From Halorientalis salina (GTDB lineage Archaea; Halobacteriota; Halobacteria; Halobacteriales; Haloarculaceae), in the NCBI RefSeq assembly GCF_005049285.1, contig NZ_SOSC01000008.1, forward strand, positions 1 to 64,000: a stretch of DNA of 64,000 bases, in the 5' to 3' direction. Position numbers and translations under genes: made by a program. Numbering within the stretch: the first letter of the stretch is position 1; every line of letters begins with the position of its first letter. The notes beneath the pieces are model-generated. The model was not told where the DNA came from, did no database searches, and saw nothing but the letters and a program-made list of their open reading frames with translations. This document shows positions 1 to 64,000 of this stretch, in pieces.

Positions 1-114
1 CAGCTCCAAGCGGCACTCAGCAACCGGTTCTTTGACTCGCTCGACGATCTTACAACAGCGATCGACACCGCTCTCGGTCAGCTTTCCGTTCCAGAAGTGA
101 GCAATTACTTCTAG
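1..114 (+). CDS. C-terminal end of an IS630-type transposase (partial)
   Basis: An open frame enters from the left edge and stops with TAG at 112-114, giving the last 37 residues of a protein. The tail (FFDSLDDLTTAI... ending VSNYF) is what I remember from haloarchaeal IS630-family transposases. The catalytic DDE residues lie outside the window, so the family call rests on this tail only. The insertion-sequence end must lie within the next 30 or so bases, because recombinase-like sequence resumes at about 144. Its significance is that it removed the 5' part of the following integrase gene. Confidence 0.6.
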   Translation, partial: QLQAALSNRFFDSLDDLTTAIDTALGQLSVPEVSNYF

Positions 115-953
115 TGTCTACTATAGCTCAAACTGACTACAGTAGCACCCACAAGACGAATTGTCAGAAAGCGCTCCTGATGTTGTTCAAATGGCGACAC
201 CACGAACATGGAGTCTCGAAGTGGGAACCATCGATCCGATTTTCAGAGGAGAGCAGCACAAAACCTCGTGATTACGTGACCCCGCGTGAGCGAGAGCAGA
301 TTCGGAATGCGGCACTTGAGTACGGCTCGGTCCCGTCGTATTCGAATCTTACACCCCCTGAGCGAGACCGATGGAAGGCATATCTCGCTCAACGATTCGA
401 AAAGCCCAAATCCGATGTCACGCCCGCAGACTGGGACCGTGCCAATGGGTGGAAGATTCCATCCCTCGTATGGGCCTCTCTAGACGCTGGACTCCGACCC
501 ATTGAGGTGTCCCGTGCGACCACATCATGGGTCGATATAGAGAATGGGGTCCTTCGAATTCCAAAAGAAGAGAGCGCAAAATCTCGGGACAATTGGATTG
601 TCGGTCTTCGAGACCGGACAACGACGATTCTTGAGAAGTGGTTGGACGAGCGCACCGCATACGAAAAGTACGATGAAATAGACCTGCTCTGGTTAACTCG
701 CGAAGCGAATCCGTACACGTCGCAGTCGCTGATTTACGTGTTAGAACAACTCTGCCGGATCGCCGAGATCGAAACCGAAAACCGGCAGATGAGCTGGTAC
801 GCAATACGGCATTCAGTGGGAACGTACATGACTCGCGAAGAGGACTTAGCTGCTGCACAGGCTCAGTTGCGTCACAAATCTCCCGAAACGACGATGAAGT
901 ACGATCAGGCGCCAGTCGAAGATCGCAAAGATGCACTGAATCGAATGGGGTAA
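114..953 (+). pseudogene. Tyrosine recombinase A, 5'-truncated by the IS630 element
   Basis: The frame is open from a GTG at 114 but recognisable integrase sequence starts only near residue 11. It matches the 343-residue recombinase at 5,558-6,589 of this window along its length (both carry PERDRW, a WKIPS block and an IRHS box) and lacks about 75 N-terminal residues, including most of the DNA-binding core domain. Catalytic positions visible are R128 (LRPIE), R232 (IRHS), H254 (LRHKS) and Y263. The usual first histidine of the H-x-x-R box is a tyrosine (Y229), whereas the sister copy has histidine. Without its own promoter and N-terminus it is probably inactive. It heads a run of closely packed genes to 3,323. 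Confidence 0.75.
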
Positions 954-958
954 GAATA

Positions 959-1243
959 ATGAAGACTCGAGATGCTGCCACACGGCTGACCGATCTCGGT
1001 TTTGTCCTAACAGATGCTCACCATGACGATTCGGTCTCAAAAGGCGCAATCTACGATCGAGCCTCTGCTAACAAACCGGTCTCTCATTACTCACTTGAGT
1101 GGCAGGTAAACTTCTGTTGGGATCACTGTGAGCAACAGGACTGTGACATCCCGTTCTTATTTACTGGCAAAGCGGAATCCGGAAACAACACAGATCGGTT
1201 TGTGTTCCAAGAGGAACGCATGGAGGAAGCCACCGATGCGTAG
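959..1243 (+). CDS. Small hypothetical protein, first cargo gene of the left recombinase module
   Basis: A 94-residue protein whose ATG follows the stop of recombinase A by 5 bases; its own stop overlaps the next gene by 8 bases. The composition is acidic and aromatic (SLEWQVNFCWDHCEQQDCD), with three cysteines in the middle. I do not recognise the family. The tight packing and overlap argue that it is a real gene of the module and not a chance frame. The mirror module has a different, unrelated small gene (5,313-5,561) at this place, so the slot between recombinase A and the ribbon-helix-helix gene seems to hold variable cargo. Confidence 0.5.
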   Translation: MKTRDAATRLTDLGFVLTDAHHDDSVSKGAIYDRASANKPVSHYSLEWQVNFCWDHCEQQDCDIPFLFTGKAESGNNTDRFVFQEERMEEATDA

Positions 1244-1772
1244 TTGGTACAGTGTAGACGAAACACGAGAACCCTGGTGTTTCCTGTCGCTTACGACTAA
1301 GGATGATGGCACGGAAACTTCCCTGACAGGATGGGCGCTTGCAGACGGTAATGCCGGCCAGTTGGTTTCGACGGACTCCGAAACTCTCGAGTCGTATGCC
1401 AACGAGAGTGAGCTGACGGTTGCCTTGTCCGAGGCGCTGGACGCCCGGCGATACTCGAATCAAATTCTGGTGACATCGGAGCAAGATACGGTGGTAGATC
1501 TCCGGCTGAAACTCCTTTCGTGTCCACAGATCCCATCGCCGACCCTCCGGGGATTCACTAATATTGCTCTGAACGGTGTCCTGAATCAGTACTTCGGTGG
1601 AACTTCGCCGTCGGAAGTGATGCATGAGGAGGGCAATTGGTCCACCAGTAGAGGGATTCGTCGTACAGCCGATCCCGATGATCCTGTAGAGACGTTCGAA
1701 TTGCTATGGGAGGCGTGGACAACAGTCTACCAACTCCTCCCAGTGACGACGTGTCTGGGGGACCCGCTATGA
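1236..1772 (+). CDS. Hypothetical protein, second cargo gene of the left recombinase module
   Basis: A 178-residue protein. I chose the ATG at 1,236 because it overlaps the previous stop by 8 bases, a normal coupling; the frame is open further upstream to 1,128, but only inside the preceding gene. Its stop overlaps the ATG of the next gene (1,769) by 4 bases. No family is recognised. There is no signal peptide or membrane segment. It contains a central DARRYSNQILVTSEQDTVVD stretch and is otherwise mixed alpha/beta. It is part of the four-to-five-gene unit bounded by the two recombinases. Confidence 0.55.
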   Translation: MRSWYSVDETREPWCFLSLTTKDDGTETSLTGWALADGNAGQLVSTDSETLESYANESELTVALSEALDARRYSNQILVTSEQDTVVDLRLKLLSCPQIPSPTLRGFTNIALNGVLNQYFGGTSPSEVMHEEGNWSTSRGIRRTADPDDPVETFELLWEAWTTVYQLLPVTTCLGDPL

Positions 1773-2320
1773 GCAATCAACATTCCGCAGACGAGAGCTC
1801 GGAGACCATCACCCGTCGCAAGTTCACGCTATCGGAGCAACTTGATCGAGAGATCGAGAAGTTGGCTAGCCGGCACTATCAGGGGAATGTCAGTCTCTGT
1901 CTTCGGGCTGGAGTGAAGGAACACCAGCAGACACTCAATGGCGAGGGGCGACTTGCGTTGAAACGGCTCGAACACGAGGTCAGTAATCTCAGCGAGTCAG
2001 TCGCGGACCTGAACTGCGACACTGGCGATACTACAACTGAAAACAAGGAGGTCAGAGATGAACGTGGCCTAGATATCTCCCCATCAGTTGGGGCTCATCA
2101 ATTAGACGTTGCGCAGGAGCTACTCGACGAATTTCTCAGATCAGAGACGCCACTTCGTGTTGAGGACCTCGTTGAACGCACCGACCTTCCCATACGCCGT
2201 GTCGTACGCGGGCTCGGGCATCTGGTTGATAGCGGTTCGATTGTCGAGACACCCTCGGGCTCACGGTACCAACTCGTCGCGAACAACCCCAACCAAACGA
2301 TCGACCAATATCATGACTGA
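1769..2320 (+). CDS. Ribbon-helix-helix plus winged-helix DNA-binding protein (left module)
   Basis: A 183-residue protein with three parts. Residues about 17-53 form a ribbon-helix-helix-like unit (KFTLSEQLDREIEKLA, then GNVSLCLRAGVKEH). Residues 60-82 are a leucine-heptad helix. Residues about 117-170 look like a winged helix (VEDLVERTDLPIRRVVRGLGHL, then a wing ending SRYQLV). The mirror module encodes the same architecture at 4,810-5,316, with GNVSQFLRSAIKDHERTING matching GNVSLCLRAGVKEHQQTLNG. It overlaps recombinase B by 8 bases, so the two are probably translated together. By inference it is a site-specific accessory factor or repressor for the recombinases and may bind the palindromic repeats at 3,476-3,551. 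Confidence 0.7.
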   Translation: MSNQHSADESSETITRRKFTLSEQLDREIEKLASRHYQGNVSLCLRAGVKEHQQTLNGEGRLALKRLEHEVSNLSESVADLNCDTGDTTTENKEVRDERGLDISPSVGAHQLDVAQELLDEFLRSETPLRVEDLVERTDLPIRRVVRGLGHLVDSGSIVETPSGSRYQLVANNPNQTIDQYHD

Positions 2321-3323
2321 TCAGAATAGTACTGATCCCGAACCTGACGAAACGCCGTACGTTGACGACTACCTTTCCAGAAACGAAGGTATTGTGCTCT
2401 CCTCATCGACCGTCCGGACGTATCGATACCGTCTCCAGCAGTACGTCCGGTTCTTAACTGAAAATGAGACGACAGTGTTGGATGCTGAACTGGACGACGT
2501 CGTAGCGTTTATCGAACGATGCGTTCGGCGCGGGAACCGAGAGTCGACGCTCTCGGGAAAACTCACGGCAATTGAACAACTCTACCGGCACATCAAACTC
2601 AAAACGGACGCTGCCGACGATCTCCGGCTCGAGCCATTGGAACTTGAGGCGATCAACCTTGGCCAGTACAACACACCACCCGCTCTCGAGCGTGTAGCGT
2701 TGACCCGAGAGGAAGTTCGACGCCTCTTCGACGCGATGGACAGCTATCGGAATCGACTGCTCGCTGTTACGGCAACGGAGACAGGGCTTCGGAATTCCGA
2801 CCTCCGCGAGTTGCTGGTTTGCGATGTTGTGTTCGATGAACTGATGATTCACGTGCGGAACCCCAAAAACGAAAAACCCTACGACGTACCGATCAGCAGG
2901 GACCTCGGGTTTGAACTGGAATGGTGGCTCGGCGGCCGACGGGAAGCGTTCACGACGGCTTCCGAGAGCCAATATCTGTTTCCAGGACAGAATTCACCAA
3001 AGTTAGAAACGAACAGTGGCCTGAATCGGATAATCAAGACTGCTGCCGAAAAGGCCGACCTGCAAGATATTATTGGGGTTTCGAGGGTCAAAGAAGAGGC
3101 GAGATCGGCAACTGATTCATCTGTTTCAGAGCGTCGGTGGCATCGAGTAACGCCGCACACACTCCGTCACACATATCTCACACTACTAAAAGACGCTCAC
3201 GTTCCGCTCCCATATCGCCAATTAGTGGCCAATCACACGAGTCCGGAGACAACACGAGGGTACACACACGGAGAAGACGGAGCATTTCAAACGATACGGG
3301 ACCGATTTGACCCCCCTCGCTGA
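2313..3323 (+). CDS. Tyrosine recombinase B (left module), complete catalytic set
   Basis: A 336-residue integrase/XerC-D-like recombinase. The frame is open upstream to 2,109, but the ATG at 2,313 (MTDQNS) overlaps the previous gene by 8 bases and gives the usual length. Residues about 15-100 are the SAM-like core-binding domain and 130-336 the catalytic domain. All expected catalytic residues are present: R160 (TGLRNSD), H282 and R285 (HTLRHT), H308 (ANHTS) and the nucleophile Y317 (GYTHG). It is related to recombinase B' at 3,620-4,786 (both have LTRLF/EVRRLFDAM-type and NSDLR boxes). It acts on DNA in the cytoplasm; the target is unknown but the repeats 150 bp downstream are candidates. 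Confidence 0.85.
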   Translation: MTDQNSTDPEPDETPYVDDYLSRNEGIVLSSSTVRTYRYRLQQYVRFLTENETTVLDAELDDVVAFIERCVRRGNRESTLSGKLTAIEQLYRHIKLKTDAADDLRLEPLELEAINLGQYNTPPALERVALTREEVRRLFDAMDSYRNRLLAVTATETGLRNSDLRELLVCDVVFDELMIHVRNPKNEKPYDVPISRDLGFELEWWLGGRREAFTTASESQYLFPGQNSPKLETNSGLNRIIKTAAEKADLQDIIGVSRVKEEARSATDSSVSERRWHRVTPHTLRHTYLTLLKDAHVPLPYRQLVANHTSPETTRGYTHGEDGAFQTIRDRFDPPR

Positions 3324-3475
3324 ACTCGTTCCCCAATTCAACCTTGTATTTGACTGGGGGCTAAAATCACCTCCAATCTGCATATCTATTCACTAATTTC
3401 TGTTCAGTAGCAAACTGGTTCCCACGACTAAGAGCCGCATATATAACCACTGGAGTCCGTTCCTTCACGCTGGAT

Positions 3476-3551
3476 CAGTGCCCACTGAGTGGCCATCTCG
3501 GACCTTAGATACGGTTATCCTACACTCGAGGTGGCCATTCAGTGCCCACTG
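3476..3551. repeat. Paired palindromic repeats between the convergent recombinase modules
   Basis: The near-palindrome CAGTGCCCACTG occurs twice, at 3,476-3,487 and 3,540-3,551. GTGGCCAT occurs twice, at 3,489-3,496 and 3,531-3,538, on the inner side of each. The starts of the two GTGGCCAT copies are 42 bp apart, four helical turns. Read as units of 21 bp pointing away from each other, the two halves match at 17 of 21 positions in inverted orientation, with 34 bp between them. Such an arrangement fits recombination core sites, operators for the ribbon-helix-helix proteins, or ends of two abutting elements. The rest of the 3,324-3,619 gap holds no gene. Confidence 0.6.
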
Positions 3552-3619
3552 GACCAACTTAAACGTGATTAACAATACGCTGGTCGGGTAAAGTGGTGGT
3601 CTGGGAACTCTCAGTACTG

Positions 3620-4786
3620 TTAAAGCAAGTTAGTCCCGTGAAAGAGACGGCGCATGATGTCCTTATACTCTGATTCGTTGTACGTATAGTATTCTTTTGT
3701 CGTCTTTATATTGTTATGATCGAGAGCAGCACTCCGTGCATCGGAATCCAGGCCAGCTTGCTTCAGTAGATGGCTGAAGGTGTGTCTGAGCAAATGAGGA
3801 GTAACGCGATGTTGCTGTATCTTATCTTTTTTTACTCCCTTATCCCTTTCTGCTTGCGTCGGTTCACGTTCTCCGACTACTTCTTGGATCCCGGCTCTAT
3901 CAGCGGCTCGCTCTATGATACGAGACAGACTTTTGTTGGCCATCAGTTTCTCACTCTGTTCACTTGGGAAGAGGTATATACTATCCGAATATTTTGCTCC
4001 TGATACACGTTCGATTTTTATCCACCGTTCGAGTTCTAATGCGAGTTCGTCACTTATGGGGATACTGTACGTCCTGTCTGATTTCTTATTTGGGACCTCT
4101 ATGATATTATTGTCAAACCTAACATCATTGATCTTGATATTACGGAGGTCGCTATTCCGTGCCCCTGTTTCAGAAGCGACTAACACGATCAGTTGGTCGC
4201 GTCGACTCTGCATTGCATCAAACAGTTTTGTTAGTTCTTCGTCATCCAGCGGTCGTTTTTGTGCTCTATTCTTCGTCTGGAATCCATTCGCATCGATGTC
4301 TTGGAGTAGAAATAGATCGATTTTGGCTTCACATCCGGATGCATTCCGAATGTATTTGTATAATTTAGTGATCGCGGTTTGTCGAGATTTGAGTGTTGTT
4401 GTTGCAATATTTTGCTGTGCTAACTCTCTGAAGAAGCCCTTGACATCACCGACCTGTGCTTTGAGGACAACCAAATCCTGTCGACTCAGGTATCGCGTGT
4501 ACGCTCTGAGACGCGACTCATATGTACGAGCACTTGACTCTCTGATCTCGGCTCCCGAGACGGTTTCCAGGAACTCGTTTGCAATTGGTGCACCAGTCTC
4601 AAAGACTGAGGTACAACTTGATGAATTTGAGGAGCGGTTCTGCGATGATGGAGTCACTGGTGCATCTCTAGAAGCGCAGGAAGGCGTTTCGCTGTTCCTT
4701 GTGTCCTTGTCGCCCGATAACTTGGCTGAGTGTTCGTTGTTTGTGCCGAATACATCAAGCGTGGCCTGTTGATCGTTCGAAGTCAT
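3620..4786 (-). CDS. Tyrosine recombinase B' (right module)
   Basis: A 388-residue integrase, longer than its left counterpart because of a 75-residue Ser/Thr-rich N-terminal extension. The core-binding domain spans about 80-160 and the catalytic domain 180-388. Catalytic residues are R210 (TGARNSD), H331 and R334 (HLLRHT), H357 (LDHNN) and the nucleophile Y366 or Y367 (KEYYTY). It also carries a lysine/glutamate-rich insertion (about 305-325) before the HxxR box, matching a shorter one in the left copy. It is the last gene of a leftward unit A'-small gene-RHH'-B', with 23 bp between the RHH' stop and its ATG. Base composition is A+T-rich compared with the core chromosome. Confidence 0.85.
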   Translation of the reverse strand: MTSNDQQATLDVFGTNNEHSAKLSGDKDTRNSETPSCASRDAPVTPSSQNRSSNSSSCTSVFETGAPIANEFLETVSGAEIRESSARTYESRLRAYTRYLSRQDLVVLKAQVGDVKGFFRELAQQNIATTTLKSRQTAITKLYKYIRNASGCEAKIDLFLLQDIDANGFQTKNRAQKRPLDDEELTKLFDAMQSRRDQLIVLVASETGARNSDLRNIKINDVRFDNNIIEVPNKKSDRTYSIPISDELALELERWIKIERVSGAKYSDSIYLFPSEQSEKLMANKSLSRIIERAADRAGIQEVVGEREPTQAERDKGVKKDKIQQHRVTPHLLRHTFSHLLKQAGLDSDARSAALDHNNIKTTKEYYTYNESEYKDIMRRLFHGTNLL

Positions 4787-4809
4787 TGTCTATTCCTAAG
4801 ATCGATTAA

Positions 4810-5316
4810 TTACGGTGCGCATATTCGGTAGCAGACTGGGGAATTATCCGAATCTCGTTCGATATATTCTCTATCCAGCAGAGATTCGACTGCGATCTGA
4901 ATCTCAAGCGGCTCAGCGTCTACCAATTCCGTCAGTTTGTCCAGGCTGAGTGACCCTTCATCCGATTCTACGAGACAGCTCTGGACTCTGCGCTCAACTG
5001 CGACTCCGTCAGAATAGTCTTCTCTAGTAGTGTCGCAGTCGGCACGGTCGTCTTTGGAGGTCGGCAGCGCGGCTCCCTCGTCGGGGTCCACTAACTGATC
5101 AACTTGGTCCCCGAGCTGACGAACCTCCGATCGAAGCTTCTGGAATTCGAATTCGTCTCGCCCATTAATCGTGCGTTCGTGGTCTTTGATAGCACTACGG
5201 AGAAACTGGCTTACGTTCCCCCCGTATTGCTCATCGGCGAGATCGTTCAGTCGTTGAGCCAACTTATTTGGTAGCGTGAATCTCACGCGCACATACTCGA
5301 TGTCGGCTCGCGTCAT
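4810..5316 (-). CDS. Ribbon-helix-helix plus winged-helix DNA-binding protein (right module)
   Basis: A 168-residue counterpart of the protein at 1,769-2,320. Residues about 9-47 form the ribbon-helix-helix (RVRFTLPNKLAQRLNDLADE, then GNVSQFLRSAIKDH). Residues 56-76 are a heptad helix and 108-165 a winged helix (LDKLTELVDAEPLEIQIAV, ending CYRICAP). Its ATG overlaps the stop of the small upstream gene by 4 bases, so translation is likely coupled. By inference it is an accessory DNA-binding partner or autoregulator of the recombinase pair. Confidence 0.7.
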   Translation of the reverse strand: MTRADIEYVRVRFTLPNKLAQRLNDLADEQYGGNVSQFLRSAIKDHERTINGRDEFEFQKLRSEVRQLGDQVDQLVDPDEGAALPTSKDDRADCDTTREDYSDGVAVERRVQSCLVESDEGSLSLDKLTELVDAEPLEIQIAVESLLDREYIERDSDNSPVCYRICAP

Positions 5317-5561
5317 TGATCTGCCCTCCAGTCCATTCCACTCCTTCTATCGAAATCACCATCCGAACACGAGGTATAGTGTATCTTATAAGAAGGGCAA
5401 TAGAGAAGTTGTCTCGTAGGTGTCTTGTCCTCAGATGATGTACTTCTCTCGTATACCTGCCTCTCTCTTATCCGTGTAAGTACGGCTCTATATGACGAAT
5501 TCCAACAAGACTTCGGGATTGTATATCTCTCTATGAGTGTTCCAGACAACAAAATACTCAC
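5313..5561 (-). CDS. Small hypothetical protein, cargo slot of the right module
   Basis: An 82-residue frame starting at GTG 5,561, where the start overlaps the TGA of recombinase A' (GTGA). It ends overlapping the next gene by 4 bases. Such double overlaps suggest translation through the unit. The product is basic and Ser/Thr/Arg-rich, unlike the acidic neighbours, and I recognise no domain, so it could also be a chance frame bridging two genes. No similarity to the cargo genes at 959-1,772 is apparent. Confidence 0.35.
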   Translation of the reverse strand: MSILLSGTLIERYTIPKSCWNSSYRAVLTRIRERQVYERSTSSEDKTPTRQLLYCPSYKIHYTSCSDGDFDRRSGMDWRADQ

Positions 5562-6589
5562 AGTATAACACCCCCTTGGATCGACTCAATCACCTCTTTT
5601 TTCGTCTCAGGTGTTGCGTGTGCGTATTTACGTGCAGCTTCTAAACTCGCATGCCGAAGAGTTGCTGCAACCAGCTCCAAATCCTTCTCCTGATTATAGA
5701 CATACATTCCCGTACTATGTCGGATGCTGTGCCAGGTGAGTTTCCGATTACCTGGTTCAATTTCTGCCTCCTCTATCAGATTGTCAAGCAATCTATTCAG
5801 CGTCCCCGAATTGTACGGATTCCCTTTTCGATTTAGCCAAATATTATCTATATTATCATACCTTGGCCTATTATTCCGCTCAGCCATCCAATACTCAAGA
5901 ATTCGGCTTGATCGGTTCGATAACTCACATTCCCACTTCTGATTGTTCTTTACAGCAGTATCAGGGGGGATAACAATCTGGCCGTTACCAATATCAATCG
6001 ATTTCATCTCCAACCGACCGATCATCTCAGCCCGCCATCCGCAGTCGAGCGTTGTGGAGATTATGCTCGGTATCTTCCAACTTCTCCGTAAGCTCTCCCA
6101 GTCATCTGGTCCGACCTGCTCTTTCGGTTTTCCCAGATGTTGGGATAACTGAGTATTCCACCTGTCTCGCTCGTCTGGTGACACATTCTTGTAATTTGGA
6201 GGGGATCGATAATTCAAAGCAGCCTTTAGTAAGCGCTCTCGCTCTCGCAAATTAAACGGATCCGGTCCCGCAGAAGAATCCGTGTCTGTAAATTCGATCT
6301 CAGGATCCCATTCGATTCCTTGAGACCTAAAATACGAATTAATCGCGTGCTGGAACTTCCGTTTACTCCCTTCGGAGTATTCCTCTCCGTCTTTGTTCAA
6401 TATTTCGTCTCTATTGAGGCCTTCAATAAACTCATCAGCTTGTTTCGGTGTCAATTCAAGAATACTATATCCGTTCTCCCAGCAGTACTGGTGCACTTGA
6501 TGAATTCGACGTGCAATTGGCCTTATATTCGATTCTGCATATCCTCTATTCCGCTGGGGATCCTTACCTCGCGTCCGTAGAAACTCCAT
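5558..6589 (-). CDS. Tyrosine recombinase A' (right module), main frame
   Basis: A 343-residue integrase from ATG 6,589. It has a helical core-binding region (about 10-100) and a catalytic domain with R (WRAEMIGRL), H-x-x-R as HSIRHS, H in LRHAS, and a terminal tyrosine in RKYAHA. It is the full-length relative of the truncated copy at 114-953. The start overlaps the stop of a 36-residue frame (TGATG) whose last residues (IMRFGRG) look like the missing beginning of this protein, so the true N-terminus may lie at 6,699 with a one-base frame change. The gene leads the leftward module A'-small-RHH'-B'. Confidence 0.8.
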   Translation of the reverse strand: MEFLRTRGKDPQRNRGYAESNIRPIARRIHQVHQYCWENGYSILELTPKQADEFIEGLNRDEILNKDGEEYSEGSKRKFQHAINSYFRSQGIEWDPEIEFTDTDSSAGPDPFNLRERERLLKAALNYRSPPNYKNVSPDERDRWNTQLSQHLGKPKEQVGPDDWESLRRSWKIPSIISTTLDCGWRAEMIGRLEMKSIDIGNGQIVIPPDTAVKNNQKWECELSNRSSRILEYWMAERNNRPRYDNIDNIWLNRKGNPYNSGTLNRLLDNLIEEAEIEPGNRKLTWHSIRHSTGMYVYNQEKDLELVAATLRHASLEAARKYAHATPETKKEVIESIQGGVIL

Positions 6590-6699
6590 CAACCTCGTCC
6601 AAATCTCATGATAGAGGATTTTTCTTTGTGATTGAGTCCCTCAAGGCTCTCTTTGGAGAGAAACTCGAAATCCGGTTTCTCCTCATCGTTCGGGGGCAT
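6589..6699 (-). pseudogene. Probable N-terminal piece of recombinase A' in a shifted frame
   Basis: An ATG at 6,699 (MPPNDEEKP) opens a 36-residue acidic, helical frame that ends at TGA 6,591-6,589. That stop shares bases with the ATG of recombinase A' (TGATG). Joining the two by one base would give an uninterrupted helix, IMRFGRG-LMEFLRTRGKDP, as in integrase core-binding domains. It may be a frameshift mutation, a recoding site or a natural reinitiation junction. A TATA-like TTATAC lies about 65 bp upstream on this strand. The left copy cannot be compared because its N-terminus is lost. Confidence 0.45.
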
Positions 6700-6762
6700 G
6701 TATGCAAATTGGACGCGGAGATAACCGTTCGTTTCGCGAGGGGGGATCGACCCACCCGTAAC

Positions 6763-6770
6763 TGTATAAG
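6763..6770 (+). promoter_or_regulatory. TATA-like box for the gene at 6,793
   Basis: TGTATAAG is centred about 27 bp before the ATG at 6,793, the spacing of an archaeal leaderless promoter. This supports 6,793 as the start and not the longer frame that is open from 6,448. Its near-palindromic core (CTTATACA on the other strand) could also serve the divergent recombinase module. Confidence 0.55.
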
Positions 6771-6792
6771 TGGGGTCGTGGTACTCAGAACC

Positions 6793-7752
6793 ATGGTAAC
6801 CGTTAGTGATGAAAGGGACCGGAGAATATTTTCTATACTTGCCCATGGAGAGAAGCAGCGGATTGAGATATTGAGGTTACTTGAGAAGTATGAGGGAATC
6901 TCGGAGGATGCAGCAGATAATCGATTAAAGAACGCAGAAACATACTATGATACGCTTGAAAAGGCCGAAAGAAACGACGGTGTTTACTATTTTAGAACGG
7001 ATGTTGGCCGGGAGATGGTTCAGCCGAAACCATTTGCTGAAAAAAAGGAGGTGAGCAAGATCTTCAGTGATCTTGAGACTGTTCTTGGAATTAATAAGAG
7101 AAAAGAGAAACATGGCGCAACTCTTCCTCCAGATTCTCGACCTACTCTCCTGAGAGATCTTCTCGATATGTCTATGCATAGAAAATATATACTCTATGAC
7201 GATGAAACAAAAGAACAATTTCTAGCCATATTTAATGAGTATCTCCAGAGGATGTCGGAATCTTATCAACACCCCAACAATAATGGGGATTTTGATCCAA
7301 AGGATATCACAGACACTCAGTTAGAATATCGAGAGTTCTTACAGCTCACCAGAGAACTTCTCCACAATTCAAAAAGGGGCCAAGAGCCATATGAACTCGG
7401 ACCAGATTTGCTAGACTCTTTAGATAAGATAATGCAGATTTTTCCAGATCTCCCAGTTCAGTTGGGTTTAGACGTGCAGGGATTAGTTAATGAAATACAT
7501 GAAGACCAAGGAAAGGAATTGTTCCAGCAACTACTCCATCTCGAAAAGTACGATAATGAATATTTACGACGACAGGCCTTCTATAGCTATGACATCCATA
7601 ATGAGGTTGATGACTTGTTGGATGAGATATCCGAACTTGCAGATAAGACAACAAACGAAAGCCAAGCAAATAAACTAAGGAGACTAGTGGAAGATATTAC
7701 AAACCTATATATTCATCATCCTGTCTCGTCTCAACATTCTAAAGTCGAATAG
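6793..7752 (+). CDS. Hypothetical protein with an N-terminal winged-helix-like segment
   Basis: A 319-residue, strongly charged and almost entirely helical protein. Residues about 10-75 (FSILAHGEKQRIEILRLL... YYFRTDVGREMV) read like a winged helix. The remainder consists of amphipathic helices without membrane segments. I do not recognise the family. The gene is markedly A+T-rich, with codons such as ATA and AGA that are rare elsewhere in the window, which suggests recent arrival with the mobile module. It is followed after 31 bp by the VirB4-like fragment on the same strand. Confidence 0.55.
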   Translation: MVTVSDERDRRIFSILAHGEKQRIEILRLLEKYEGISEDAADNRLKNAETYYDTLEKAERNDGVYYFRTDVGREMVQPKPFAEKKEVSKIFSDLETVLGINKRKEKHGATLPPDSRPTLLRDLLDMSMHRKYILYDDETKEQFLAIFNEYLQRMSESYQHPNNNGDFDPKDITDTQLEYREFLQLTRELLHNSKRGQEPYELGPDLLDSLDKIMQIFPDLPVQLGLDVQGLVNEIHEDQGKELFQQLLHLEKYDNEYLRRQAFYSYDIHNEVDDLLDEISELADKTTNESQANKLRRLVEDITNLYIHHPVSSQHSKVE

Positions 7753-7783
7753 GCTTACTTGTGAATAATTGGCTCTCTTGCTC

Positions 7784-8479
7784 ATGGGAGTACGTAGCGC
7801 TCTAACCAGGATTCTGAACTATGTAACTGGGAGATCTTCAGGAGATAAAATTGACCCGCAACAATACAGAATAGTACCACCCAGAGTTGAGGAAAAAGGG
7901 CCAGATTGGGGAAAGCGTGGAAATTACTACCGAAGAGCATTTGCGATAACTGATTTACCACCGACTATCGAACCATTGTGGTTTTCAAGAATATCTAAGC
8001 TGGCACCTTCGCAATGTTCCTTTTTGTCCCCTCATCTAACTCCGATAACGGATTTTTCCAGACAAAGTAAACAAATGAATCGCTTGTCGCAGCTCCAGTC
8101 CCGTCGCCACCAACAGAGAAGACAGCATCAACGGGGGCAACATGAAACAGATTCTTTGCTTAAAACAACACATCGATTATTCCATACCACATTTGAGGAT
8201 GTGTTTTTCGAACTTGGCATTTATATTGATATTCGGGCAGAATCTAAAGATGAATTGGAACAGATTACTGAACGTTTATATGATATAGCTAGTGAGGAAG
8301 ATATCCCAATAGTCCCAATTCGATTCCGTCGCTTAGAATCGATGCTAACTAATTCCCCTATTGTTTGGGACGAAATAGAATACCACATGATTGTAGATGC
8401 AGATACATTTGCAGGGGTTAGCTTAGCTCTTGGTTTGGTTCCACCTGGACCAACAAAGGCTTCTGAAGATTCCAGTTAG
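7784..8479 (+). CDS. N-terminal domain of a VirB4/TraC-like conjugation ATPase, probably truncated
   Basis: A 231-residue protein from ATG 7,784 (a TTG at 7,769 is also in frame). The segment YYRRAFAITDLPPTIEPLWF resembles the start of archaeal VirB4-like transfer ATPases. It continues through a glutamine/arginine-rich helix (QSRRHQQRRQHQRGQHE) and a FFELGIYIDIRAE strand pair, ending near ADTFAGVSLALGL. The Walker motifs that should follow are absent because the frame stops, so this is only the non-catalytic N-terminal domain: either a decayed conjugation gene or a free-standing domain. The fold call is from memory of the family and is moderate. It is A+T-rich like its neighbour. Confidence 0.45.
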   Translation: MGVRSALTRILNYVTGRSSGDKIDPQQYRIVPPRVEEKGPDWGKRGNYYRRAFAITDLPPTIEPLWFSRISKLAPSQCSFLSPHLTPITDFSRQSKQMNRLSQLQSRRHQQRRQHQRGQHETDSLLKTTHRLFHTTFEDVFFELGIYIDIRAESKDELEQITERLYDIASEEDIPIVPIRFRRLESMLTNSPIVWDEIEYHMIVDADTFAGVSLALGLVPPGPTKASEDSS

Positions 8480-8571
8480 TCGTCATAGTGCATCTAATAT
8501 TTTCAGAAACAGTATCCTGTAGGATGTTCCCGGCTTAGATGCGGTTTTCGATTGGAGATCTAAAACTGGCA

Positions 8572-9723
8572 TTAAGAATTTAGAACAGGGCTTTGAACCG
8601 TTAGCTCAGAGAGACTGTTTTCTTTTGCACAGTTCGGACAAAGTGGATTTGTCCTATTAGTTGACATTCTATTGATGGTTTTCCAGTCAAAGATAAAATC
8701 ACAATCTGGACAATACCATGGATGCACGCCATGGCTGTCAGCCAACTGGGGATACAAACCCGCAAGCGTTGGCGTCAATCGGTTATCATTATCGCTCTGA
8801 AGATACTCGCTTATCTTTTCCCTCGGGTATGTCGTACAGCCCAGGATTAGTCCTCGTACACCTAGGTCGCTGTGTCCGGAATTACCTTTACCACACCGTT
8901 CCTGATAGGAGCAATATTTACACTCCCAGCTTGACTCTGGTACAGCTGGGGGCAAGTTCTTATCAAGCCGATACTCGGTTTGCTCGTTCGCCCACGACAG
9001 TACGATATCCTTCCAGAACTCTTCATCAAAGTCGACATGGAAAAACACTACATCGAATGAATCACGGTCGGCGTACATGAGAACGCCCTCCGTCAAATCG
9101 ACATCGTATTCATCAGAGAGACCAGCCATGTAGGCGTGGAGTTGGGCTTTGTGATGCCGACTCGGTGAGGTCAAATCCTTAATAGATGACTTGGTCTTGA
9201 TTTCCGTTGGCAAAATCGGAACTGCATCTGGGTCCACTATAACGGGATCAGTCGTACCCTTAATCCGTAGTTTACCAACCTCTGTTTCTATGCTGTGATC
9301 AATCCACACCGAATTCTGTACGTATCTATCTGAGCCAGTGACCTCCTGCTGTAAAAATGGGAATACTATGTCTTCTTCAAACCGAGTTCCAAACCAGAAA
9401 ATTCCTTCTGGATCTGACTGTTCCGCGGGCGCATTGTGCTGCTGGTAGTAGATTTTTCGATGGCATTGCAGAAGGTTACTGGGGTTATGATATTCTGGGT
9501 CCGGAACGTACCCCGATTTATTGAAGTATGGTGTTCCGTTTTCGATATTCTGTCTGAACTGACGTTCCCGATACCAGTCACGGAAATGGTCTGCCGAGAG
9601 GATGTTACGTAATTGAGTAACTGTTGCCTGCGTATGCCCTGAGTCTCTCTCACGTTCATTAGCCATTTGTGGATGGGGATGGCCATCTCGTTGACCATCG
9701 TTGTCTCCCACAACGGTTCTCAT
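8572..9723 (-). CDS. Cas4-like PD-(D/E)XK iron-sulfur nuclease with C-terminal zinc ribbon
   Basis: A 383-residue protein with the full Cas4/Dna2-type nuclease signature. C87 (LLQCHRK) lies before the nuclease core and C268, C271 and C277 (CKYC, ERC) after it, which together would hold a 4Fe-4S cluster. The catalytic motifs are D159 (GTTDPVI), E174-x-K176 (EIKTK) and the Q194-xxx-Y198 motif (QLHAY). An extra C-terminal zinc ribbon follows (C338/C341 and C362/C365). No cas genes or repeat arrays are in the window, so it is a CRISPR-independent relative of the kind found on mobile elements, with a likely role in DNA end processing for replication, recombination or defence. The start could also be M20 (9,666). 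Confidence 0.8.
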   Translation of the reverse strand: MRTVVGDNDGQRDGHPHPQMANERERDSGHTQATVTQLRNILSADHFRDWYRERQFRQNIENGTPYFNKSGYVPDPEYHNPSNLLQCHRKIYYQQHNAPAEQSDPEGIFWFGTRFEEDIVFPFLQQEVTGSDRYVQNSVWIDHSIETEVGKLRIKGTTDPVIVDPDAVPILPTEIKTKSSIKDLTSPSRHHKAQLHAYMAGLSDEYDVDLTEGVLMYADRDSFDVVFFHVDFDEEFWKDIVLSWANEQTEYRLDKNLPPAVPESSWECKYCSYQERCGKGNSGHSDLGVRGLILGCTTYPREKISEYLQSDNDNRLTPTLAGLYPQLADSHGVHPWYCPDCDFIFDWKTINRMSTNRTNPLCPNCAKENSLSELTVQSPVLNS

Positions 9724-9749
9724 AGGGTTGCTCTATCGGTCATTGTGGG

Positions 9750-10142
9750 TCAGTTCTCGTTTTCTGATCCGTGACTGTCGATCATTGTCTGAAACACGTC
9801 AACGGTAGCAGCATCTATCTCAAGCAAGAGCACTGTGAGTTCGAAATTACGTCCGGTTGAGACAATTTGTCGCTGGGAGTCATAGATGATTATCCCTGCT
9901 TCGGATAGTTCGGGTAGATGCGTCTGCGAGAGAGCATTGTACGCGTTCCGATATGGCTCTCCGGTCGATTGCCGTTCTGGGCACTCCTGCTCCAAACTGG
10001 TAATTTTTCGAGCCAGTTCTCTGGTCGTGAGTTCATCCTCATTATCCTCCTGCAGGAACTGAATCACGTATCGCCGACGAGCAGCTCGAAGAGAGTGGTA
10101 GAGAGCTGATAGAGTGTCTTCGAGATCGTCTGTATCCGTCAT
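9750..10142 (-). CDS. Small winged-helix regulator (DUF7344-like)
   Basis: A 130-residue protein from ATG 10,142; the frame runs further upstream but only the sequence from MTDTDDLEDTL onward looks conserved. It has the pattern ALYHSLRAARRRYVIQFL, then LTTRELARKITSLE, then NALSQTHLPELSEAGIIIYD, which I associate with a large haloarchaeal winged-helix family. It lies 26 bp upstream of the Cas4-like gene on the same strand, so the two probably form an operon, with this protein as its regulator. Confidence 0.65.
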   Translation of the reverse strand: MTDTDDLEDTLSALYHSLRAARRRYVIQFLQEDNEDELTTRELARKITSLEQECPERQSTGEPYRNAYNALSQTHLPELSEAGIIIYDSQRQIVSTGRNFELTVLLLEIDAATVDVFQTMIDSHGSENEN

Positions 10143-10313
10143 GAATTTTGTCACCTGTGCGGTCGTAGCGCTCCTAGTGAACATTGGAATCGCAGGGTGT
10201 TTAGTGATTCTTGCAGACAACCACAAAATCTTGTGGTCAAAGATGCTGAAAAACGGGTCCAAAGATTGGTTTTCACCCTCTCTTAGGTTCCATTTTCTTG
10301 TACTCCATGGTAG

Positions 10314-10577
10314 ATGCGGCCCCGCGTAGAGTGGATGACCCAGGCGGACGAACGGATCCTGGAGTTCCTACTGGAGAAAGATATTATCGCATCTCCTTCT
10401 GTTATCGCCGCTAACATCGATTACACAGGAGAATACATTTCTCGACGTTGTCGGAAACTTGCTGATGGAGGCCTCCTGCAACGAGTTGATGCATCAAACT
10501 ATCGACTCACCGAGCTGGGTGAGCGATTTCTTGAAGGGGAGGTCGATCCGGGCGAAATAGAGCTTGATAACCAATAG
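10314..10577 (+). CDS. PhiH1-repressor-like winged-helix protein
   Basis: An 87-residue protein beginning MRPRVEWMTQADERILEFL, followed by a recognition region (GEYISRRCRKLADGGLLQRV) and a wing (NYRLTELGERFLEGE). This is the compact haloarchaeal family related to the repressor of phage PhiH1, commonly found in mobile regions. It is divergent from the regulator/Cas4-like pair across about 170 bp and might control it or an absent prophage. Confidence 0.75.
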   Translation: MRPRVEWMTQADERILEFLLEKDIIASPSVIAANIDYTGEYISRRCRKLADGGLLQRVDASNYRLTELGERFLEGEVDPGEIELDNQ

Positions 10578-11082
10578 TTCACCGAACCTGATTAAGATAT
10601 TCCGGCGTTGTACCCGACTACAACGTAGTGGAAACTATTGGTGGCTATTACTTGTGGTATCTTCGCTAGGACTGAAAGTAGAATCAATGCTTTGGATCCG
10701 ATTCAACGACGGTAGTATTGCAGACACCTGGCGTTATCTGAACCCCGGATGGCGAAGAAACATGTGAGTGGCAACACTGGCAAACACCTTCTTTTGCCAG
10801 TCAATACTGCCGAATACTGGCCCCAATCCCAATTTCTTGGCGGGCTATAGAGTGCTTTGGGATCAGGAGTAATCAGTCTCGCGCTCGAAACAAACCAGGG
10901 GTCTGATTCTCTCTTCGGGCTGTGTCTAAGGGCACAAATTAAAACACCCGCATCCGTTGCTCTCAGTGAGAATCCACTTGGATCGCGTTATTATTGATTA
11001 CACCACGAGCACTGTTAGAGATTTCGCTTCGACGGTGCCATCTAATATTGCATCAGCCAACGCACGAATTCTGCTTGGCTTG
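10578..11082. other. About 500 bp without a convincing gene
   Basis: Only short frames occur on either strand (the longest is 67 codons, overlapping the preceding gene), with stops every few dozen codons. I see no tRNA, array or long repeat. The composition is intermediate and the stretch looks like decayed mobile-element DNA. Confidence 0.5.
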
Positions 11083-12486
11083 TCAGGAGAGAACGGGATG
11101 GTCAGCACGCTCTAAGTAACGTCGTGCAGGCTGTGCAGTACCCCGTTTGATACCGTCTCGCAATTCCTGTGCTTCTTTAATATGGACCATCCGTCGAGGC
11201 TTGCCAAATTGGAGCCGGAATTGATTTGGCTTCCCGTACTTTGCTTTGTATGAGCTTGCAGACTCATTATAAGTTGGGGGTGAGTTAGGGAGGCCAGCAA
11301 TGTCGTGGACTTCACCACCGTTTCGGCTTAGTACACGATCGAGTTCTTCAGCATTTACGTCCCGCGCGCTTCCATAAATTGGAAGAGTTCCATATTGGGA
11401 CATCTTGTCGATACCACCTCCTCGACGGTTATAAGTTAGGTTTCCATTCATCAAAGTTGAGAAAGTTTGGACTCCGTAGTCTGTCAAGTGCATTCCGTAG
11501 TATCCTGAACGAGGTAGAATAACCGGTAAATGCTCTTGGCGAGCGATATTACTGACATCAGTAATAAATCGTTCAAGTGATTTGTCATGTCCTTTCTCCC
11601 AGACTCTCTCGATATTTGAGATGGTGATAGCAATTCCAGAGTATGATGCATTCTCGACTTCTTTACGAATTGCCTGCTTGACTAAATGGTCGTTATCGTT
11701 GTTACTGGGTTCAAATATCCCTTGATCGATGTAGAAATGTAGGTAAGAGGTTACAAATCCGCTTGACGGTTCGTTGTGTTTTGTCTCAGCCAACTGTCGC
11801 ATATAGCTGTTGAGACCGAGAGATCTGCTAATAGCGTCTTTTCCACTAGACTTCATTACAGGGGGGACCGGTGGAATAAGTGCTGCATTTGGAGCATTAG
11901 CGGCGTCATTCGCAAGTCGCTCAAAGTAACCAGTAAAGCCAGAGTCTGCACGGTTGTCCCTCCATGCTTCGTGGACTTTTCCACTGCTCTGAGATTGATA
12001 TTTCATAGGGACTTTCAAGCCCTTGCTCTTCAACAGAGTCTTCATTTGAGCTTGAACAAAAGGTTGGAAGAAGCGAGGAAGCCTCTCAATTGCCTTTTCG
12101 TAGTTCCCATCACGGAGATCATCATAGAACGTACCGGATCGTCCCTGATCTCCTTGGAAAGCATATGTGACAAGATTTTGTGGACGGGTATAACGAAACA
12201 GCTCAACCGGTTCGTAATAGTAGAACGGGTGCTCAGTTACGAGTTGACGGATATCATCTCGAACCTTCTTGAACCGAGGTTTAGACCGAATGTCTTGCCA
12301 ACGGTGCCCAGGGACAATAATGGGGTTCTTTGATTCTAATGTATCTTGTACGTGCAAAAGCGCCTGTAGCCCCTCTGGGCCACTGACTTCAGGAGTGTAA
12401 AATGGCGCCTCAATACCTTTTACATCACTGATCCTGATTTCATCAACCCCCTGTGCGTTTTGCTCAATGAATTTCAGTTCTTGCAT
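11083..12486 (-). CDS. Hypothetical 467-residue protein, second gene of a coupled pair
   Basis: A soluble protein of unrecognised family. The middle (about 265-345) alternates predicted strands and helices (FVTSYLHFYIDQG, YSGIAITISNIERVW, EHLPVILPRSGYYG), reminiscent of the repeating units of a TIM barrel, but no catalytic motif is clear. The C-terminus is arginine/lysine-rich (FRLQFGKPRRMVHIKEA). Its ATG overlaps the stop of the winged-helix gene as TAATG, so translation is coupled. By inference, the upstream protein is its regulator or DNA-binding partner. What it does cannot be said from sequence alone. Confidence 0.6.
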   Translation of the reverse strand: MQELKFIEQNAQGVDEIRISDVKGIEAPFYTPEVSGPEGLQALLHVQDTLESKNPIIVPGHRWQDIRSKPRFKKVRDDIRQLVTEHPFYYYEPVELFRYTRPQNLVTYAFQGDQGRSGTFYDDLRDGNYEKAIERLPRFFQPFVQAQMKTLLKSKGLKVPMKYQSQSSGKVHEAWRDNRADSGFTGYFERLANDAANAPNAALIPPVPPVMKSSGKDAISRSLGLNSYMRQLAETKHNEPSSGFVTSYLHFYIDQGIFEPSNNDNDHLVKQAIRKEVENASYSGIAITISNIERVWEKGHDKSLERFITDVSNIARQEHLPVILPRSGYYGMHLTDYGVQTFSTLMNGNLTYNRRGGGIDKMSQYGTLPIYGSARDVNAEELDRVLSRNGGEVHDIAGLPNSPPTYNESASSYKAKYGKPNQFRLQFGKPRRMVHIKEAQELRDGIKRGTAQPARRYLERADHPVLS

Positions 12487-13052
12487 TATTTCTCGACCTC
12501 CTCTGCGAACTCTTGCATTTTCTGGAACACTTCATCTAGTGATGAGATAGGGAAAATAACCGCTCCTTCTGTGGTTTCGCCTTCCATCAACGAGAATCGT
12601 TTTTCGGTCAGGTGGAAATAGAGATCATCGTTTTTGCCTTTAGCGAGTTGGATATCTAGAATTGTCTCACCGTCTTCAATTCGTTTCTTTCCAAACGAAT
12701 GGAGAGGCTTTCCGTTGGGGTAATAGAAGTGGGTTTGCTTATCCCGCTTCTGTCGATATACCTCTCTCAGTTGTCGAAGTCGAGCAAGGTGCTTATCTAC
12801 AGTGTTTCGAGCAAGATCCGTTACTTCCATAATCTCACTTACAGTAATACCATCTTCTCCGTATTTTCGAACAGCTCGCCGTACTTGGTCTTGAGCTAGA
12901 GTATCACTCTTATCATTACTGAACCCTTCAACACTGGGGCCATCATCAGAAAGCTCGTCAAGTGGATCTTCAAGATCTGAGCCTAAATCTAACGCAGATA
13001 TTTCATCGTCGTCTTGTCGGTCTGGGTCAGGCATCTGAGTCCACCATATCAT
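12486..13052 (-). CDS. Winged-helix (MarR-like) DNA-binding protein, first gene of a coupled pair
   Basis: A 188-residue protein with an acidic disordered head (about 1-50). A winged helix follows at about 55-115 (VRRAVRKYGEDGITVSEIMEVT, then ARNTVDKHLARLRQLREVYR, with wing THFYYPNGKP) and a C-terminal mixed alpha/beta domain. I kept the ATG at 13,052 because a strong TATA box sits about 24 bp upstream, which would make the mRNA leaderless; M7 (13,034) is an alternative. It is coupled to the 467-residue gene by a TAATG overlap and is divergent from the ubiquitin-like operon. Confidence 0.65.
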   Translation of the reverse strand: MIWWTQMPDPDRQDDDEISALDLGSDLEDPLDELSDDGPSVEGFSNDKSDTLAQDQVRRAVRKYGEDGITVSEIMEVTDLARNTVDKHLARLRQLREVYRQKRDKQTHFYYPNGKPLHSFGKKRIEDGETILDIQLAKGKNDDLYFHLTEKRFSLMEGETTEGAVIFPISSLDEVFQKMQEFAEEVEK

Positions 13053-13067
13053 AGGGTCACGGGGAAC

Positions 13068-13079
13068 TTATATATAAAA
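13068..13079 (-). promoter_or_regulatory. Strong TATA box for the coupled pair at 11,083-13,052
   Basis: TTTTATATATAA on the minus strand, centred about 24-27 bp before the ATG at 13,052. It is the clearest TATA element of the island. Confidence 0.6.
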
Positions 13080-13135
13080 CCACCGCTAAAATGGACTTAT
13101 CTCGGAGAGACACTCGCGTCATCTTCCCCCTGGTT

Positions 13136-13142
13136 TTATTAT
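13136..13142 (+). promoter_or_regulatory. TATA-like box ahead of the structured leader RNA
   Basis: TTTATTA is followed about 25-27 bp later by a predicted transcription start near 13,164, ten bases before the first arm of the closing stem of the candidate RNA. It could drive a separate small RNA or give the downstream operon a long leader. Confidence 0.35.
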
Positions 13143-13174
13143 CTACTGGCTATCAACGATAAGGTAGAATGGAG

Positions 13175-13329
13175 GTCAGACTCAGATTCGGGTCTTCGTA
13201 AGGAAAACTCGACCTGCGAACGTGTTGGAGCACAGCGCAGGTCGAGGTGCCGTCCTAATGACCAGCCATTGAAGCCACCGGGTGTAGGCTTCCCGGGGAG
13301 CTGAGCCACTAGGACTTGGTCTGACTTTT
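13175..13329 (+). ncRNA. Candidate structured RNA upstream of the ubiquitin-like operon
   Basis: There are nested exact inverted repeats. An outer stem pairs GTCAGAC (13,175-13,181) with GTCTGAC (13,319-13,325) and is followed at once by TTTT. A hairpin of 11 perfect base pairs joins CTCGACCTGCG (13,208-13,218) to CGCAGGTCGAG (13,236-13,246). GTCCTA (13,252-13,257) pairs with TAGGAC (13,310-13,315), and inside it GAAGCC (13,271-13,276) pairs with GGCTTC (13,287-13,292). A competing pairing exists (GACCA 13,260 with TGGTC 13,317). Together with the promoter-like TTTATTA this fits an RNA of about 165 nt with a T-tract end, or a regulated leader. No known RNA family is recognised. Confidence 0.4.
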
Positions 13330-13383
13330 GTCGGGCTAGTCTTAAGCCTTGCTCAACTTCTCCGTGTGGCGTTCGACACGCAG

Positions 13384-14436
13384 ATGACTCAGGAAGACAC
13401 TTCCGGCATGAGCCGGACTGACCAGGTACAGCCCGACTACAACCACTTGGAGAAACTCGTTCAAGTCACGCAGGACGCCCTTGTCGAGGCCGAAACGATT
13501 ATCAACGGTCATCGGGACGCCGTTGATGCCATTGACGATGGCCTTGAGCAGGCGGAGGACCTGATCGACGACGCCCAGGACAACGATCACCCCGAACTCT
13601 TGGACGAGGTTTCCGCCTACGTCGACGATGTTCAGGGGACAATCCGTCACCTCGAAGACAGGGTCGACTACGAGACGGACACGGAGGAGACCGTCGAGAG
13701 GATGAACGCCCTCGATAACGCGGTCGAAGACCTTGAGGACGCCCTAGAGGACAACCACCAGGGCAAACTCGTGGTCAACGTCAGCGAGAAGATGTTCTTC
13801 CCCGACGAGTTTGTCATGGAACCGTCCAAGATTCTCGAAGCAGCGGGCTTCGCCCGAGACGAGTACCTTCTGTACGCGGGAGCAGACGCAGACGAAGACG
13901 ATCCGCACATCGAGAAGGGTACGAACGTCGACCTCCGGGACCAGAACGTCTTCTCGGCCATCCCCGACGAGGTGGGATACGGCGGTACGTCGACCAACAC
14001 TCCAGAGGACGACGACGCCGACCTCCCCACCGGTATCCAGAAGGAAGTCGAGGACCTCCGTGAGGACTACAAGGTCGACGTCGACACCGAGGCCGAGGAC
14101 TCCTTCACGCATGTGATCGTGCGTGACTACCCGGTACCAGTCGACACCTACAACCGAGACACGACGGACGTGATGATCCGGGTTCCTCAGAACTACCCCG
14201 AACAGGCGCCCGACTGGGTGTACGTCGAGGAAGAGTTCCGTCTGAAGAACGGCGAGCTCCCGCGGAAGGCTCAGACGATGGACACCAACCCGAGAAACGG
14301 GGCCGTCGTCCCTGGCTGGGTGGCACTCTCCTGGCACCTGAGCAAGATGGACACGGTCACCTGGACTCCCTACCAGAACAACCTGCGCTGGTACCTCGAC
14401 ACCATCGTCCGCGGTCGACTCTCGCAGGGTGACTGA
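13384..14436 (+). CDS. Fusion protein: coiled coil - ubiquitin-like domain - E2-like domain
   Basis: A 350-residue protein from ATG 13,384 (a GTG at 13,366 is in frame). Residues about 20-120 are acidic helices, probably a coiled coil. Residues 128-194 resemble the beta-grasp multi-ubiquitin family (LVVNVSEK, then ILEAAGFARDEYLLYAG, then VDLRDQNVF), followed by YGG with glycines at 200-201. Residues about 216-350 resemble the prokaryotic E2 family E (VIVRDYPVPVDTYNRDTTD, RVPQNYPEQAPD, ALSWHLSKMDTVTWTP). No cysteine occurs anywhere in the protein, so no classical E2 thioester can form. It shares a TGATG overlap with the JAB-E1 gene. By inference it supplies both modifier and carrier in a ubiquitin-like conjugation or sensing system. 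The fold assignments come from pattern recognition. Confidence 0.75.
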   Translation: MTQEDTSGMSRTDQVQPDYNHLEKLVQVTQDALVEAETIINGHRDAVDAIDDGLEQAEDLIDDAQDNDHPELLDEVSAYVDDVQGTIRHLEDRVDYETDTEETVERMNALDNAVEDLEDALEDNHQGKLVVNVSEKMFFPDEFVMEPSKILEAAGFARDEYLLYAGADADEDDPHIEKGTNVDLRDQNVFSAIPDEVGYGGTSTNTPEDDDADLPTGIQKEVEDLREDYKVDVDTEAEDSFTHVIVRDYPVPVDTYNRDTTDVMIRVPQNYPEQAPDWVYVEEEFRLKNGELPRKAQTMDTNPRNGAVVPGWVALSWHLSKMDTVTWTPYQNNLRWYLDTIVRGRLSQGD

Positions 14437-16118
14437 TGCTGGAGGACATCAAGAACGCCGACGAACGGGCCGCCCCGGCGAGTACTGACTGGATCGACGA
14501 GTCTCTGTCCGGCGTCGACGCTGTCGCCGATCGCGTCTCCCTACGAATTACCGGCGATGACTACGAGAGCCTCCGTGACCACCTCATCCGGCCAGACAAG
14601 CTGGAGTATGCGGCGTACCTCCTCGCCGGGACGAATCGCTACATGGACGGCGACGACGAGGTGCTGGAGTACTTCGTTCGTGAGGTCGTCCCGATCCGCC
14701 CGTTCCGATACTCAAAGCAAGCCAAGGGCTTCGTCGGGATCCCGCATGACGTAACGCGGGAGATGACCGACGACGCTGCCGGCGACGGTATCGGGGACGA
14801 CTGGACGGTATTCGTTGTTCACAGCCACCCCTGGTCGACCTCTCCCCGCCACTCGGCGACCGACGACCGGGCGGAGCCCGAGCAACTGGCCACGATTCAG
14901 GCCGACCGAAAGGGGCCGCACGGGTCACTCATCATCGGTTCAGACCAGGACTCGGTGACAGGTCGGGTCTGGCCGACCGACGCGGCAACGATCCGCGACT
15001 GCGGGGCGGCCGCCGCCACCCCACTGGACGAAATCGTCATCCTCGGGAAGCGGTCGTTCTCGAAGATCCGACCAACGGACTCGCGGATAGAGTCCGACGA
15101 TAGCAGTCCGGACCGTGACGAGATGCGCGACCGACAGGCGCTGCTCCACGACACCGAAGGAAACCGCGACCTCGGGAACACTGACGTGACCGTGGTTGGT
15201 GCCGGTGGGCTCGGGTCCGACGTGATCCACACGCTCGCGAAAATCGGCTTCGGTCGCGACGACGGGTCAATCACTGTGGTCGACCCCGACGTAGTCGAGG
15301 AGTCCAACCGCTCGCGCATCACGGGCGCGAAGCCGATTGACGCCGGCGACGAAGACGCGACTCCTGACGAAGACTCGGTCGTCCCGGCCCGATGGACCGA
15401 CGAGATCCCGGACCTCGGGACCGCGAAAGTCGACGTGATGGAGCGACACGTAACCGAGATGGACCCCAGGATCACCGTCGAGACTGTTCGGGAAGTCGGT
15501 CAGTCTAAGGCCGGAATGGACGCCATCACAACCGCCGATATCGTGGTTACGGCGGTTGACCGACAGACGCCTCGGCGAGTCATATCGCGAGCTTGCAAGC
15601 AGTACCTCCGTCCGCACATCGACACAGGCGTGGCGATCAACACAGACGGAACCACATCCATTGCGAGTCGAATGACTGTCTCGGGCGCCGGTCGCCCGTG
15701 TCTCGACTGCCTCGGCGCAATCAACGAAGACCGACTTCAAGCCGAACAGCACGGGAGTGACCAGGAGGCCTACGGAGTCGGCGAACAGCCGGCTGTCGCA
15801 ACAGTCAACGCCGAGGCCGCTCAGCGCGCATCCTTTGCTGCTCATCGATACTGTACTGGCCTATTTGACGACCGAGGTGGGTTCGCGACCGGGATATTCG
15901 ACTTCGCAACTGGTGAACGCTACGACACCAATGACCGGAACTCCGACTGTCCGTACTGCGGGGAGGACGCGCTCTTCCCCGCACGTGGTGAGCGGGCCCC
16001 CTCACCCGTGAAGGACATAGAGCGGAGCCGACCTGCTCAACCCGAGAATTCGGCGAAGGTTCAGTCCGGCGAGAAAGGCGTAATCGCCACGCTCCGTAGC
16101 CTGGTTCGGACTCTCTGA
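14436..16118 (+). CDS. Fusion protein: JAB/JAMM metallopeptidase - E1/ThiF activating enzyme
   Basis: A 560-residue protein. The N-terminal part (about 40-210) carries the JAMM motif: H129 and H131 (HSHP), then S140 and D143 after the standard seven-residue gap, the zinc-binding signature of deubiquitinase-like isopeptidases. Residues about 248-500 are an E1/ThiF Rossmann domain with GAGGLG (255-260), an acidic strand end (VVDPD, D283) and N291/R292/R294 for ATP. Two CxxC pairs (C422/C425 and C505/C508) form the expected zinc site. It would adenylate the tail of a ubiquitin-like protein and, through the JAB domain, trim precursors or reverse conjugation. It is coupled to the UBL-E2 gene by a one-base overlap. 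Confidence 0.9.
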   Translation: MLEDIKNADERAAPASTDWIDESLSGVDAVADRVSLRITGDDYESLRDHLIRPDKLEYAAYLLAGTNRYMDGDDEVLEYFVREVVPIRPFRYSKQAKGFVGIPHDVTREMTDDAAGDGIGDDWTVFVVHSHPWSTSPRHSATDDRAEPEQLATIQADRKGPHGSLIIGSDQDSVTGRVWPTDAATIRDCGAAAATPLDEIVILGKRSFSKIRPTDSRIESDDSSPDRDEMRDRQALLHDTEGNRDLGNTDVTVVGAGGLGSDVIHTLAKIGFGRDDGSITVVDPDVVEESNRSRITGAKPIDAGDEDATPDEDSVVPARWTDEIPDLGTAKVDVMERHVTEMDPRITVETVREVGQSKAGMDAITTADIVVTAVDRQTPRRVISRACKQYLRPHIDTGVAINTDGTTSIASRMTVSGAGRPCLDCLGAINEDRLQAEQHGSDQEAYGVGEQPAVATVNAEAAQRASFAAHRYCTGLFDDRGGFATGIFDFATGERYDTNDRNSDCPYCGEDALFPARGERAPSPVKDIERSRPAQPENSAKVQSGEKGVIATLRSLVRTL

Positions 16119-16811
16119 TACCAGCGGTTAGGAACAAGAGCGTTAACCCGCTCACAGCGATTTAAATTCTGGCGGGGTATGAAGGGCGTCATCCAGAACT
16201 TCTCCGTCGATCTCGCCAGGAAACGCCTCATTGCGTTACCTAAATATCTGGTTCACAGAGAGAATACGAGAGTCAGTCGAGATATTCATTCTCAGTCACC
16301 ACGAGATCGCCGTGATTTCTGATCTGATATCCATCACCATACTCTCTATTGTGGTCTCTGATGTTCGGGTGGCTGGGTCTACTGAGTTCGTTGAAGCGGT
16401 CGGGAGTCTGTTCGAACCATTCTTAGAATTCGAGTATGACGAGACTCTAGATCCGACACAATTGGTCGGCCAACCCGGCTAGAAATGGTCGGGTTCCCGA
16501 TTTCGAATAATCGAATCGACTGACAACTAATGTCCTCGATACCTCTCTGTTTCGGCTCGGTCTTCTCGGACTATAATCCGGCTTCCAATGGTCTGGTACC
16601 TTCACCGCTCACGGTCATTCTAGGTGCGAAAAACCACTGAGGGGCCAGTTAATGGCCGAACTGTAACGATGTACACAGCGACCGGCCATCACTATTGTCT
16701 GCTCTGGCATAATCCGAATTCGAAGATCAGATATCTGGCTTGCAAGGCCGGACTGAAATATTTTGGCCGAAACTGAATCAATTCATAATGGAAAGCCCAC
16801 CACTCGTATAA
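16119..16811. other. About 690 bp without a convincing gene
   Basis: The longest frame is an 83-codon TTG-initiated one at 16,231-16,482 with no recognisable feature. ATGGCCG (16,652-16,658) and CGGCCAT (16,683-16,689) form an inverted pair. On the minus strand the preceding sequence (16,658 leftwards) matches 13 of 18 bases of the repeat at 3,532-3,549. TTCGA-ATAA-TCGAA at 16,502-16,515 is another small palindrome. The stretch may contain an element boundary. Confidence 0.45.
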
Positions 16812-17732
16812 TTATTCTGATTCACCCTCGTCAAAACTGTGAGATAAGTCAACCTGCTGTCCGGAAGCAATTCTATCGCTTTGTAGGATGAGGAAGTCGC
16901 TAATCAAATACTGAATATAATATTTCTGATAGTTCTGCTTTGCTGTATTGAATAGTTTGAAACTCCCAACTGCAATAATGAACGCCGCTGGAGCTAGTAT
17001 TCTACTGCTAATATCTAGTGTACCTATGAATGAGGTGTACGACGCTAATTCGGATAACACACCTATCATCGAAAGCATACTATATATAGCGTAAATCAGG
17101 AACAGGCAAATTGAGACAATCCACATACTCCGGCAAAAAGAGTAGATTGCTTGGAATGACCGTGATCGACCACGTCCATCGATATGAACTACAGACCGGA
17201 TATTCCCGTACAATAAATCAAACCTTCTCGCGGTGTCCCCATTTTCATCCAAATCGGTTCTACTCTCGGGCAAATTCAATTCTGGAAAGGTACCACGCGA
17301 AACCTCGTAAAATGAGTTGCAGACCTCTGTATCGAGTATTTCACCATCTTGATTTGTATTCAGTTCATTGATGAATCGCTTGCGGTGGCTAGTATTCTCG
17401 AAGTATTGGTCCCCGAATAACTGGCGGAGTGGTTCAGCGATAAACCACCGCTTGAACCAGAGATTGGCCTTCTCGCGTCTGCTTGTCGCCTCATTCATCA
17501 TTTCCTTGATCTCCTCACTTTTTGATGAGTTGCTCTCAATCGCCACTGCAACCGTGTGTACCGCCTGCCCAACTGCAAAACCAATGGCAAGAATTGGTAG
17601 AAGAACGCCTAGCGATCCTAACGAAGTTTTTGAGGGGAGGAATGGAATCACTCCAAGGAGGAAAACAACACCAGGAAGTAGAACGCTAAAAAAGCTATAG
17701 AGGCTAATTCTTGGTGAGCTGTTCCCGAGCAT
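16812..17732 (-). CDS. Membrane protein with four predicted helices, unknown function
   Basis: A 306-residue protein with hydrophobic helices at about 11-31, 39-64, 201-225 and 243-261. They are arranged as two hairpins around a soluble middle of about 135 residues (charged, with one cysteine at 138) and an acidic C-terminal tail. This hairpin-soluble-hairpin layout is known in several effector-type membrane proteins but no family is recognised. It is transcribed toward the ubiquitin-like operon. A defence-effector role is possible but unproven. Confidence 0.6.
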   Translation of the reverse strand: MLGNSSPRISLYSFFSVLLPGVVFLLGVIPFLPSKTSLGSLGVLLPILAIGFAVGQAVHTVAVAIESNSSKSEEIKEMMNEATSRREKANLWFKRWFIAEPLRQLFGDQYFENTSHRKRFINELNTNQDGEILDTEVCNSFYEVSRGTFPELNLPESRTDLDENGDTARRFDLLYGNIRSVVHIDGRGRSRSFQAIYSFCRSMWIVSICLFLIYAIYSMLSMIGVLSELASYTSFIGTLDISSRILAPAAFIIAVGSFKLFNTAKQNYQKYYIQYLISDFLILQSDRIASGQQVDLSHSFDEGESE

Positions 17733-17854
17733 TATCAGCAGTCACAACCCCTCCCACATAAACGCCAGTGTCTCTATTGGATACGAGGAAGATCATACCC
17801 CGACCGTTAGTATAATGTGTACGTGCCCTAGATTTTGGCGTACGAGGGACGACC

Positions 17855-18058
17855 ATGGCAACTCAACAAAATACTCCTAAACCACAATCTAAAACCTCGG
17901 TGCAGGTCGGCTTAGATGCTGTCCTAGTTATTGCCTTTGTTGTCCTTGCTATCTCGTTATTCGCACCTCAGGTGGGTCACGAATGGCTGACAGTAGCTCC
18001 ACTTATCGGCGGTGCTGCAATTGCGATTCTTACTGCATTTTTTTCGCTAATCACGTAA
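17855..18058 (+). CDS. Small two-helix membrane protein
   Basis: A 67-residue protein: a soluble Gln/Pro/Lys-rich head (MATQQNTPKPQSKT), then helices at about 20-40 (AVLVIAFVVLAISLF) and 47-65 (APLIGGAAIAILTAFF). A TATA-like AGTATAATG lies about 45 bp upstream. The gene is divergent from the four-helix membrane protein across about 120 bp. Function unknown. Confidence 0.6.
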   Translation: MATQQNTPKPQSKTSVQVGLDAVLVIAFVVLAISLFAPQVGHEWLTVAPLIGGAAIAILTAFFSLIT

Positions 18059-18427
18059 TTGTAACGCGATTTCATCAGCATCCTCTGTGTGGGGTTGATC
18101 ACAATGAATACCTACCAGAGACGGATAGCTAACTGACTCCTGTCGATGAACATCGACCGCCAGCTTCAATCTCGTATCTTGTGGGCCAATCCGTTGTATC
18201 AGTAGACAATTTAGTGAGGTGTATTTGATGTAGAAGCAAGACAGCGATTTCGTCTATTATTCGCTCATCAACATTGCTTGTTCGTCCGAACCGTAATGGT
18301 GAAGCAATACCCGAAATCGCATGACTGCGGCAGATTCTCGAAATCGTGGGAATCGGTTTGCCCTCACAATTTGGTGGCAAAGTAACTCAACTACGACTGG
18401 AATCGCAAGACGGCGAGAGGAAAGGAG
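18059..18427. other. About 370 bp between the island and the tRNA, no clear gene
   Basis: An 83-codon minus-strand frame at 18,129-18,380 contains a helical acidic stretch (DERIIDEIAVLLLHQIHL), but it lacks a recognised family and a clear promoter and could be a remnant. The segment is A+T-richer than the DNA right of the tRNA. Confidence 0.4.
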
Positions 18428-18502
18428 TGCTCCGACAGGGATTCGAACCCTGGTCATTGCCGTGAGAGGGCAATATGATTGGCCGGACTACACCATCGGA
18501 GC
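18428..18502 (-). tRNA. tRNA-Glu (anticodon CTC)
   Basis: A complete cloverleaf on the minus strand: acceptor GCTCCGA pairs with TCGGAGC, discriminator A; the anticodon loop CTCTCAC sits between TTGCC and GGCAA; the T arm is CAGGGTTCGAATCCCTG. No intron. Its 3' end faces the accessory island to the left. Archaeal integrases often use tRNA 3' halves as attachment sites, so this is a plausible chromosomal boundary, though I found no second copy of the 3' end inside the window. Confidence 0.95.
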
Positions 18503-18999
18503 GTGTACTCACTGATAGCCGCGAGTTGTGTTTAACAGTTGCGCTTTGTTCCGACCCTGTCTCGATTTACCAACCGACAGGGGCCCCATAGAGCGACTCG
18601 CTGGCCCACACCCGGACGGTGTCGGTCAGAGACTCGTCGAGCGAAAGCCAGCGCCTAAATTACGGTATGTAAGCGACTACAATCATATAGAGGTCGTAAC
18701 GGAACTGCGACGGTTCGGTAGTGAGTTGCAACTGTCCGACCTGTAGACCGCTGTAATTCCTGTATCGTCTCGTGAAATACTTGCGAAAATATACAGGGGG
18801 CTAGCTGTCGAACCCGTAGCAGTGGTTGCGAGAGCGGAACGTGTCGCGACGGGGGTACGAGTGTCGGAGCAACCACACGAGTAGGGACCCTCTATGGGGG
18901 CGGTAGCGTGTCTCGGGGTGGCGACGACTGTCACCCACGTCGATTGCTACGGAGGGTGCGACGATCGGTCGGTCACGAGACAACCGCAACACTGCACCC
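18503..18999. other. About 500 bp intergenic region right of the tRNA
   Basis: I see no convincing coding frame. TGTTAAAC on the minus strand, about 35 bp upstream of the tRNA, is a candidate tRNA promoter. The rest holds only short overlapping frames and would include the upstream region of the gene at 19,000. Confidence 0.5.
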
Positions 19000-19638
19000 A
19001 TGTACGATACGAACATCCTCGCTAAGAGTACCGGCGCATCGCTGGGGGTCGTCGCGCTGGTCGGTGTCCTCTTTTTGAGCACCGGAACAGCATTCGCCAT
19101 GCCGGTCGCCGGCATCGGCGGATTCCAGATCCAAGCCGACAGCATCGAAGGCGACGACCTGCTGCTGTATCCAGGTCTCGCAGACGGTAGCAACCAGGAC
19201 GACTACCCACACTCCATCGTCGAACTCCGGAACAACGAAATCGAGAACCTCCGACTGACCAAGACCTTCGACCTCGATGAGTACACGGATTCGATGGACG
19301 GACGAGCGCGACTCGTCATCGAGTCGGGAGGGACGGTCGAAATCGAGCGACTCCTGTTGAAGACGCCGGAACTCGGCGCCGACGAAGCGACGTTCAACGG
19401 GCTCGAAATCAGTGAGAGCGATTCGGACGACCTCGAAGAGTCCTTCTCGATTCGCGCCCCGTCCGATCCGGACGATACGCGACAGATCGACCTAAACGGC
19501 GGTGAGAACCCAGGACTCGAAATGACGAACGCTGACATCCGAGCGACTTATCTCGCGACGGACGAGATCACGCTCCCGGACCTCGAGCTCAAGTTCCAGC
19601 TCGACACCGACGGGGACGGGGACTACGAGTACGAGTAG
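19000..19638 (+). CDS. DUF6230-like secreted or membrane-anchored protein
   Basis: A 212-residue protein with one N-terminal hydrophobic segment (about 14-34), followed by GIGGFQIQADSIEGDDLLLY, which resembles the opening of the DUF6230 family (a short motif of the type F.I.AD.I.G). The rest is an acidic beta-rich extracellular domain ending DTDGDGDYEYE. It is probably exported and held at the membrane. Function is unknown; it stands alone and converges on the gene at 19,677. Confidence 0.6.
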   Translation: MYDTNILAKSTGASLGVVALVGVLFLSTGTAFAMPVAGIGGFQIQADSIEGDDLLLYPGLADGSNQDDYPHSIVELRNNEIENLRLTKTFDLDEYTDSMDGRARLVIESGGTVEIERLLLKTPELGADEATFNGLEISESDSDDLEESFSIRAPSDPDDTRQIDLNGGENPGLEMTNADIRATYLATDEITLPDLELKFQLDTDGDGDYEYE

Positions 19639-19658
19639 TCGCCCTGTCGCGATTCGGC

Positions 19659-19668
19659 CTTCTTTTTT
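19659..19668. terminator. T-rich terminator between convergent genes
   Basis: CTTCTTTTTT lies in the 38-bp gap between the convergent stops at 19,638 and 19,677. On the plus strand it is a typical archaeal oligo-T terminator. Confidence 0.5.
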
Positions 19669-19676
19669 CGCCCGAG

Positions 19677-20897
19677 TCAGTCCTCGTCGTCGAACGGTGA
19701 TCCCGCAGCGTCGGGTTCGTGACCGCTGAGACTGACGATGTTCTCACGGCCGACGCGGAGTTTGCTGATCAACTCCTCGTCTTCCATCTCCGAGAGGAGC
19801 ATACTGACCTTCGATTTGGACCACCCGGTCTCGTCGACGATGTTGGCCTGTTTCATTCGTCCCCCGTTCGTTTCCAGCATCTGTAACACTCGGTCCTCGT
19901 CGGAGAGCAGTTCCTCCTCGGGTACTGCCGGTTCGTCGGGCGTCGCGTCGGTGTTTGCCCGGGCTGCCGTACCCATACCCGCTGCCGAACTGGATGCGGC
20001 CTCCGTGGCGGAATCACCCTGTTCGGTCGTATCGTCGGACGCGGTCGGTCCAACCAGCCCTGAACGCCAGGCGACACCGGCACCGACTCCGACTGCCAGG
20101 ACGACCAGTCCGACCAGCAGCAACTGTAGCTGTCCGTTCGCGCCCGCCTGCTTCGTCGAACCGTTCGTGCCGTCGACCGTCGTCGCCATCTCCGCTGTCG
20201 ACTCATCCGACTGTGTCTCGGACGTGAAAGCCACGCGCGGACGGTTGTCCGAGAACCGCCGCTCGCCCTTCCAGGTGAGGGTGTCGCTGTCCCCGATGGA
20301 CGTACTGGAGTTCACGTCCGGGAGCGGGTCGACCCCATCGGCGACGAACGCCAGGTTCGGGCCGGCCTCGAACACTAACCACTGGTTGGGCCCGATGTAG
20401 AACTCCCCCTCGAAGACGTCGCTGGCGATTACGTCCGTCCCGTCGACGACTGCGAACCCGTGCCAGAGGAACGACATCTGGACCCGGCCCTGTGTACCGA
20501 CCGTCGCGGTGTCTAACGAGGCCGACCGCTGGAAGCCATCGGCCGTCATGTTCCGCCCGGTTGCGTCGGTGCCCGCGGAGACGAGTGCCTGAGCGCGTTG
20601 CTGGAATCTCGTCCAGATATCGGTCTCCTCGGACTCGAAGCGGTCGGCGAACGCCTCGAACTGCTCGGCTTCGCTGTCGTTGAGCGAACCGGTGTAGTAT
20701 CGAAACGTCCACCGCGCCGACCCGTTCTCGTAGACCTCGATGTTGAACGTCGCCGACGTGAACTGGTCGGGCGTCGAGAGTTCCGCGGACTGATCAGCCG
20801 ACACGGAACGCCCGTCGATAGCCACCGCGCCAGCAGGCACGAAAGCCGTCCCGACCAGGAGGACACAGACGAGAGCCAACGAGAGCAGACGAGACAT
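19677..20897 (-). CDS. Membrane-anchored protein with extracellular domain and cytoplasmic winged helix
   Basis: A 406-residue protein: signal peptide about 1-26, an extracellular beta-rich domain about 45-230 (FNIEVYENGSARWTFRY and RVQMSFLWHGFA), one transmembrane helix about 256-276, an acidic linker, and a cytoplasmic winged helix about 332-392 (EDRVLQMLETNGGRMKQANI, then TGWSKSKVSMLLSEMEDEEL). This one-component layout is a known haloarchaeal family (DUF7345/DUF7343-like). It would couple an envelope signal to transcription. It is preceded by a promoter region shared with no other gene. Confidence 0.8.
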   Translation of the reverse strand: MSRLLSLALVCVLLVGTAFVPAGAVAIDGRSVSADQSAELSTPDQFTSATFNIEVYENGSARWTFRYYTGSLNDSEAEQFEAFADRFESEETDIWTRFQQRAQALVSAGTDATGRNMTADGFQRSASLDTATVGTQGRVQMSFLWHGFAVVDGTDVIASDVFEGEFYIGPNQWLVFEAGPNLAFVADGVDPLPDVNSSTSIGDSDTLTWKGERRFSDNRPRVAFTSETQSDESTAEMATTVDGTNGSTKQAGANGQLQLLLVGLVVLAVGVGAGVAWRSGLVGPTASDDTTEQGDSATEAASSSAAGMGTAARANTDATPDEPAVPEEELLSDEDRVLQMLETNGGRMKQANIVDETGWSKSKVSMLLSEMEDEELISKLRVGRENIVSLSGHEPDAAGSPFDDED

Positions 20898-21053
20898 CTA
20901 GTAGTGGGTGAACTGCCGGCCAGCATAAAAAACACAGTGTTGGTCGGGTGGACGGTGACTGATAGAGACAGTCGGCCCGCGATTCGGCTCCCTTACTACC
21001 GCTCAGTGACTCGTTCGCGGAATCGATATGAAACTGCAAAAACCGTGATCGCC

Positions 21054-21797
21054 TCAGGGTGCGAGCCGGTTCTTTCGGTTTTTCATGTGTTCCTCGTAGT
21101 ACTCGAAGGTGATCGGGCACCACTCCGCCGCGAGGTCGAGGATCGTTTCGGTCATCTCTCGGATCTCCCACTGAGCGTCGGCTGCAGCTCTCATGTCCGC
21201 CACATGCATCAACATCCTGACGTTCATCGACATGACCATGTTCACCTCCGTGCCGATAGGGAGGACGAACCGTGCGTCCTCGGGTGGCATGCCGAGGTCG
21301 AGCAGTTCCTGATAGGACTCGACGGCGTTCTCGATGGCGTCGTTGAACACTTCCTCGCGGCGTTCGGCCGCCTCCTCGCCGAGACTCCCCGTCTTCTGGT
21401 TGCGGCCAACCCAGTCCGGGTCCGTCGCCGAGGGCGGGGTCACGACGAGTTCGCCCTCGCGGACGTCCTCGGGATCGACGTCGTCGAACGAGACGTAGCG
21501 CATACTCTGAACGTCGAATGACACGTGTCGGTGGCGAGTGATCTGGGCCATACAGGAGCGGCTGATCCCCTTGATAGCGAACGTGGCCTGGGGGTGCTCG
21601 AAGGGGCCGAAGTGGCCGTGGTCGAGCAGGTGGCCAATGAGCGTCTCCTTTTTGTCCTCGAGGGAGTCGCCCTCGATGGACGCCATCACCTCGTCGAAGG
21701 ATTGGTCGCCGACGAACTCCGACATGTAGTCGTTCCGAGCCCCCTTGCAGATGACTTGTTCAGGGTCCTCGGTAGCTTCGAGTAGACGGACCTCCAT
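21054..21797 (-). CDS. thyX: Flavin-dependent thymidylate synthase ThyX
   Basis: A 247-residue enzyme converting dUMP to dTMP with methylenetetrahydrofolate, FAD and NADPH. The diagnostic RHRx7S motif is exact: R88-H-R90 through S98 (RHRHVSFDVQS), followed by MRYVSF. Other family blocks are HGPFEH-type (HFGPFEHPQ) and the C-terminal NVRMLMHVADMR. I chose ATG 21,797 (MEVRLLEATEDPEQ) because the upstream frame reads through the divergent promoter region. It gives the normal family length. Confidence 0.95.
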   Translation of the reverse strand: MEVRLLEATEDPEQVICKGARNDYMSEFVGDQSFDEVMASIEGDSLEDKKETLIGHLLDHGHFGPFEHPQATFAIKGISRSCMAQITRHRHVSFDVQSMRYVSFDDVDPEDVREGELVVTPPSATDPDWVGRNQKTGSLGEEAAERREEVFNDAIENAVESYQELLDLGMPPEDARFVLPIGTEVNMVMSMNVRMLMHVADMRAAADAQWEIREMTETILDLAAEWCPITFEYYEEHMKNRKNRLAP

Positions 21798-21916
21798 GTC
21801 CTCACGGCCGGAGCGGAGTGGTATAAACCCACCTGTGATGAGTAGTGATGGCGCGTGGTGGAACGGTCGGTTCAGGTACACGCGGGATTGAAGCCGCCTG
21901 CCGTCGAACCGCATGC

Positions 21917-22258
21917 ATGGGCTACCAGACAGCCTCGACGGACGACGTCGAATCGGTCATCGACGAGGAGTACGGCGGGATGTGGTTCATGAAAGACGCG
22001 CTCGGCACCGAGGAGGTGGGACTCACGGTTCTGGAACTGGAACCGGGAGCCAAGGGGAAAGAACACGACCACGGTGGTGACGGCCAGGAGGAGGTCTACT
22101 GTGTGGTCGACGGGGAGATCGACGTCGACTTCGCGGACGAAACGGTGACGCTGGATGAGGGGGATGCCGTGCGCATCGACGCCGGGGAGACGCGCCAGAT
22201 ACACAACCGGGGCGAGGAGCAGGCGCGGCTGGTGCTTGCGGGCGCACCGCTATCGTGA
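21917..22258 (+). CDS. Single-domain cupin protein
   Basis: A 113-residue beta-barrel protein. The metal-binding cupin motifs are visible as HDHGGDGQEEVYCVVDGE (motif 1, with two histidines and a glutamate) and IDAGETRQIHN (motif 2 with a histidine). ATG 21,917 (MGYQTASTDD) is chosen over the earlier in-frame ATG at 21,845. The substrate cannot be told; such small cupins bind metabolites or act as isomerases or dioxygenases. It is divergent from thyX. Confidence 0.8.
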   Translation: MGYQTASTDDVESVIDEEYGGMWFMKDALGTEEVGLTVLELEPGAKGKEHDHGGDGQEEVYCVVDGEIDVDFADETVTLDEGDAVRIDAGETRQIHNRGEEQARLVLAGAPLS

Positions 22259-22277
22259 CGGAGACGACTGAGAACCG

Positions 22278-22946
22278 TTAGATCGAGGCCCAGTCCGTGG
22301 GCGAGTCGGTGATACCGAGGACGCGGGCCTCGCGGCCGGCGTCGCCTTCCCGAACCTCGATGAGGCCGTCGAAGGCCTGTTTGAGGACCTGCAGTGTCTG
22401 TTCTTCGTGGGCACCGGTGTCGATGGTGAACACGCCGATGTAGCCGGCGGCGTCGAGCCGGGACGAGAGGACGTGGCAGAACTTGAACACCGTCTCGCGG
22501 TCGGTGTAGGTGAGCATGGTCGACAGCGAGATCAGTGCCAGTCGGCCCTCCGTCGCGCCGCTCCCATGGAGCGATTCGAGGCATTTCGTGATGCCGATCC
22601 CGATACCGGTCAGGTCGCCCGGGGAGGAAACGTGGTGGATGTACAGCCCGGGCGGCGTATCGGAGTTCCCGCCGCGGCCGCTGGATCCCTCCGCGCGGCA
22701 GTCGACGACGCCGAACTGGATGTTGTTCGAACCCGAGACGCGCTCCTGATAGTCCTCGACGACGGTGTCCGCGTCGCTTCCGGTGGTCACGACGAGTGCG
22801 CCTTCGCCCTGCCGTGATCCGTCTGCCAGTATTTCCATCGCCAGGTTCTCCTTGCCAGTCATCGCCGGGCCGGCGATGAGGACGCTCGTCCCGGGCCGGA
22901 TCTCCGACACCGCTTCAGTTTCGAGAACGTTTGAGAGGTCGTACAT
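22278..22946 (-). CDS. KaiC/RecA-superfamily ATPase-like signalling protein
   Basis: A 222-residue protein with a P-loop (GPAMTGKE, 26-33) near the N-terminus and a RecA-like strand order (ALVVTTGSDA, RLALISLSTMLTY, YIGVFTIDTG). The second catalytic glutamate typical of active KaiC is not obvious, so it may bind nucleotide without efficient hydrolysis. It lies 5 bp after the HalX response-regulator gene on the same strand, so the two form an operon and probably act in one signalling pathway. I recall it as one of the DUF7504-type haloarchaeal proteins; that is moderate. Confidence 0.7.
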   Translation of the reverse strand: MYDLSNVLETEAVSEIRPGTSVLIAGPAMTGKENLAMEILADGSRQGEGALVVTTGSDADTVVEDYQERVSGSNNIQFGVVDCRAEGSSGRGGNSDTPPGLYIHHVSSPGDLTGIGIGITKCLESLHGSGATEGRLALISLSTMLTYTDRETVFKFCHVLSSRLDAAGYIGVFTIDTGAHEEQTLQVLKQAFDGLIEVREGDAGREARVLGITDSPTDWASI

Positions 22947-22951
22947 AGTTG

Positions 22952-23533
22952 CTACGTGTCATCTCCGCCGATCTGCTGAATCGCGGTAATGAAGTCCGAA
23001 TCGTCTTCGATACCGCCCATCGTCTGTGCGAGGTCGTCCTGCAACTCGGTTATGCGGCCCTGTAATTGTTCGTATTCGTTACTATCGGCGAGTTCGGCTC
23101 CGCTCTTTGCGGTCTCCAGTGTCGCCTGTTTCTCCACCAGGGCGTAATACTCCTGGAGGAGGTCGTCGTAGTTCGAGCGTTCGAGGAGTTTCTCGACCGT
23201 TTCGTGGAGTTGTTCGCTCCGGATCGGTTTGCTGAGATAGGCGTCGAATCCCATCTCGAGGATGTCGAAATCAGGCTCGACGGCTGTCACCATCGCGACC
23301 CTGCAACTCAGGTCCCGGCCGCGGATGCGTTCGAGTACCTCGTCCCCCGAAAGCCCCGGCATCATCCGGTCCAAGAGAACTACGTTCACGTCCTCGTCGA
23401 GTTTCGCGAGTCCCTCGTCGCCGTTCTCCGCGATGCGAACCTCGTAGTCCGCTTCGAGCCAGAGATTGTAGGTTTCGGCGACATCGGGTTCGTCCTCGAC
23501 GATCAGCACGACAGGTGCCCTCGAGTCTGTCAT
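22952..23533 (-). CDS. Response regulator with HalX C-terminal domain
   Basis: A 193-residue protein. The receiver domain (1-120) carries the acidic pocket (VEDE, 12-15), phosphoacceptor D55 (VVLLDRMMPG), T83 region (MVTAVEP) and K102 (LSKPI). The C-terminal 70 residues, starting YDDLLQEYYALVEKQATLE, match the helical HalX domain found almost only in haloarchaea. No intact histidine kinase is adjacent, so it is an orphan regulator coupled to the KaiC-like gene downstream. Confidence 0.9.
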   Translation of the reverse strand: MTDSRAPVVLIVEDEPDVAETYNLWLEADYEVRIAENGDEGLAKLDEDVNVVLLDRMMPGLSGDEVLERIRGRDLSCRVAMVTAVEPDFDILEMGFDAYLSKPIRSEQLHETVEKLLERSNYDDLLQEYYALVEKQATLETAKSGAELADSNEYEQLQGRITELQDDLAQTMGGIEDDSDFITAIQQIGGDDT

Positions 23534-23673
23534 TCTGCTCTCGGTAGCCGTTTACCATTCCTCATACATAGCCCTGTGGGTCGTTCAGGGTTCTCATCCG
23601 CGGGAACCCTCCGCTCCCGGGACGACCGGACGAAAACGGTACGCACAAGCGCCGGGTCCGCGTACGCTCCGCC

Positions 23674-24252
23674 GTGATCGTCAATCTCGCCCGAGGCCAG
23701 CGCGTCTTTACCAGCAACGTCTTCCTCGTCGACGGCGACCGTACCGTCCTCGTCGACGTCGGCAACGACTTCGACGTGGTACGCGAAGTCCACGAGTACG
23801 TCGACGACATCGACGCCGTCGTGCTGACCCACACCCACCCGGACCACGTCGGCAACCTCGATGCAGTCACGGACGCCTTCGACGTCGACGTCTGGGGCTA
23901 CGACCCGGAGGTCGCGGGCGTCGACCACGCCATCGCCGACGAGGAATCGGTCACCCTCGGCGACCACGAGTACGTCGCCCTCCACACGCCCGGCCACAAA
24001 GACGACCACCTCTGTTTCTACTCCGAGGCCGCCAGCGTCCTGATCGCCGGCGATCTCGTGTTCGCCAACGGCGGCTTCGGTCGGACGGACCTCGCCGAGG
24101 GCGACCGCGAACTGCTCATCGACAGCATCGGTCGCTTGCTCGCGACCGTCGACGACGACCTCTCGGAGCTGTACACCGGACACGGTCCCGGCGTTCCGAA
24201 CGACGCGTACCACCACATCGAACTCGCCTCACAGGCCGCCCGGATGGGCTAG
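23674..24252 (+). CDS. Metallo-beta-lactamase-fold hydrolase
   Basis: A 192-residue protein from GTG 23,674. The zinc ligands are all present: H53, H55, D57 and H58 (HTHPDH), H108 (HTPGH), D127 (IAGDLVF) and H170 (YTGHGP). Length and motifs match the small glyoxalase-II-like branch. The substrate is not determinable. It stands alone and meets the next gene tail to tail with one base between the stops. Confidence 0.88.
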   Translation: MIVNLARGQRVFTSNVFLVDGDRTVLVDVGNDFDVVREVHEYVDDIDAVVLTHTHPDHVGNLDAVTDAFDVDVWGYDPEVAGVDHAIADEESVTLGDHEYVALHTPGHKDDHLCFYSEAASVLIAGDLVFANGGFGRTDLAEGDRELLIDSIGRLLATVDDDLSELYTGHGPGVPNDAYHHIELASQAARMG

Positions 24253-24253
24253 C

Positions 24254-24547
24254 CTACACCGCGTCGTCTGGGTCGTATCGGTCCATCATGCGGGCTGCCT
24301 CGTCGGCGTACCGCCGCCGCGTCTCCTCGTCCGTGACCGTCACGAGGTCGTCGGGTTCGACTTCGATGGCGGCCGTCACTTCGGGTGCCTGTCCGCCGAA
24401 GCGATTGAACGCTCGCTCTTTCTGGAGGTACTGCTCCCCGTCCGGCGTCGCGTATACGATGACGAGGATGTGCGGCGAGTCCGCCGAAAACGTTCGTTCG
24501 ACCATCCACACTTGCTCTGTCCGCTCGACGGTCGAGGAGTCTCCCAT
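24254..24547 (-). CDS. Hypothetical small protein
   Basis: A 97-residue acidic protein from ATG 24,547 (MGDSSTVERTEQ). It contains a strand-rich middle (ILVIVYATPDGEQYLQKERAF) and an alpha-helical end with EETRRRYADEAARMMDRY. It looks like a conserved haloarchaeal single-domain protein, but I do not know a name or function. Confidence 0.6.
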   Translation of the reverse strand: MGDSSTVERTEQVWMVERTFSADSPHILVIVYATPDGEQYLQKERAFNRFGGQAPEVTAAIEVEPDDLVTVTDEETRRRYADEAARMMDRYDPDDAV

Positions 24548-24616
24548 ATCGACACGACCGGAAGCCAACGTATCAACGGTCCCGCCCGTTCCCGTCGAAT
24601 GAGAACGCGACCCCGC

Positions 24617-25423
24617 TCAAGCCGTCGCCGCCGCGTCGAGGAGGGAGTCGTACGCGTGTCCGTACGCGTCCGCGACCGACGCCGGGTCCTCACGCTCGGC
24701 CGAGGACAGCGCCGGCAATCGCATCGTCTCGACGGCATCGACGAGTTCGACGACCGCCGGGACGCGTTCTTCCAGTTTGCCCTCCTTCGGGCCGCCGCTG
24801 GCCACCGAGCAGGCCTTGACGAACCTGTCGCCCTCGTACACCCGAGCACGAGCCGGCTCGACGACCGCCACGGCGTCGGGTTCGTACTCCTGGAGCGGGC
24901 GCGCTACGTTCCCGTAGGACTCGACGACTGCACGGTCCTGCTCTCGGATCCGGCGAAGAATACCTTCGAGGGCAACGAGGTGGAGCTGTTCCATCACCTC
25001 GTTGAACTCCTGCAGGGAATCGATCCTGACGGCGTCGTCGAGCGGGAGGTGTTCGCGGGCGGTCTCGGGGACCTCGACGGTGTCGTTGACCACGTAGTTT
25101 TCGGCGACGCGGTCGATGACGAACTCCCGGTCAGCCTGTCCGAGCAATCCGGTTCCGCTCCCGGGCGAGGGTTGCCAGAAACGGTGAACCGGGTTGATGG
25201 CCTCCGGTTCGACGTCGCCGGGGCTGGCGTCGGCCAGGCGTCGGGCGTCCTTCCCGAACAGGCGACCCTGCTCGACGGCGTGACGGAAGTCGTCGTGGTG
25301 GAACCAGTGGTCGTTGCCGGCGCGGGGCTTGAATCCGACTGCGCCGGTGCGTTCGAGGAGGCCGACGGTGAAGGTCGTCTTCCCGGCGTCGACCCGGTCG
25401 GCCCCTGCGACGAGCAGTTTCAT
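24617..25423 (-). CDS. BioD/CobQ-type P-loop ATPase
   Basis: A 268-residue protein starting MKLLVAGADRVDAGKTTFTV. The long P-loop with aspartates (GADRVDAGKTT) is the deviant Walker A of the dethiobiotin synthetase/CobB/MinD class. The remainder includes AVVESYGNVARPL at the place of the Walker B-like region. It is coupled to the small upstream gene by a 4-bp overlap (ATGA). ATG 25,423 is preferred; the open frame upstream belongs to the neighbour's other strand frames. Substrate unknown. Confidence 0.7.
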   Translation of the reverse strand: MKLLVAGADRVDAGKTTFTVGLLERTGAVGFKPRAGNDHWFHHDDFRHAVEQGRLFGKDARRLADASPGDVEPEAINPVHRFWQPSPGSGTGLLGQADREFVIDRVAENYVVNDTVEVPETAREHLPLDDAVRIDSLQEFNEVMEQLHLVALEGILRRIREQDRAVVESYGNVARPLQEYEPDAVAVVEPARARVYEGDRFVKACSVASGGPKEGKLEERVPAVVELVDAVETMRLPALSSAEREDPASVADAYGHAYDSLLDAAATA

Positions 25424-25689
25424 TCCGCGTCGAGGCCGTACAGGCCGGGTTCCTCGTCGCTCTGTGGTTCGGCGAAGACGAAGGATTCGGCGTTCCCGAC
25501 GATCCACGGAATGGTCCAGTCGAGCAGGATGGCCTCCGTCTCGGGATCGAGTTCCTGCCCCGGGTCCAGGCCCTGGAACAGGCGAGCGATCTCGTAGACG
25601 CTGTACATCTCGTCGGGATCGAGGACCTCCTCGGGGTCTCGGAAACTCAGCGAGCGGAGATCGTCGAACTCGGATTTGGGAACTGGCAT
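25420..25689 (-). CDS. Small conserved haloarchaeal protein (DUF5827-like)
   Basis: An 89-residue acidic protein, MPVPKSEFDDLR... with DPDEMYSVYEIARLFQGLDP and ILLDWTIPWIV. I associate this pattern with DUF5827; function unknown. It overlaps the BioD-like ATPase by 4 bases, so the two are co-translated and probably act together. Confidence 0.65.
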   Translation of the reverse strand: MPVPKSEFDDLRSLSFRDPEEVLDPDEMYSVYEIARLFQGLDPGQELDPETEAILLDWTIPWIVGNAESFVFAEPQSDEEPGLYGLDAE

Positions 25690-25758
25690 TGCCGTGCGTT
25701 CGTGCCGGCGGGCGTAAACCCTCCGGACTCGCGACGAGCGCGGCGTCGAGTGCCCAGC

Positions 25759-28700
25759 TCAGGCCAGCGCGTCCCGAACCTTCTCGATGGGGTGTGGCGG
25801 CCGGTCGTGTCCCGACCGGTCGCCGAGTTGGGTTCGACAGGACGCGCCCGGAGCGACGACTTCCTCGCCGGGACTCGAATCGACCTGGTCGAAGAGGATG
25901 CGCCCGATGGCCTTCGAGAGGTCGTAGTGTTCGGCCTCGTAACCGAACGAACCGGCCATGCCACAACAGCCCGAGTCCAGGTGGTCGACGTCGTAGCCGG
26001 CCCGCTGGAGCGTCGCCGCAGCGTGGTGGTCACGGTTGAGCGCCTTCTGGTTGCAGTGGCCGTGATAGGTGAGGTACTCCTCGGCCCCGTCGAACTCCAG
26101 ACTGTCGTGGACCCGATGGGTGTGCAGGTACTCACAGACGCCGTAGGCGTTGGCTCCGACCGATGCGACCTCGTCGCCGTTCAGGAGGTCCTGGTACTCG
26201 TCCTGGAACATCACCGCGTCGGAGGGTTCGACGAACAGCACCGACCACCCGTCGGCCACGGACGGCGCGAGGGCGTCGACGTTGTGCTGGGCGCGCTCGC
26301 GGGCCTCATCCAGCAGGCCGATCGAGAATGCGGCCCGGCCGCTCGGTGCGACATCGTCGGTGTCGAGCACCCGGACGTGGACGTTCGCGGCCTCCAGCAC
26401 CTCGACGGCTGCCTTCCCGGGTTCGGGATAGCTGTAGTTCGTGAACGTGTCGGGGAACAGCAGGACGTGGTCCTCGGCCTCCGCCTCCGAGACCTTTGGC
26501 CCGCGCTCGTCGAACCAGTCGACCAGCGTCTCCCGACGGAATTTCGGGAACGTGCGCTCAGGCGCGACCCCGAGGACCTTCTCGGCGACCAGGTCCGAAC
26601 CGGGCAGTTTCTGCGCGACGTTCGAGAGCGGCGCGAGCGCGCTTCCGATAGCGCTCACGCGGTCGACGTTGGCGAACAGACGGTCACGGAGCGTCGTCCC
26701 CTTCTCCTCGTGGTACTGGTGTTTGACCTCGGCTTTGAGCTTCGCCAGGTCAACGCCGGTCGGGCAGTCGCTCGAACAGCCCTTGCAGCCGACACAGAGG
26801 TCGAGCACCTCCTCCTGAAAGCGGTCGGAGTACAGTTCCTCCTCGGGCAGTTCGCCGCTGATGGCCGCCCGGAGCATGTTCGCCCGGCCGCGGGTGGCCT
26901 GGATCTCCTCACGCGAGGCCCGGAACGTCGGGCACATCACGTCGGAGCCGTGCTGTCGGCAGGTCCCACAGCCGTTACACAACTCCACCAGGTGGGAGAA
27001 GCCGCCCTCCTCGGAGAAGTCGAGTTCCGTCTGGGGTTCCAGCGACTGATAGGCGGGTCCGTATCGCAGGTGCTCGCGCATGTCCGCACCGACGCCGCGT
27101 TCGCTGTCCGGCCCCACGTCGTCCGGGCCGTCCCGGTAGACGACGTTTCCGGGGTGCATGAGCCACTCGGGGTCGACGGCGGTCTTGATCTCCTTGAACG
27201 CCGCCCAGAGGTCCGGTCCATACATTTTGGGGTTGAACTCCGTCCGAGCCATCCCGTCGCCGTGCTCGCCGGAGAACGCACCGTGGTGATCGAGGACGAG
27301 GTCAGTCACGTCCTCGGTGATCGAGTGCATCTTCTCGATGTCACCTTCCGTTTTGAGGTTGAGGATGGGCCGGATGTGGAGCGTCCCGCTGCCGGCGTGG
27401 GCGAAGTACGCCGCGGAGGTGTCGTGGTCGGCCAACACGTCCTGGAACTCCTGGACGTACTCGGCGAGTTCCGCGGGCGGCACCGTCGCGTCCTCGATGA
27501 ACGGGTACGGTTTCGGGTCGCCCTCCAGGCTCATCAGCAGCGGAATCGCGGCTTTCCGGAGCTTCCAGAGGTCGGCCTGGTCCTCGTCGGTGTAGGCCTC
27601 GATAACGTCGAACGCGTCGCCGCCGTCGACGAAGTGGGTATTCGTCTCGGCGACGGCCGCCTCGAAGTCGTCGTGGAGTTCCGAGTCGAACTCGAGCATG
27701 AGGGCCGCCGCCGCCTCCTCGGGAATCGGTTCGACGTACTCCGAATAACCGTCCGACTCCGCGGCCAGACGGAACACCTCGTCGTCCATCAACTCGACGG
27801 CGCTTACGTCGAACTCGAGGGCCTCGGGCACCGCTTTCATCGCGGCCACCAGGTCCTCGAAACAGTACAGCGCCAGCGCGGTCTCCTCGGGGACGGTCAC
27901 CAGACCGACGGTCGCCTCGACGATGACGCCGAGGGTCGCCTCCGCACCGACGTAGAGTTTCGCGAGGTTGATGACCTCCTCGCCGTCCTCGTTCTCGTAG
28001 ATCACCCGATCGAGGTTGTAGCCGCTCACCCGTCGCTTGAGGTCGGGATAGCGGGACTCGATTTCCTCGGCGTTGTCCTCGACCAGCGACCGAACCGTCC
28101 GGTAGACCTCGGCCTCGCGGTCGTCTTTCGCGACGATGTCGTCCCACTCCGGGCCGTCGAGGACGACTTCGCGGGCGTGCAGCAAGGTCCCGTCGGGGAG
28201 GACCGCTTTCACTTCCTCGGTGTAGGCGTCAGTGATGCCGTAGCGGACGGAGTGGGCACCGGTGGAGTTGTTGCCGATGCCGCCGCCGACGGTCGCGCGT
28301 CCGGACGAGGCCGGATCGGGCGCGAACTTCAGTCCGTGCTCGGCGAGGTGGTCGTCGAGGTCGTCCTGCACGACGCCCGGCTGGACCGTGGCACGTTTCG
28401 CGTCGGGATCCACGTCGAGGATGCCGTCCATGTGTCGCGACATGTCCAGCACCACGCAGCCGGGGCCGACCGCCTGGCCGGCGAGCGACGACCCCGCGCC
28501 CCGCGGCATGATCGGCGTGTCGTGGGCCGTCGCGACCTGGACGGCCGCTCTGACGTCGTCGATGTCCGTTGGAGCGACGACACCGGCCGGTCTGGCCTGG
28601 TAGATGCTCCCGTCGGTGGCGTAGAGGAGTTGGGCGTACTCGTCGAACCTGACGCTGCCCTCGACGGCATCGTCCAGGTCCTCGGCGAGGTCGACGTACG

Positions 28701-28794
28701 CCTCGGCAGTCGGGCCCGTCTCGCGGGCGAACGCCGACGGGTCGCCCGGCGGGTCCGCCGGCCGAACCATCCGATCCTGACTATCAATTCCCAT
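25759..28794 (-). CDS. FAD-linked oxidase / Fe-S oxidoreductase fusion (D-lactate or 2-hydroxyacid dehydrogenase type)
   Basis: A 1,011-residue fusion. Residues about 50-290 form the FAD-binding PCMH domain (PRGAGSSLAGQAVGPG near 93, GNNSTGAHS). About 300-570 is the FAD-oxidase C-terminal domain. Two ferredoxin-type cysteine groups follow (CNGCGTC near 605; CVGCKGCSSDCPTG near 665-677), then a heterodisulfide-reductase-like CCG domain (CCGMAGSFGYE near 943). It is the single-chain form of GlcD/GlpC-type enzymes that oxidise D-lactate, glycolate or D-2-hydroxyglutarate and pass electrons to the membrane pool; the exact substrate is open. ATG 28,794 (MGIDSQD) fits the promoter spacing better than the upstream ATG. 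Confidence 0.88.
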   Translation of the reverse strand: MGIDSQDRMVRPADPPGDPSAFARETGPTAEAYVDLAEDLDDAVEGSVRFDEYAQLLYATDGSIYQARPAGVVAPTDIDDVRAAVQVATAHDTPIMPRGAGSSLAGQAVGPGCVVLDMSRHMDGILDVDPDAKRATVQPGVVQDDLDDHLAEHGLKFAPDPASSGRATVGGGIGNNSTGAHSVRYGITDAYTEEVKAVLPDGTLLHAREVVLDGPEWDDIVAKDDREAEVYRTVRSLVEDNAEEIESRYPDLKRRVSGYNLDRVIYENEDGEEVINLAKLYVGAEATLGVIVEATVGLVTVPEETALALYCFEDLVAAMKAVPEALEFDVSAVELMDDEVFRLAAESDGYSEYVEPIPEEAAAALMLEFDSELHDDFEAAVAETNTHFVDGGDAFDVIEAYTDEDQADLWKLRKAAIPLLMSLEGDPKPYPFIEDATVPPAELAEYVQEFQDVLADHDTSAAYFAHAGSGTLHIRPILNLKTEGDIEKMHSITEDVTDLVLDHHGAFSGEHGDGMARTEFNPKMYGPDLWAAFKEIKTAVDPEWLMHPGNVVYRDGPDDVGPDSERGVGADMREHLRYGPAYQSLEPQTELDFSEEGGFSHLVELCNGCGTCRQHGSDVMCPTFRASREEIQATRGRANMLRAAISGELPEEELYSDRFQEEVLDLCVGCKGCSSDCPTGVDLAKLKAEVKHQYHEEKGTTLRDRLFANVDRVSAIGSALAPLSNVAQKLPGSDLVAEKVLGVAPERTFPKFRRETLVDWFDERGPKVSEAEAEDHVLLFPDTFTNYSYPEPGKAAVEVLEAANVHVRVLDTDDVAPSGRAAFSIGLLDEARERAQHNVDALAPSVADGWSVLFVEPSDAVMFQDEYQDLLNGDEVASVGANAYGVCEYLHTHRVHDSLEFDGAEEYLTYHGHCNQKALNRDHHAAATLQRAGYDVDHLDSGCCGMAGSFGYEAEHYDLSKAIGRILFDQVDSSPGEEVVAPGASCRTQLGDRSGHDRPPHPIEKVRDALA

Positions 28795-28934
28795 ACCCGC
28801 CACTGGGGAGGCCCGCTCATTAATACTCGGGGTTGGGCCCGGCGGTGGGATCACGCCCTGCGACGGGCGCTGAGCCGTACCTGTGCAACGAGCGTCGAAA
28901 CGGCCACGTCCACTATCTTTCTTCGAGGAGAGAA

Positions 28935-28954
28935 TCCCGTCGTTTACGACGGGA
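28935..28954. repeat. Left-end hairpin of the tnpB element
   Basis: TCCCGTCG - TTTA - CGACGGGA, eight perfect base pairs, 98 bp before the tnpB start. It resembles the right-end hairpin closely. Confidence 0.65.
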
Positions 28955-29051
28955 GTGAATCCGACAACCCCGACGCCAACTACCGCCGATAGCAGTCCGG
29001 ATATTCAACGGTAATCCACACCATTTAGTCGGTTATCTACATAGGCTATAT

Positions 29052-30302
29052 ATGGCGATTGAGGTTACTCGCACCTACGTTGGTTCCATCCAGAACCAGC
29101 GACAGGTCTGCGATGGCCTCGATTCGCTCGGAGACTCTACCTCGAAGATTTGGAACGTCGCACGATGGACAGCCGACCGAGTCTGGGATGCAACAGGCGA
29201 AATCCCAGACGAGTGCGTGCTGAAAGCGTACATGAAGAACCAGCCGTGCTGGAAAGATCTGAACGCACAATCCAGTCAGAAAGTCATCGAAGAACTTTCT
29301 GACGCTTTCCAGTCGTGGTTCGACCTGCGACAGAAAGACCCAGAGGCGAATCCGCCCGGCTACCGCAAACACGGCGATACCCGGCCCAAGAGTACGGTCA
29401 CGTTCAAAGAAGACGGGTTCAAACACGACCCAGAGAACAACCGCGTCCGACTCTCGAAAGGCTCGAACCTCAAAGAACACTGGTCAGACTTCCTACTCTG
29501 CGAGTACCAGACGCGCCCCGACGTTGACCTCGCAGATGTCAACCGGGTGCAGAACGTTCGAGCTGTCTGGAACGGCGACGAGTGGGAACTGCACTTCGTC
29601 TGCAAAGTCGAACTTGAAACCAACGATTCGGCAGGCGACGGTGTTGCAGGTATCGACCTTGGCATCAAGAACATCGCCACGGTCGCATTCCCTGACGAAT
29701 ACGTGCTGTACCCCGGCAACTCGCTCAAAGAAGACAAGCACTACTTCACCCGCGCAGAGTACGACACTGAGGGTGAGGACGGCCCGTCAGAGAAGTCGAT
29801 GTGGGCACGTCGGAAACTCACTGACCGTGAGACACACTTCTACCATGTCCTCACGGACACGATCATCACCGAGTGTGTCGAACGCGGTGTTGGGACGCTC
29901 GCGGTGAGTTGGCCTGAAGATGTGCGAGAATCCGATTGGGGTGCGACGGGGAACAAGAAGCTGCACTCGTGGGCGTTCGACCGTATCTACCAGTATCTCG
30001 AATACAAGGGCGAGATTCGTGGCGTCGAGGTGCTGAAAGAGAACGAATGGGACACCAGTAAGACCTGCTCACGGTGTGGTGACGACACGAAGTCGAACCG
30101 GAAGCACCGTGGGTTGTATGTCTGCTCGTCGTGCGAGTTGGTCGGAAACGCGGATTGTAATGGGGCGGAGAATATGCGACAGAAGATAACTCCGAGTCCT
30201 CACGGTGAGGATAGGAGTAACGGCTGTGTGGCACAGCCATCGGTACACCTGTTCGACCGCGAGAGCGGGATGTTCAACACGAGAGAACAGGTCATGTCGT
30301 AG
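29052..30302 (+). CDS. tnpB: TnpB, RNA-guided nuclease-like protein of the IS200/IS605 group
   Basis: A 416-residue protein, full length for the family. The N-terminal helical region is followed by a RuvC-like nuclease with D202 (GIDLGIKNIA), a glutamate near 289 (SWPED) and D368 (GNADCNGAENM). The zinc finger C339/C342 and C358/C361 sits between the last two motifs. All the parts needed for an active guide-RNA-dependent nuclease are present. The reRNA (omega RNA) would be encoded across the 3' end of the gene and the right-end hairpin (30,336-30,355), with the guide reading into flanking DNA at about 30,358 onward. Confidence 0.92.
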   Translation: MAIEVTRTYVGSIQNQRQVCDGLDSLGDSTSKIWNVARWTADRVWDATGEIPDECVLKAYMKNQPCWKDLNAQSSQKVIEELSDAFQSWFDLRQKDPEANPPGYRKHGDTRPKSTVTFKEDGFKHDPENNRVRLSKGSNLKEHWSDFLLCEYQTRPDVDLADVNRVQNVRAVWNGDEWELHFVCKVELETNDSAGDGVAGIDLGIKNIATVAFPDEYVLYPGNSLKEDKHYFTRAEYDTEGEDGPSEKSMWARRKLTDRETHFYHVLTDTIITECVERGVGTLAVSWPEDVRESDWGATGNKKLHSWAFDRIYQYLEYKGEIRGVEVLKENEWDTSKTCSRCGDDTKSNRKHRGLYVCSSCELVGNADCNGAENMRQKITPSPHGEDRSNGCVAQPSVHLFDRESGMFNTREQVMS

Positions 30303-30335
30303 ACCGGCAAATATCCCACCTGCGGGACGGGAAGC

Positions 30336-30355
30336 CCCATCGTTTACGGTGGGGA
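30336..30355 (+). ncRNA. Right-end hairpin, probable 3' scaffold of the TnpB guide RNA
   Basis: CCCCATCG - TTTA - CGGTGGGG, eight pairs including one G-T, 33 bp after the tnpB stop. In this family the right-end structure forms the scaffold that ends the omega RNA, and the next bases (AGGATGTCACC...) would be the guide. Only the hairpin is directly visible; the transcript is inferred from the family. Confidence 0.5.
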
Positions 30356-30481
30356 GGATGTCACCTACGGGTGGGGCCTGTTCGTCATCGAATTCACGGG
30401 GTTCCAGAAATCCGTCTCGTGGCGGACGGCTGCGCTCCTCGGCGTCGAACCCCTCGGCGTCATGATCTCCACGTTCACTAA

Positions 30482-31009
30482 CGGCTCGCACAATCTGTTC
30501 TGGACCACGATCGAGACGACGTTCTGACCTTGGCACGCGACGGACAAACCATCGACGAGACGACATCCGTAACACTCGGTTCGGTCGCCGAGCACGCCTG
30601 GGAGAACGTCGATACTGGAAACGCCTCCCTGGTCGTCGAGACGAACTTACAGGGATCGGCCGACCCGGATCGCCTCCAGCGCCTCTTCGAGAACCTCTTC
30701 CGCAACGCCATCCAGCACGGCCGTGACGACGTCACGATCACCGTGGGAACGCTGGGCGAGGTAGACGGCTTCTACGTCGCCGACGACGGGCCGGGGATTC
30801 CGCCCGACGACAGAGACCGAGTGCTCGACGACAGCTACACGACGCACGAAGAGGGGACCGGACTGGGCCTCTCCATCGTCAAAAGCGTCGTCGAGGCTCA
30901 CGGGTGGTCGATCGCTGTCACGGAAAGCTCGTCAGGTGGGGCCCAGTTCGAGATCGAGTGCAACGTCACGCCCGAGGACTCCCAGATAGGAACGCGCACC
31001 AGCACCTAG
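30482..31009 (+). pseudogene. C-terminal remnant of a sensor histidine kinase
   Basis: The frame opens after a TAA at 30,479 and encodes a dimerisation-helix end (DDVLTLARDGQTIDE) and a complete HATPase domain: N box (FENLFRNAIQHG), G1 (DDGPGIP), G2 (GTGLGLSIVKS). It lacks the H-box histidine and all sensor domains. The first in-frame starts are weak (TTG 30,530). The upstream part was probably lost around insertion of the tnpB element, whose right end lies about 125 bp away. It could still fold as an isolated ATPase domain but is most likely dead. Confidence 0.75.
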
Positions 31010-31068
31010 CGACCATTCTCTCGGGGTAGAACACGCCAAAAAACTGTGTTGATTGACGACTGGGCGAC

Positions 31069-31680
31069 TTACTCGTGCTTCGAGACGGTGTGATCGTACT
31101 GGTCTGCGACGTTGTCCCAGTCGATCACGTCGAAGAAGCTGTCGATGAAGCTGCCGCGGTCCGGACCGTAGTCGTAGTAGTAGGAGTGCTCCCAGACGTC
31201 GAGCGCCAGGATGGGGTGTGCGCCCCAGAGGGCACCCTGGTCGTGCTTGTCGACCACGATGTTGCGCAGTTGTTTGGCAACCGGGTCGTACACGAGCAGG
31301 GCCCAGCCGCCGGCGGCGCCGGCAGCGGCCTCGAACTCGCCCTTCCAGCCCTCGTAGGAGCCGAAGTCCTCTTCGATACGGTCGGCGAGTTCACCGGACG
31401 GTTCGCCCCCGCCGTTGGGGTCCATGTTCTCCCAGAATAGGGTGTGGAGATAGTGGCCACAGCCGTTGTGGGTGACGTTGCCGATGGCCGCGGCAGAGCT
31501 ACTGAAATCGCCGCTCTCGCGGTTCTCGGCGAGCGTCTCCTCGGCGCTCTCCAGGCCGTTCACGTACCCCTGATGGTGCGTGTCGTGATGCCATTCGAGC
31601 ACCTGCTGGCTGATCGACGGTTCGAGCGCGTCGTAGTCGTACGGTAGTGGCGGCAGTTCGGGTTCGGATCTCTCGGGCAT
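31069..31680 (-). CDS. sod: Superoxide dismutase (Fe/Mn type)
   Basis: A 203-residue enzyme dismutating superoxide in the cytoplasm. The metal ligands are H31 (EWHHDTHH), H79 (GHYLHTLFW), D161 and H165 (DVWEHSYYYDY). ATG 31,680 (MPERSEPELPPLPYDY) gives the usual N-terminus; an upstream in-frame ATG at 31,695 exists. Glycine-rich GAAGGWALLVYD and the residues around the metal fit the Mn/cambialistic haloarchaeal enzymes. Confidence 0.95.
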   Translation of the reverse strand: MPERSEPELPPLPYDYDALEPSISQQVLEWHHDTHHQGYVNGLESAEETLAENRESGDFSSSAAAIGNVTHNGCGHYLHTLFWENMDPNGGGEPSGELADRIEEDFGSYEGWKGEFEAAAGAAGGWALLVYDPVAKQLRNIVVDKHDQGALWGAHPILALDVWEHSYYYDYGPDRGSFIDSFFDVIDWDNVADQYDHTVSKHE

Positions 31681-31876
31681 ACGTAATTCCTCCACCCGAA
31701 CACTCGGCTGGATACCTGTTAAAGGTTTAGAAGGCGGTCGTTATCGTGCAAAAACCGGGCCAAACGTAACCATATCCGGCTAGTATCGGGACAGTCGCTC
31801 GGGACTCCCGCCGGCATCTCGCCGCTGGTTCGCGACTGACACCCATCGGTCGGCAGTGGCCCCGTGTTCGCGGTGG

Positions 31877-33334
31877 TCAGTCGTCGCCGCGCGCCCGTTC
31901 GAACATTTGTATCGCCTGTTCACGGCGTTCGCCGTGGTCGACGACGGGTTCGGGGTAGTCCGGAGCGGTCTCCCGTCGCTGTGTCGGTGACAGGGTCGGC
32001 CAGTCGTGGATCAGGTCCGGGTCGACCCCACGGAGTTCGGGGACGTACGTCGTGATGTACTCGGCGTCGGGGTCGTACCGCTCGCCCTGGGTCGTCGGGT
32101 TGAAGATGCGGAAGTACGGCTGGGCGTCGGTCCCGGTGGAGGCGGCCCACTGCCAGCCGCCGTTGTCGTTGGCCGTGTCGTGGTCCACGAGTTTCTCGCG
32201 GAACCAGTCGTACCCCTCGCGCCAGTCGACGAGCAGGTCCTTGGTCAGGAAGGAGGCGACGATCATCCGTACCCGGTTGTGCATGTACGCCTCTTCCCGG
32301 AGTTGCCGCATCCCAGCGTCGACGATCGGATACCCCGTTTCCCCGTGTTTCCACGCCCGCAGTGCCTCCTCGTCGTCGCGCCACTCGATGGGCCGGGGGT
32401 AGGACTTGTAGTTCTCCGCGACGACGCCCGGGTTGTAGAACAGCACCTGCGTGTAGAACTCCCGCCAGGCCAGTTGCTCCTGGAACGCCGTGACCGACGC
32501 CCGGCGGGCCTCGGGGTCGCCCATCCCCGGCGCGTCGCTCTCGACGCCGGCGGCCGCGTCCTTGGCCGCTTCCGTTGCGGCGTACACCTCGCGGATCCCG
32601 ATGGTTCCCCACTTGATGTGTGCCGACAGCCTGGAAGTACAGTCGTCGGCGGGGTAGTCCCGGCGCTCGTCGTAGCGGTAGATGTCCTCGGCACAGAACT
32701 CCTGCAACCGTTTTCGAGCGGCGTCCGGACTCGCCTCGGGAACTGCCGCCTCGGGTTCGTCGAACCCCAGGTCCGAGAGCGTCGGAATCGGTTCGTCGTC
32801 GCGAAACGCGTTGAGATCGGCGGCCGTCGGCGGATCGACGGGATCGTCTTTCTCCCGGTCGTGCCACTTCCGGCCGAAGTAGGTGAACACCGAGTAGGGG
32901 TCGCCGTCGTTGGTCGTGATCGAACCGGGCTCGTGGTGGACGGCGTCGTGGACGCTCTTCCGGGCCACGTCGTCGTCGGCCAGGGCGGTCCGAACAGTCG
33001 TATCGCGTTCGCGTGCGAGCCCGGAGTAGTCTTTTCCCCAGGTGACGCCGTCTGCGTCGTACGCCGCGGCCAGGTCCGGCAGGACACCCGTCGGATCGCC
33101 GTGGGCGACGAGCAGATCGCTGTCACGCTCGCGGTACCACTCGCGGAGCGAGCGCAGCGCGGAGAGCATGAATGCGACGCGGGGCGGGCCAGCGTGGTCG
33201 AAGACCGACTGGTCGAAGACGAACACCGGGAGAACACCGCGGTCGTCGTCGTCTCCAGCAGCGGCGTCGACGGCCGCCGTCAGGCCGAGGTTGTCGGCAC
33301 CGCGCAGGTCGCGCCGGTGCCAGTGGATGCGCAT
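31877..33334 (-). CDS. phr: Deoxyribodipyrimidine photolyase (CPD photolyase/cryptochrome family)
   Basis: A 485-residue flavoprotein. The N-terminal alpha/beta antenna domain begins MRIHWHRRDLRGADNLGL. The C-terminal FAD domain contains QLAWREFYTQVLF, YPIVDAGMRQLREEAYMHNRVRM-type sequence and NDNGGWQWAASTGTDAQPYFRIFNP. These are the conserved FAD- and DNA-binding blocks of class I photolyases. It repairs UV-induced pyrimidine dimers with blue light, which matters for organisms of sunlit brines. Confidence 0.94.
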   Translation of the reverse strand: MRIHWHRRDLRGADNLGLTAAVDAAAGDDDDRGVLPVFVFDQSVFDHAGPPRVAFMLSALRSLREWYRERDSDLLVAHGDPTGVLPDLAAAYDADGVTWGKDYSGLARERDTTVRTALADDDVARKSVHDAVHHEPGSITTNDGDPYSVFTYFGRKWHDREKDDPVDPPTAADLNAFRDDEPIPTLSDLGFDEPEAAVPEASPDAARKRLQEFCAEDIYRYDERRDYPADDCTSRLSAHIKWGTIGIREVYAATEAAKDAAAGVESDAPGMGDPEARRASVTAFQEQLAWREFYTQVLFYNPGVVAENYKSYPRPIEWRDDEEALRAWKHGETGYPIVDAGMRQLREEAYMHNRVRMIVASFLTKDLLVDWREGYDWFREKLVDHDTANDNGGWQWAASTGTDAQPYFRIFNPTTQGERYDPDAEYITTYVPELRGVDPDLIHDWPTLSPTQRRETAPDYPEPVVDHGERREQAIQMFERARGDD

Positions 33335-33395
33335 AAAAGCGATTCGGGCGGTAAACGCCTGAAAGCAGTGCCCAACCTGTGGGGTATTCGGGCCG

Positions 33396-33881
33396 CTATT
33401 CGGCGGGGGTGGCAGTCTGCGTTCCGGACTGAGCTTTCGCCTGCTCGAAGGTTTCCTGCGACAACAGCCCGCCGACTTCGTCGTAGGAGAGCGCCCCGAT
33501 CAACGCGGATGCGCTTCCGGAGACGAGGAACACGCCCAACTCGCTGACGGAATCGTCGATGCTGAGTGCCGATTCGTCCTCGACGCTGCCCTCGAAGGAT
33601 TCGACTGCCTCGCCGAGCAGTTCCTGTTGGATCTGCTGGGACTGCTGTCTGGCCTCCTGCTGGCTGATCTCGTCGTTCTGCAGTTGCTGGCGGAGTTCCG
33701 CCTGTCGTTCCTGGAGTTTCTCCTGATCGGCCTGCACCGTCACCGTCACCGTCTCGGACCCGTCGGACCCGGATTCGGTGGTCGTTCCGTCCGACTGGAG
33801 CGCGTTACAGCCAGCGATCGAAAGCGCGGTCCCGGTACCTGCGAGTTGCAGGAACCGACGACGTCCTGTGAGTTCGTCCAT
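33396..33881 (-). CDS. Secreted lipoprotein with a helical body
   Basis: A 161-residue protein starting MDELTGRRRFLQLAGTGTAL. It has a twin-arginine motif and a lipobox with C25 (SIAGC), so it is exported by Tat and lipid-anchored outside the cell. The mature part has a Thr/Ser-rich linker, a glutamine-rich coiled coil (about 55-95, with QEKLQERQAELRQQLQ-type heptads) and a short conserved end. ATG 33,881 is chosen because it places the Tat motif at the start. Function unknown. Confidence 0.75.
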   Translation of the reverse strand: MDELTGRRRFLQLAGTGTALSIAGCNALQSDGTTTESGSDGSETVTVTVQADQEKLQERQAELRQQLQNDEISQQEARQQSQQIQQELLGEAVESFEGSVEDESALSIDDSVSELGVFLVSGSASALIGALSYDEVGGLLSQETFEQAKAQSGTQTATPAE

Positions 33882-34093
33882 TCTCTTCGAACTACGACCA
33901 CTAATCAATAAGCGTTGGTTTTTCTCGAAGGGAATCGATGTCGGGTCTGCTCGATTAGTTCTCCCCCGACGGCTGGGCCTTCCGGTCACTGACTGGGCCG
34001 CTCCTTACAGTGTTAGTGTTATTTTACATCATACCACCATTGGTAGAGTACGGGACAAGTTTTTTGAACGCTTGAACCGTTCGGGGTTGTAGT

Positions 34094-34885
34094 ATGTCAG
34101 ACGAGGCTGTGCTACTCGACGTCGAGGACGAGATCGCGACGATCACGCTGAACAAACCGGACATGCGGAACGCGCTGACCGGCGATATCTCGGGCGGGAT
34201 CGTCGACGCGCTGGAGGAGATCGAGGACACCGACGCTCGCTGTGTGGTAATCGAAGGGGCCGGCGACGCGTTCTCGGCCGGGGGCGACATCAACTCGATG
34301 ATGGAGGGGCTCGCGGGCGAGACCGAACCCCACGAGAAAGTCGAGGTCGTCGAGGACACGGGTCGAGCCCTCCAGCGAGTCTACGAGTTCCCGCTGCCGG
34401 TCGTCGCGAAGATCGACGGCACGGCCTTCGGTGCGGGCGCGAATCTGGCGATCGCGTGTGACACACAGATCGCGAGCGAGCGGTCGAAGATCAGCTTCGG
34501 GTTCCGCCAGGTCGGACTGGCCGTCGACTCGGGAACCTCCTATTTCCTCCCGCGCATCGTCGGGGAGAACAAGGCCAAGGAACTGGTCTTCACGGGTGAA
34601 CTGGTCGACGCGGACGAGGCCCACAGCCTGGGCATCTTCACGCAGGTGTACGACGACGACGAGTTCGAAGCGCAGGCCGAGTCGTACGTCGACCGCATCG
34701 CGACCGGGCCGACGATCGCGCTGCAGACCTCCAAGCGCCTGATCCGGCAGGGACTCCAGAGCGACATCGACCAGGCGATGACCAACGAGGCCGCGGGCCA
34801 GACCGCCGTCTTCGCGACCCACGACCACGAGGAAGGAGCCACTGCCTTCATGGAGCAGCGCGAGGCCGAGTTCGAAGGGCACTGA
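34094..34885 (+). CDS. Enoyl-CoA hydratase/isomerase family protein
   Basis: A 263-residue crotonase-fold protein. The oxyanion-hole segments are EGAGDAFSAGGDI (about 54-66) and GTAFGAGANLAIACD (about 113-127). In the second segment the catalytic glutamate positions (E144/E164-type) are occupied by SGTSYFLPR residues, so the reaction may differ from classical hydration. It probably acts in beta-oxidation or related CoA chemistry. A T-rich promoter-like region (TATTTTACATC) lies about 70 bp upstream. Confidence 0.88.
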   Translation: MSDEAVLLDVEDEIATITLNKPDMRNALTGDISGGIVDALEEIEDTDARCVVIEGAGDAFSAGGDINSMMEGLAGETEPHEKVEVVEDTGRALQRVYEFPLPVVAKIDGTAFGAGANLAIACDTQIASERSKISFGFRQVGLAVDSGTSYFLPRIVGENKAKELVFTGELVDADEAHSLGIFTQVYDDDEFEAQAESYVDRIATGPTIALQTSKRLIRQGLQSDIDQAMTNEAAGQTAVFATHDHEEGATAFMEQREAEFEGH

Positions 34886-35086
34886 TCGGTCACACGAGGT
34901 GTCCGAGGCTCGACTCTTCTCCAAACTGGCGCTGCCAGAATTCCCGTGCCGGAACCTCCCGGTCTATTCCGACATCACATAAAACGAGTGGTTGAATTTT
35001 CAACGAGTTGTACTTAATGAGCCTTAACTATCCGGTCAACGTCATCAAGATTTATTACCCTCGTTTACTATGTGTGACCAGACACC

Positions 35087-36445
35087 ATGGTTAACGATGG
35101 TAAAGATGAGGCAGGCTCGGATTATTCCGGTAGTACTGGTAGGAAAGAATCGAACAATGCTAACGGAGGGTCCGTCGGCCGACGGAGTTTCCTGAAAGCG
35201 ACGGGGGCAGGCGCTGTCGCGACAGGCGTCGCCGGCTGTCTCGGTGGCGGCGGTGACGAGGAGTCGGTCCCGCTTTCGGATCGCGACGAGATCAGGGTCG
35301 GCGTACTGGCTCCGGCTCCGTCCGACAACCCGATCGGCGCCTCGATCGCGAACGGTGCGAAACTGGCCGCCCAGGAGATCAACGACAACGACGGCATCGA
35401 GGGGACCGAGATGAGTGTCATCGTCAAGGACACCAAAGAGCAGCCCCAGACGGGGACTGAGAAGTACGGTGAGCTCATCCGGGACGAGAACGTCGACATG
35501 ACGACCGGCGTGTTCACCAGCGAAGTGCTGCTGGCGATCATGGACGACATGCCCGGCGCGGAGACGGTTCACATGACGACCGGCGCGGCAACGCCCGACG
35601 CCAGTGCCCGGGTCAAGAACAACTACGAGGAGAACAAGTACCACTTCCGTACCGGCCCGATCAACGCCCACCACCTCGGTGAGAACATCGTCGACTTCGT
35701 CGACGCGAAGGCGGACGACCTCGGATGGGAGTCGGTCGCCGTGCTGGTCGAGGACTACACCTGGACCGAACCGGTCTCGAACGTCCTCGACGACACGCTC
35801 TCGGACACCGGCATCAACATCGAGATGAGCCGGCGGTACGCGTCGGGAACCGAGGACTTCAACCCGATCTACAACGACGTCGAGGACTCGGGCGCTGACG
35901 CGGCTGTCATCGCGATGGCCCACACGGGGACGCCCGCGGTCATCCAGTGGGCCCAGCAGCAGCGGCCCTTCGAGTTCGGCGGCATCCACGTGCCGATGCA
36001 GCTCCCGTCGTACTACGGTGCCGTCGAGGGAGCCAGTGCCTACGGCGTGACCCAGAACTCCGCGACGCCGACCGCGGAGGTCACCGATACGACAGTACCG
36101 TTCGCCGAGGCGTACAACGAGAACTACGACAGCTACCCGGTGTACACGGGGTACATCTCGTACGACGCCGTCAACCAGTACGCGAGCGTCGTCGAGAGCA
36201 AAGGCGACATCGGGGCCGACCCCGTCATCGACGGCCTCGAAAACAGCTCCTACACCGGGACCATCGGAACCGTCGAGTACTACGGCAAAGACCACGAGTT
36301 CGCCCACGACGTGAAATACGAACAGGGACTGGTCTGGCCGGTCTTCCAGCAGTGGCAGCCCAACGACGACGGCACCGGTTCACAGGAAGTCATCTTCCCC
36401 GACAATCTCGCTACTGCGGATTACCAGACGCCACCGTGGATCTGA
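35087..36445 (+). CDS. livK: ABC transporter substrate-binding lipoprotein, branched-chain amino acid (LIV) type
   Basis: A 452-residue protein with a Tat motif (GRRSFLK, about 31-37) and lipobox cysteine C51 (VAGCLGGGG), so it sits on the outer face of the membrane. The mature part is a periplasmic-binding type I fold starting EIRVGVLAPAPSDNPIGASI. It is first in a five-gene importer operon with permeases and ATPases at 36,467-40,019. Despite the LIV label, the ligand may be another carboxylate or amide; the adjacent acyl-CoA ligase suggests an organic acid. Confidence 0.9.
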   Translation: MVNDGKDEAGSDYSGSTGRKESNNANGGSVGRRSFLKATGAGAVATGVAGCLGGGGDEESVPLSDRDEIRVGVLAPAPSDNPIGASIANGAKLAAQEINDNDGIEGTEMSVIVKDTKEQPQTGTEKYGELIRDENVDMTTGVFTSEVLLAIMDDMPGAETVHMTTGAATPDASARVKNNYEENKYHFRTGPINAHHLGENIVDFVDAKADDLGWESVAVLVEDYTWTEPVSNVLDDTLSDTGINIEMSRRYASGTEDFNPIYNDVEDSGADAAVIAMAHTGTPAVIQWAQQQRPFEFGGIHVPMQLPSYYGAVEGASAYGVTQNSATPTAEVTDTTVPFAEAYNENYDSYPVYTGYISYDAVNQYASVVESKGDIGADPVIDGLENSSYTGTIGTVEYYGKDHEFAHDVKYEQGLVWPVFQQWQPNDDGTGSQEVIFPDNLATADYQTPPWI

Positions 36446-36466
36446 CAACTCTTCAATTGTTCAACT

Positions 36467-37327
36467 ATGGTAGATATACTGCAGTTCGTCATCCTGTCGA
36501 CAATACGGAGTGGGCTGTACGCCCTCATCGCCATCGGCTTCACCCTCATCTTCGGGGTCGGCGGCGTGTTGAACCTCGCCCACGGGGCGAGTATCATCCT
36601 CGGCGCGTACGCAGCCTACTACGCCTCGGCAGCGGGACTCGGCGTCGCAGGGTCGATGCTTGCGGCACTGGTTGTTCCGGCAGTGTTTGGCAGTCTCCTG
36701 TATCTGTTCGTCATCAGACGCTTCGAACACGAACCGATCATGGTGATGATCCTGACCCTGGTGACTTCGGTGGCCGTCGAGCAGTTAGTCATCGAGTTAG
36801 CGGGGACACAGGCCAAACGCGTCCCACAGTTCCTTTCGGGGAACATGACGATCGGTGGGACCAGCGTTCAGTACAACCTGATCGCCGTCTTCGCGCTTTC
36901 GTGGGCCATTATCATCGGCCTGTTCCTGTTCATCAACTACACCAAACCGGGCAAAGGCATCCTCGCAACGAGTATGTCGGCGAAAGGTGCCTCGCTCGTA
37001 GGGATCAAGAGCGACCGAATCAACCTCGCGACGTGGGCCATCGCCGGCGCGCTCGCCGGTATCGCGGGCATGGCGCTGGGCTCACAGCTCGGTGCAACGT
37101 ACCACATGGGCCGGAACCCGCTGGTGCTGTCCTTCTCGATCGTCGTCATCGGCGGCATCGGCTCCATCCGGGGCAGCGTCGTCGGCGCGTACCTGATCGG
37201 CTTCCTCGAGGTCGGCGTCATCCAGTTCGTCAGCAGCGACCTGACCGGCATCGCGCCGCTCGTCGTGTTGATCCTGGTACTGCTCGTCAAACCCGAAGGC
37301 CTGTTCGGCCGGGAGCTGGCGGAGTGA
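36467..37327 (+). CDS. livH: LIV-type ABC transporter permease (LivH)
   Basis: A 286-residue integral membrane protein with about eight hydrophobic helices, starting MVDILQFVILSTIRSGLYAL and containing the GVGGVLNLAHGASIILGAY block typical of LivH permeases. The coupling-helix region (KGASLVGIKSDRINLATWAIAG) is also clear. It lies 21 bp after the binding-protein gene and 4 bp before livM. Confidence 0.92.
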   Translation: MVDILQFVILSTIRSGLYALIAIGFTLIFGVGGVLNLAHGASIILGAYAAYYASAAGLGVAGSMLAALVVPAVFGSLLYLFVIRRFEHEPIMVMILTLVTSVAVEQLVIELAGTQAKRVPQFLSGNMTIGGTSVQYNLIAVFALSWAIIIGLFLFINYTKPGKGILATSMSAKGASLVGIKSDRINLATWAIAGALAGIAGMALGSQLGATYHMGRNPLVLSFSIVVIGGIGSIRGSVVGAYLIGFLEVGVIQFVSSDLTGIAPLVVLILVLLVKPEGLFGRELAE

Positions 37328-37331
37328 TACC

Positions 37332-38486
37332 ATGAGTGACAACGATTCCACGCAGACGACGGGCGTACTCGGTCGGTTGAACCCGATCACGATGCCCCTG
37401 CGGTACAAACTGGGACTGGTCGGACTGGTACTGCTCGGGGCCCTCCCGATGTTCATCGACTCGACGATGGCGCTGACCTTCGCCGGGGCGTACTTCTTCG
37501 GCGTCTACGCCATGAGTTGGGACGTCGTCTCGGGGTACACCGGCCAGATCAGCTTCGGCCACGGGTTGTTCTTCGGCGTCGGCGGCTACACGTCGGCGTT
37601 GCTCAACCTCGGCCACGGTTTCGATCCGCTCCTGTCGATCCCGGTCGGCGTCGTGATGGCCGCCCTCGCGGGCATCATCATCGGCGTGCCGGCACTTCGA
37701 CTCAAGGGACCGTACCTGTCGCTGGTGACGCTGGTCGCGCCGCTGATACTCGTCCAGATCTTCATCTACCGGAGCGACATCTTCAACGGCGAACAGGGGC
37801 TCTCGGGCGTCGACCCGCTGTTCGGCCTCAACACGTTCGGCGACGAGGCGATGTTCTACTACGTCGCCTTCGGACTGTTCGTCTTCGTGCTCGCAGTGCT
37901 GTGGATCGTCACCCGGACCGACGCCGGCCCGGTGTTCACGGCCATCCGCGAGGACGAGGACGCCGTCGAGGCCGTCGGGCTGAGCCCGGCGAAGTTCAAG
38001 ATCATGGCGTTCGTGCTGTCGGCCGCCATCGGTGGCCTCGCGGGCGCGATGATCGTTCACACGCCCAACGGGAACGCCAGTCCGACGACGCTGCTGTCCA
38101 TCACCGTCAACGTCGAGGTCATCATCGCAGCCATCCTCGGCGGGATGGGGACGATCGTCGGTGCGGCCATCGGCGGCGTCGCGCTCATTCTGCTCCGGGA
38201 CCAGTTGTCGGCCGTCGACCTGGTCGTTCCGCTGTTCGACACGCCGATCTCGGATATGGACTTCCTGGTCTTTACGCTGATCACCTTCGTCCTGCTGTTT
38301 GCCCTCCCCGGCGGCATCATCCGCTGGGCGACGGGTATCGGCGGGTGGCTGACCCAACGGGTGCGCGGCGAGGACCCGGAGATCGCTGCCGACGGCGGCA
38401 CGAAGACGCCGCCCGAACAGGTGTACGAGAACTACACCGAGGAACTGCGCGAGATTCTCGGAGGTGACGACGACGATGAGCACTGA
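37332..38486 (+). CDS. livM: LIV-type ABC transporter permease (LivM)
   Basis: A 384-residue membrane protein with a family-typical YTGQISFGHGLFFGVGGY block and coupling loop (VFTAIREDEDAVEAVGLSPAK). The C-terminal tail of about 45 residues is acidic and cytoplasmic, longer than in bacterial LivM. Its stop overlaps the next ATPase gene by 11 bases. Confidence 0.92.
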   Translation: MSDNDSTQTTGVLGRLNPITMPLRYKLGLVGLVLLGALPMFIDSTMALTFAGAYFFGVYAMSWDVVSGYTGQISFGHGLFFGVGGYTSALLNLGHGFDPLLSIPVGVVMAALAGIIIGVPALRLKGPYLSLVTLVAPLILVQIFIYRSDIFNGEQGLSGVDPLFGLNTFGDEAMFYYVAFGLFVFVLAVLWIVTRTDAGPVFTAIREDEDAVEAVGLSPAKFKIMAFVLSAAIGGLAGAMIVHTPNGNASPTTLLSITVNVEVIIAAILGGMGTIVGAAIGGVALILLRDQLSAVDLVVPLFDTPISDMDFLVFTLITFVLLFALPGGIIRWATGIGGWLTQRVRGEDPEIAADGGTKTPPEQVYENYTEELREILGGDDDDEH

Positions 38487-39279
38487 AACAGACCACGGCG
38501 AGGAGACGGACGCAGTCGCAGCGAACGGGAGCGTCAGTCCGGACGACGGACTGCTGGTCCTGGACGAGATCCGCAAGGAGTTCGGCGGCCTCGTGGCCGT
38601 CGACGACCTCTCCTTTGCGGTCGAGGAACAGGAGATCCTCGGGTTTATCGGGCCGAACGGGGCCGGGAAATCGACGACGTTCAACTGCGTCGTCGGTCGC
38701 TTCCCGCCCACGTCCGGGACGGTCTACTACAAGGGCGAAGACGTGACCGGCACCAACGCCCACACGATGGTACAGAAGGGACTGGCCCGGACCTTCCAGG
38801 AGTTCCGCCCGTTCGAGGACCGGACGGTGCTGAAGAACGTCTCGCTGGCGCTGACGCCAAACCGGATGTTCTCGATGCAGGGGCTTCGCGGGAAGACGAA
38901 GGAGAAAGCAGCAGAGATCTGTAAGCGCGTCGGTCTCGGCGACCGGATGCACATGACGCCCGACGAACTCCCACACGCCGGACTGCTCCGGCTGGAGCTC
39001 GGCCGGGCGCTGGCGACGAAGCCCGACCTCCTGCTGGTCGACGAACCGTTCGCCGGCCTGTCGGGGCCGGAAGTCGAGAGCATCTCCGATCTCCTGCTCG
39101 AACTTCGCGACGAGGGCCTGACCCTCGTCGTCGTCGACCACAACATGCGCGGCCTGCTGTCGCTGATCGACCGGGGCATCGTCATCCAGTTCGGGTCGAT
39201 GATCGCCGAGGGCGACCCCGAGGCGATCAAGAACGACCCCACCGTCCAGGAGGCCTATCTGGGAGGTGACGAGCTGTGA
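38476..39279 (+). CDS. livG: LIV-type ABC transporter ATP-binding protein (LivG)
   Basis: A 267-residue ATPase from ATG 38,476 (MSTETDHG). Walker A is GPNGAGKST (59-67) and Walker B LLLVDEPFAG. The signature motif is altered: where LivG usually has LSYG it reads LPHAGLLRLELGRAL, so its ATPase site may be weaker and complemented by LivF. A 20-residue acidic head precedes the domain. It overlaps livM upstream and the livF gene by 4 bases downstream. Confidence 0.9.
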   Translation: MSTETDHGEETDAVAANGSVSPDDGLLVLDEIRKEFGGLVAVDDLSFAVEEQEILGFIGPNGAGKSTTFNCVVGRFPPTSGTVYYKGEDVTGTNAHTMVQKGLARTFQEFRPFEDRTVLKNVSLALTPNRMFSMQGLRGKTKEKAAEICKRVGLGDRMHMTPDELPHAGLLRLELGRALATKPDLLLVDEPFAGLSGPEVESISDLLLELRDEGLTLVVVDHNMRGLLSLIDRGIVIQFGSMIAEGDPEAIKNDPTVQEAYLGGDEL

Positions 39280-40019
39280 GCTCCGACGCGGAGGCGGTCG
39301 GCGCTACCGGAACGACCGGCGAGACCGTCCTCTCGGTCTCGGATCTGGACGTCTCCTACGGGAAAGTCCAGGCGCTGCGCGGCGTCGATCTGGAGATCAC
39401 CCAGGGCGAGATCGTCTCGGTGATCGGGCCGAACGGGGCCGGCAAGTCCACGCTCGCGAACACCGTCTCGGGGTTCAAGGAGTTCGACGGCTCGGTCGAG
39501 TTCATGGGACGGTCGGTGGCCGACCGGATGCCGGAGGACCTCGTCGAGGAGGGGCTCATCCACTGTACCGAGTCCCGCGACCTCTTCGGGTTCATGAACG
39601 TCGACGACAACCTCGAACTCGGAGCCTACCGGCGCGGGGACGTGGCCGAACGGAAGGCGTTCGTCTACGACCTGTTCCCGCGACTCGAAGAGCGCAAAGG
39701 CCAGCACGCAAACACCATGAGCGGTGGCGAACAGCAGATGCTCGCCATCGGGCGGGCGCTGATGGGCGATCCGGACTTCCTCGTCCTCGACGAGCCGACG
39801 CTCGGCCTGGCTCCGGTCATCCTCGAAGACATCAGCGAGGGGATCGACGCCATCCAGGAGTCCGGCGTGACGATCATGCTCTGTGAGCAAAACGTCACCT
39901 TCGCGCTCAAACACGCCGACCACATCCACTTGCTGGAGAACGGCGAGTTCGTCCGCGAAGGGCCGCCGGAGGAACTCCGCGACGACGACTACATCCGCGA
40001 GTCGTACCTCGGCGGATAA
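39276..40019 (+). CDS. livF: LIV-type ABC transporter ATP-binding protein (LivF)
   Basis: A 247-residue ATPase from GTG 39,276, overlapping the livG stop (GTGA). Walker A is GPNGAGKST (51-59), the signature is intact (MSGGEQQMLAIGRAL) and Walker B is FLVLDEPTLGLAP. It completes the importer started at 35,087. Confidence 0.92.
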   Translation: MSSDAEAVGATGTTGETVLSVSDLDVSYGKVQALRGVDLEITQGEIVSVIGPNGAGKSTLANTVSGFKEFDGSVEFMGRSVADRMPEDLVEEGLIHCTESRDLFGFMNVDDNLELGAYRRGDVAERKAFVYDLFPRLEERKGQHANTMSGGEQQMLAIGRALMGDPDFLVLDEPTLGLAPVILEDISEGIDAIQESGVTIMLCEQNVTFALKHADHIHLLENGEFVREGPPEELRDDDYIRESYLGG

Positions 40020-40113
40020 CCGCAGCCGACGCGTCCGGCCGGCCGTCCGCAACGTTTCAACCGATGTTAATCTCTAGCCTTCGTACGCAAACAATGGTCA
40101 AAATTAGGGCAAC

Positions 40114-40121
40114 TATTTTAA
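40114..40121 (+). promoter_or_regulatory. TATA-like box for the acyl-CoA ligase
   Basis: TATTTTAA is centred about 28 bp before the ATG at 40,146. This supports that start (the earlier in-frame codon at 40,134 would lie too close to the box) and a leaderless mRNA separate from the liv operon. Confidence 0.55.
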
Positions 40122-40145
40122 CTACGCCAGCAGTTGTGGGGAACG

Positions 40146-41705
40146 ATGACGAATCTCGTTCGAGACATCGAGGAGACGGTCGAAGAACAGCCGGACGAAC
40201 CGGCTATTTCCTTCAAAGGTAACGAGGTTTCGTACGGGGCCTTCTGGCACCGAACGGGACAGTTGGCCCGGGCACTGGCCGACGCGGGTATCGAGGCAGA
40301 CGACCGGGTCGGAGTGTATCTCCCGAACCTCCCGCAGTTCGTGACGTCCTACTACGGCGTGCTCCGGGCGGGCGGGGCCGTCGTGCCGATGAACCCGCAG
40401 TACAAAGCCCGGGAGATCAGTCACATGCTGGCCGACAGCGAGGCGGAGGTCGTCATCGCGCTGGCGGACCTGGTTCCGTTCGTCCGGCAGGTGCAAGACG
40501 ACACCGACGTCACGGAGATCGTCGCCGTCGGCGGCGACGCCGAAGGGGCGACGCCGTTCGAGGAGTTCCTGGCCGAGGAACCCATGGAGACTGTCGAGCG
40601 TGCCGACGACGACGTGGCCGCACAGCCCTACACCTCGGGGACGACGGGCACACCGAAAGGCGTCCTCCTGACCCACCACAACCTCGCGTGGACCTCCCGG
40701 GTCGGCGCGGAACTGCTGGACGAACCGTACAATCCCGACGACAAACTGCTCGGGGTCCTGCCGCTGTTCCACATCTACGGCATGACAGTCGTGATGAACG
40801 CCGGACTCTACAACGGGTCGACGTACTATCCGCTCCCCGAGTGGGACGCCCCGACGGCCCTCTCGCTCATCGAGAGCGAGGACCTGACCGTGATGCACGG
40901 CGTGCCGGCGATGTTCAACGACGTGATCAACCAGCCCGACGCCGGCGACTACGACCTCTCCAGCCTGCGCTTCGTCAACTCCGGCGGGAGCGCCTGTCCC
41001 GTCGAGGTCATCAACGCCTTCGAGGACATCTACGGCGTCGAACTCTACGAAGGCTACGGGCTGACCGAGACGAGCCCCATCACCCACGCTAACCGACCGG
41101 GCGCGCGGCGGAAGGGCAGCATCGGCAACCCCATCCCGGGCGTCGAATCCAAGGTCGTCGACGAGAACTTCGAGGAGATCCCCCGCGTCGAGGAAGGCCC
41201 CATCGACGAGGACGACATCGACTTCGACGAGATCGTCGGCGAGATCGTCGTCTCCGGACCGAACGTCATGCGGGGCTACCACGGCCGCCCCGAGGCCAAC
41301 GAGGAAGCGTTCACCGAAGTCGACGGTAAGACGTGGTTCCACACGGAAGACCTGGGCTACTGGGACGAGGACGGCTACTTCTACGTCGTCGACCGTGAGA
41401 AACACATGATCGTCACCGGCGGCTACAACGTCTACCCCCGCGAGGTCGAGGAGTTGCTCTTCGAGCACGACGACGTGGCCGACGCCGCCGTCGTGGGCAT
41501 TCCGGACGAGCGCCGCGGCGAGACGGTCAAGGCGTTCGTCGTCCCCAAACCCGACAGCGACGTCACCCCCGAGGAGATCAAGGAGTACTGCCTGACCAAC
41601 CTCGCGGAGTACAAACACCCTCGCGAGGTCGAGTTCGTCGAGGAACTGCCCCGGACGACGACGGGCAAGGTCCAGAAGTTCGAGTTGCGCGAGGACGAGG
41701 AGTAA
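40146..41705 (+). CDS. Long-chain fatty acid / carboxylate-CoA ligase (AMP-binding)
   Basis: A 519-residue adenylate-forming enzyme. The AMP-binding P-loop is YTSGTTGTPKG (162-172), the A5 motif YGLTETSP, the A8 hinge GYYNVYPREVEE-type (GGYNVYPREVEE) and the catalytic lysine lies in TTTGKVQKF near the end. It activates a carboxylic acid to its CoA thioester. Placed directly after the LIV importer, it may activate the imported acid. Chain-length preference cannot be read from the sequence. Confidence 0.92.
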   Translation: MTNLVRDIEETVEEQPDEPAISFKGNEVSYGAFWHRTGQLARALADAGIEADDRVGVYLPNLPQFVTSYYGVLRAGGAVVPMNPQYKAREISHMLADSEAEVVIALADLVPFVRQVQDDTDVTEIVAVGGDAEGATPFEEFLAEEPMETVERADDDVAAQPYTSGTTGTPKGVLLTHHNLAWTSRVGAELLDEPYNPDDKLLGVLPLFHIYGMTVVMNAGLYNGSTYYPLPEWDAPTALSLIESEDLTVMHGVPAMFNDVINQPDAGDYDLSSLRFVNSGGSACPVEVINAFEDIYGVELYEGYGLTETSPITHANRPGARRKGSIGNPIPGVESKVVDENFEEIPRVEEGPIDEDDIDFDEIVGEIVVSGPNVMRGYHGRPEANEEAFTEVDGKTWFHTEDLGYWDEDGYFYVVDREKHMIVTGGYNVYPREVEELLFEHDDVADAAVVGIPDERRGETVKAFVVPKPDSDVTPEEIKEYCLTNLAEYKHPREVEFVEELPRTTTGKVQKFELREDEE

Positions 41706-41781
41706 GCCGGCGGGAATCGAGTTGTCTCGATAGGGGCCGAACTCCCCACGGATATTTACTATCGGGTGTCGATGTTCGAGT

Positions 41782-42657
41782 ATGTTCGAGCGGGTCCTGT
41801 TTCCGACGGACGGCAGCGAGACCGCCGCGTCGGTCTTCGAGTTCGCCGAAGCGATCGCCACTGAACACGGTGCGGAGTTACACGTTCTCAACGTCGCAGA
41901 CACGTCCCGCGACAGCGTGACACGTGTCGGCGGGGAGGTCGTCGACGCCCTCGAAACGGAGGGCGAGCGCGCCGTCGACGAGCTTACAGAGCGTGCCTCG
42001 GCCGGGACTGCCCTCCAGACGACCGTGATCCAGGGGGAGCCAAAACGAACGATCGTCGACTACAGCGATCGAATCGACGCCGACCTCGTGGTGATGCCGA
42101 CACACGGGCGGTCGGGACTCGAACGCGTGCTCCTGGGAAGCGTCACCGAGCACGTCATCAACAACGCGTCGGTCCCGGTGTTGGCGGTCAATCCGAGCGA
42201 GGACGGACTGCCGAGCTATCCGCCGACTGACGTGCTCGTCCCGACCGACGGAAGCGAGGGCGCGGACCGCGCGCTCGCGTCGGGTATCGACCTCGCTGCG
42301 GCGATCGGTGCCACCCTACACGTCCTGACCGTCGTCGAGACGGCGAGCCTGGGCTTCGACGCCCGCTCGAAAGTGAAGGACGCGGACCTCGAAGCGACCG
42401 GGAACGAGATCATCGCCGACGCGACCGAACGCGCGGAGGCGTCCGTCGACGACGTAACGACGTCGGTCCGGCACGGGCGCCCGTACCGGGAGATCCGGTC
42501 GTACGTCGACGACAACGGTATCGACCTCGTGACCATGGGAACCCACGGACGGACGGATTTCAGTCGGTACGTTCTGGGAAGCGTCGCGAACAAACTCGTC
42601 CGCTCATCGCCGGTGCCGGTGCTGACGGTTCGCGGCGAGACCGACGATACGGAGTAA
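41782..42657 (+). CDS. Tandem universal stress protein (UspA family)
   Basis: A 291-residue protein made of two UspA domains (about 1-143 and 148-288). Each starts with the VLFPTDGSE/VLVPTDGSE block and ends with the nucleotide-binding G-x2-G-x9-GS motif (GRSGLERVLLGS; GRTDFSRYVLGS). Both sites look intact, so it should bind ATP. Monocistronic, with its own short upstream region. Confidence 0.93.
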   Translation: MFERVLFPTDGSETAASVFEFAEAIATEHGAELHVLNVADTSRDSVTRVGGEVVDALETEGERAVDELTERASAGTALQTTVIQGEPKRTIVDYSDRIDADLVVMPTHGRSGLERVLLGSVTEHVINNASVPVLAVNPSEDGLPSYPPTDVLVPTDGSEGADRALASGIDLAAAIGATLHVLTVVETASLGFDARSKVKDADLEATGNEIIADATERAEASVDDVTTSVRHGRPYREIRSYVDDNGIDLVTMGTHGRTDFSRYVLGSVANKLVRSSPVPVLTVRGETDDTE

Positions 42658-42767
42658 CCGCCGGGTTTCCGCGAGTCCGCCGCACGTTCGCCGCCGCCCG
42701 CAGCTGTGTTGAATAAAAATCAAATTTTAAGCGCTATTGCTGTATCGTGTACTACTAGACTCCACTA

Positions 42768-43781
42768 ATGGAAAACGGAAACTACTCGCCAGCGGGTGAC
42801 GGTCCACACGCGGACGGGGATGCCGAGGTCGAACTCGCGTACAGTGGCCGGGATACGTTCCTGAAAGGCGACGACCGCGACGTGACGGACTTAGACGACA
42901 TCGACGTCGGAGTGCTGGGAGTGCCCTACGACGGCGCGCTGAGCAATCGACCGGGGGCGCGGTACGGGCCGAGAGCGATACGCAGAGCAAGCGCCTGGTG
43001 GGCGTACCTCTCGGAGTACAAGGGCGGCCTCACGAACGTCAACACGAGGGCACAGGTCGATTTCTCCGACCTCCGAGTCGCGGACTGCGGCGACGTGCCG
43101 GTCCTCCCCATGGACCGGGAACGTACCGCGGAACGTATCGAATCCCGCGTTTCGAAGATCGCCGAGCAGGCGTTCCCGGTGATACTCGGCGGCGATCACT
43201 ACTGCACCTACCCGTCGTTCCGCGGCGTCGCCCAAAGTATCGACGCGGACTCCATCGGACTGGTCCAGATCGACGCTCACAGCGACACAGTGACCGAGAG
43301 CCCCGTCTTCGGGGAGCACTACCACGGGTCGAGCACGCGCCTGATCGCCGAGTCGGAGTGGTGTACGTACGACTCGATCAGCCAGGTCGGCATCCGAGGA
43401 TACGAGGGACCGGACTTCTTCGAGTTCGTCGACGACGTCGGTCTCTCGGTCTTTACCCAGCGCGAGGTTCACGAACGCGGCATCACCGACGTCGTCGTCG
43501 ACGCCATCGAAGCGGCCGCGGCGGAGACGGACGCCGTCTACCTGACCTTCGACATCGACTCGGTCGACCCGAGCGTCGCGCCGGGGACCGGGACGCCGGA
43601 ACCCGACGGGTTGTCCGCACACCAGGCGCTGAAGATCATGGAGATCGCCGGCAGGCACCCGGACATCGCTGCCGTGGACCTCATGGAGGTGTCGCCGGAG
43701 CACGATCCGACGGAGTCGACGCAGATCCTCGCGGCCAGCGCACTCGTGACCCTCCTGGAACGGCAGTTCGCAGAGAAATAG
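42768..43781 (+). CDS. speB: Agmatinase / ureohydrolase family enzyme
   Basis: A 337-residue arginase-fold enzyme. The binuclear manganese ligands are H144 (GGDHYC), D169, H171 and D173 (DAHSDT), D262 and D264 (FDIDSVDPS). The N-terminal block NRPGARYGPRAIRRAS is typical of agmatinases, which hydrolyse agmatine to putrescine and urea. A TTTTAA promoter element lies about 40 bp upstream. It faces the potA gene tail to tail and belongs by context to the polyamine cluster; guanidinobutyrase is an alternative activity. Confidence 0.9.
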   Translation: MENGNYSPAGDGPHADGDAEVELAYSGRDTFLKGDDRDVTDLDDIDVGVLGVPYDGALSNRPGARYGPRAIRRASAWWAYLSEYKGGLTNVNTRAQVDFSDLRVADCGDVPVLPMDRERTAERIESRVSKIAEQAFPVILGGDHYCTYPSFRGVAQSIDADSIGLVQIDAHSDTVTESPVFGEHYHGSSTRLIAESEWCTYDSISQVGIRGYEGPDFFEFVDDVGLSVFTQREVHERGITDVVVDAIEAAAAETDAVYLTFDIDSVDPSVAPGTGTPEPDGLSAHQALKIMEIAGRHPDIAAVDLMEVSPEHDPTESTQILAASALVTLLERQFAEK

Positions 43782-43802
43782 ACGGGAGAGGGAGCGTTCG
43801 GG

Positions 43803-44957
43803 TCAGTCGAGGATGACTTTGCAGGCCTCGGCCGGGAAACTGACCGTGACCTCGTCGTCCTCCTCGAAGTTCGTCGTCTCCTCGTTGATCTGCCGTTCGA
43901 CCTCGAGGTGCTTGCCGTCGACGTCGATCCGATAGAGCTTCAGCGACCCTTTGTAAATCGTGTCGAGGACGGTCCCAGTCCACTCGTTGGCGTATCCGCT
44001 GGACTCGTCGTGCGGTTCGAGGATGACCTCCTCTGGCCGAACCGACACGGCGGCGGACCGACCCGCGTCGTCTTCGCTGGCCGGGATCGAGAGCGAGAAC
44101 TGCCCGTCGTCGGTCTGCAGCGACGATCCGTCGTCGGAGATGGTCCCCTCGTAGAGGTTCGTTTCCCCGATGAAGGTGGCGACGAACTGCGTCTCCGGCG
44201 ACGTGTACAGGTCGTCGACCGGACCGATCTGTTCGATCTGGCCGTCGTTCATGACGGCGATGCGGTCGGACATCGTCAGCGCCTCCTCCTGGTCGTGGGT
44301 CACGTAGATGAACGTGATGCCGAGTTCGTCCTGAATGTCCTTGAGTTCGACCTGCATGTGCTGTCGGAGCTTCCGGTCCAGGCTCGCGAGGGGTTCGTCG
44401 AGGAGGAGCACGTCGGGTTCACGGACGACGGCTCGGGCCATCGCGACGCGCTGTTTCTGGCCGCCCGACAGTTCCGTCGCCTTCCGGTCCTGGTATCCCG
44501 AGAGCTCGACCATCTCCAGGGATTCCTCGATCCGGGTCTGGCGCTCCTCCTCGGGAACGCCGTCCATCTCCAGTCCGAACGAGATGTTCTCGCCGACGGT
44601 CATGTGCGGGAACAGCGCCCACTCCTGGAACACCATCGACGTGTCGCGACTGTTCGCGGTCTGCTCGGTCACGCGGTTCCCGCTGAGATACACGTCCCCG
44701 TCGGTCGGCGTCTCCAGGCCGCTGATCATTCGCAGCGTCGTGGACTTCCCACACCCTGACGGGCCGAGCAGCGTGAGGAACTCGCCGGATTCGATCTCGA
44801 GGTCCACGCCGTCGACGGCGACCAGGTCACCGAACTCCTTCCGGAGGTTCTGCAGATTGACCGACCCCGCCTGCGAGTCGTCGCCCGATTCGGCTCGATC
44901 TCTCTCCGACCGCCCGGACGCCGGATCCTGTGTTTCGTTGGTTTCGCTCACTGTCAT
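43803..44957 (-). CDS. potA: Spermidine/putrescine ABC transporter ATP-binding protein (PotA)
   Basis: A 384-residue ATPase: Walker A GPSGCGKST (65-73), Q-loop VFQEWALFPHM, signature LSGGQ (163-167), Walker B VLLLDEPLASLD. The C-terminal TOBE/OB domain (about 285-384) is the regulatory part of PotA/FbpC-type ATPases. It lies 35 bp downstream of the binding-protein gene on the same strand. Confidence 0.92.
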   Translation of the reverse strand: MTVSETNETQDPASGRSERDRAESGDDSQAGSVNLQNLRKEFGDLVAVDGVDLEIESGEFLTLLGPSGCGKSTTLRMISGLETPTDGDVYLSGNRVTEQTANSRDTSMVFQEWALFPHMTVGENISFGLEMDGVPEEERQTRIEESLEMVELSGYQDRKATELSGGQKQRVAMARAVVREPDVLLLDEPLASLDRKLRQHMQVELKDIQDELGITFIYVTHDQEEALTMSDRIAVMNDGQIEQIGPVDDLYTSPETQFVATFIGETNLYEGTISDDGSSLQTDDGQFSLSIPASEDDAGRSAAVSVRPEEVILEPHDESSGYANEWTGTVLDTIYKGSLKLYRIDVDGKHLEVERQINEETTNFEEDDEVTVSFPAEACKVILD

Positions 44958-44992
44958 TTGTAGGGATAGATGTCCACCATACAGTTACTCGT

Positions 44993-46153
44993 TTAAATAT
45001 CGCTTTCCGCTTTCGCCTCTTCCCACATGTTCGTCCAGTCCTCGGTCATATCGGAGAACTCGTAGGGCGTGGTCTGGGCGGCGATCTCCTCGGCGGCGTC
45101 GAACCCGTCCTCGGAGAACATCAGCGCCGACTGCTCCTCGTCGCTGAACATATCGAAGGACTCGGTGTTGACCGGCGGGCTCTTCGCGGCCGGTTCCCAG
45201 GAGACGCTCTTCTGTCCCTCGGGGGAGACGACGGTCTTCATGAACTCAGTGGCCAGCTCGCGGTCGCTGGGGTTCTTGACCATACACATCCCTTCGGTCC
45301 ACTGCATCCCGCCTTCCTCGGGCAGTACGACGCTGGCCCAGTCCGCGCCGCCGGCGCGCAGTTCGGACATCGTGAAGTTCCCGACCGGCGAGATGACGAT
45401 GTCGTTCTGGTTGAACGCCTGCCTGATGGCGCTGGTCCCGCTGTAAATGGCCTCGAACTGGTTGAACATCTGCACGAGGTGGTCCTGGATGTCGGCCAGT
45501 TCGTCGTCGCTCTGTTCGAAGGGTTCGTACCCGAGAGTCATCGCGATCTTCGGGATGTTCCACGTCGGCCAGTCCATGACGCCCATCTTGCCGGAGTACT
45601 GGCCGTCGGGGCCGCCCGTCCAGAGGACGTCGTAGGACTGGTAGTGGTCCTCCTCGACCTCGTCGGTGTTGACCGTCAGCGTGTCCCAGCCCCACCGCGT
45701 CGGGAGCGCGTACATCTCGTCGTCGTACTCGAACGACGAGAACGGCCACTGGAACTGCGGGAGGAAGTTGTCCATCGCCGAGAAGTCGTCGGGATTGAGC
45801 GATTCGATAGTCCCCGCCTCCGCGTGGCGCTGGGCCCACGTGTTGTTGACCGTCAGGAGGTCGTAGTCCTCCGTCCCGCCGCTCTGGAGGTTGTTCAGCG
45901 CCTCAGAGTCGCTGGAGACGAGACTGATGTTGACCGTCGCGTCGTTTTCCTCCTCGAACTTGTTGACGATGGTGTCCGTCCCGTACCCCTCCCAGGTCAG
46001 TACGTTGAGCTGCGTGCCGCTACCGCCGCCGGTGAAACACCCGGCCAGTGCCGCCGTGCCGACCGCGCCCGACGCCTGGACGAACCGCCGTCGGGAAACT
46101 CGTTTGTGACCGCGCCCTGCCGTACGTTTCGCTTCCGGTATCTCGCCCGTCAT
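44993..46153 (-). CDS. potD: Spermidine/putrescine-type substrate-binding lipoprotein (PotD)
   Basis: A 386-residue protein with Tat motif (SRRRFVQASG, about 20-29) and lipobox cysteine C39 (ALAGC), hence exported and lipid-anchored. The mature domain (LNVLTWEGYGTDTIVNKFEEE) is a PotD/PotF-like type II binding fold. It is co-directional with potA and divergent from the permease genes across 277 bp. Confidence 0.92.
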   Translation of the reverse strand: MTGEIPEAKRTAGRGHKRVSRRRFVQASGAVGTAALAGCFTGGGSGTQLNVLTWEGYGTDTIVNKFEEENDATVNISLVSSDSEALNNLQSGGTEDYDLLTVNNTWAQRHAEAGTIESLNPDDFSAMDNFLPQFQWPFSSFEYDDEMYALPTRWGWDTLTVNTDEVEEDHYQSYDVLWTGGPDGQYSGKMGVMDWPTWNIPKIAMTLGYEPFEQSDDELADIQDHLVQMFNQFEAIYSGTSAIRQAFNQNDIVISPVGNFTMSELRAGGADWASVVLPEEGGMQWTEGMCMVKNPSDRELATEFMKTVVSPEGQKSVSWEPAAKSPPVNTESFDMFSDEEQSALMFSEDGFDAAEEIAAQTTPYEFSDMTEDWTNMWEEAKAESDI

Positions 46154-46430
46154 ATCTATTCTACAATGCTATCAAGCGCCCGGCAATATAATATTTTCGC
46201 ATATTGTGCACCAAATGCTCAAAATAGTACCACTCTATCCAATGGGATTGGAAATGATTGGTTCTTATCTTACTCCGGTTTCATTTCCGGGTTTCGACGT
46301 ACCGGCCTCACGCGGCCGTTGAGTGGCTAGTGACATCGTATATCACCCGCGAGGAGCGGTGTGAGCAGCGTCCGGGCAATAACAGGGTGAACCGGAACAT
46401 ATATTGGATTGAGTTCGGTAAAGTGTCCCC
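46154..46430. promoter_or_regulatory. Divergent promoter region potD / potB
   Basis: A+T-rich stretch with GCAATATAATATTTTCGC near 46,180-46,200, containing TATA-like elements about 30 bp before the potD start on the minus strand. CAATAT and ATATTG in it form a small inverted repeat, a possible operator controlling both arms of the importer. Confidence 0.4.
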
Positions 46431-47327
46431 ATGGTAGAGATTACGGACAAGATTAATAGTAAAATTCGGACTATAACTAACCGAATACCTATCTCCGATA
46501 AGTTCCTCGTTACCGGTGGTCCGTTACTGTTGCTGGAAATCCTGTTTTTCCTCGGACCGGTTCTCATCATGTTCTACATCGCGGTGATCCAGATGGAGAA
46601 CTTACAACTCGTACACGAGTTCTCCCTGGGGAACTACGTCGAGGTGTTCACCGGGTCGGCGAACCAGGAAGCGTTCAAGACCACGGCGTTCCTGTCCATG
46701 CTGACGACGTTCACGGCAGCGGTCGTCGCGTACCCATTCGCCTACTTCATCGCGCGACGCGGCGGCCGGTTCAGGAACCAGCTCCTGATTCTGGTGATGA
46801 TTCCGTTCTGGACCAACTACATCGTTCGGGTGTACGGCTGGCAGGTCATCCTCGGCTCGGAGGGGATCTTCAACTCCCTGTTCATCTGGCTCGGCGTCAT
46901 CGACGAACCGATCGGCTGGCTGTTGAACACCAACTTCTCCATCTGGCTCGGGTTGACGTATCTCTGGTTGCCGTTCATGATCCTCCCGCTGTACTCCAGC
47001 CTGGAGAAGATCGACGAGACCCTGATCGAGGCGGCCTACGACCTGGGAGCGACGAGGCGAGCGGTCTTCAAGCGAATCATATTGCCCCTGTCGATCCCTG
47101 GACTCGTCGGCGGGACGATTTTCGTGTTCATCTTCAGCATGGGCGCGTACATCGTGCCGTCGATGATCGGGGGCGGACAGCTGTTCGTCGGAACCAGGAT
47201 CGCACACGAGTTCGGTATCGGCGGGGACTGGGCACAAGGTGCGGCCCTCGGGAGCGTCCTGATGCTGGTCGTCGCCGGCACCCTGTGGTCGCTGATGGGG
47301 TACACTGACATGGAGGAGATGTTCTAA
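46431..47327 (+). CDS. potB: Polyamine ABC transporter permease (PotB)
   Basis: A 298-residue membrane protein with six helices and the binding-protein-dependent permease motif (EAAYDLGATRRAVFKRIILPLSIPG), the EAA loop that docks on PotA. It is followed 2 bp later by potC. Confidence 0.92.
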   Translation: MVEITDKINSKIRTITNRIPISDKFLVTGGPLLLLEILFFLGPVLIMFYIAVIQMENLQLVHEFSLGNYVEVFTGSANQEAFKTTAFLSMLTTFTAAVVAYPFAYFIARRGGRFRNQLLILVMIPFWTNYIVRVYGWQVILGSEGIFNSLFIWLGVIDEPIGWLLNTNFSIWLGLTYLWLPFMILPLYSSLEKIDETLIEAAYDLGATRRAVFKRIILPLSIPGLVGGTIFVFIFSMGAYIVPSMIGGGQLFVGTRIAHEFGIGGDWAQGAALGSVLMLVVAGTLWSLMGYTDMEEMF

Positions 47328-47329
47328 CG

Positions 47330-48181
47330 ATGAGTCACGACACCGAAACCACCGGCCAGCGGGCGGGCGAAAACGCCACGCAGTCCCGGATGGATCGATT
47401 CCTGAGCACTGCAGCGACCATCGGTGAGCGCTACTGGCTCCCGGTCTGGACCGTGCTCGTCTTCGCGTTCCTCTATGCACCCATCGTCATCCTGATCCTG
47501 TTTTCCTTCGAGCAGGGGACGTTCTCCTCGCTCCCCTGGGACGGCTTTACGACCCGCTGGTACTCGGAGATGTTGAACGACGACCGACTCGTCCAGGCTA
47601 CGTTCAACAGCCTCCAAGTCGCTGCGAACGTGACGGTCGCCGCGACGATACTGGGCACGCTCGGTGCCATCGCGCTGGTCCGCGGTCAGTTCAAACGGAA
47701 GGGACTGTTCCGTGCGATCATCATCGCGCCGATGACGATCCCCGGACTCATCCTCGGGATCGCCCTGCTCATCTGGTTCAACGTCATCGGGATGAACACG
47801 TCCCTGATGACGGTGATGCTCGGCCAACTCGTCTTCGTCACGCCGTTCGTCGTCATCACGGTGAGCGCGCGCCTCAGAGGGTTCGATCCGGAACTGGAGG
47901 AGGCCGCCCGCGACCTGGGGGCCTCGAAGTGGCAGACCTACCGGCGAGTCACGCTCCCGCTGTTGATGCCTGGCATCGTGAGCGGGTCGCTGTTCGCCTT
48001 TACCCTCTCGTTCGACGACTTCCTCATCGCCTTCTTCACCAGCGGTGTGGAAAACACGCTGCCGATCTTCATCTGGTCGAAGGTCCAGCACGGCACGGAC
48101 CCCGTCATCAACGCGATCAGCACGATGGTGTTGCTGTTCAGCATCACGCTCATCATCATCAGCGAGCTGATCCGACGGTAG
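47330..48181 (+). CDS. potC: Polyamine ABC transporter permease (PotC)
   Basis: A 283-residue membrane protein with six helices and an EAA loop (EEAARDLGASKWQTYRRVTL). It starts with a Gln/Thr-rich cytoplasmic head of about 40 residues. With PotB it forms the channel of the importer. Confidence 0.92.
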   Translation: MSHDTETTGQRAGENATQSRMDRFLSTAATIGERYWLPVWTVLVFAFLYAPIVILILFSFEQGTFSSLPWDGFTTRWYSEMLNDDRLVQATFNSLQVAANVTVAATILGTLGAIALVRGQFKRKGLFRAIIIAPMTIPGLILGIALLIWFNVIGMNTSLMTVMLGQLVFVTPFVVITVSARLRGFDPELEEAARDLGASKWQTYRRVTLPLLMPGIVSGSLFAFTLSFDDFLIAFFTSGVENTLPIFIWSKVQHGTDPVINAISTMVLLFSITLIIISELIRR

Positions 48182-48343
48182 CGACACCGAATTTTTCGCT
48201 CTTCGGCCACGGACGTCCGTTCTCCACCACGTTTTTACGATTCGGATAGTTCCAACAGCCGATCTTCGCGACGCTCCAGCCCCGGTGCCGTTTGTCAGCC
48301 CATGTCATATTACACCATAAACAATATTAGGTATTAGAATAGA

Positions 48344-48379
48344 ATTAGATACTAATCTAGCCACGAAAAGATGGCTAGA
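48344..48379. promoter_or_regulatory. Palindromic operator-like sites upstream of glutamate dehydrogenase
   Basis: Two perfect inverted repeats stand just before the gdh ATG (48,394): ATTAG-ATA-CTAAT (48,344-48,356) and TCTAGCCA-8 bp-TGGCTAGA (48,356-48,379). The first overlaps the A+T-rich promoter zone; the second could form a hairpin or bind a dimeric regulator such as an Lrp-type protein. Confidence 0.5.
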
Positions 48380-48393
48380 GTTCGAATATAATC

Positions 48394-49686
48394 ATGAGCT
48401 CTGGACAGCTGGAGTCGGACGAGGAGACGGAAGAGGAATCGACGGAGGAATCGGCCGTCGCGATGGCGCGAGAGCAACTCTCGCGGGCCGCCGAAAACGT
48501 CGACGTGGACCCGGGCGTCGTCGAGCGACTGAAACACCCGACGAAGGTGCTGCGAACGTCGGTCCCCGTCGAGCGCGACGACGGGACGGTCGAGGTGTTC
48601 ACGGGCTACCGGGCACAGCACGACAACGTGCGCGGCCCCTACAAGGGCGGGCTCCGGTACCACCCCGACGTGTCCGAGTCGGAGTGTGTCGGACTGGCGA
48701 TGTGGATGACCTGGAAGTGCGCGGTCATGGACCTGCCCTTCGGCGGTGCGAAAGGGGGCGTCGTGGTCGACCCGAAGGAACTGAGCGAGGACGAGCGTGA
48801 ACGGCTCACCCGTCGGTTCGCCGAGGAGATCCGCGATTTCGTCGCGCCGACGAAGGACATCCCGGCCCCGGACATGGGGACGGACGCACAGACGATGGCG
48901 TGGTTCATGGACGCCTACAGCATGCAGGAGGGCGAGACGGTCCCCGGTATCGTGACGGGCAAACCGCCGCTGGTCGGCGGGTCCTACGGGCGGGAAGAAG
49001 CGCCCGGTCGGAGCGTCGCCATCGTCGCCCGCGAGGCGGCCGACTACTACGACATGCCCATCGACGGGCTGACGGTCGCGGTCCAGGGCTTCGGGAGCGT
49101 CGGTGCGAACGCCGCGCGCCTGCTCGACGACTGGGGCGCGGACGTGGTGGCCGTCTCCGACGTGACCGGCGGCGTCTACGACCCCGACGGACTCGACACC
49201 CACGCGATTCCGGCGCACGCCGAACAACCGGAAGCCGTCGCGAACTCGGCAGGGGCGACGACGCTCTCGAACGAGGACCTCCTCGAACTCGACGTGGACG
49301 TGTTAGTGCCGGCCGCGGTCGGGAACGTCCTCACCGAGGCCAACGCGGAGGAGGTCGACGCGAGCATCGTCGTCGAGGGCGCGAACGGCCCGACGACGAC
49401 CGCCGCGGACCGGATCCTCACCGAGCGTGACGTGCCGGTGTTCCCGGACATCCTCGCCAACGCCGGTGGCGTGACCGTCAGCTACTTCGAGTGGCTCCAG
49501 GACATCAACCGCCGGCAGTGGGACATCGACCGCGTCCGCGAGGAACTCGAGGAGGCGATGCTGTCGGCGTTCGACGACGTGCAGTCGGCACACGAGACCC
49601 ACGACGTGACCTGGCGAGACGCGGCGTACGTGGTCGCCCTCGACCGCGTCGGCCAGGCGAAGAGTACGCGCGGGCTCTGGCCCTAG
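48394..49686 (+). CDS. gdhB: Glutamate dehydrogenase
   Basis: A 430-residue enzyme interconverting glutamate and 2-oxoglutarate plus ammonia. It has the substrate-binding block [14 protein letters not shown], the catalytic lysine in PFGGAKGGV, and a Rossmann NAD(P) domain with [15 protein letters not shown] 30-residue acidic head precedes the domain. Amidst transaminases it would recycle 2-oxoglutarate for amino transfer and release ammonia. Confidence 0.94.
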
Positions 49687-49715
49687 AAGGAGCCTCAATC
49701 AGTCGGCCGGTCGAG

Positions 49716-50354
49716 TTACCGGTCGCCCTGACAGAACTCGACGAAGTTCTCGATCGTTTTCGTGGCCGTACACTCCGAGAAGTCGTGGTCGCCCCGCGAC
49801 CAGTCGCTGGGGTTGTCCTCGACGCGTTCGGTGAACTCGGGGTGGTACTGGACGGTCCAGATCGGTTCAGTTTCGTGACGCGTACAGAAGTGCTCGTTGT
49901 AGTCGGTCGTCGCGATGGAGCGGAGGTCTCGGCCGAGTTCGGTGACGAGGTCGGAGTGGAGGACCGGGACGACCGGCTCGACGCCCGAAAGCACCGGATC
50001 GTCGTCGTCCGTGACCGTCATCTCGACGAACGTCGCCCGGCGGCGGTCCTCGATGACCTCGCCGCCGAGCGCGTAGTTGACGAGCTGGTGGCCGAAACAG
50101 ATCCCCAGCAGCGGCACCGACTCGGCGATACACTCCTCGACGAGCTGTTGCTGGCGTTCGAACACCTCGTGGTCGGCCTCGTAGACGCTGGCCGTGCTCC
50201 CGCTGATGATGATCCCGTCGTACGCCGTCAGGTCGTCGACGTCGTCGTCCTCCAGGGCGACGCGATACTCGCTGTCGCCGGCGATCCGATCGATCTCGGG
50301 ACCGAGGTACCGGTAGTCGGGGCGAACCTCGTCGTCTAGAACGAGTACAGACAT
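49716..50354 (-). CDS. Class I glutamine amidotransferase-like protein
   Basis: A 212-residue protein with the complete triad: C86 (GICFGHQ), H171 and E173 (QYHPEF). It resembles free-standing glutaminase domains of GMP-synthase type. Between polyamine-uptake and ligase genes it may instead hydrolyse gamma-glutamyl amides, as PuuD does in bacteria; that is inference from context. A TTTATT box centred 27 bp before the ATG (50,379-50,384, minus strand) indicates a leaderless mRNA. Confidence 0.8.
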   Translation of the reverse strand: MSVLVLDDEVRPDYRYLGPEIDRIAGDSEYRVALEDDDVDDLTAYDGIIISGSTASVYEADHEVFERQQQLVEECIAESVPLLGICFGHQLVNYALGGEVIEDRRRATFVEMTVTDDDDPVLSGVEPVVPVLHSDLVTELGRDLRSIATTDYNEHFCTRHETEPIWTVQYHPEFTERVEDNPSDWSRGDHDFSECTATKTIENFVEFCQGDR

Positions 50355-50643
50355 TACCGGTATGTACAGATACGATACAATAAATCATTCTACCTGTTGT
50401 CCGTAATCCAACTCGGAATCGAACGGCCCCGACCACAGACACGTACGAGGCAATCGTCGTCGGACAGCGCGCGGTGCCGTCGGTGCGGTCGCTTACCCGT
50501 TGGACGGCCACCGTCACCGACGGTGCGGCCAGTAGTTCGGATTAAATCTAATAATTCTACGTATTTAGAGACTGTGTCTTTATAGCTATCATAAATCGAA
50601 ACAATATACGAATGATTAAGTAATCGGGCGCTGACCTGTCGGT
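50355..50643. promoter_or_regulatory. Divergent promoter region between amidotransferase and aminotransferase
   Basis: TTTATT on the minus strand (50,379-50,384) lies 27 bp before the amidotransferase ATG. ATTAAGTA (50,615-50,622) lies about 26 bp before the aminotransferase ATG on the plus strand. No gene lies between. Confidence 0.5.
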
Positions 50644-51990
50644 ATGGAATTGTGGGACGACTACGAAGCGACGTACCGCGAACGGACCGCGGGCAGCGAG
50701 GCGGCGTTCGAACGATTGCAAGAAGACGTTCCAGCCGGGGTCGCGAGTACGTATCGCGCCTGGGACCCGTATCCGTTCGTCGTCGACCGAGCCGAGGGAC
50801 CGTACCTGTACGACGTGGACGGGAACGAGTACCTCGATTTCGACATGAACAACGGGGCCGCGATGGTCGGCCACGCCCACCCGACCGTCACCGAGGCCGC
50901 GAGCGATCAGTTGCACGACGGGACGCTGTTTACCCATCCCCACGAACTGCTCGGCGAGGCGGCCAGCGCGCTCAAAGAGCGCTGGTCGATGATGGACAAA
51001 GTCCGCTTCACGAACAGCGGGACCGAGAGCACGATGCACGCGATGCGGATCGCACGCGCGTACTCGGGACGGGACACGGTCCTGAAGATCGAGGGCGCGT
51101 ATCACGGCGTCCACGACTACGCCCTCATCAGCAAGGCCACGCCGGAAGGGCAGGTCGGCCATCCGAAGCGACCGAACAAGGTCATCGAGAGCGACGGGAT
51201 TCCGGAAAAGACGGCCGAAACCGTCGAGGTCGCGCCGTTCAACGACCTCGACGCAGTCGAGTCGATCCTCGAAGACCACGTCAACGAGATCGGTGCGCTC
51301 ATCGTCGAACCCATCGTGCTCGCGAAAGGCGTCACCCAGCCGTACGACGACTTCCTGCAGGGACTTCGAGAGCTCTGTGACGAGTACGGGATCGTCTACA
51401 TCTTCGACGAGGTCAAGACCGGCGTGAAGGTCGCGCCCGGCGGTGCCGCCGAGTACTACGACGTCGAACCGGACCTGGTGACGCTCGCCAAGAGCATCGG
51501 CGGGAACTTCCCGGTCGGTGCCTTCGGCGGACGCGAGGAGGTCATGTCCGTCATCGAGGACGGGACGGCCCACTACGGGACGTACAACGGGAACCCGCTC
51601 GTCGCACGCGCCGTCGAGACCGTCCTGAACGACGTGCTCACCGGAGAGGCCTACGACCACGTCAACCGACTGGGCCAGCGGCTCGCGGACGGGTACGAGG
51701 AGATCATGGCCGACCACGGGATCGAAGGGCACGTCGAGAACGTCAACTCGATCGGCATGGTCCTGTTCACCGACGAGCCAGTCGAGAACTATCGCGATTA
51801 CCTGGAACACATCGACGTCGAGTTCCACGAGAACTACTGGTTCGGGATGCTCAACCAGGGCGTGCTCCCGCACCCACACGACGCGTCCCAGCAGTGGACC
51901 ATCTCGGTCCAGCACGAAGAAGAACACATCGACGAACACCTGGACGCCTTCGAGAACATCGCCCCGCGTCTCGCCGACGAACAGGCCTGA
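50644..51990 (+). CDS. Class III aminotransferase (glutamate-1-semialdehyde mutase-like)
   Basis: A 448-residue PLP enzyme. The PLP lysine is K283 (LAKSIGGNFPVGA), D255 (FDEVKTG) contacts the ring nitrogen, and the phosphate site is NSGTEST (124-130). The sequence EYLDFDMNNGAAMVGHAHP is of the HemL-like branch, but the amine cluster context suggests an omega-aminotransferase rather than heme synthesis. It converges tail to tail with the glutamine-synthetase-like gene (7 bp between stops). Confidence 0.88.
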   Translation: MELWDDYEATYRERTAGSEAAFERLQEDVPAGVASTYRAWDPYPFVVDRAEGPYLYDVDGNEYLDFDMNNGAAMVGHAHPTVTEAASDQLHDGTLFTHPHELLGEAASALKERWSMMDKVRFTNSGTESTMHAMRIARAYSGRDTVLKIEGAYHGVHDYALISKATPEGQVGHPKRPNKVIESDGIPEKTAETVEVAPFNDLDAVESILEDHVNEIGALIVEPIVLAKGVTQPYDDFLQGLRELCDEYGIVYIFDEVKTGVKVAPGGAAEYYDVEPDLVTLAKSIGGNFPVGAFGGREEVMSVIEDGTAHYGTYNGNPLVARAVETVLNDVLTGEAYDHVNRLGQRLADGYEEIMADHGIEGHVENVNSIGMVLFTDEPVENYRDYLEHIDVEFHENYWFGMLNQGVLPHPHDASQQWTISVQHEEEHIDEHLDAFENIAPRLADEQA

Positions 51991-51997
51991 AACGGGC

Positions 51998-53308
51998 CTA
52001 CAGCGTCCCGACGTACTGCGTTCGTTCCCACTCCGTCACCGTCTCACTGAACGACTGGAGTTCCCGTCGTTTACTCGCCACGTAGCCTCGGATCAGGTCC
52101 GCTCCGAGGAGGTCCGTCATGGTCTCGTCCGCTTCGAGCGCCGCCAGTGCGTGTCTCGGTGACTGGGGAAGTAGGTCGCCGTCCTCGGCCGCCTCCTGAC
52201 TCGGCGGTCCGGGGTCGAGTTCCCGACGAATCCCGTCGTACCCGGCCGCCAGCGTCGCGGCGGCGACGAGATACGGGTTCGCGTCGGCGCTCGGAATCCG
52301 GTTTTCGACCCGCGTCGTCCCGGACGGAACCCGGATCGACGCGGTGCGGTCGTCGTCCCCCCAGCAGGCCGTGTACGGCGCGAACCCCTCGGGTTTGAAC
52401 CGCTTGAACGCGTTCAGGGTCGGCGTCCCGAGCGCCGCCAGCGCGTCCGCGTGCTCGATGAGCCCGCCGACGAAGTTGCGACCGGTCTCCGACAGCGCCT
52501 CGCCGTCGTCCGCCTCGAAGAGGTTCTCCTCGTCGAAGGCGGACACGTGCAGATGGTAGCCGCTCCCTTCGTGGTCGCCGAACGGTTTCGCCATGAACGT
52601 CGCCCGCTGGCCGCGCGCACGCGCCGTCCGCTTCACCAGGCGCTTGAACCGGAACGTAGTGTCGACCTGCGAGAGCGGGGACCCGTAGTCGAACAGGACT
52701 TCGAGCTGTCCCGGGCCGTGCTCGTGATGGAACAGCGTCAGGTCGATGCCCAGCTCGTCGGCGTGGGCCGACAGCTGATCGTAGAAGGGCGCGAGCGCCT
52801 CCATCTCCAGGGTGACGCACTCGTGTTTGTTGTCGGACGCGGGCTCGTATCCCGACTCCGTCTCGTCGAGCAGGTAGAACTCGAGTTCGCTGCCCAGATA
52901 CAGCTGGTGTCCGAACTCGCGTTCGATCTCGTCGAGGACAGATTTGAGCGCCGTGCGCGGGGCCGCCGAGACGGGTTCGCCTTCGTAGGTGAAATCAGCG
53001 ATGACGCTGGCGGCGTTGTCGTTCCACGGGAGCACTCGGAACGTCGACGGGTCCGGGTGGACCGTTCCGTCCCCGAAGTCGATCTCCTCGCCGAATCCGG
53101 AGTCCTCGGGAACCTCGCTGCGGGGCGTCTGGACCAGCAACAGGAGGTTCATCGGGAACCCGGACTCCCAGTTGTCCAGGAAGTACTCGGTGCGGATCTG
53201 CTTCGACCGAGAGATGCCGTTGACGTCCGGGAACTCGACGAACACGTGGTCGACGTCCGCCGACTCTATCCGGGCTTCCAGTCGGGTACCGTTGTTCTCA
53301 TCTGTCAT
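51998..53308 (-). CDS. Glutamine synthetase-like enzyme (possible gamma-glutamyl-polyamine synthetase)
   Basis: A 436-residue protein of the GlnA fold. The frame is open further upstream, but ATG 53,308 (MTDENNGTRLEARI) begins the family's beta-grasp domain (VDHVFVEFPDVNGISRSKQI). Catalytic blocks are GSGYHLHVSAFD near 250 and ENRIPSADANPYLVAA near 335. The domain order matches GlnA-like enzymes of amine metabolism (PuuA/GlnA3), which ligate glutamate to amines, rather than the hexadecameric-size assimilatory enzyme. Neighbours (amidotransferase, aminotransferases, Pot importer) support that reading. Confidence 0.85.
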   Translation of the reverse strand: MTDENNGTRLEARIESADVDHVFVEFPDVNGISRSKQIRTEYFLDNWESGFPMNLLLLVQTPRSEVPEDSGFGEEIDFGDGTVHPDPSTFRVLPWNDNAASVIADFTYEGEPVSAAPRTALKSVLDEIEREFGHQLYLGSELEFYLLDETESGYEPASDNKHECVTLEMEALAPFYDQLSAHADELGIDLTLFHHEHGPGQLEVLFDYGSPLSQVDTTFRFKRLVKRTARARGQRATFMAKPFGDHEGSGYHLHVSAFDEENLFEADDGEALSETGRNFVGGLIEHADALAALGTPTLNAFKRFKPEGFAPYTACWGDDDRTASIRVPSGTTRVENRIPSADANPYLVAAATLAAGYDGIRRELDPGPPSQEAAEDGDLLPQSPRHALAALEADETMTDLLGADLIRGYVASKRRELQSFSETVTEWERTQYVGTL

Positions 53309-53512
53309 AAGTTGCCACTGATGATGTACTATCGTCCTCCAGGAACGCCCGATATTTGTATGTTCCTCATATAAGTCCAATTTATGTGAACGTGGTTCAA
53401 CTGAGATACCACTCGTCCGAATAATCTACGGTACAGCGACGGTCTGCGGTCGTCCGTGAGAGCACCGGTCGCCCGTTCGCACGCTCAGATCGGGATCGGT
53501 GGTTGAGGGGCT

Positions 53513-54826
53513 CTAGTCGTCGAGTGCCGAGCCGATGGCCTCGACGGTTCGGTCGAGCTGGTCGCGGTCGATCGAAAGCGGCGGCTGGAACCGCAGCACG
53601 TTCGAGTAGAAGCCGCCGACGCCCATCACGATTCCTTCCTCGCGGAGGGACTTGCCGACGTGTTTCGCGAGCTTCGGGTCGGGAGCCGGTGCCACGTCGT
53701 TCGGGCCGGTTTCGCTGTGGTCGACCAGTTCGACGCCGTGCATCAGTCCGAGTCCGCGCACGTCGCCGACGGCGTCGTACTCGGCTTCCAGGTCAGCGAG
53801 TCGATCCGTCAGCCACTGGCCCTGCTCCTGGGCCGAGTCGACGAGCCCGTCCTGTAACTGTTCGATGGTCGCGAGGGCGGCGGCGCAGGCCACGGGGTTG
53901 CCGCCGAACGTCGAGAGGTGGTCGCCGGACCCGAAGGCGTCGGCGATCTCCTCCCGGGCAGTGAAGGCCCCGAGTGGCAGACCGTTCGCGATTCCCTTCG
54001 CCTGGGCCATGATGTCGGGGACGATGTCGAAGTGGTCGGAGGCCCACATCTCTCCGGTGCGGCCGTAGCCCGACTGGACCTCGTCGACGATGAGCAGTGC
54101 GTCGCGTTCGTGTGCGATCGCCTGGACCCGCTCCATCCACTCGGTTGGCGGGACGATGATGCCGCCTTCACCCATCACCGGTTCGACGATGATGGCGGCC
54201 AGGTCGTCGGCCGTGTGCGTATCGATAACGCGCTCGACGGACGAAGCACAGCCACTCGTACACTCGTCGTCGTCACAGCGTGAACAGCGGTACGCGTACG
54301 GCGGCTCGGCGTGTGCGACGTCGTTGATCGTGGGTGCCATCCCCGACTTGTAGGACTTGTTGCCGGTCAGCGCGAGACTGCCGAGGGTGCGCCCGTGGAA
54401 CGACATCTCCAGGGCGAGCACCTCCTTGCTGCCGGTGTACTTCCGGGCGAGCTTGACGGCCCCTTCGACGGCTTCGGTCCCGGAGTTACAGAAAAACGAC
54501 TTCTTGAGGTCGCCCGGCGTCACTTCGGCCAGTTTCTCGCCGAGTTCGGCCGCCGGCTGATGCGGGTGGAGGTACGAACACCCGTGGACGAACTCGTCGA
54601 GCTGGTCCTTTGCGGCCTCGACGACCGCCTCGTTTCGGTGCCCGGCGTTGGTCACCGAGATACCCGAGAACACGTCCAGGTACTCGTTACCGTCGAAGTC
54701 CTCGACGGTACAGTCCTCCGCCCGTTTGATCGGGACGTGGAGGTCCTTCCAGATCGGCATCAGGTACTCTTCGTATTGCGCTTCGATCTCCGCGTTGCTT
54801 GCCCGGGGTGTGTAGTCCTGCGACAT
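53513..54826 (-). CDS. gabT: Class III aminotransferase (4-aminobutyrate / ornithine type)
   Basis: A 437-residue PLP enzyme: phosphate site CNSGTEAVEGA, D248 (IVDEVQSGYGRTG), PLP lysine K277 (AQAKGIANGLPLGA). A small cysteine cluster (C181, C184, C189, C193; YRCSRCDDDECTSGC) is inserted in the large domain and might bind a metal. The family includes GABA, ornithine and putrescine aminotransferases; in this cluster an omega-amine donor is likely. The aldehyde product could be oxidised by the AOR encoded next door. Confidence 0.9.
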   Translation of the reverse strand: MSQDYTPRASNAEIEAQYEEYLMPIWKDLHVPIKRAEDCTVEDFDGNEYLDVFSGISVTNAGHRNEAVVEAAKDQLDEFVHGCSYLHPHQPAAELGEKLAEVTPGDLKKSFFCNSGTEAVEGAVKLARKYTGSKEVLALEMSFHGRTLGSLALTGNKSYKSGMAPTINDVAHAEPPYAYRCSRCDDDECTSGCASSVERVIDTHTADDLAAIIVEPVMGEGGIIVPPTEWMERVQAIAHERDALLIVDEVQSGYGRTGEMWASDHFDIVPDIMAQAKGIANGLPLGAFTAREEIADAFGSGDHLSTFGGNPVACAAALATIEQLQDGLVDSAQEQGQWLTDRLADLEAEYDAVGDVRGLGLMHGVELVDHSETGPNDVAPAPDPKLAKHVGKSLREEGIVMGVGGFYSNVLRFQPPLSIDRDQLDRTVEAIGSALDD

Positions 54827-54937
54827 GTTCGAGTCCAGTAACTAAGTGAATATAGTTCTATGAAGTTAATACTTTCTTGGACAGTGTACAACGAAATGGC
54901 GCAGATGAAAAGTTTGTGCGATTACTGGGGGTGCCGG

Positions 54938-56623
54938 TCAGGCACTGGCTGAGCGACCGTCGTACTCGTCGGGGAGCGCGTCCTCGGGGACGACGCCGTC
55001 GGTCCAGCCCCGCGCCTCGTAGTACTCGTCGAGCGCCGTCTCGAAGTCCGGGAGGTCGTAGGGGAGCCTGTCGTCGTCCCGGTCGAAGCCGCGCTGGTTG
55101 TTGAAGTGCCGTTCGAGCGTGACCGTCCGGGCACCGACTTCGAGCAGGTCCTCGTAGTCCGCGTCGAACAGCGATTCGTAGCGCTCGCGGTTCATGTAGC
55201 TCCGGGAGAACTTACAGACGACGCCGCTGTCGTTGAGCGCCATGAGGTTCTCGCGGTCGACGAGCGTCTCGGCTTTCCCGACCGTGCCCTCGGGTTCGAG
55301 CGCCTCGTCCGGTTCGACGAGTGGGTACTCGACGGAGTAAAAGGTCGCGTACATGTGATCAGCGCCGCGGTTCGCGGTCGCGTAGGACAGTCCCTGGCCG
55401 TTGAGGACCCGGCCCTCGTGAGCGGCGAAGTCCATCCCCTTGACCGACCAGTTCTCGACACCGAGTTCGTCGTGGAAGCGGTCGATCCCCTCCGCGAGCG
55501 TGTCGCCGATCCCCTCGCGGTGGGCGATCTTCTCGACTGTCTCGTGGATCAACTCGGTGTTCCCGAACTCGTCTTCGGCGGCGAGGTAGGCCGCCACCGT
55601 GTTCCCCGCCGAGATGGCGTCCATGCCGTAGCGGTCGCACTGCTCGTTGGACTTCATCACCTCGACGATGTCGTCGACGCCGGAGTTCGATCCGAACGCC
55701 ATCGCCACCTCGAACTCGGGGCCTTCGGTCTCGACGCCGGCCGCCTCGTCTTTCGTCGGCAGCTTGCAGGCGAAGGCACAGGCCGAACAGGTCCCTTTCT
55801 TGTACTTCTTGTCCGCGACTGCCGCGCCGTTGATGCCCTCGACGCCCTCGAACTGCTGTTCGGAGAAGTAGTAGGACGGCAGGCCGTTGACCTCGTTGGC
55901 CAGGTCCATGACCGCCACCGTCCCCTGTTCTTTCATGATGTCGTCCGCGGTCGCGGCCTCGCCGTGAATCTCCTGCTGGGTCGCGGGAATTTCGATGTCG
56001 GGCGCGCTGTCCCCGCCGAACGTGATGGCTTTGATCCCTTTCGCACCCATGACGGCGCCCAGGCCACCGCGACCGAACGCGCGTTCCTCGGAGGTCATGA
56101 TCGAGGCGAAGCGAACTTCGTTCTCGCCCGCAGGTCCGATCACGGCCGTCTGGTCGCTCGTGATCCCCCGCTCGGATTCGAGGTACTCGACGGTCTCGGG
56201 AACGGTCGCGCCGGCGAGGTGGTCGACCGCCTCGAACTCGACGCCGTCGTCTCGGACGTGAACGGCGAGCAACTCCTCGCTCTCGCCAGTGAGTTCGACT
56301 GCGCCGTAGCCCGTCTCGGCGAAGTTCCGGGACATGAACCCGCCGGCGTTGCTCGACAGTAATCCGTCGGTCAGCGGCGAGACGCCGGTGCAGTTCATTC
56401 GGCCGGTGAAACTCATGTTCGACGCCTGCATCGGACCGGTCGTGAACACGAGTCGGTTCTCCGGGCCGAGCGGGTCGGCGTCGAAGGGGATCCGCTCGTG
56501 CGCCAGGCGGGTCCCGACGCCCCGACCGCCGATGTACCGCTCTTGAATCGATTCGATCGCGGTCTCCTCGGTCTCGCGACCACCAACGTCGATGGTGAAC
56601 ATCGGACCACGGCTACACAACAT
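54938..56623 (-). CDS. aor: Tungsten-containing aldehyde:ferredoxin oxidoreductase (AOR family)
   Basis: A 561-residue enzyme. The N-terminal domain has GGRGVGTRLAHERIPFDADPLGPENRL, typical of pterin-cofactor binding, and the 4Fe-4S ligands appear as CSACAFACKLP near 278-287. I used ATG 56,623 because a TTTATT box is centred about 28 bp upstream (leaderless); M8 (56,602) is an alternative. AORs oxidise aldehydes to acids with ferredoxin. Here, beside two omega-aminotransferases, aldehydes such as aminobutyraldehyde or succinate semialdehyde are plausible substrates. Confidence 0.9.
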   Translation of the reverse strand: MLCSRGPMFTIDVGGRETEETAIESIQERYIGGRGVGTRLAHERIPFDADPLGPENRLVFTTGPMQASNMSFTGRMNCTGVSPLTDGLLSSNAGGFMSRNFAETGYGAVELTGESEELLAVHVRDDGVEFEAVDHLAGATVPETVEYLESERGITSDQTAVIGPAGENEVRFASIMTSEERAFGRGGLGAVMGAKGIKAITFGGDSAPDIEIPATQQEIHGEAATADDIMKEQGTVAVMDLANEVNGLPSYYFSEQQFEGVEGINGAAVADKKYKKGTCSACAFACKLPTKDEAAGVETEGPEFEVAMAFGSNSGVDDIVEVMKSNEQCDRYGMDAISAGNTVAAYLAAEDEFGNTELIHETVEKIAHREGIGDTLAEGIDRFHDELGVENWSVKGMDFAAHEGRVLNGQGLSYATANRGADHMYATFYSVEYPLVEPDEALEPEGTVGKAETLVDRENLMALNDSGVVCKFSRSYMNRERYESLFDADYEDLLEVGARTVTLERHFNNQRGFDRDDDRLPYDLPDFETALDEYYEARGWTDGVVPEDALPDEYDGRSASA

Positions 56624-56925
56624 ATTCGTTTGAGGTTCCGCTAAGCTAATAAATATTATCTATTATCCACCAAAAACGTACTAAATCGAATATCAGTTAA
56701 TATTGATCGGTAGTGTCGAACAGGACTCGACGCGACAGACCGATCATTCAGCAAGACAGATTGCTGTCGATTCCCGCTCAGCCCTTCTCGACGGACCTGG
56801 GTTCAAATTTTCTCGAAACGCTAGATCGTGTCCAAGGTATTGGAAACGTTTAATATTACAGAATCGAAACCGACGATAGCATTCGAATCACCGGACGGTG
56901 CCGGAGAGGACAGGATTACGCACAC
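56624..56925. promoter_or_regulatory. Divergent promoter region AOR / Lrp-type regulator
   Basis: A+T-rich (TAATAAATATTATC near 56,648-56,660). TTTATTAG on the minus strand is the AOR TATA box. On the plus strand TTTAATATTACAG near 56,850 is the best TATA candidate for the regulator but lies about 75 bp before its ATG. No gene is seen in the gap. Confidence 0.45.
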
Positions 56926-57414
56926 ATGGACGAAAAGGACATTCAGATTCTCAAAACGGCGTTGTCGGAAGGGACCAGTAGCCCCGACGAGATTCACGAA
57001 CACACGGACATTCCCAAATCGACGGTCCACTATCGGCTCAACCAGTTGCGGGAGGAGGGGATTCTCGAAAACGACCTGTTCGATATGGATCTGGCCAAAC
57101 TGGGGCTCTCGATCACGATCATCAGCGAGGTTTACGCGGAGTTCGACGAGGGGTACCACGAGATCGTCGGCGAGAAACTCGCGGACGTAGAGGGCGTCAA
57201 CCAGGTGTACTTCACGATGGGGGACACGGACTTCATCGTCATCGGGCACGTCACGGACCGCGCGATGGTCGAGTCGATCGTCGAGTCCTACGAGTCCATC
57301 GAACAGATTCAGCGGACCAGTTCGAAGTTCGTCATCTCGACCGTCAAGAACGAACGACACCCGGTCAACGACTTCGAACACGACACGCTCGTCGAGGCGC
57401 TCACTGGCGAGTGA
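56926..57414 (+). CDS. Lrp/AsnC-family transcriptional regulator
   Basis: A 162-residue protein with an N-terminal helix-turn-helix (about 18-45, SSPDEIHEHTDIPKSTVHYR) and a RAM-type ligand domain (LGLSITIISEVYAEF; VEGVNQVYFTMGDTDFIVIG). Divergent from AOR, it is the natural candidate to control the amine-catabolism genes in response to an amino acid. Confidence 0.88.
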   Translation: MDEKDIQILKTALSEGTSSPDEIHEHTDIPKSTVHYRLNQLREEGILENDLFDMDLAKLGLSITIISEVYAEFDEGYHEIVGEKLADVEGVNQVYFTMGDTDFIVIGHVTDRAMVESIVESYESIEQIQRTSSKFVISTVKNERHPVNDFEHDTLVEALTGE

Positions 57415-57509
57415 ACTGACACGGCAGCGTACCGGTCGCACCCGTCACGTCGTTAACACCGTTTCAGACGGGCGGAAGATATTTTTCCAATGGAAGTGAA
57501 CGCCCGGGT

Positions 57510-58730
57510 ATGTCGTTTCGATCGACCGACGAACAGCGGGCCGTTCGAGAGGCGGTCCGCGAGTTCGGCGAGAACGAGATACGGCCGGTCGCGCGCGAAC
57601 ACGACGAGTCGCGGGCGTACCCGGCGGAGATCCGACAACAGGCCGCCGAGTACGACTTCGTCGCGCCACACGTGCCCGAAGAGTACGGCGGTGCGGGCAT
57701 GGACCTGCCGACGAAGCTGATCGTCGTCGAGGAACTCTGGCGGGCCGACCCCGGCATCGGGACCGCGATCGGCAGCGCGGGTTTCGGGACCGAGATGATC
57801 CTCCACTACGGCGACGAGTGGATGCGCGAGGAGTGGCTCCCGAAGATCACCGGCGGGGAGGCGGTCTCCTGTTCCTGTATCTCCGAACCCGCCCACGGCT
57901 CGAACGTCGCCGGCATCGAGACGACAGCGCGGCACGAGGACGGCAGCGCCGCGGAAACGACAGCGCGGCGCGAGGAACGAAGCGCCGCGGAAGAAGGCGG
58001 CGTAGCCGCCGAGAAGGACGGGGCCGAGTACGTCATCGACGGCCAGAAGACGTGGATCACGAACGGGACGGTCGCCGACGTCGCCGTGGTGATGGCCAAA
58101 ACCGACCCCGACGCGGGCCGCAAAGGCGTCACTGCCTTCCTCGTACCGACGGACACGGACGGGTTCTCGCCGACGTCGATCGACAACAAACTCGGCCTGC
58201 ACGCCTCGGATCTGGCCGAAATCGTGCTCGACGGTGTGCGCGTCCCCGAGGAAAACGTCATCGGCGAGGTCGACGAGGGGTTCTACCAGTTGATGAACTT
58301 CTTCGCCGAGGGACGGTGCAAGGTCGCGGCCCAGGCCATCGGCGCGGCCCAGGGCGCGCTCGACGCGGCACTGGACTACGCGGGCGAACGCGAGCAGTTC
58401 GGGCAGCCCATCGCGGAGTTCCAGGCCATCGAGCACAAACTCGCCGAGATGGCGACGAACGTCGAGGCCGCCCGTTCGCTGGCCTACCGCGCGGCGAGTC
58501 ACGTCGAGGCGGGCGAGGAAAGGCAGGCGATGCAGTTCGCCAGCATGGCGAAGCTGTTCGCATCCGAGCGTGCCGTCGACGTGGCCGACGAGGCCATCCA
58601 GGTCCACGGCGGTGCGGGCTACGTCACCGACCACCCCGTCGAGCGCTACTATCGGGACGCGCGCGTCACGAAAATCTACGAGGGGACCAGCGAGATCCAG
58701 AAGAACATCATCGCGGACCGACTGAAATAA
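57510..58730 (+). CDS. acd: Acyl-CoA dehydrogenase with an internal repeat insertion
   Basis: A 406-residue flavoprotein catalysing alpha,beta-dehydrogenation of acyl-CoA. It has the helical N-terminal domain, the beta domain with CSCISEPAHGSNVAG and QKTWITNG, and the C-terminal helical domain with YRDARVTKIYEGTSEIQ, which holds the catalytic base region. It is about 25 residues longer than usual because of a 12-residue duplication in the beta domain (residues about 137-160; see the repeat). It is followed after 8 bp by a hydrolase gene. Confidence 0.93.
   Translation: MSFRSTDEQRAVREAVREFGENEIRPVAREHDESRAYPAEIRQQAAEYDFVAPHVPEEYGGAGMDLPTKLIVVEELWRADPGIGTAIGSAGFGTEMILHYGDEWMREEWLPKITGGEAVSCSCISEPAHGSNVAGIETTARHEDGSAAETTARREERSAAEEGGVAAEKDGAEYVIDGQKTWITNGTVADVAVVMAKTDPDAGRKGVTAFLVPTDTDGFSPTSIDNKLGLHASDLAEIVLDGVRVPEENVIGEVDEGFYQLMNFFAEGRCKVAAQAIGAAQGALDAALDYAGEREQFGQPIAEFQAIEHKLAEMATNVEAARSLAYRAASHVEAGEERQAMQFASMAKLFASERAVDVADEAIQVHGGAGYVTDHPVERYYRDARVTKIYEGTSEIQKNIIADRLK
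57918..57989 (+). repeat. Tandem 36-bp repeat inside the acyl-CoA dehydrogenase gene
   Basis: Two in-frame 36-bp units (57,918-57,953 and 57,954-57,989) match at 31 of 36 positions and encode ETTARHEDGSAA and ETTARREERSAA. A further GAAGAAGGCGGC... stretch follows. The second unit contains GCGGCGC...GCGCCGC, which can form a hairpin. Confidence 0.8.
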
Positions 58731-58738
58731 CGCACCCA

Positions 58739-59611
58739 ATGACCGACGCAACCACGCACGAGGACTGGACGGTCGCCCAGACGGAGACGACGGTGACCGT
58801 CGACGGCCACGAGTTAACAGCGGCCTACTGGGACAGTTCGGAGGCGATGGACGGCGAGACAGCCAGCGAAGACCCACCGGTCGTGTTCCTGCACGGCATC
58901 CCGACGTGGTCGTTTCTCTGGCGGGACGTGGCTCCGGCCGTCGCCGAGGAGACCGGCCGGCGCGTCGTCGCGCCGGACCTCGTGGGCTACGGCAACTCCG
59001 ACATGCGCGACTGCTTCGACCGCTCGATCCGCGCCCAGGAGGCGATGCTGGACGACCTGTTCGACCAGCTGGGCGTCGAGACGTGCGCGCTCGTCGCACA
59101 CGACATCGGCGGCGGCGTCGCGTTGCGGTACGCTGCCCACAACCCGACGGCGGTCTCGAAGCTCGTGTTGTCGAACGCGGTCTGTTACGACTCCTGGCCG
59201 GTCGGGTTCATCACGGATCTGGGACTGCCCCGGACCACGGAGATGCCCCTCGACACGCTGGAAGAGCAGGTCGGCGGCGCGTTCTCCGAGGGCGTCTACG
59301 CCGACGAGGCCGAGGCGGCCTTCGTCGAGGGGATGACCCAGCAGTGGACCGACGAGACGGGCCGGACCTCGCTGAGTCGGAACGCAGTCGCGACGAACAC
59401 GAACCACACGACGGAACTCGACTACGACGCGATCGACGCTGACTTCCTCGCGCTGTGGGGCAGCGACGACGAGTTCCAGCCCATCGAGTACGCACACCGC
59501 CTGACCGACGACCTCGGCGGCGAGGTGGTGGAACTCGACGCCTACCACTGGGTGGTCGAGGACCGTCCCGAGCGGTATACGGCAGAAGTAAGTCAGTTCC
59601 TAACGGAGTGA
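58739..59611 (+). CDS. Alpha/beta hydrolase of the haloalkane-dehalogenase/epoxide-hydrolase type
   Basis: A 290-residue protein. The nucleophile elbow is VAHDIGGGVALR with D122, i.e. an aspartate instead of the serine of esterases. The oxyanion block LHGIPTWSFLWRD and the terminal histidine (AYHWVVED) complete the site. Aspartate nucleophiles in this fold are used by haloalkane dehalogenases and epoxide hydrolases; which reaction applies is open. ATG 58,739 lies 8 bp after the acyl-CoA dehydrogenase stop. Confidence 0.87.
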   Translation: MTDATTHEDWTVAQTETTVTVDGHELTAAYWDSSEAMDGETASEDPPVVFLHGIPTWSFLWRDVAPAVAEETGRRVVAPDLVGYGNSDMRDCFDRSIRAQEAMLDDLFDQLGVETCALVAHDIGGGVALRYAAHNPTAVSKLVLSNAVCYDSWPVGFITDLGLPRTTEMPLDTLEEQVGGAFSEGVYADEAEAAFVEGMTQQWTDETGRTSLSRNAVATNTNHTTELDYDAIDADFLALWGSDDEFQPIEYAHRLTDDLGGEVVELDAYHWVVEDRPERYTAEVSQFLTE

Positions 59612-59662
59612 CATACAACAGATGCACAGACGAACCTACGCGGTACCGACGGAGGACGAATC

Positions 59663-60181
59663 GTGACGGCAGATCAGGAACCACCGGACTGGGAGTTCAA
59701 GGAACGCGACGTGCTCATCCTGCGGGAACTGTCGCGGGACCCGCAGTTGTCGTCGCGCGACCTCGCACGCATCTTAGAAGAGGACCACGACATCAAAGTC
59801 TCACACGTGACCGTCAGCGAGTCCATCCGCGGGATGCGCGAAGAAGGCGTCTTCCGGGAGGCGATCATCCCAAACGAGGAGTACTTCATCTTCGGGATGT
59901 TCGAGTTCAAGATCAACCCCGAACACTTCGACGACGGGTGGCGCGAGGCCATGGAGTACGTCCGCGACTCGCCGAACACGCTGATGTACTTCCTCTCGGA
60001 CGGCGAGTACCAGTGGAAGTCCGTGATGATGTTCCCCGATCGGATCGACGAGTCGAAGTGGATCCACGATTTCTACAAGGAACACGGCGACGTCGTCCAC
60101 AACATCCGCAACTCCGTGGTTCACAACGTCCTCAAGTTCCGCACCGACCCGGAGATCCTCGAAACGCTCCACGAGGACTGA
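59663..60181 (+). CDS. Winged-helix transcriptional regulator (Lrp-like N-terminus)
   Basis: A 172-residue protein from GTG 59,663. The N-terminal winged helix (about 15-70: RDVLILRELSRDPQLSSRDLA, then VSHVTVSESIRGMREEGVF) is followed by an unfamiliar alpha/beta domain (YFIFGMFEFKINPEHFDDGW; LMYFLSDGEYQWKSVMMF). The ligand domain is unlike RAM. It is placed last in a three-gene rightward run and may regulate the acyl-CoA dehydrogenase pair. Confidence 0.75.
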   Translation: MTADQEPPDWEFKERDVLILRELSRDPQLSSRDLARILEEDHDIKVSHVTVSESIRGMREEGVFREAIIPNEEYFIFGMFEFKINPEHFDDGWREAMEYVRDSPNTLMYFLSDGEYQWKSVMMFPDRIDESKWIHDFYKEHGDVVHNIRNSVVHNVLKFRTDPEILETLHED

Positions 60182-60480
60182 GATCAGGGGGCGGTCCCCG
60201 GAGGCGTCCCGGCGGGAACGGCCACGGTTCGGGCAGAACCTCCGCGGAGATTACTATCGAGTAGTCAAGTGTGGACACACACCGCGGGCCGAAAGCACAC
60301 TGAGTCAGGAGTCCGAGTACGTAGTTACTGGCCACTTATTTCGTCGTGGTATCAGCTCACATTTGAATTCGAATTCGGGGAGTCCGAAGGCATTTACCGG
60401 TTCGTGGTGGACAAAATAGCGACACCGGACATCGCACGTTCGGTCGGTCCCCGTGCGTGATCCATGGTGTCAGACATACC

Positions 60481-61743
60481 ATGTTGCCCTCCACAGACAA
60501 GGCGCTCCTCACGAGCGTCACGGTTCTCTTAGTCGGGGGAATCGTCATCGGGTCTGCGGTCCCGGCAGTGGCGGCGAGCCACGGGTCGACGGCCGTAGAC
60601 TTCAACGACGCAGTACAGGAAAACGACACTGAACAGGAAAACGAAACGACGCCCGAAGACGAGTTGACGCCAGAGGACGAGGAGACGCCCGAGGACGAAA
60701 TGACGCCCGAGGACGACGCTGAGCAGGACAACGAGACGGCAGAAGACGAGGCTGAACAGGAAGAAGCGGAAGACGAACTACCCGATTGGAACGTCCGTCT
60801 CTCGTCGGACGGAACGTTCTGGCAGAACCAGCGGGCCTACTTCGACGGCGCGGAGGTCGTCAACAACGCCTCGATCAAACCCATCGGACAGGCCAGCGAG
60901 GAGGCCAGGACCTTCGAGGTTCGGACGGTCGAGGACGGCACGCTCGGATCGAACGTCGACGAGTTCCAGGTCAACGAAACGGGTATCGCCGTCATCAACA
61001 TGTCCGGGTACGAGCCCGGTGAGTACGCCCTAGTCTACGAGGAGATGCCCGTCGCCGTCGACGATGGAGAAGGTGAATTCGTGAGCGATGCCTCCGAAGC
61101 CGCCTTCGAGGTCGACATCCAGAACCTCTCGGCGTCGTTCGATCCCGATCAGGTCAGTACGGACGGGACGACGCAGTTCGAGGTCGAATCGAACCGCGAC
61201 GACAGTTTCCTCGTCAGCGTCAAGGGGTCGGGACTTCACCAGGCACAGGTGACGGCCATCTTCGACGAGGCCGAACCGTTCGAGAACACCTCGGTCCGGA
61301 ACGGGACGATATTCCGGGTCGACGACGACGTCGAAGTGCAGGCCAACGAGGCGCCGATCGATCCCGGACGTTACCAGTTCCGGATCGACGTCATCGGTGC
61401 TCAAGCCAGCGATACGGCGTCGCTGACCATCGGCGATCCCGAGGAGATAAACGAGACGATGGGGAACGAATCGAACGGCCCCGGCGCGGCCGACCCCGGT
61501 AACGATACCGGCGCACCCGGTGGCAACGGTGATCTGTTCACCGATACGCCCGACGAGGGCACAGACGACGAGACGCCCACCGAGAGCGAGCCGCCGGGCG
61601 AGGAATCACCGACCGAGACCGACGACGGTGACGAGACGGAAACCGGGACCACGACGACCGAAACCGGTCCCGGATTCGGCCTGCTCGTCGCCGCCATCGG
61701 CCTGCTCGGTGCCGGGCTGCTCGCCCGCCGTCGAACCGCGTAA
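60481..61743 (+). CDS. Surface glycoprotein-like protein with PGF-CTERM anchor
   Basis: A 420-residue secreted protein from ATG 60,481. It has an N-terminal signal helix (about 7-32), then an acidic low-complexity head with repeats of the type TPEDE (about 55-75), a beta-rich ectodomain (BGTF-like, about 110-320), and a Thr/Glu/Pro-rich stalk. The C-terminal GPGFGLLVAAIGLLGAGLLA plus RRR is the PGF-CTERM sorting signal processed by archaeosortase. Several N-x-T/S sites could be glycosylated. It sits in the S-layer face of the envelope; role unknown. Confidence 0.85.
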   Translation: MLPSTDKALLTSVTVLLVGGIVIGSAVPAVAASHGSTAVDFNDAVQENDTEQENETTPEDELTPEDEETPEDEMTPEDDAEQDNETAEDEAEQEEAEDELPDWNVRLSSDGTFWQNQRAYFDGAEVVNNASIKPIGQASEEARTFEVRTVEDGTLGSNVDEFQVNETGIAVINMSGYEPGEYALVYEEMPVAVDDGEGEFVSDASEAAFEVDIQNLSASFDPDQVSTDGTTQFEVESNRDDSFLVSVKGSGLHQAQVTAIFDEAEPFENTSVRNGTIFRVDDDVEVQANEAPIDPGRYQFRIDVIGAQASDTASLTIGDPEEINETMGNESNGPGAADPGNDTGAPGGNGDLFTDTPDEGTDDETPTESEPPGEESPTETDDGDETETGTTTTETGPGFGLLVAAIGLLGAGLLARRRTA

Positions 61744-61767
61744 CCGCCTTCGATTCGACACGCCGAC

Positions 61768-61773
61768 TTTTTT
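61768..61773. terminator. T-tract terminator between convergent genes
   Basis: TTTTTT lies in the gap between the convergent stops at 61,743 and 61,806, after a GC-rich stretch, as expected for an archaeal oligo-T terminator on the plus strand. Confidence 0.5.
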
Positions 61774-61805
61774 CCGCGTTTCCGAAAAGATACGCCTTCG
61801 AACCG

Positions 61806-62276
61806 CTACTGCATCAGCGAGAGGAACTCGCAGGTGATGACCGGCGCGTTGGTTTGTTTTTTGATCTCGGCTTCGGTGTGAAGGACGCCGCCAGCGACCG
61901 GATGGTCGGGCTTCTCGCGTTTCTCGACCACTTCAGTCTCGACGTGAATCGTGTCGCCGAAGGTGACCGGGCCGACGAAACGCAGGTTGTCGACGCCGTA
62001 GAAGGCCACGAGACTCTCGCGTTCCCGCTCGGAGCGAGACTGCCAGAGCAGCCCCGTCGCGATCGAGAACACGAGCGTCCCGTGGGCGATTCGTTCCCCG
62101 AACTGGGACTCGGCCATCCGTTCGGCGTCCATGTGGAGGTGGTTGAAGTCACCGCTGACGCCCGCGAAGTTCACCACGTCCGCCTCGGTAATCGTTCGTG
62201 CTTCGGTCTCGGCCGTCTCGCCGACCTCAACGCTCTCGAAGTAGCTGTCCGCCGCCGTCGATGTCTCGTCGCTCAT
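61806..62276 (-). CDS. MaoC-like (R)-specific enoyl-CoA hydratase / dehydratase
   Basis: A 156-residue hotdog-fold protein. The hydratase motif is FAGVSGDFNHLHMDAERMAE, with catalytic aspartate and histidine, followed by GERIAHGTLVFSIATGL. It overlaps the preceding thioesterase gene by 4 bases, so they form an operon with the fusion enzyme at the window end. Confidence 0.9.
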   Translation of the reverse strand: MSDETSTAADSYFESVEVGETAETEARTITEADVVNFAGVSGDFNHLHMDAERMAESQFGERIAHGTLVFSIATGLLWQSRSERERESLVAFYGVDNLRFVGPVTFGDTIHVETEVVEKREKPDHPVAGGVLHTEAEIKKQTNAPVITCEFLSLMQ

Positions 62277-62746
62277 AGTGAACTCTCCGTGAACAGTCGG
62301 TACGTCGTCGCTCCGATGGCGATCTCCTTGCTCTGTCCCTCCTCGTCGGTCCCGAGAACCGTCACGCGCGTGACGCCCGTCGACGTGCCCGCGCGGATGA
62401 CTTCCGCTTCGACGTGGATGTCCGACGTGGCCGGCCGGACGTACTTCACGTCCAGGTCCGTCGTCGCGAGGGTCGTGTTCATCGGGTCGTCCATGCAGGT
62501 ACGCAACGCGAAGGCGCTACAGGTGTCGACGACCGTCGCCGTCACGCCGCCGTGGATGGTCCCGGTGACCCAGTTCGTCAGCTTCTCCTGGTAGGGGAGT
62601 TCCATGACCGCGCGGCCGTCTTCGAGGGTCTCCAGTGAGACGTTCAGCCACGACAGGAAGCCGTGCTTTTCGATGACCATCGAGGCCTCCTCGACCCCTA
62701 GCTCACCCTCGAACTCGAAGGGGACGTCGTCGGACTCCTCGCCCAT
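62273..62746 (-). CDS. PaaI-type hotdog thioesterase
   Basis: A 157-residue hotdog protein. The thioesterase signature NWVTGTIHGGVTATVVDTCS (conserved HGG and later aspartate) fits the PaaI/YbgC-like acyl-CoA thioesterases. It follows the fusion enzyme with no gap (adjacent coordinates) and overlaps the MaoC gene by 4 bases. Confidence 0.88.
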   Translation of the reverse strand: MGEESDDVPFEFEGELGVEEASMVIEKHGFLSWLNVSLETLEDGRAVMELPYQEKLTNWVTGTIHGGVTATVVDTCSAFALRTCMDDPMNTTLATTDLDVKYVRPATSDIHVEAEVIRAGTSTGVTRVTVLGTDEEGQSKEIAIGATTYRLFTESSL

Positions 62747-64000
62747 CTATTTGCCCTCGAACTCCGGCTCGCGGTCCTCCATGAACGCGCTCGCGCCCTC
62801 CATCATGTCGTCGGTGCCCATCAGCAGTCCGAAGGCCTGACTCTCCATGGCCAGCGCCGCCGGCATGCTCGCGTCGTCTCCCTCGTTCATCACCTGTTTC
62901 GCGAAGCTGAGGCCGACCGGCGGCCCCGTGACGAGGTCGTCGACGAACTCGGCGACCACGTCGTCGAACTCCTCGTCGGGGACCGAGCGGTTGATGAGTC
63001 CCCAGTTCTCGGCGCGGTCGGCGCTGATGCGGTTGCCGCGGAAGACGAGTTCCTTGGCGCGTGCCTCGCCGATCATCCGGAGTGCGCGCTGTGTGCCGCC
63101 GCCGCCGGGCAGCAGGCCCAGACTGATCTCCGGGAAGCCGAACTCCGAGTCCTCGGTTGCGACCCGCAGGTCACAGGCGAGCGCGAGTTCGTGGCCGCCG
63201 CCCAGGCAGAAGCCGTCGATCTTCGCCAGCGTGGGACGGGGGAACTCGTTGACCGTCTCGAACATCGAGGTGACCTCTGCGGCCTCGTGGGGTTCCATCC
63301 CGGAGAAGCCGCCGATGTCGGCACCGGCCGAGAACGCGCGGTCGCCGGCGCCCTCGAAGGTGACACACCGAACCTCGTCCAGGTCGGCGTTGTTCAGGAC
63401 GTGCTCGATCTCGTCCATCAGGTCGTCGTTGAGCGCGTTCATGCGCTCGGGGCGGTCGAGTTCGACCGCGAGGACGCCGTCGTCCTGGGAGACGTTGAGG
63501 GTGCGATACTCGCGGTCGCCACCGTCGCCGTCGTACTCGTAGAAGCCGCGACCGGCGTCCTCGCCCGTGTGGCCGTTGTTGACGAGTTCGACGAGGTAGT
63601 CGGCCGGTCGGTACCGGTCGGCCTCGGTCTGCTCGTACAGCGTCTCCAGTTTCTCCAGGATCTCGTCGAGCCCGGTCTTGTCGGCGCGACGGCAGGGGCC
63701 TTCGGGGAAGCCCGCACCCAGGCGCATCCCGGTGTCGATGGCGTCCGGCGTCGCCACGTCGTTCCCGATGAGTTTGGCGGCCTCGTTGACCATCCGGGCC
63801 TCGACCCGCAGCGTGTCGAAGCCCTCGCCGTCGCCGGGCTCGTACGTCGTCCCTTCGCCGTCCTCGTAGTCGTAGTATCCTTTCCCAGTCTTCTTGCCGA
63901 GGTTCTCGTTCTCGACTTTCTCCTCGACGATCGGTGCGATGGGGCGGCCGGCCTCTTTGCGGACGTGGTAGCCGATGTCGATGCCCGTCATGTCCGCCAG
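62747..64000 (-). CDS. 3-hydroxyacyl-CoA dehydrogenase / enoyl-CoA hydratase fusion (partial)
   Basis: A frame that runs through the right window edge without a start, leaving 417 residues. The visible N-terminal part (GIDIGYHVRKEAGRP; NENLGKKTGKGYYDYEDG; RMVNEAAKLIGNDVA) is the C-terminal domain of 3-hydroxyacyl-CoA dehydrogenase. It is fused to a complete crotonase domain (EGAGDRAFSAGADIGG; GFCLGGGHELALACD). This order, dehydrogenase first and hydratase last, is the archaeal version of the FadJ-like multifunctional enzyme of beta-oxidation. The NAD-binding domain lies outside the window. Confidence 0.9.
   Translation of the reverse strand: MADMTGIDIGYHVRKEAGRPIAPIVEEKVENENLGKKTGKGYYDYEDGEGTTYEPGDGEGFDTLRVEARMVNEAAKLIGNDVATPDAIDTGMRLGAGFPEGPCRRADKTGLDEILEKLETLYEQTEADRYRPADYLVELVNNGHTGEDAGRGFYEYDGDGGDREYRTLNVSQDDGVLAVELDRPERMNALNDDLMDEIEHVLNNADLDEVRCVTFEGAGDRAFSAGADIGGFSGMEPHEAAEVTSMFETVNEFPRPTLAKIDGFCLGGGHELALACDLRVATEDSEFGFPEISLGLLPGGGGTQRALRMIGEARAKELVFRGNRISADRAENWGLINRSVPDEEFDDVVAEFVDDLVTGPPVGLSFAKQVMNEGDDASMPAALAMESQAFGLLMGTDDMMEGASAFMEDREPEFEGK

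Follow-up and report, generated by a model that had tools for sequence, protein, structure and literature searches.

By sequence and predicted structure, two adjoining genes of Halorientalis salina appear to be an archaeal member of the Bub pathway of ubiquitin-like (Ubl) conjugation (class 6e of Iyer et al. 2006), and to belong to neither the Bil nor the CBASS systems. This would extend into Archaea, in a compact two-gene form, a pathway with active sites that break the thioester rule of ubiquitin chemistry. The pair stands for a rare haloarchaeal clade, which is new in carrying a helical bundle where bacterial Bub precursors have additional Ubl domains. A sister haloarchaeal clade, which judging from alignments retains the E2 cysteine, also appears to be new.

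Layout and kinship of the gene pair

An earlier sequence-only reading had described both open reading frames (ORFs), their one-base overlap and the union of a Ubl-E2 with a JAB-E1 fusion in one conjugation module, and our analysis bore out all three (Table 1). The overlap probably couples translation of the two genes. H129, H131, S140 and D143 of the JAMM domain, the GAGGLG motif (residues 255-260 of protein 2) and the two CxxC pairs (422/425 and 505/508) lie where that reading had put them, and are invariant or nearly so in archaeal and bacterial relatives. The JAMM and adenylation sites are intact; the E1 residues comprise G255/G257/G258, D283, N291, R294, K331 and D375, with zinc cysteines at C422, C425, C505 and C508. 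R294, K331 and D375 would correspond in order to MoeB Arg73, Lys86 and Asp130, the textbook adenylation residues (PMC12355090).

Table 1 Features of the gene pair and its surroundings in the window, the whole 64,000-nucleotide stretch of DNA analysed
Feature	Position	Strand	Basis or remark
Ubl-E2 precursor (protein 1), archaeal BubA-BubB fusion	13384..14436	+	350 aa; pI 4.1; no cysteine
N-terminal four-helix bundle, protein 1 residues 19-125	13438..13758	+	AF2 model
Ubiquitin-like beta-grasp domain, protein 1 residues ~128-200	13765..13983	+	AF2; Foldseek; profile-profile match
GYGG, protein 1 residues 198-201: C-terminal Gly of the Ubl and predicted site of the JAMM cut; start of disordered linker	13975..13986	+	
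E2 (UBC-like) domain, Prok-E2_E, protein 1 residues 216-348	14029..14427	+	PF14462; BubB 9EAE_C
S316 (S-x-H motif), aligned with the E2 catalytic cysteine	14329..14331	+	alignment
TGATG stop/start, one-base overlap of both genes	14434..14438	+	
JAB-E1 fusion (protein 2), archaeal BubCD	14436..16118	+	560 aa
JAB/JAMM metalloprotease domain, protein 2 residues ~33-203	14532..15044	+	E83, H129, H131, S140, D143
E1 adenylation domain, protein 2 residues ~224-508	15105..15959	+	conserved E1 residues and Zn cysteines
Y446, conserved E1 crossover-loop tyrosine (Y370 in Citrobacter BubCD)	15771..15773	+	loop is the site of the UbaA catalytic Cys
Phage-type integrase genes, four in 6.6 kb, left end of the island	114-953, 2109-3323, 3620-4786, 5558-6592		
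Cas4/PD-(D/E)XK-like nuclease with C-terminal Zn ribbon	8572-9723	-	PADLOC Cas4 E 1.7e-16
306-aa membrane protein, weakly like Csx27 (type VI-B CRISPR accessory)	16812-17732	-	PADLOC E 9.5e-8; NCBIfam far under cut-off
ORF resembling IS200/IS605-type TnpB	29052-30302	+	read by eye

Profile searches recovered most of the domains that the sequence-only reading had expected: Prok-E2_E (PF14462) matched protein 1 at residues 229-318 over the Pfam cut-off (E 7.7e-11), ThiF matched protein 2 with 98 bits, and a multi-ubiquitin match came from hhalign, in which the Ubl domain alone reached probability 87 and E 4e-6 against bacterial multi-ubiquitin domains (profile-profile). The expected Prok-JAB match in protein 2 stayed below threshold (E 0.003), and Pfam Multi_ubiq gave no match in protein 1; by Pfam alone, the signal for both the Ubl and the JAB domain is weak.

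In the AF2 model of protein 1, built from eight sequences (mean pLDDT 78), residues 19-125 form four helices and residues 131-194 a beta-grasp-like unit; residues 201-211 are disordered, and residues 216-348 make up a UBC-like unit. Both folds proposed earlier for this protein are therefore present in the model, and the Ubl and E2 parts of that description stand; the N-terminal coiled coil does not, as AF2 gives a four-helix bundle there. When the model was compared with the PDB by Foldseek, Citrobacter BubB ranked first and BubA second. The Ubl domain matched BubA 9EA8_B (probability 1.00, E 0.044), and the E2 domain matched BubB 9EAE_C with Z 13.8 and an rmsd of 2.7 over 123 aligned residues. 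For the protein 2 model, the first eight chains were all BubCD (best E 1.9e-25), with the match covering residues 32-483. Confidence is low in the E1 crossover loop (pLDDT <50 at 417-454), and the model therefore does not reveal the Y446 geometry. Fold searches with the bundle returned helical-bundle matches only; kinship to S23/Avd/invertase-inhibitor folds was considered and rejected, as Z values of ~13 are usual for any four-helix bundle and no evidence of kinship.

Consistent with the fold comparison, a 12-protein JAB-E1 profile matched Citrobacter BubCD over its full length (E 2.7e-71; the next match was ThiF at 9e-36), and the E2 profile matched Citrobacter BubB (E 2.7e-14; next match E 0.05). 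As the closest solved relatives are thus Citrobacter BubA, BubB and BubCD, we place the pair in the Bub pathway. With the Citrobacter system (PDB 9EA4, 9EA5, 9EA8, 9EAE, 9EAV) it shares a JAB-E1 fusion homologous over the whole length, a BubB-type E2 with Ser-x-His, a tyrosine and no catalytic cysteine in the E1 crossover loop, a BubA-type Ubl joined to the E2 in a single precursor with Gly at the junction, overlapping neighbour genes and a mobile element. The two differ in host, bacterial there and archaeal here, and identity is only ~20%. Protein 1 has one Ubl domain and the helical bundle, against about three Ubl domains in the precursor of Citrobacter; tandem Ubl domains are a frequent but non-defining companion of Bub. 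The first Zn CxxC is lost in Citrobacter BubCD but kept in protein 2, and the C. freundii homologue has a DUF6527 gene and upstream regulator genes, both of which are missing from the Halorientalis pair. No DUF6527 (treble-clef) gene was found among the ORFs of at least 80 aa at 16118-16812; such a gene is not universal in Bub-type loci, being absent also beside L028 and L089.

The pair likewise shows the class 6e combination of a Ubl, a cysteine-less E2/RWD-like domain and a JAB domain N-terminal to E1. In the original description, class 6e operons carry a cysteine-less "inactive E2-/RWD like" domain, in some cases fused to the Ubl (PMC1779556). They were reported in bacteria only, in contrast to the archaeal pair, and their fourth gene (treble-clef-like, C-x3-C..H-x2-C) is absent here (PMC1779556). 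The two-fusion layout, which the sequence-only reading had thought unusual, was already on record in 2006 (PMC1779556) and recurs at L028, L085, L091 and L092. It is found on plasmids of Pseudosulfitobacter, Methylomagnum, Agrobacterium and Citrobacter freundii.

That reading had also pointed to Bil and CBASS as relatives, and this was not borne out; the relatives are the Bub/class 6e multi-ubiquitin operons. Bil operons and CBASS Cap2/Cap3 resemble the pair in having E1, E2 and JAB parts. They are bacterial, have demonstrated anti-phage roles and work with a cysteine-based E1 and E2. Protein 1, by comparison, has no cysteine at all. Nor is there the E2-E1 fusion beside a CD-NTase that marks CBASS: the E2 sits on the other protein, no CD-NTase appeared among Pfam and PADLOC matches of the neighbouring genes tested, and the PADLOC E1-E2 models matched the E1 domain only. 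The SAMP/UbaA/HvJAMM system occurs in the same type of organism and is similar in that a MoeB-like E1 activates the Ubl and a JAMM protein removes it. It differs, however, in keeping the UbaA catalytic cysteine (PDCSEAG in the H. salina genome, where UbaA is a separate gene, L002:964-1806), and in having neither an E2-fold partner nor an operon with a Ubl-E2 fusion.

Active sites and fusion junction

Both catalytic cysteines are lost from the pair. At the catalytic column of the aligned E2 domains, 19 of 26 have Ser, six have Cys and one has Asp (an E2 copy at L026). All six Cys copies are archaeal, and the Ser-bearing E2s mostly show an S-x-H motif, in archaea and bacteria alike; in protein 1 the column holds S316, within LSWH. 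With UbaA from the same genome as reference, none of 24 JAB-E1s has Cys at the UbaA catalytic column, and 23 of them have a tyrosine in that loop, Y446 in protein 2. Its equivalent in the C. freundii homologue is residue 370, in a numbering shared with the solved protein (D104, Y370). PDB entry 9EAV is entitled BubCD(D104A/Y370F)-BubB-BubA(155-229); the JAMM aspartate and the conserved tyrosine were therefore mutated to obtain that complex, and published Bub work has examined this tyrosine. A Bub mechanism paper by Ye et al. (2026) is said to report oxyester chemistry. The claim of the sequence-only reading, that all four functions of a Ubl cycle are present, has to be revised: with both catalytic cysteines replaced, this is no canonical thioester cycle.

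The junction glycine is kept. Where the Ubl is a separate gene, it ends in or near Gly, with 0-7 further residues before the stop codon (..TTTEG, ..KANFG, ..VFG, ..VFGTK and ..VFGSS), and fused genes have the same Gly right before the E2 (TTEG/LGTP, TTTEG/AGAA, TTAG/DASS and TAYG/STQL, the slash marking the junction; GYGG in protein 1). L020 has a natural split form of the archaeal fusion, in which the Ubl ends ..NPYGREDEQ and the E2 is a separate gene. Altogether 24 of 27 Ubls have the junction or terminal Gly, in rows that are not all independent, as several haloarchaeal loci are near copies. The bacterial Ubls L088 and L089 have no such Gly, despite an intact JAB motif at both loci, and L046 is ambiguous. 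In the C. freundii homologue, a single protein of 362 aa comprises BubA and BubB. Its junction Gly is residue 229, at which the solved Citrobacter BubA construct (155-229) stops. The retained Gly, the split version and the construct ending at G229 together make protein 1 a likely precursor that the JAMM domain would cleave, and the natural split/fused pair locates the predicted processing site within a residue or two. JAMM (Rpn11) removal of a pro-ubiquitin tail provides an archaeal precedent (PMC5654768).

Two haloarchaeal groups

Rarity lies in the haloarchaeal version, as a survey across haloarchaea revealed: protein 2 had matches at E 1e-20 or better in 7 of 391 Halobacteria genomes, one of which (G040) belongs to group B. 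Here group A denotes the kind of the Halorientalis pair and group B the sister haloarchaeal set; both form separate clades (support 100/100 and 99/97, respectively). Genome contigs were scanned with a 4-row archaeal profile, and a scan with the single protein P0002 as query gave no match. In GTDB contigs, group A occurs in Halosimplex, Halorarius, two Halomicroarcula, Natrinema gari and a Haloarculaceae archaeon. In viral collections, searches gave short E1-domain matches or no match at all, and not one genuine relative.

One lineage of group A takes the form of a near-identical cassette, in which a divergent CARF/DUF6293 regulator accompanies Ubl-E2 and JAB-E1, and a phage-type integrase is usually present as well. 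The regulator matches PADLOC CARF3 (E 2e-89) and is absent from the Halorientalis locus. Haloarcula and Halorubrum plasmids carry the whole cassette, and a Halorarius plasmid its three core genes. Copies of the cassette (~92% DNA identity) lie at L015:7033-12005 and also at L018, L019, L023 and L037, on different haloarchaeal plasmids; the cassette integrase alone has matches in ~100 plasmid records. On the plasmid of Haloarcula sp. SYNS111, the Ubl-E2 ORF (L019:9434-10417) is frame-shifted within the E2, with the usual C-terminus in another frame, and the E2 part of that copy may therefore be broken. We also asked whether group A JAB-E1s share an amphipathic membrane helix at the C-terminus, and rejected the idea, since the hydrophobic moments were mostly not unusual (133, 497, 22 and 317 of 2000 shuffles were as high).

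Group B (Salinigranum, Natrinema, Natribaculum, L021, L034) comprises a Ubl ending in [VI]FG, an E2 and a JAB-E1. Its JAB-E1 resembles that of the Halorientalis pair in lacking the catalytic Cys and having the conserved Tyr. Group B differs in that Ubl and E2 are separate genes, most E2s keep the Cys (KYCIH..W.P), and the JAB-E1 has a C-terminal membrane helix or a small membrane-protein gene downstream; the latter features suggest that the Ubl may be activated at the membrane. A Ubl-E2 fusion with Cys is found elsewhere in the same phylum (L035). We tentatively, at somewhat less than even confidence, regard groups A and B as sister Ubl systems with a common cysteine-less, Tyr-bearing E1-JAB and a differing E2 nucleophile, Ser in group A and Cys in group B. 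If so, the Ser/Cys switch of the E2 could be tested within one kind of organism, as could transfer from adenylate or Tyr to the E2 without an E1 thioester, with group B as the natural comparison for the change of nucleophile.

Among individual group B loci, the JAB-E1 at L024:8130-9650 has a clear C-terminal hydrophobic helix (Kyte-Doolittle 2.79), and those at L026:7980-9785 and L034:1477-3375 have a weaker, possible one; small membrane-protein genes lie downstream at L021:6635-6973 and L025:9524-9952. Two tandem Ubl and E2 gene pairs precede a single JAB-E1 at L026:6033-7978 and L034:43-1472, each with one E2 bearing the catalytic-column Cys and the other bearing Asp (L026) or Ser (L034).

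Proposed mechanism, alternatives and role

The pair is best explained, with good though not full confidence, as a haloarchaeal Bub-type Ubl conjugation operon in which a JAMM-cut precursor feeds a Tyr/Ser route. Cleavage, transfer order, targets and function in the cell are inferred; the steps would be as follows. The JAMM domain of protein 2 would cut protein 1 after G200 or G201, releasing the E2 domain and a Ubl that ends in Gly and still bears the helical bundle. The E1 domain would then adenylate the Ubl C-terminus with ATP. As neither E1 nor E2 carries a catalytic cysteine, the activated Ubl would pass from the adenylate via Tyr446 and/or Ser316 (Ser-x-His) of the E2, as an oxyester, to the target; alternatively, these groups may assist direct transfer to it. 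The JAMM domain could also take the Ubl off again. If this is true, the conjugated Ubl of the Halorientalis system carries a large helical-bundle tag.

An E2-fold domain that is dead (RWD/UEV-like) and serves for docking only, with the target attacking the Ubl adenylate directly and the fusion possibly staying uncut as an E1 tether, is an unlikely alternative. Iyer et al. 2006 termed the family inactive because the cysteine is absent (PMC1779556), there are weak UEV/Med15-type matches, and one L026 copy has Asp at the catalytic column. Against this, the residue in that column is non-random, with Ser predominating in archaea and bacteria, mostly as S-x-H, and sister haloarchaeal E2s have Cys in the same place; the Gly retained at the junction and the existence of a split version also speak against this alternative. 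Far less probable still, indeed very improbable, is a sulfur-carrier pair whose Ubl would be thiocarboxylated, as in ThiS/MoaD/SAMP, for a metabolic product. The E1 of protein 2 is ThiF/MoeB-like, and haloarchaeal SAMPs have a double role, which would fit such a function. However, the pair has no rhodanese domain and its E1 no catalytic Cys, the genome has its own UbaA that does, and the nearest relatives are BubA, BubB and BubCD. The sulfur-carrier operons that the sequence-only reading had named as the contrary outcome did not appear either: no sulfur, thiamine or molybdopterin genes were seen around annotated relatives.

Compatible with the Tyr/Ser route is a role in an antiviral or stress response, with protection arising when a virus or host protein is tagged; we rate it at just under an even chance, and phage defence by the pair is possible. 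The island that carries the pair is low in GC and includes four integrases and a Cas4-like gene, and relatives are on plasmids, some beside a CARF-type regulator and others beside ImmA/IrrE and HTH pairs, a dCTP deaminase or a SIR2 protein. Bacterial relatives have DNA-damage-type regulators as neighbours and sit on conjugative plasmids; Bub operons contain regulators under DNA-damage control and may function in stress responses (PMC13373217, 2026). On the other side, phage protection by Bub operons has not been demonstrated according to the same paper (PMC13373217), no known regulator adjoins the Halorientalis pair, and no relatives were found in viral records. Haloarchaeal genetics offers a route to the physiological role of Bub.

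None of the tested neighbours of the pair in the window has a homologue at the relatives' loci, and the Cas4-like nuclease and the Csx27-like protein are therefore not counted as parts of the system; the latter was not seen at those loci, and no Cas1 or Cas2 was found among the adjacent genes tested around the Cas4-like gene. No attachment repeats of the tRNA-Glu that would bound the island were found within the window, which starts at the contig end. The accessory island with mobile genes posited earlier is confirmed by its integrase genes on the left, with tRNA-Glu (18427-18502) on the right. GC content is ~0.42-0.50 over most of 3-18 kb, and near 0.6 in the pair itself.
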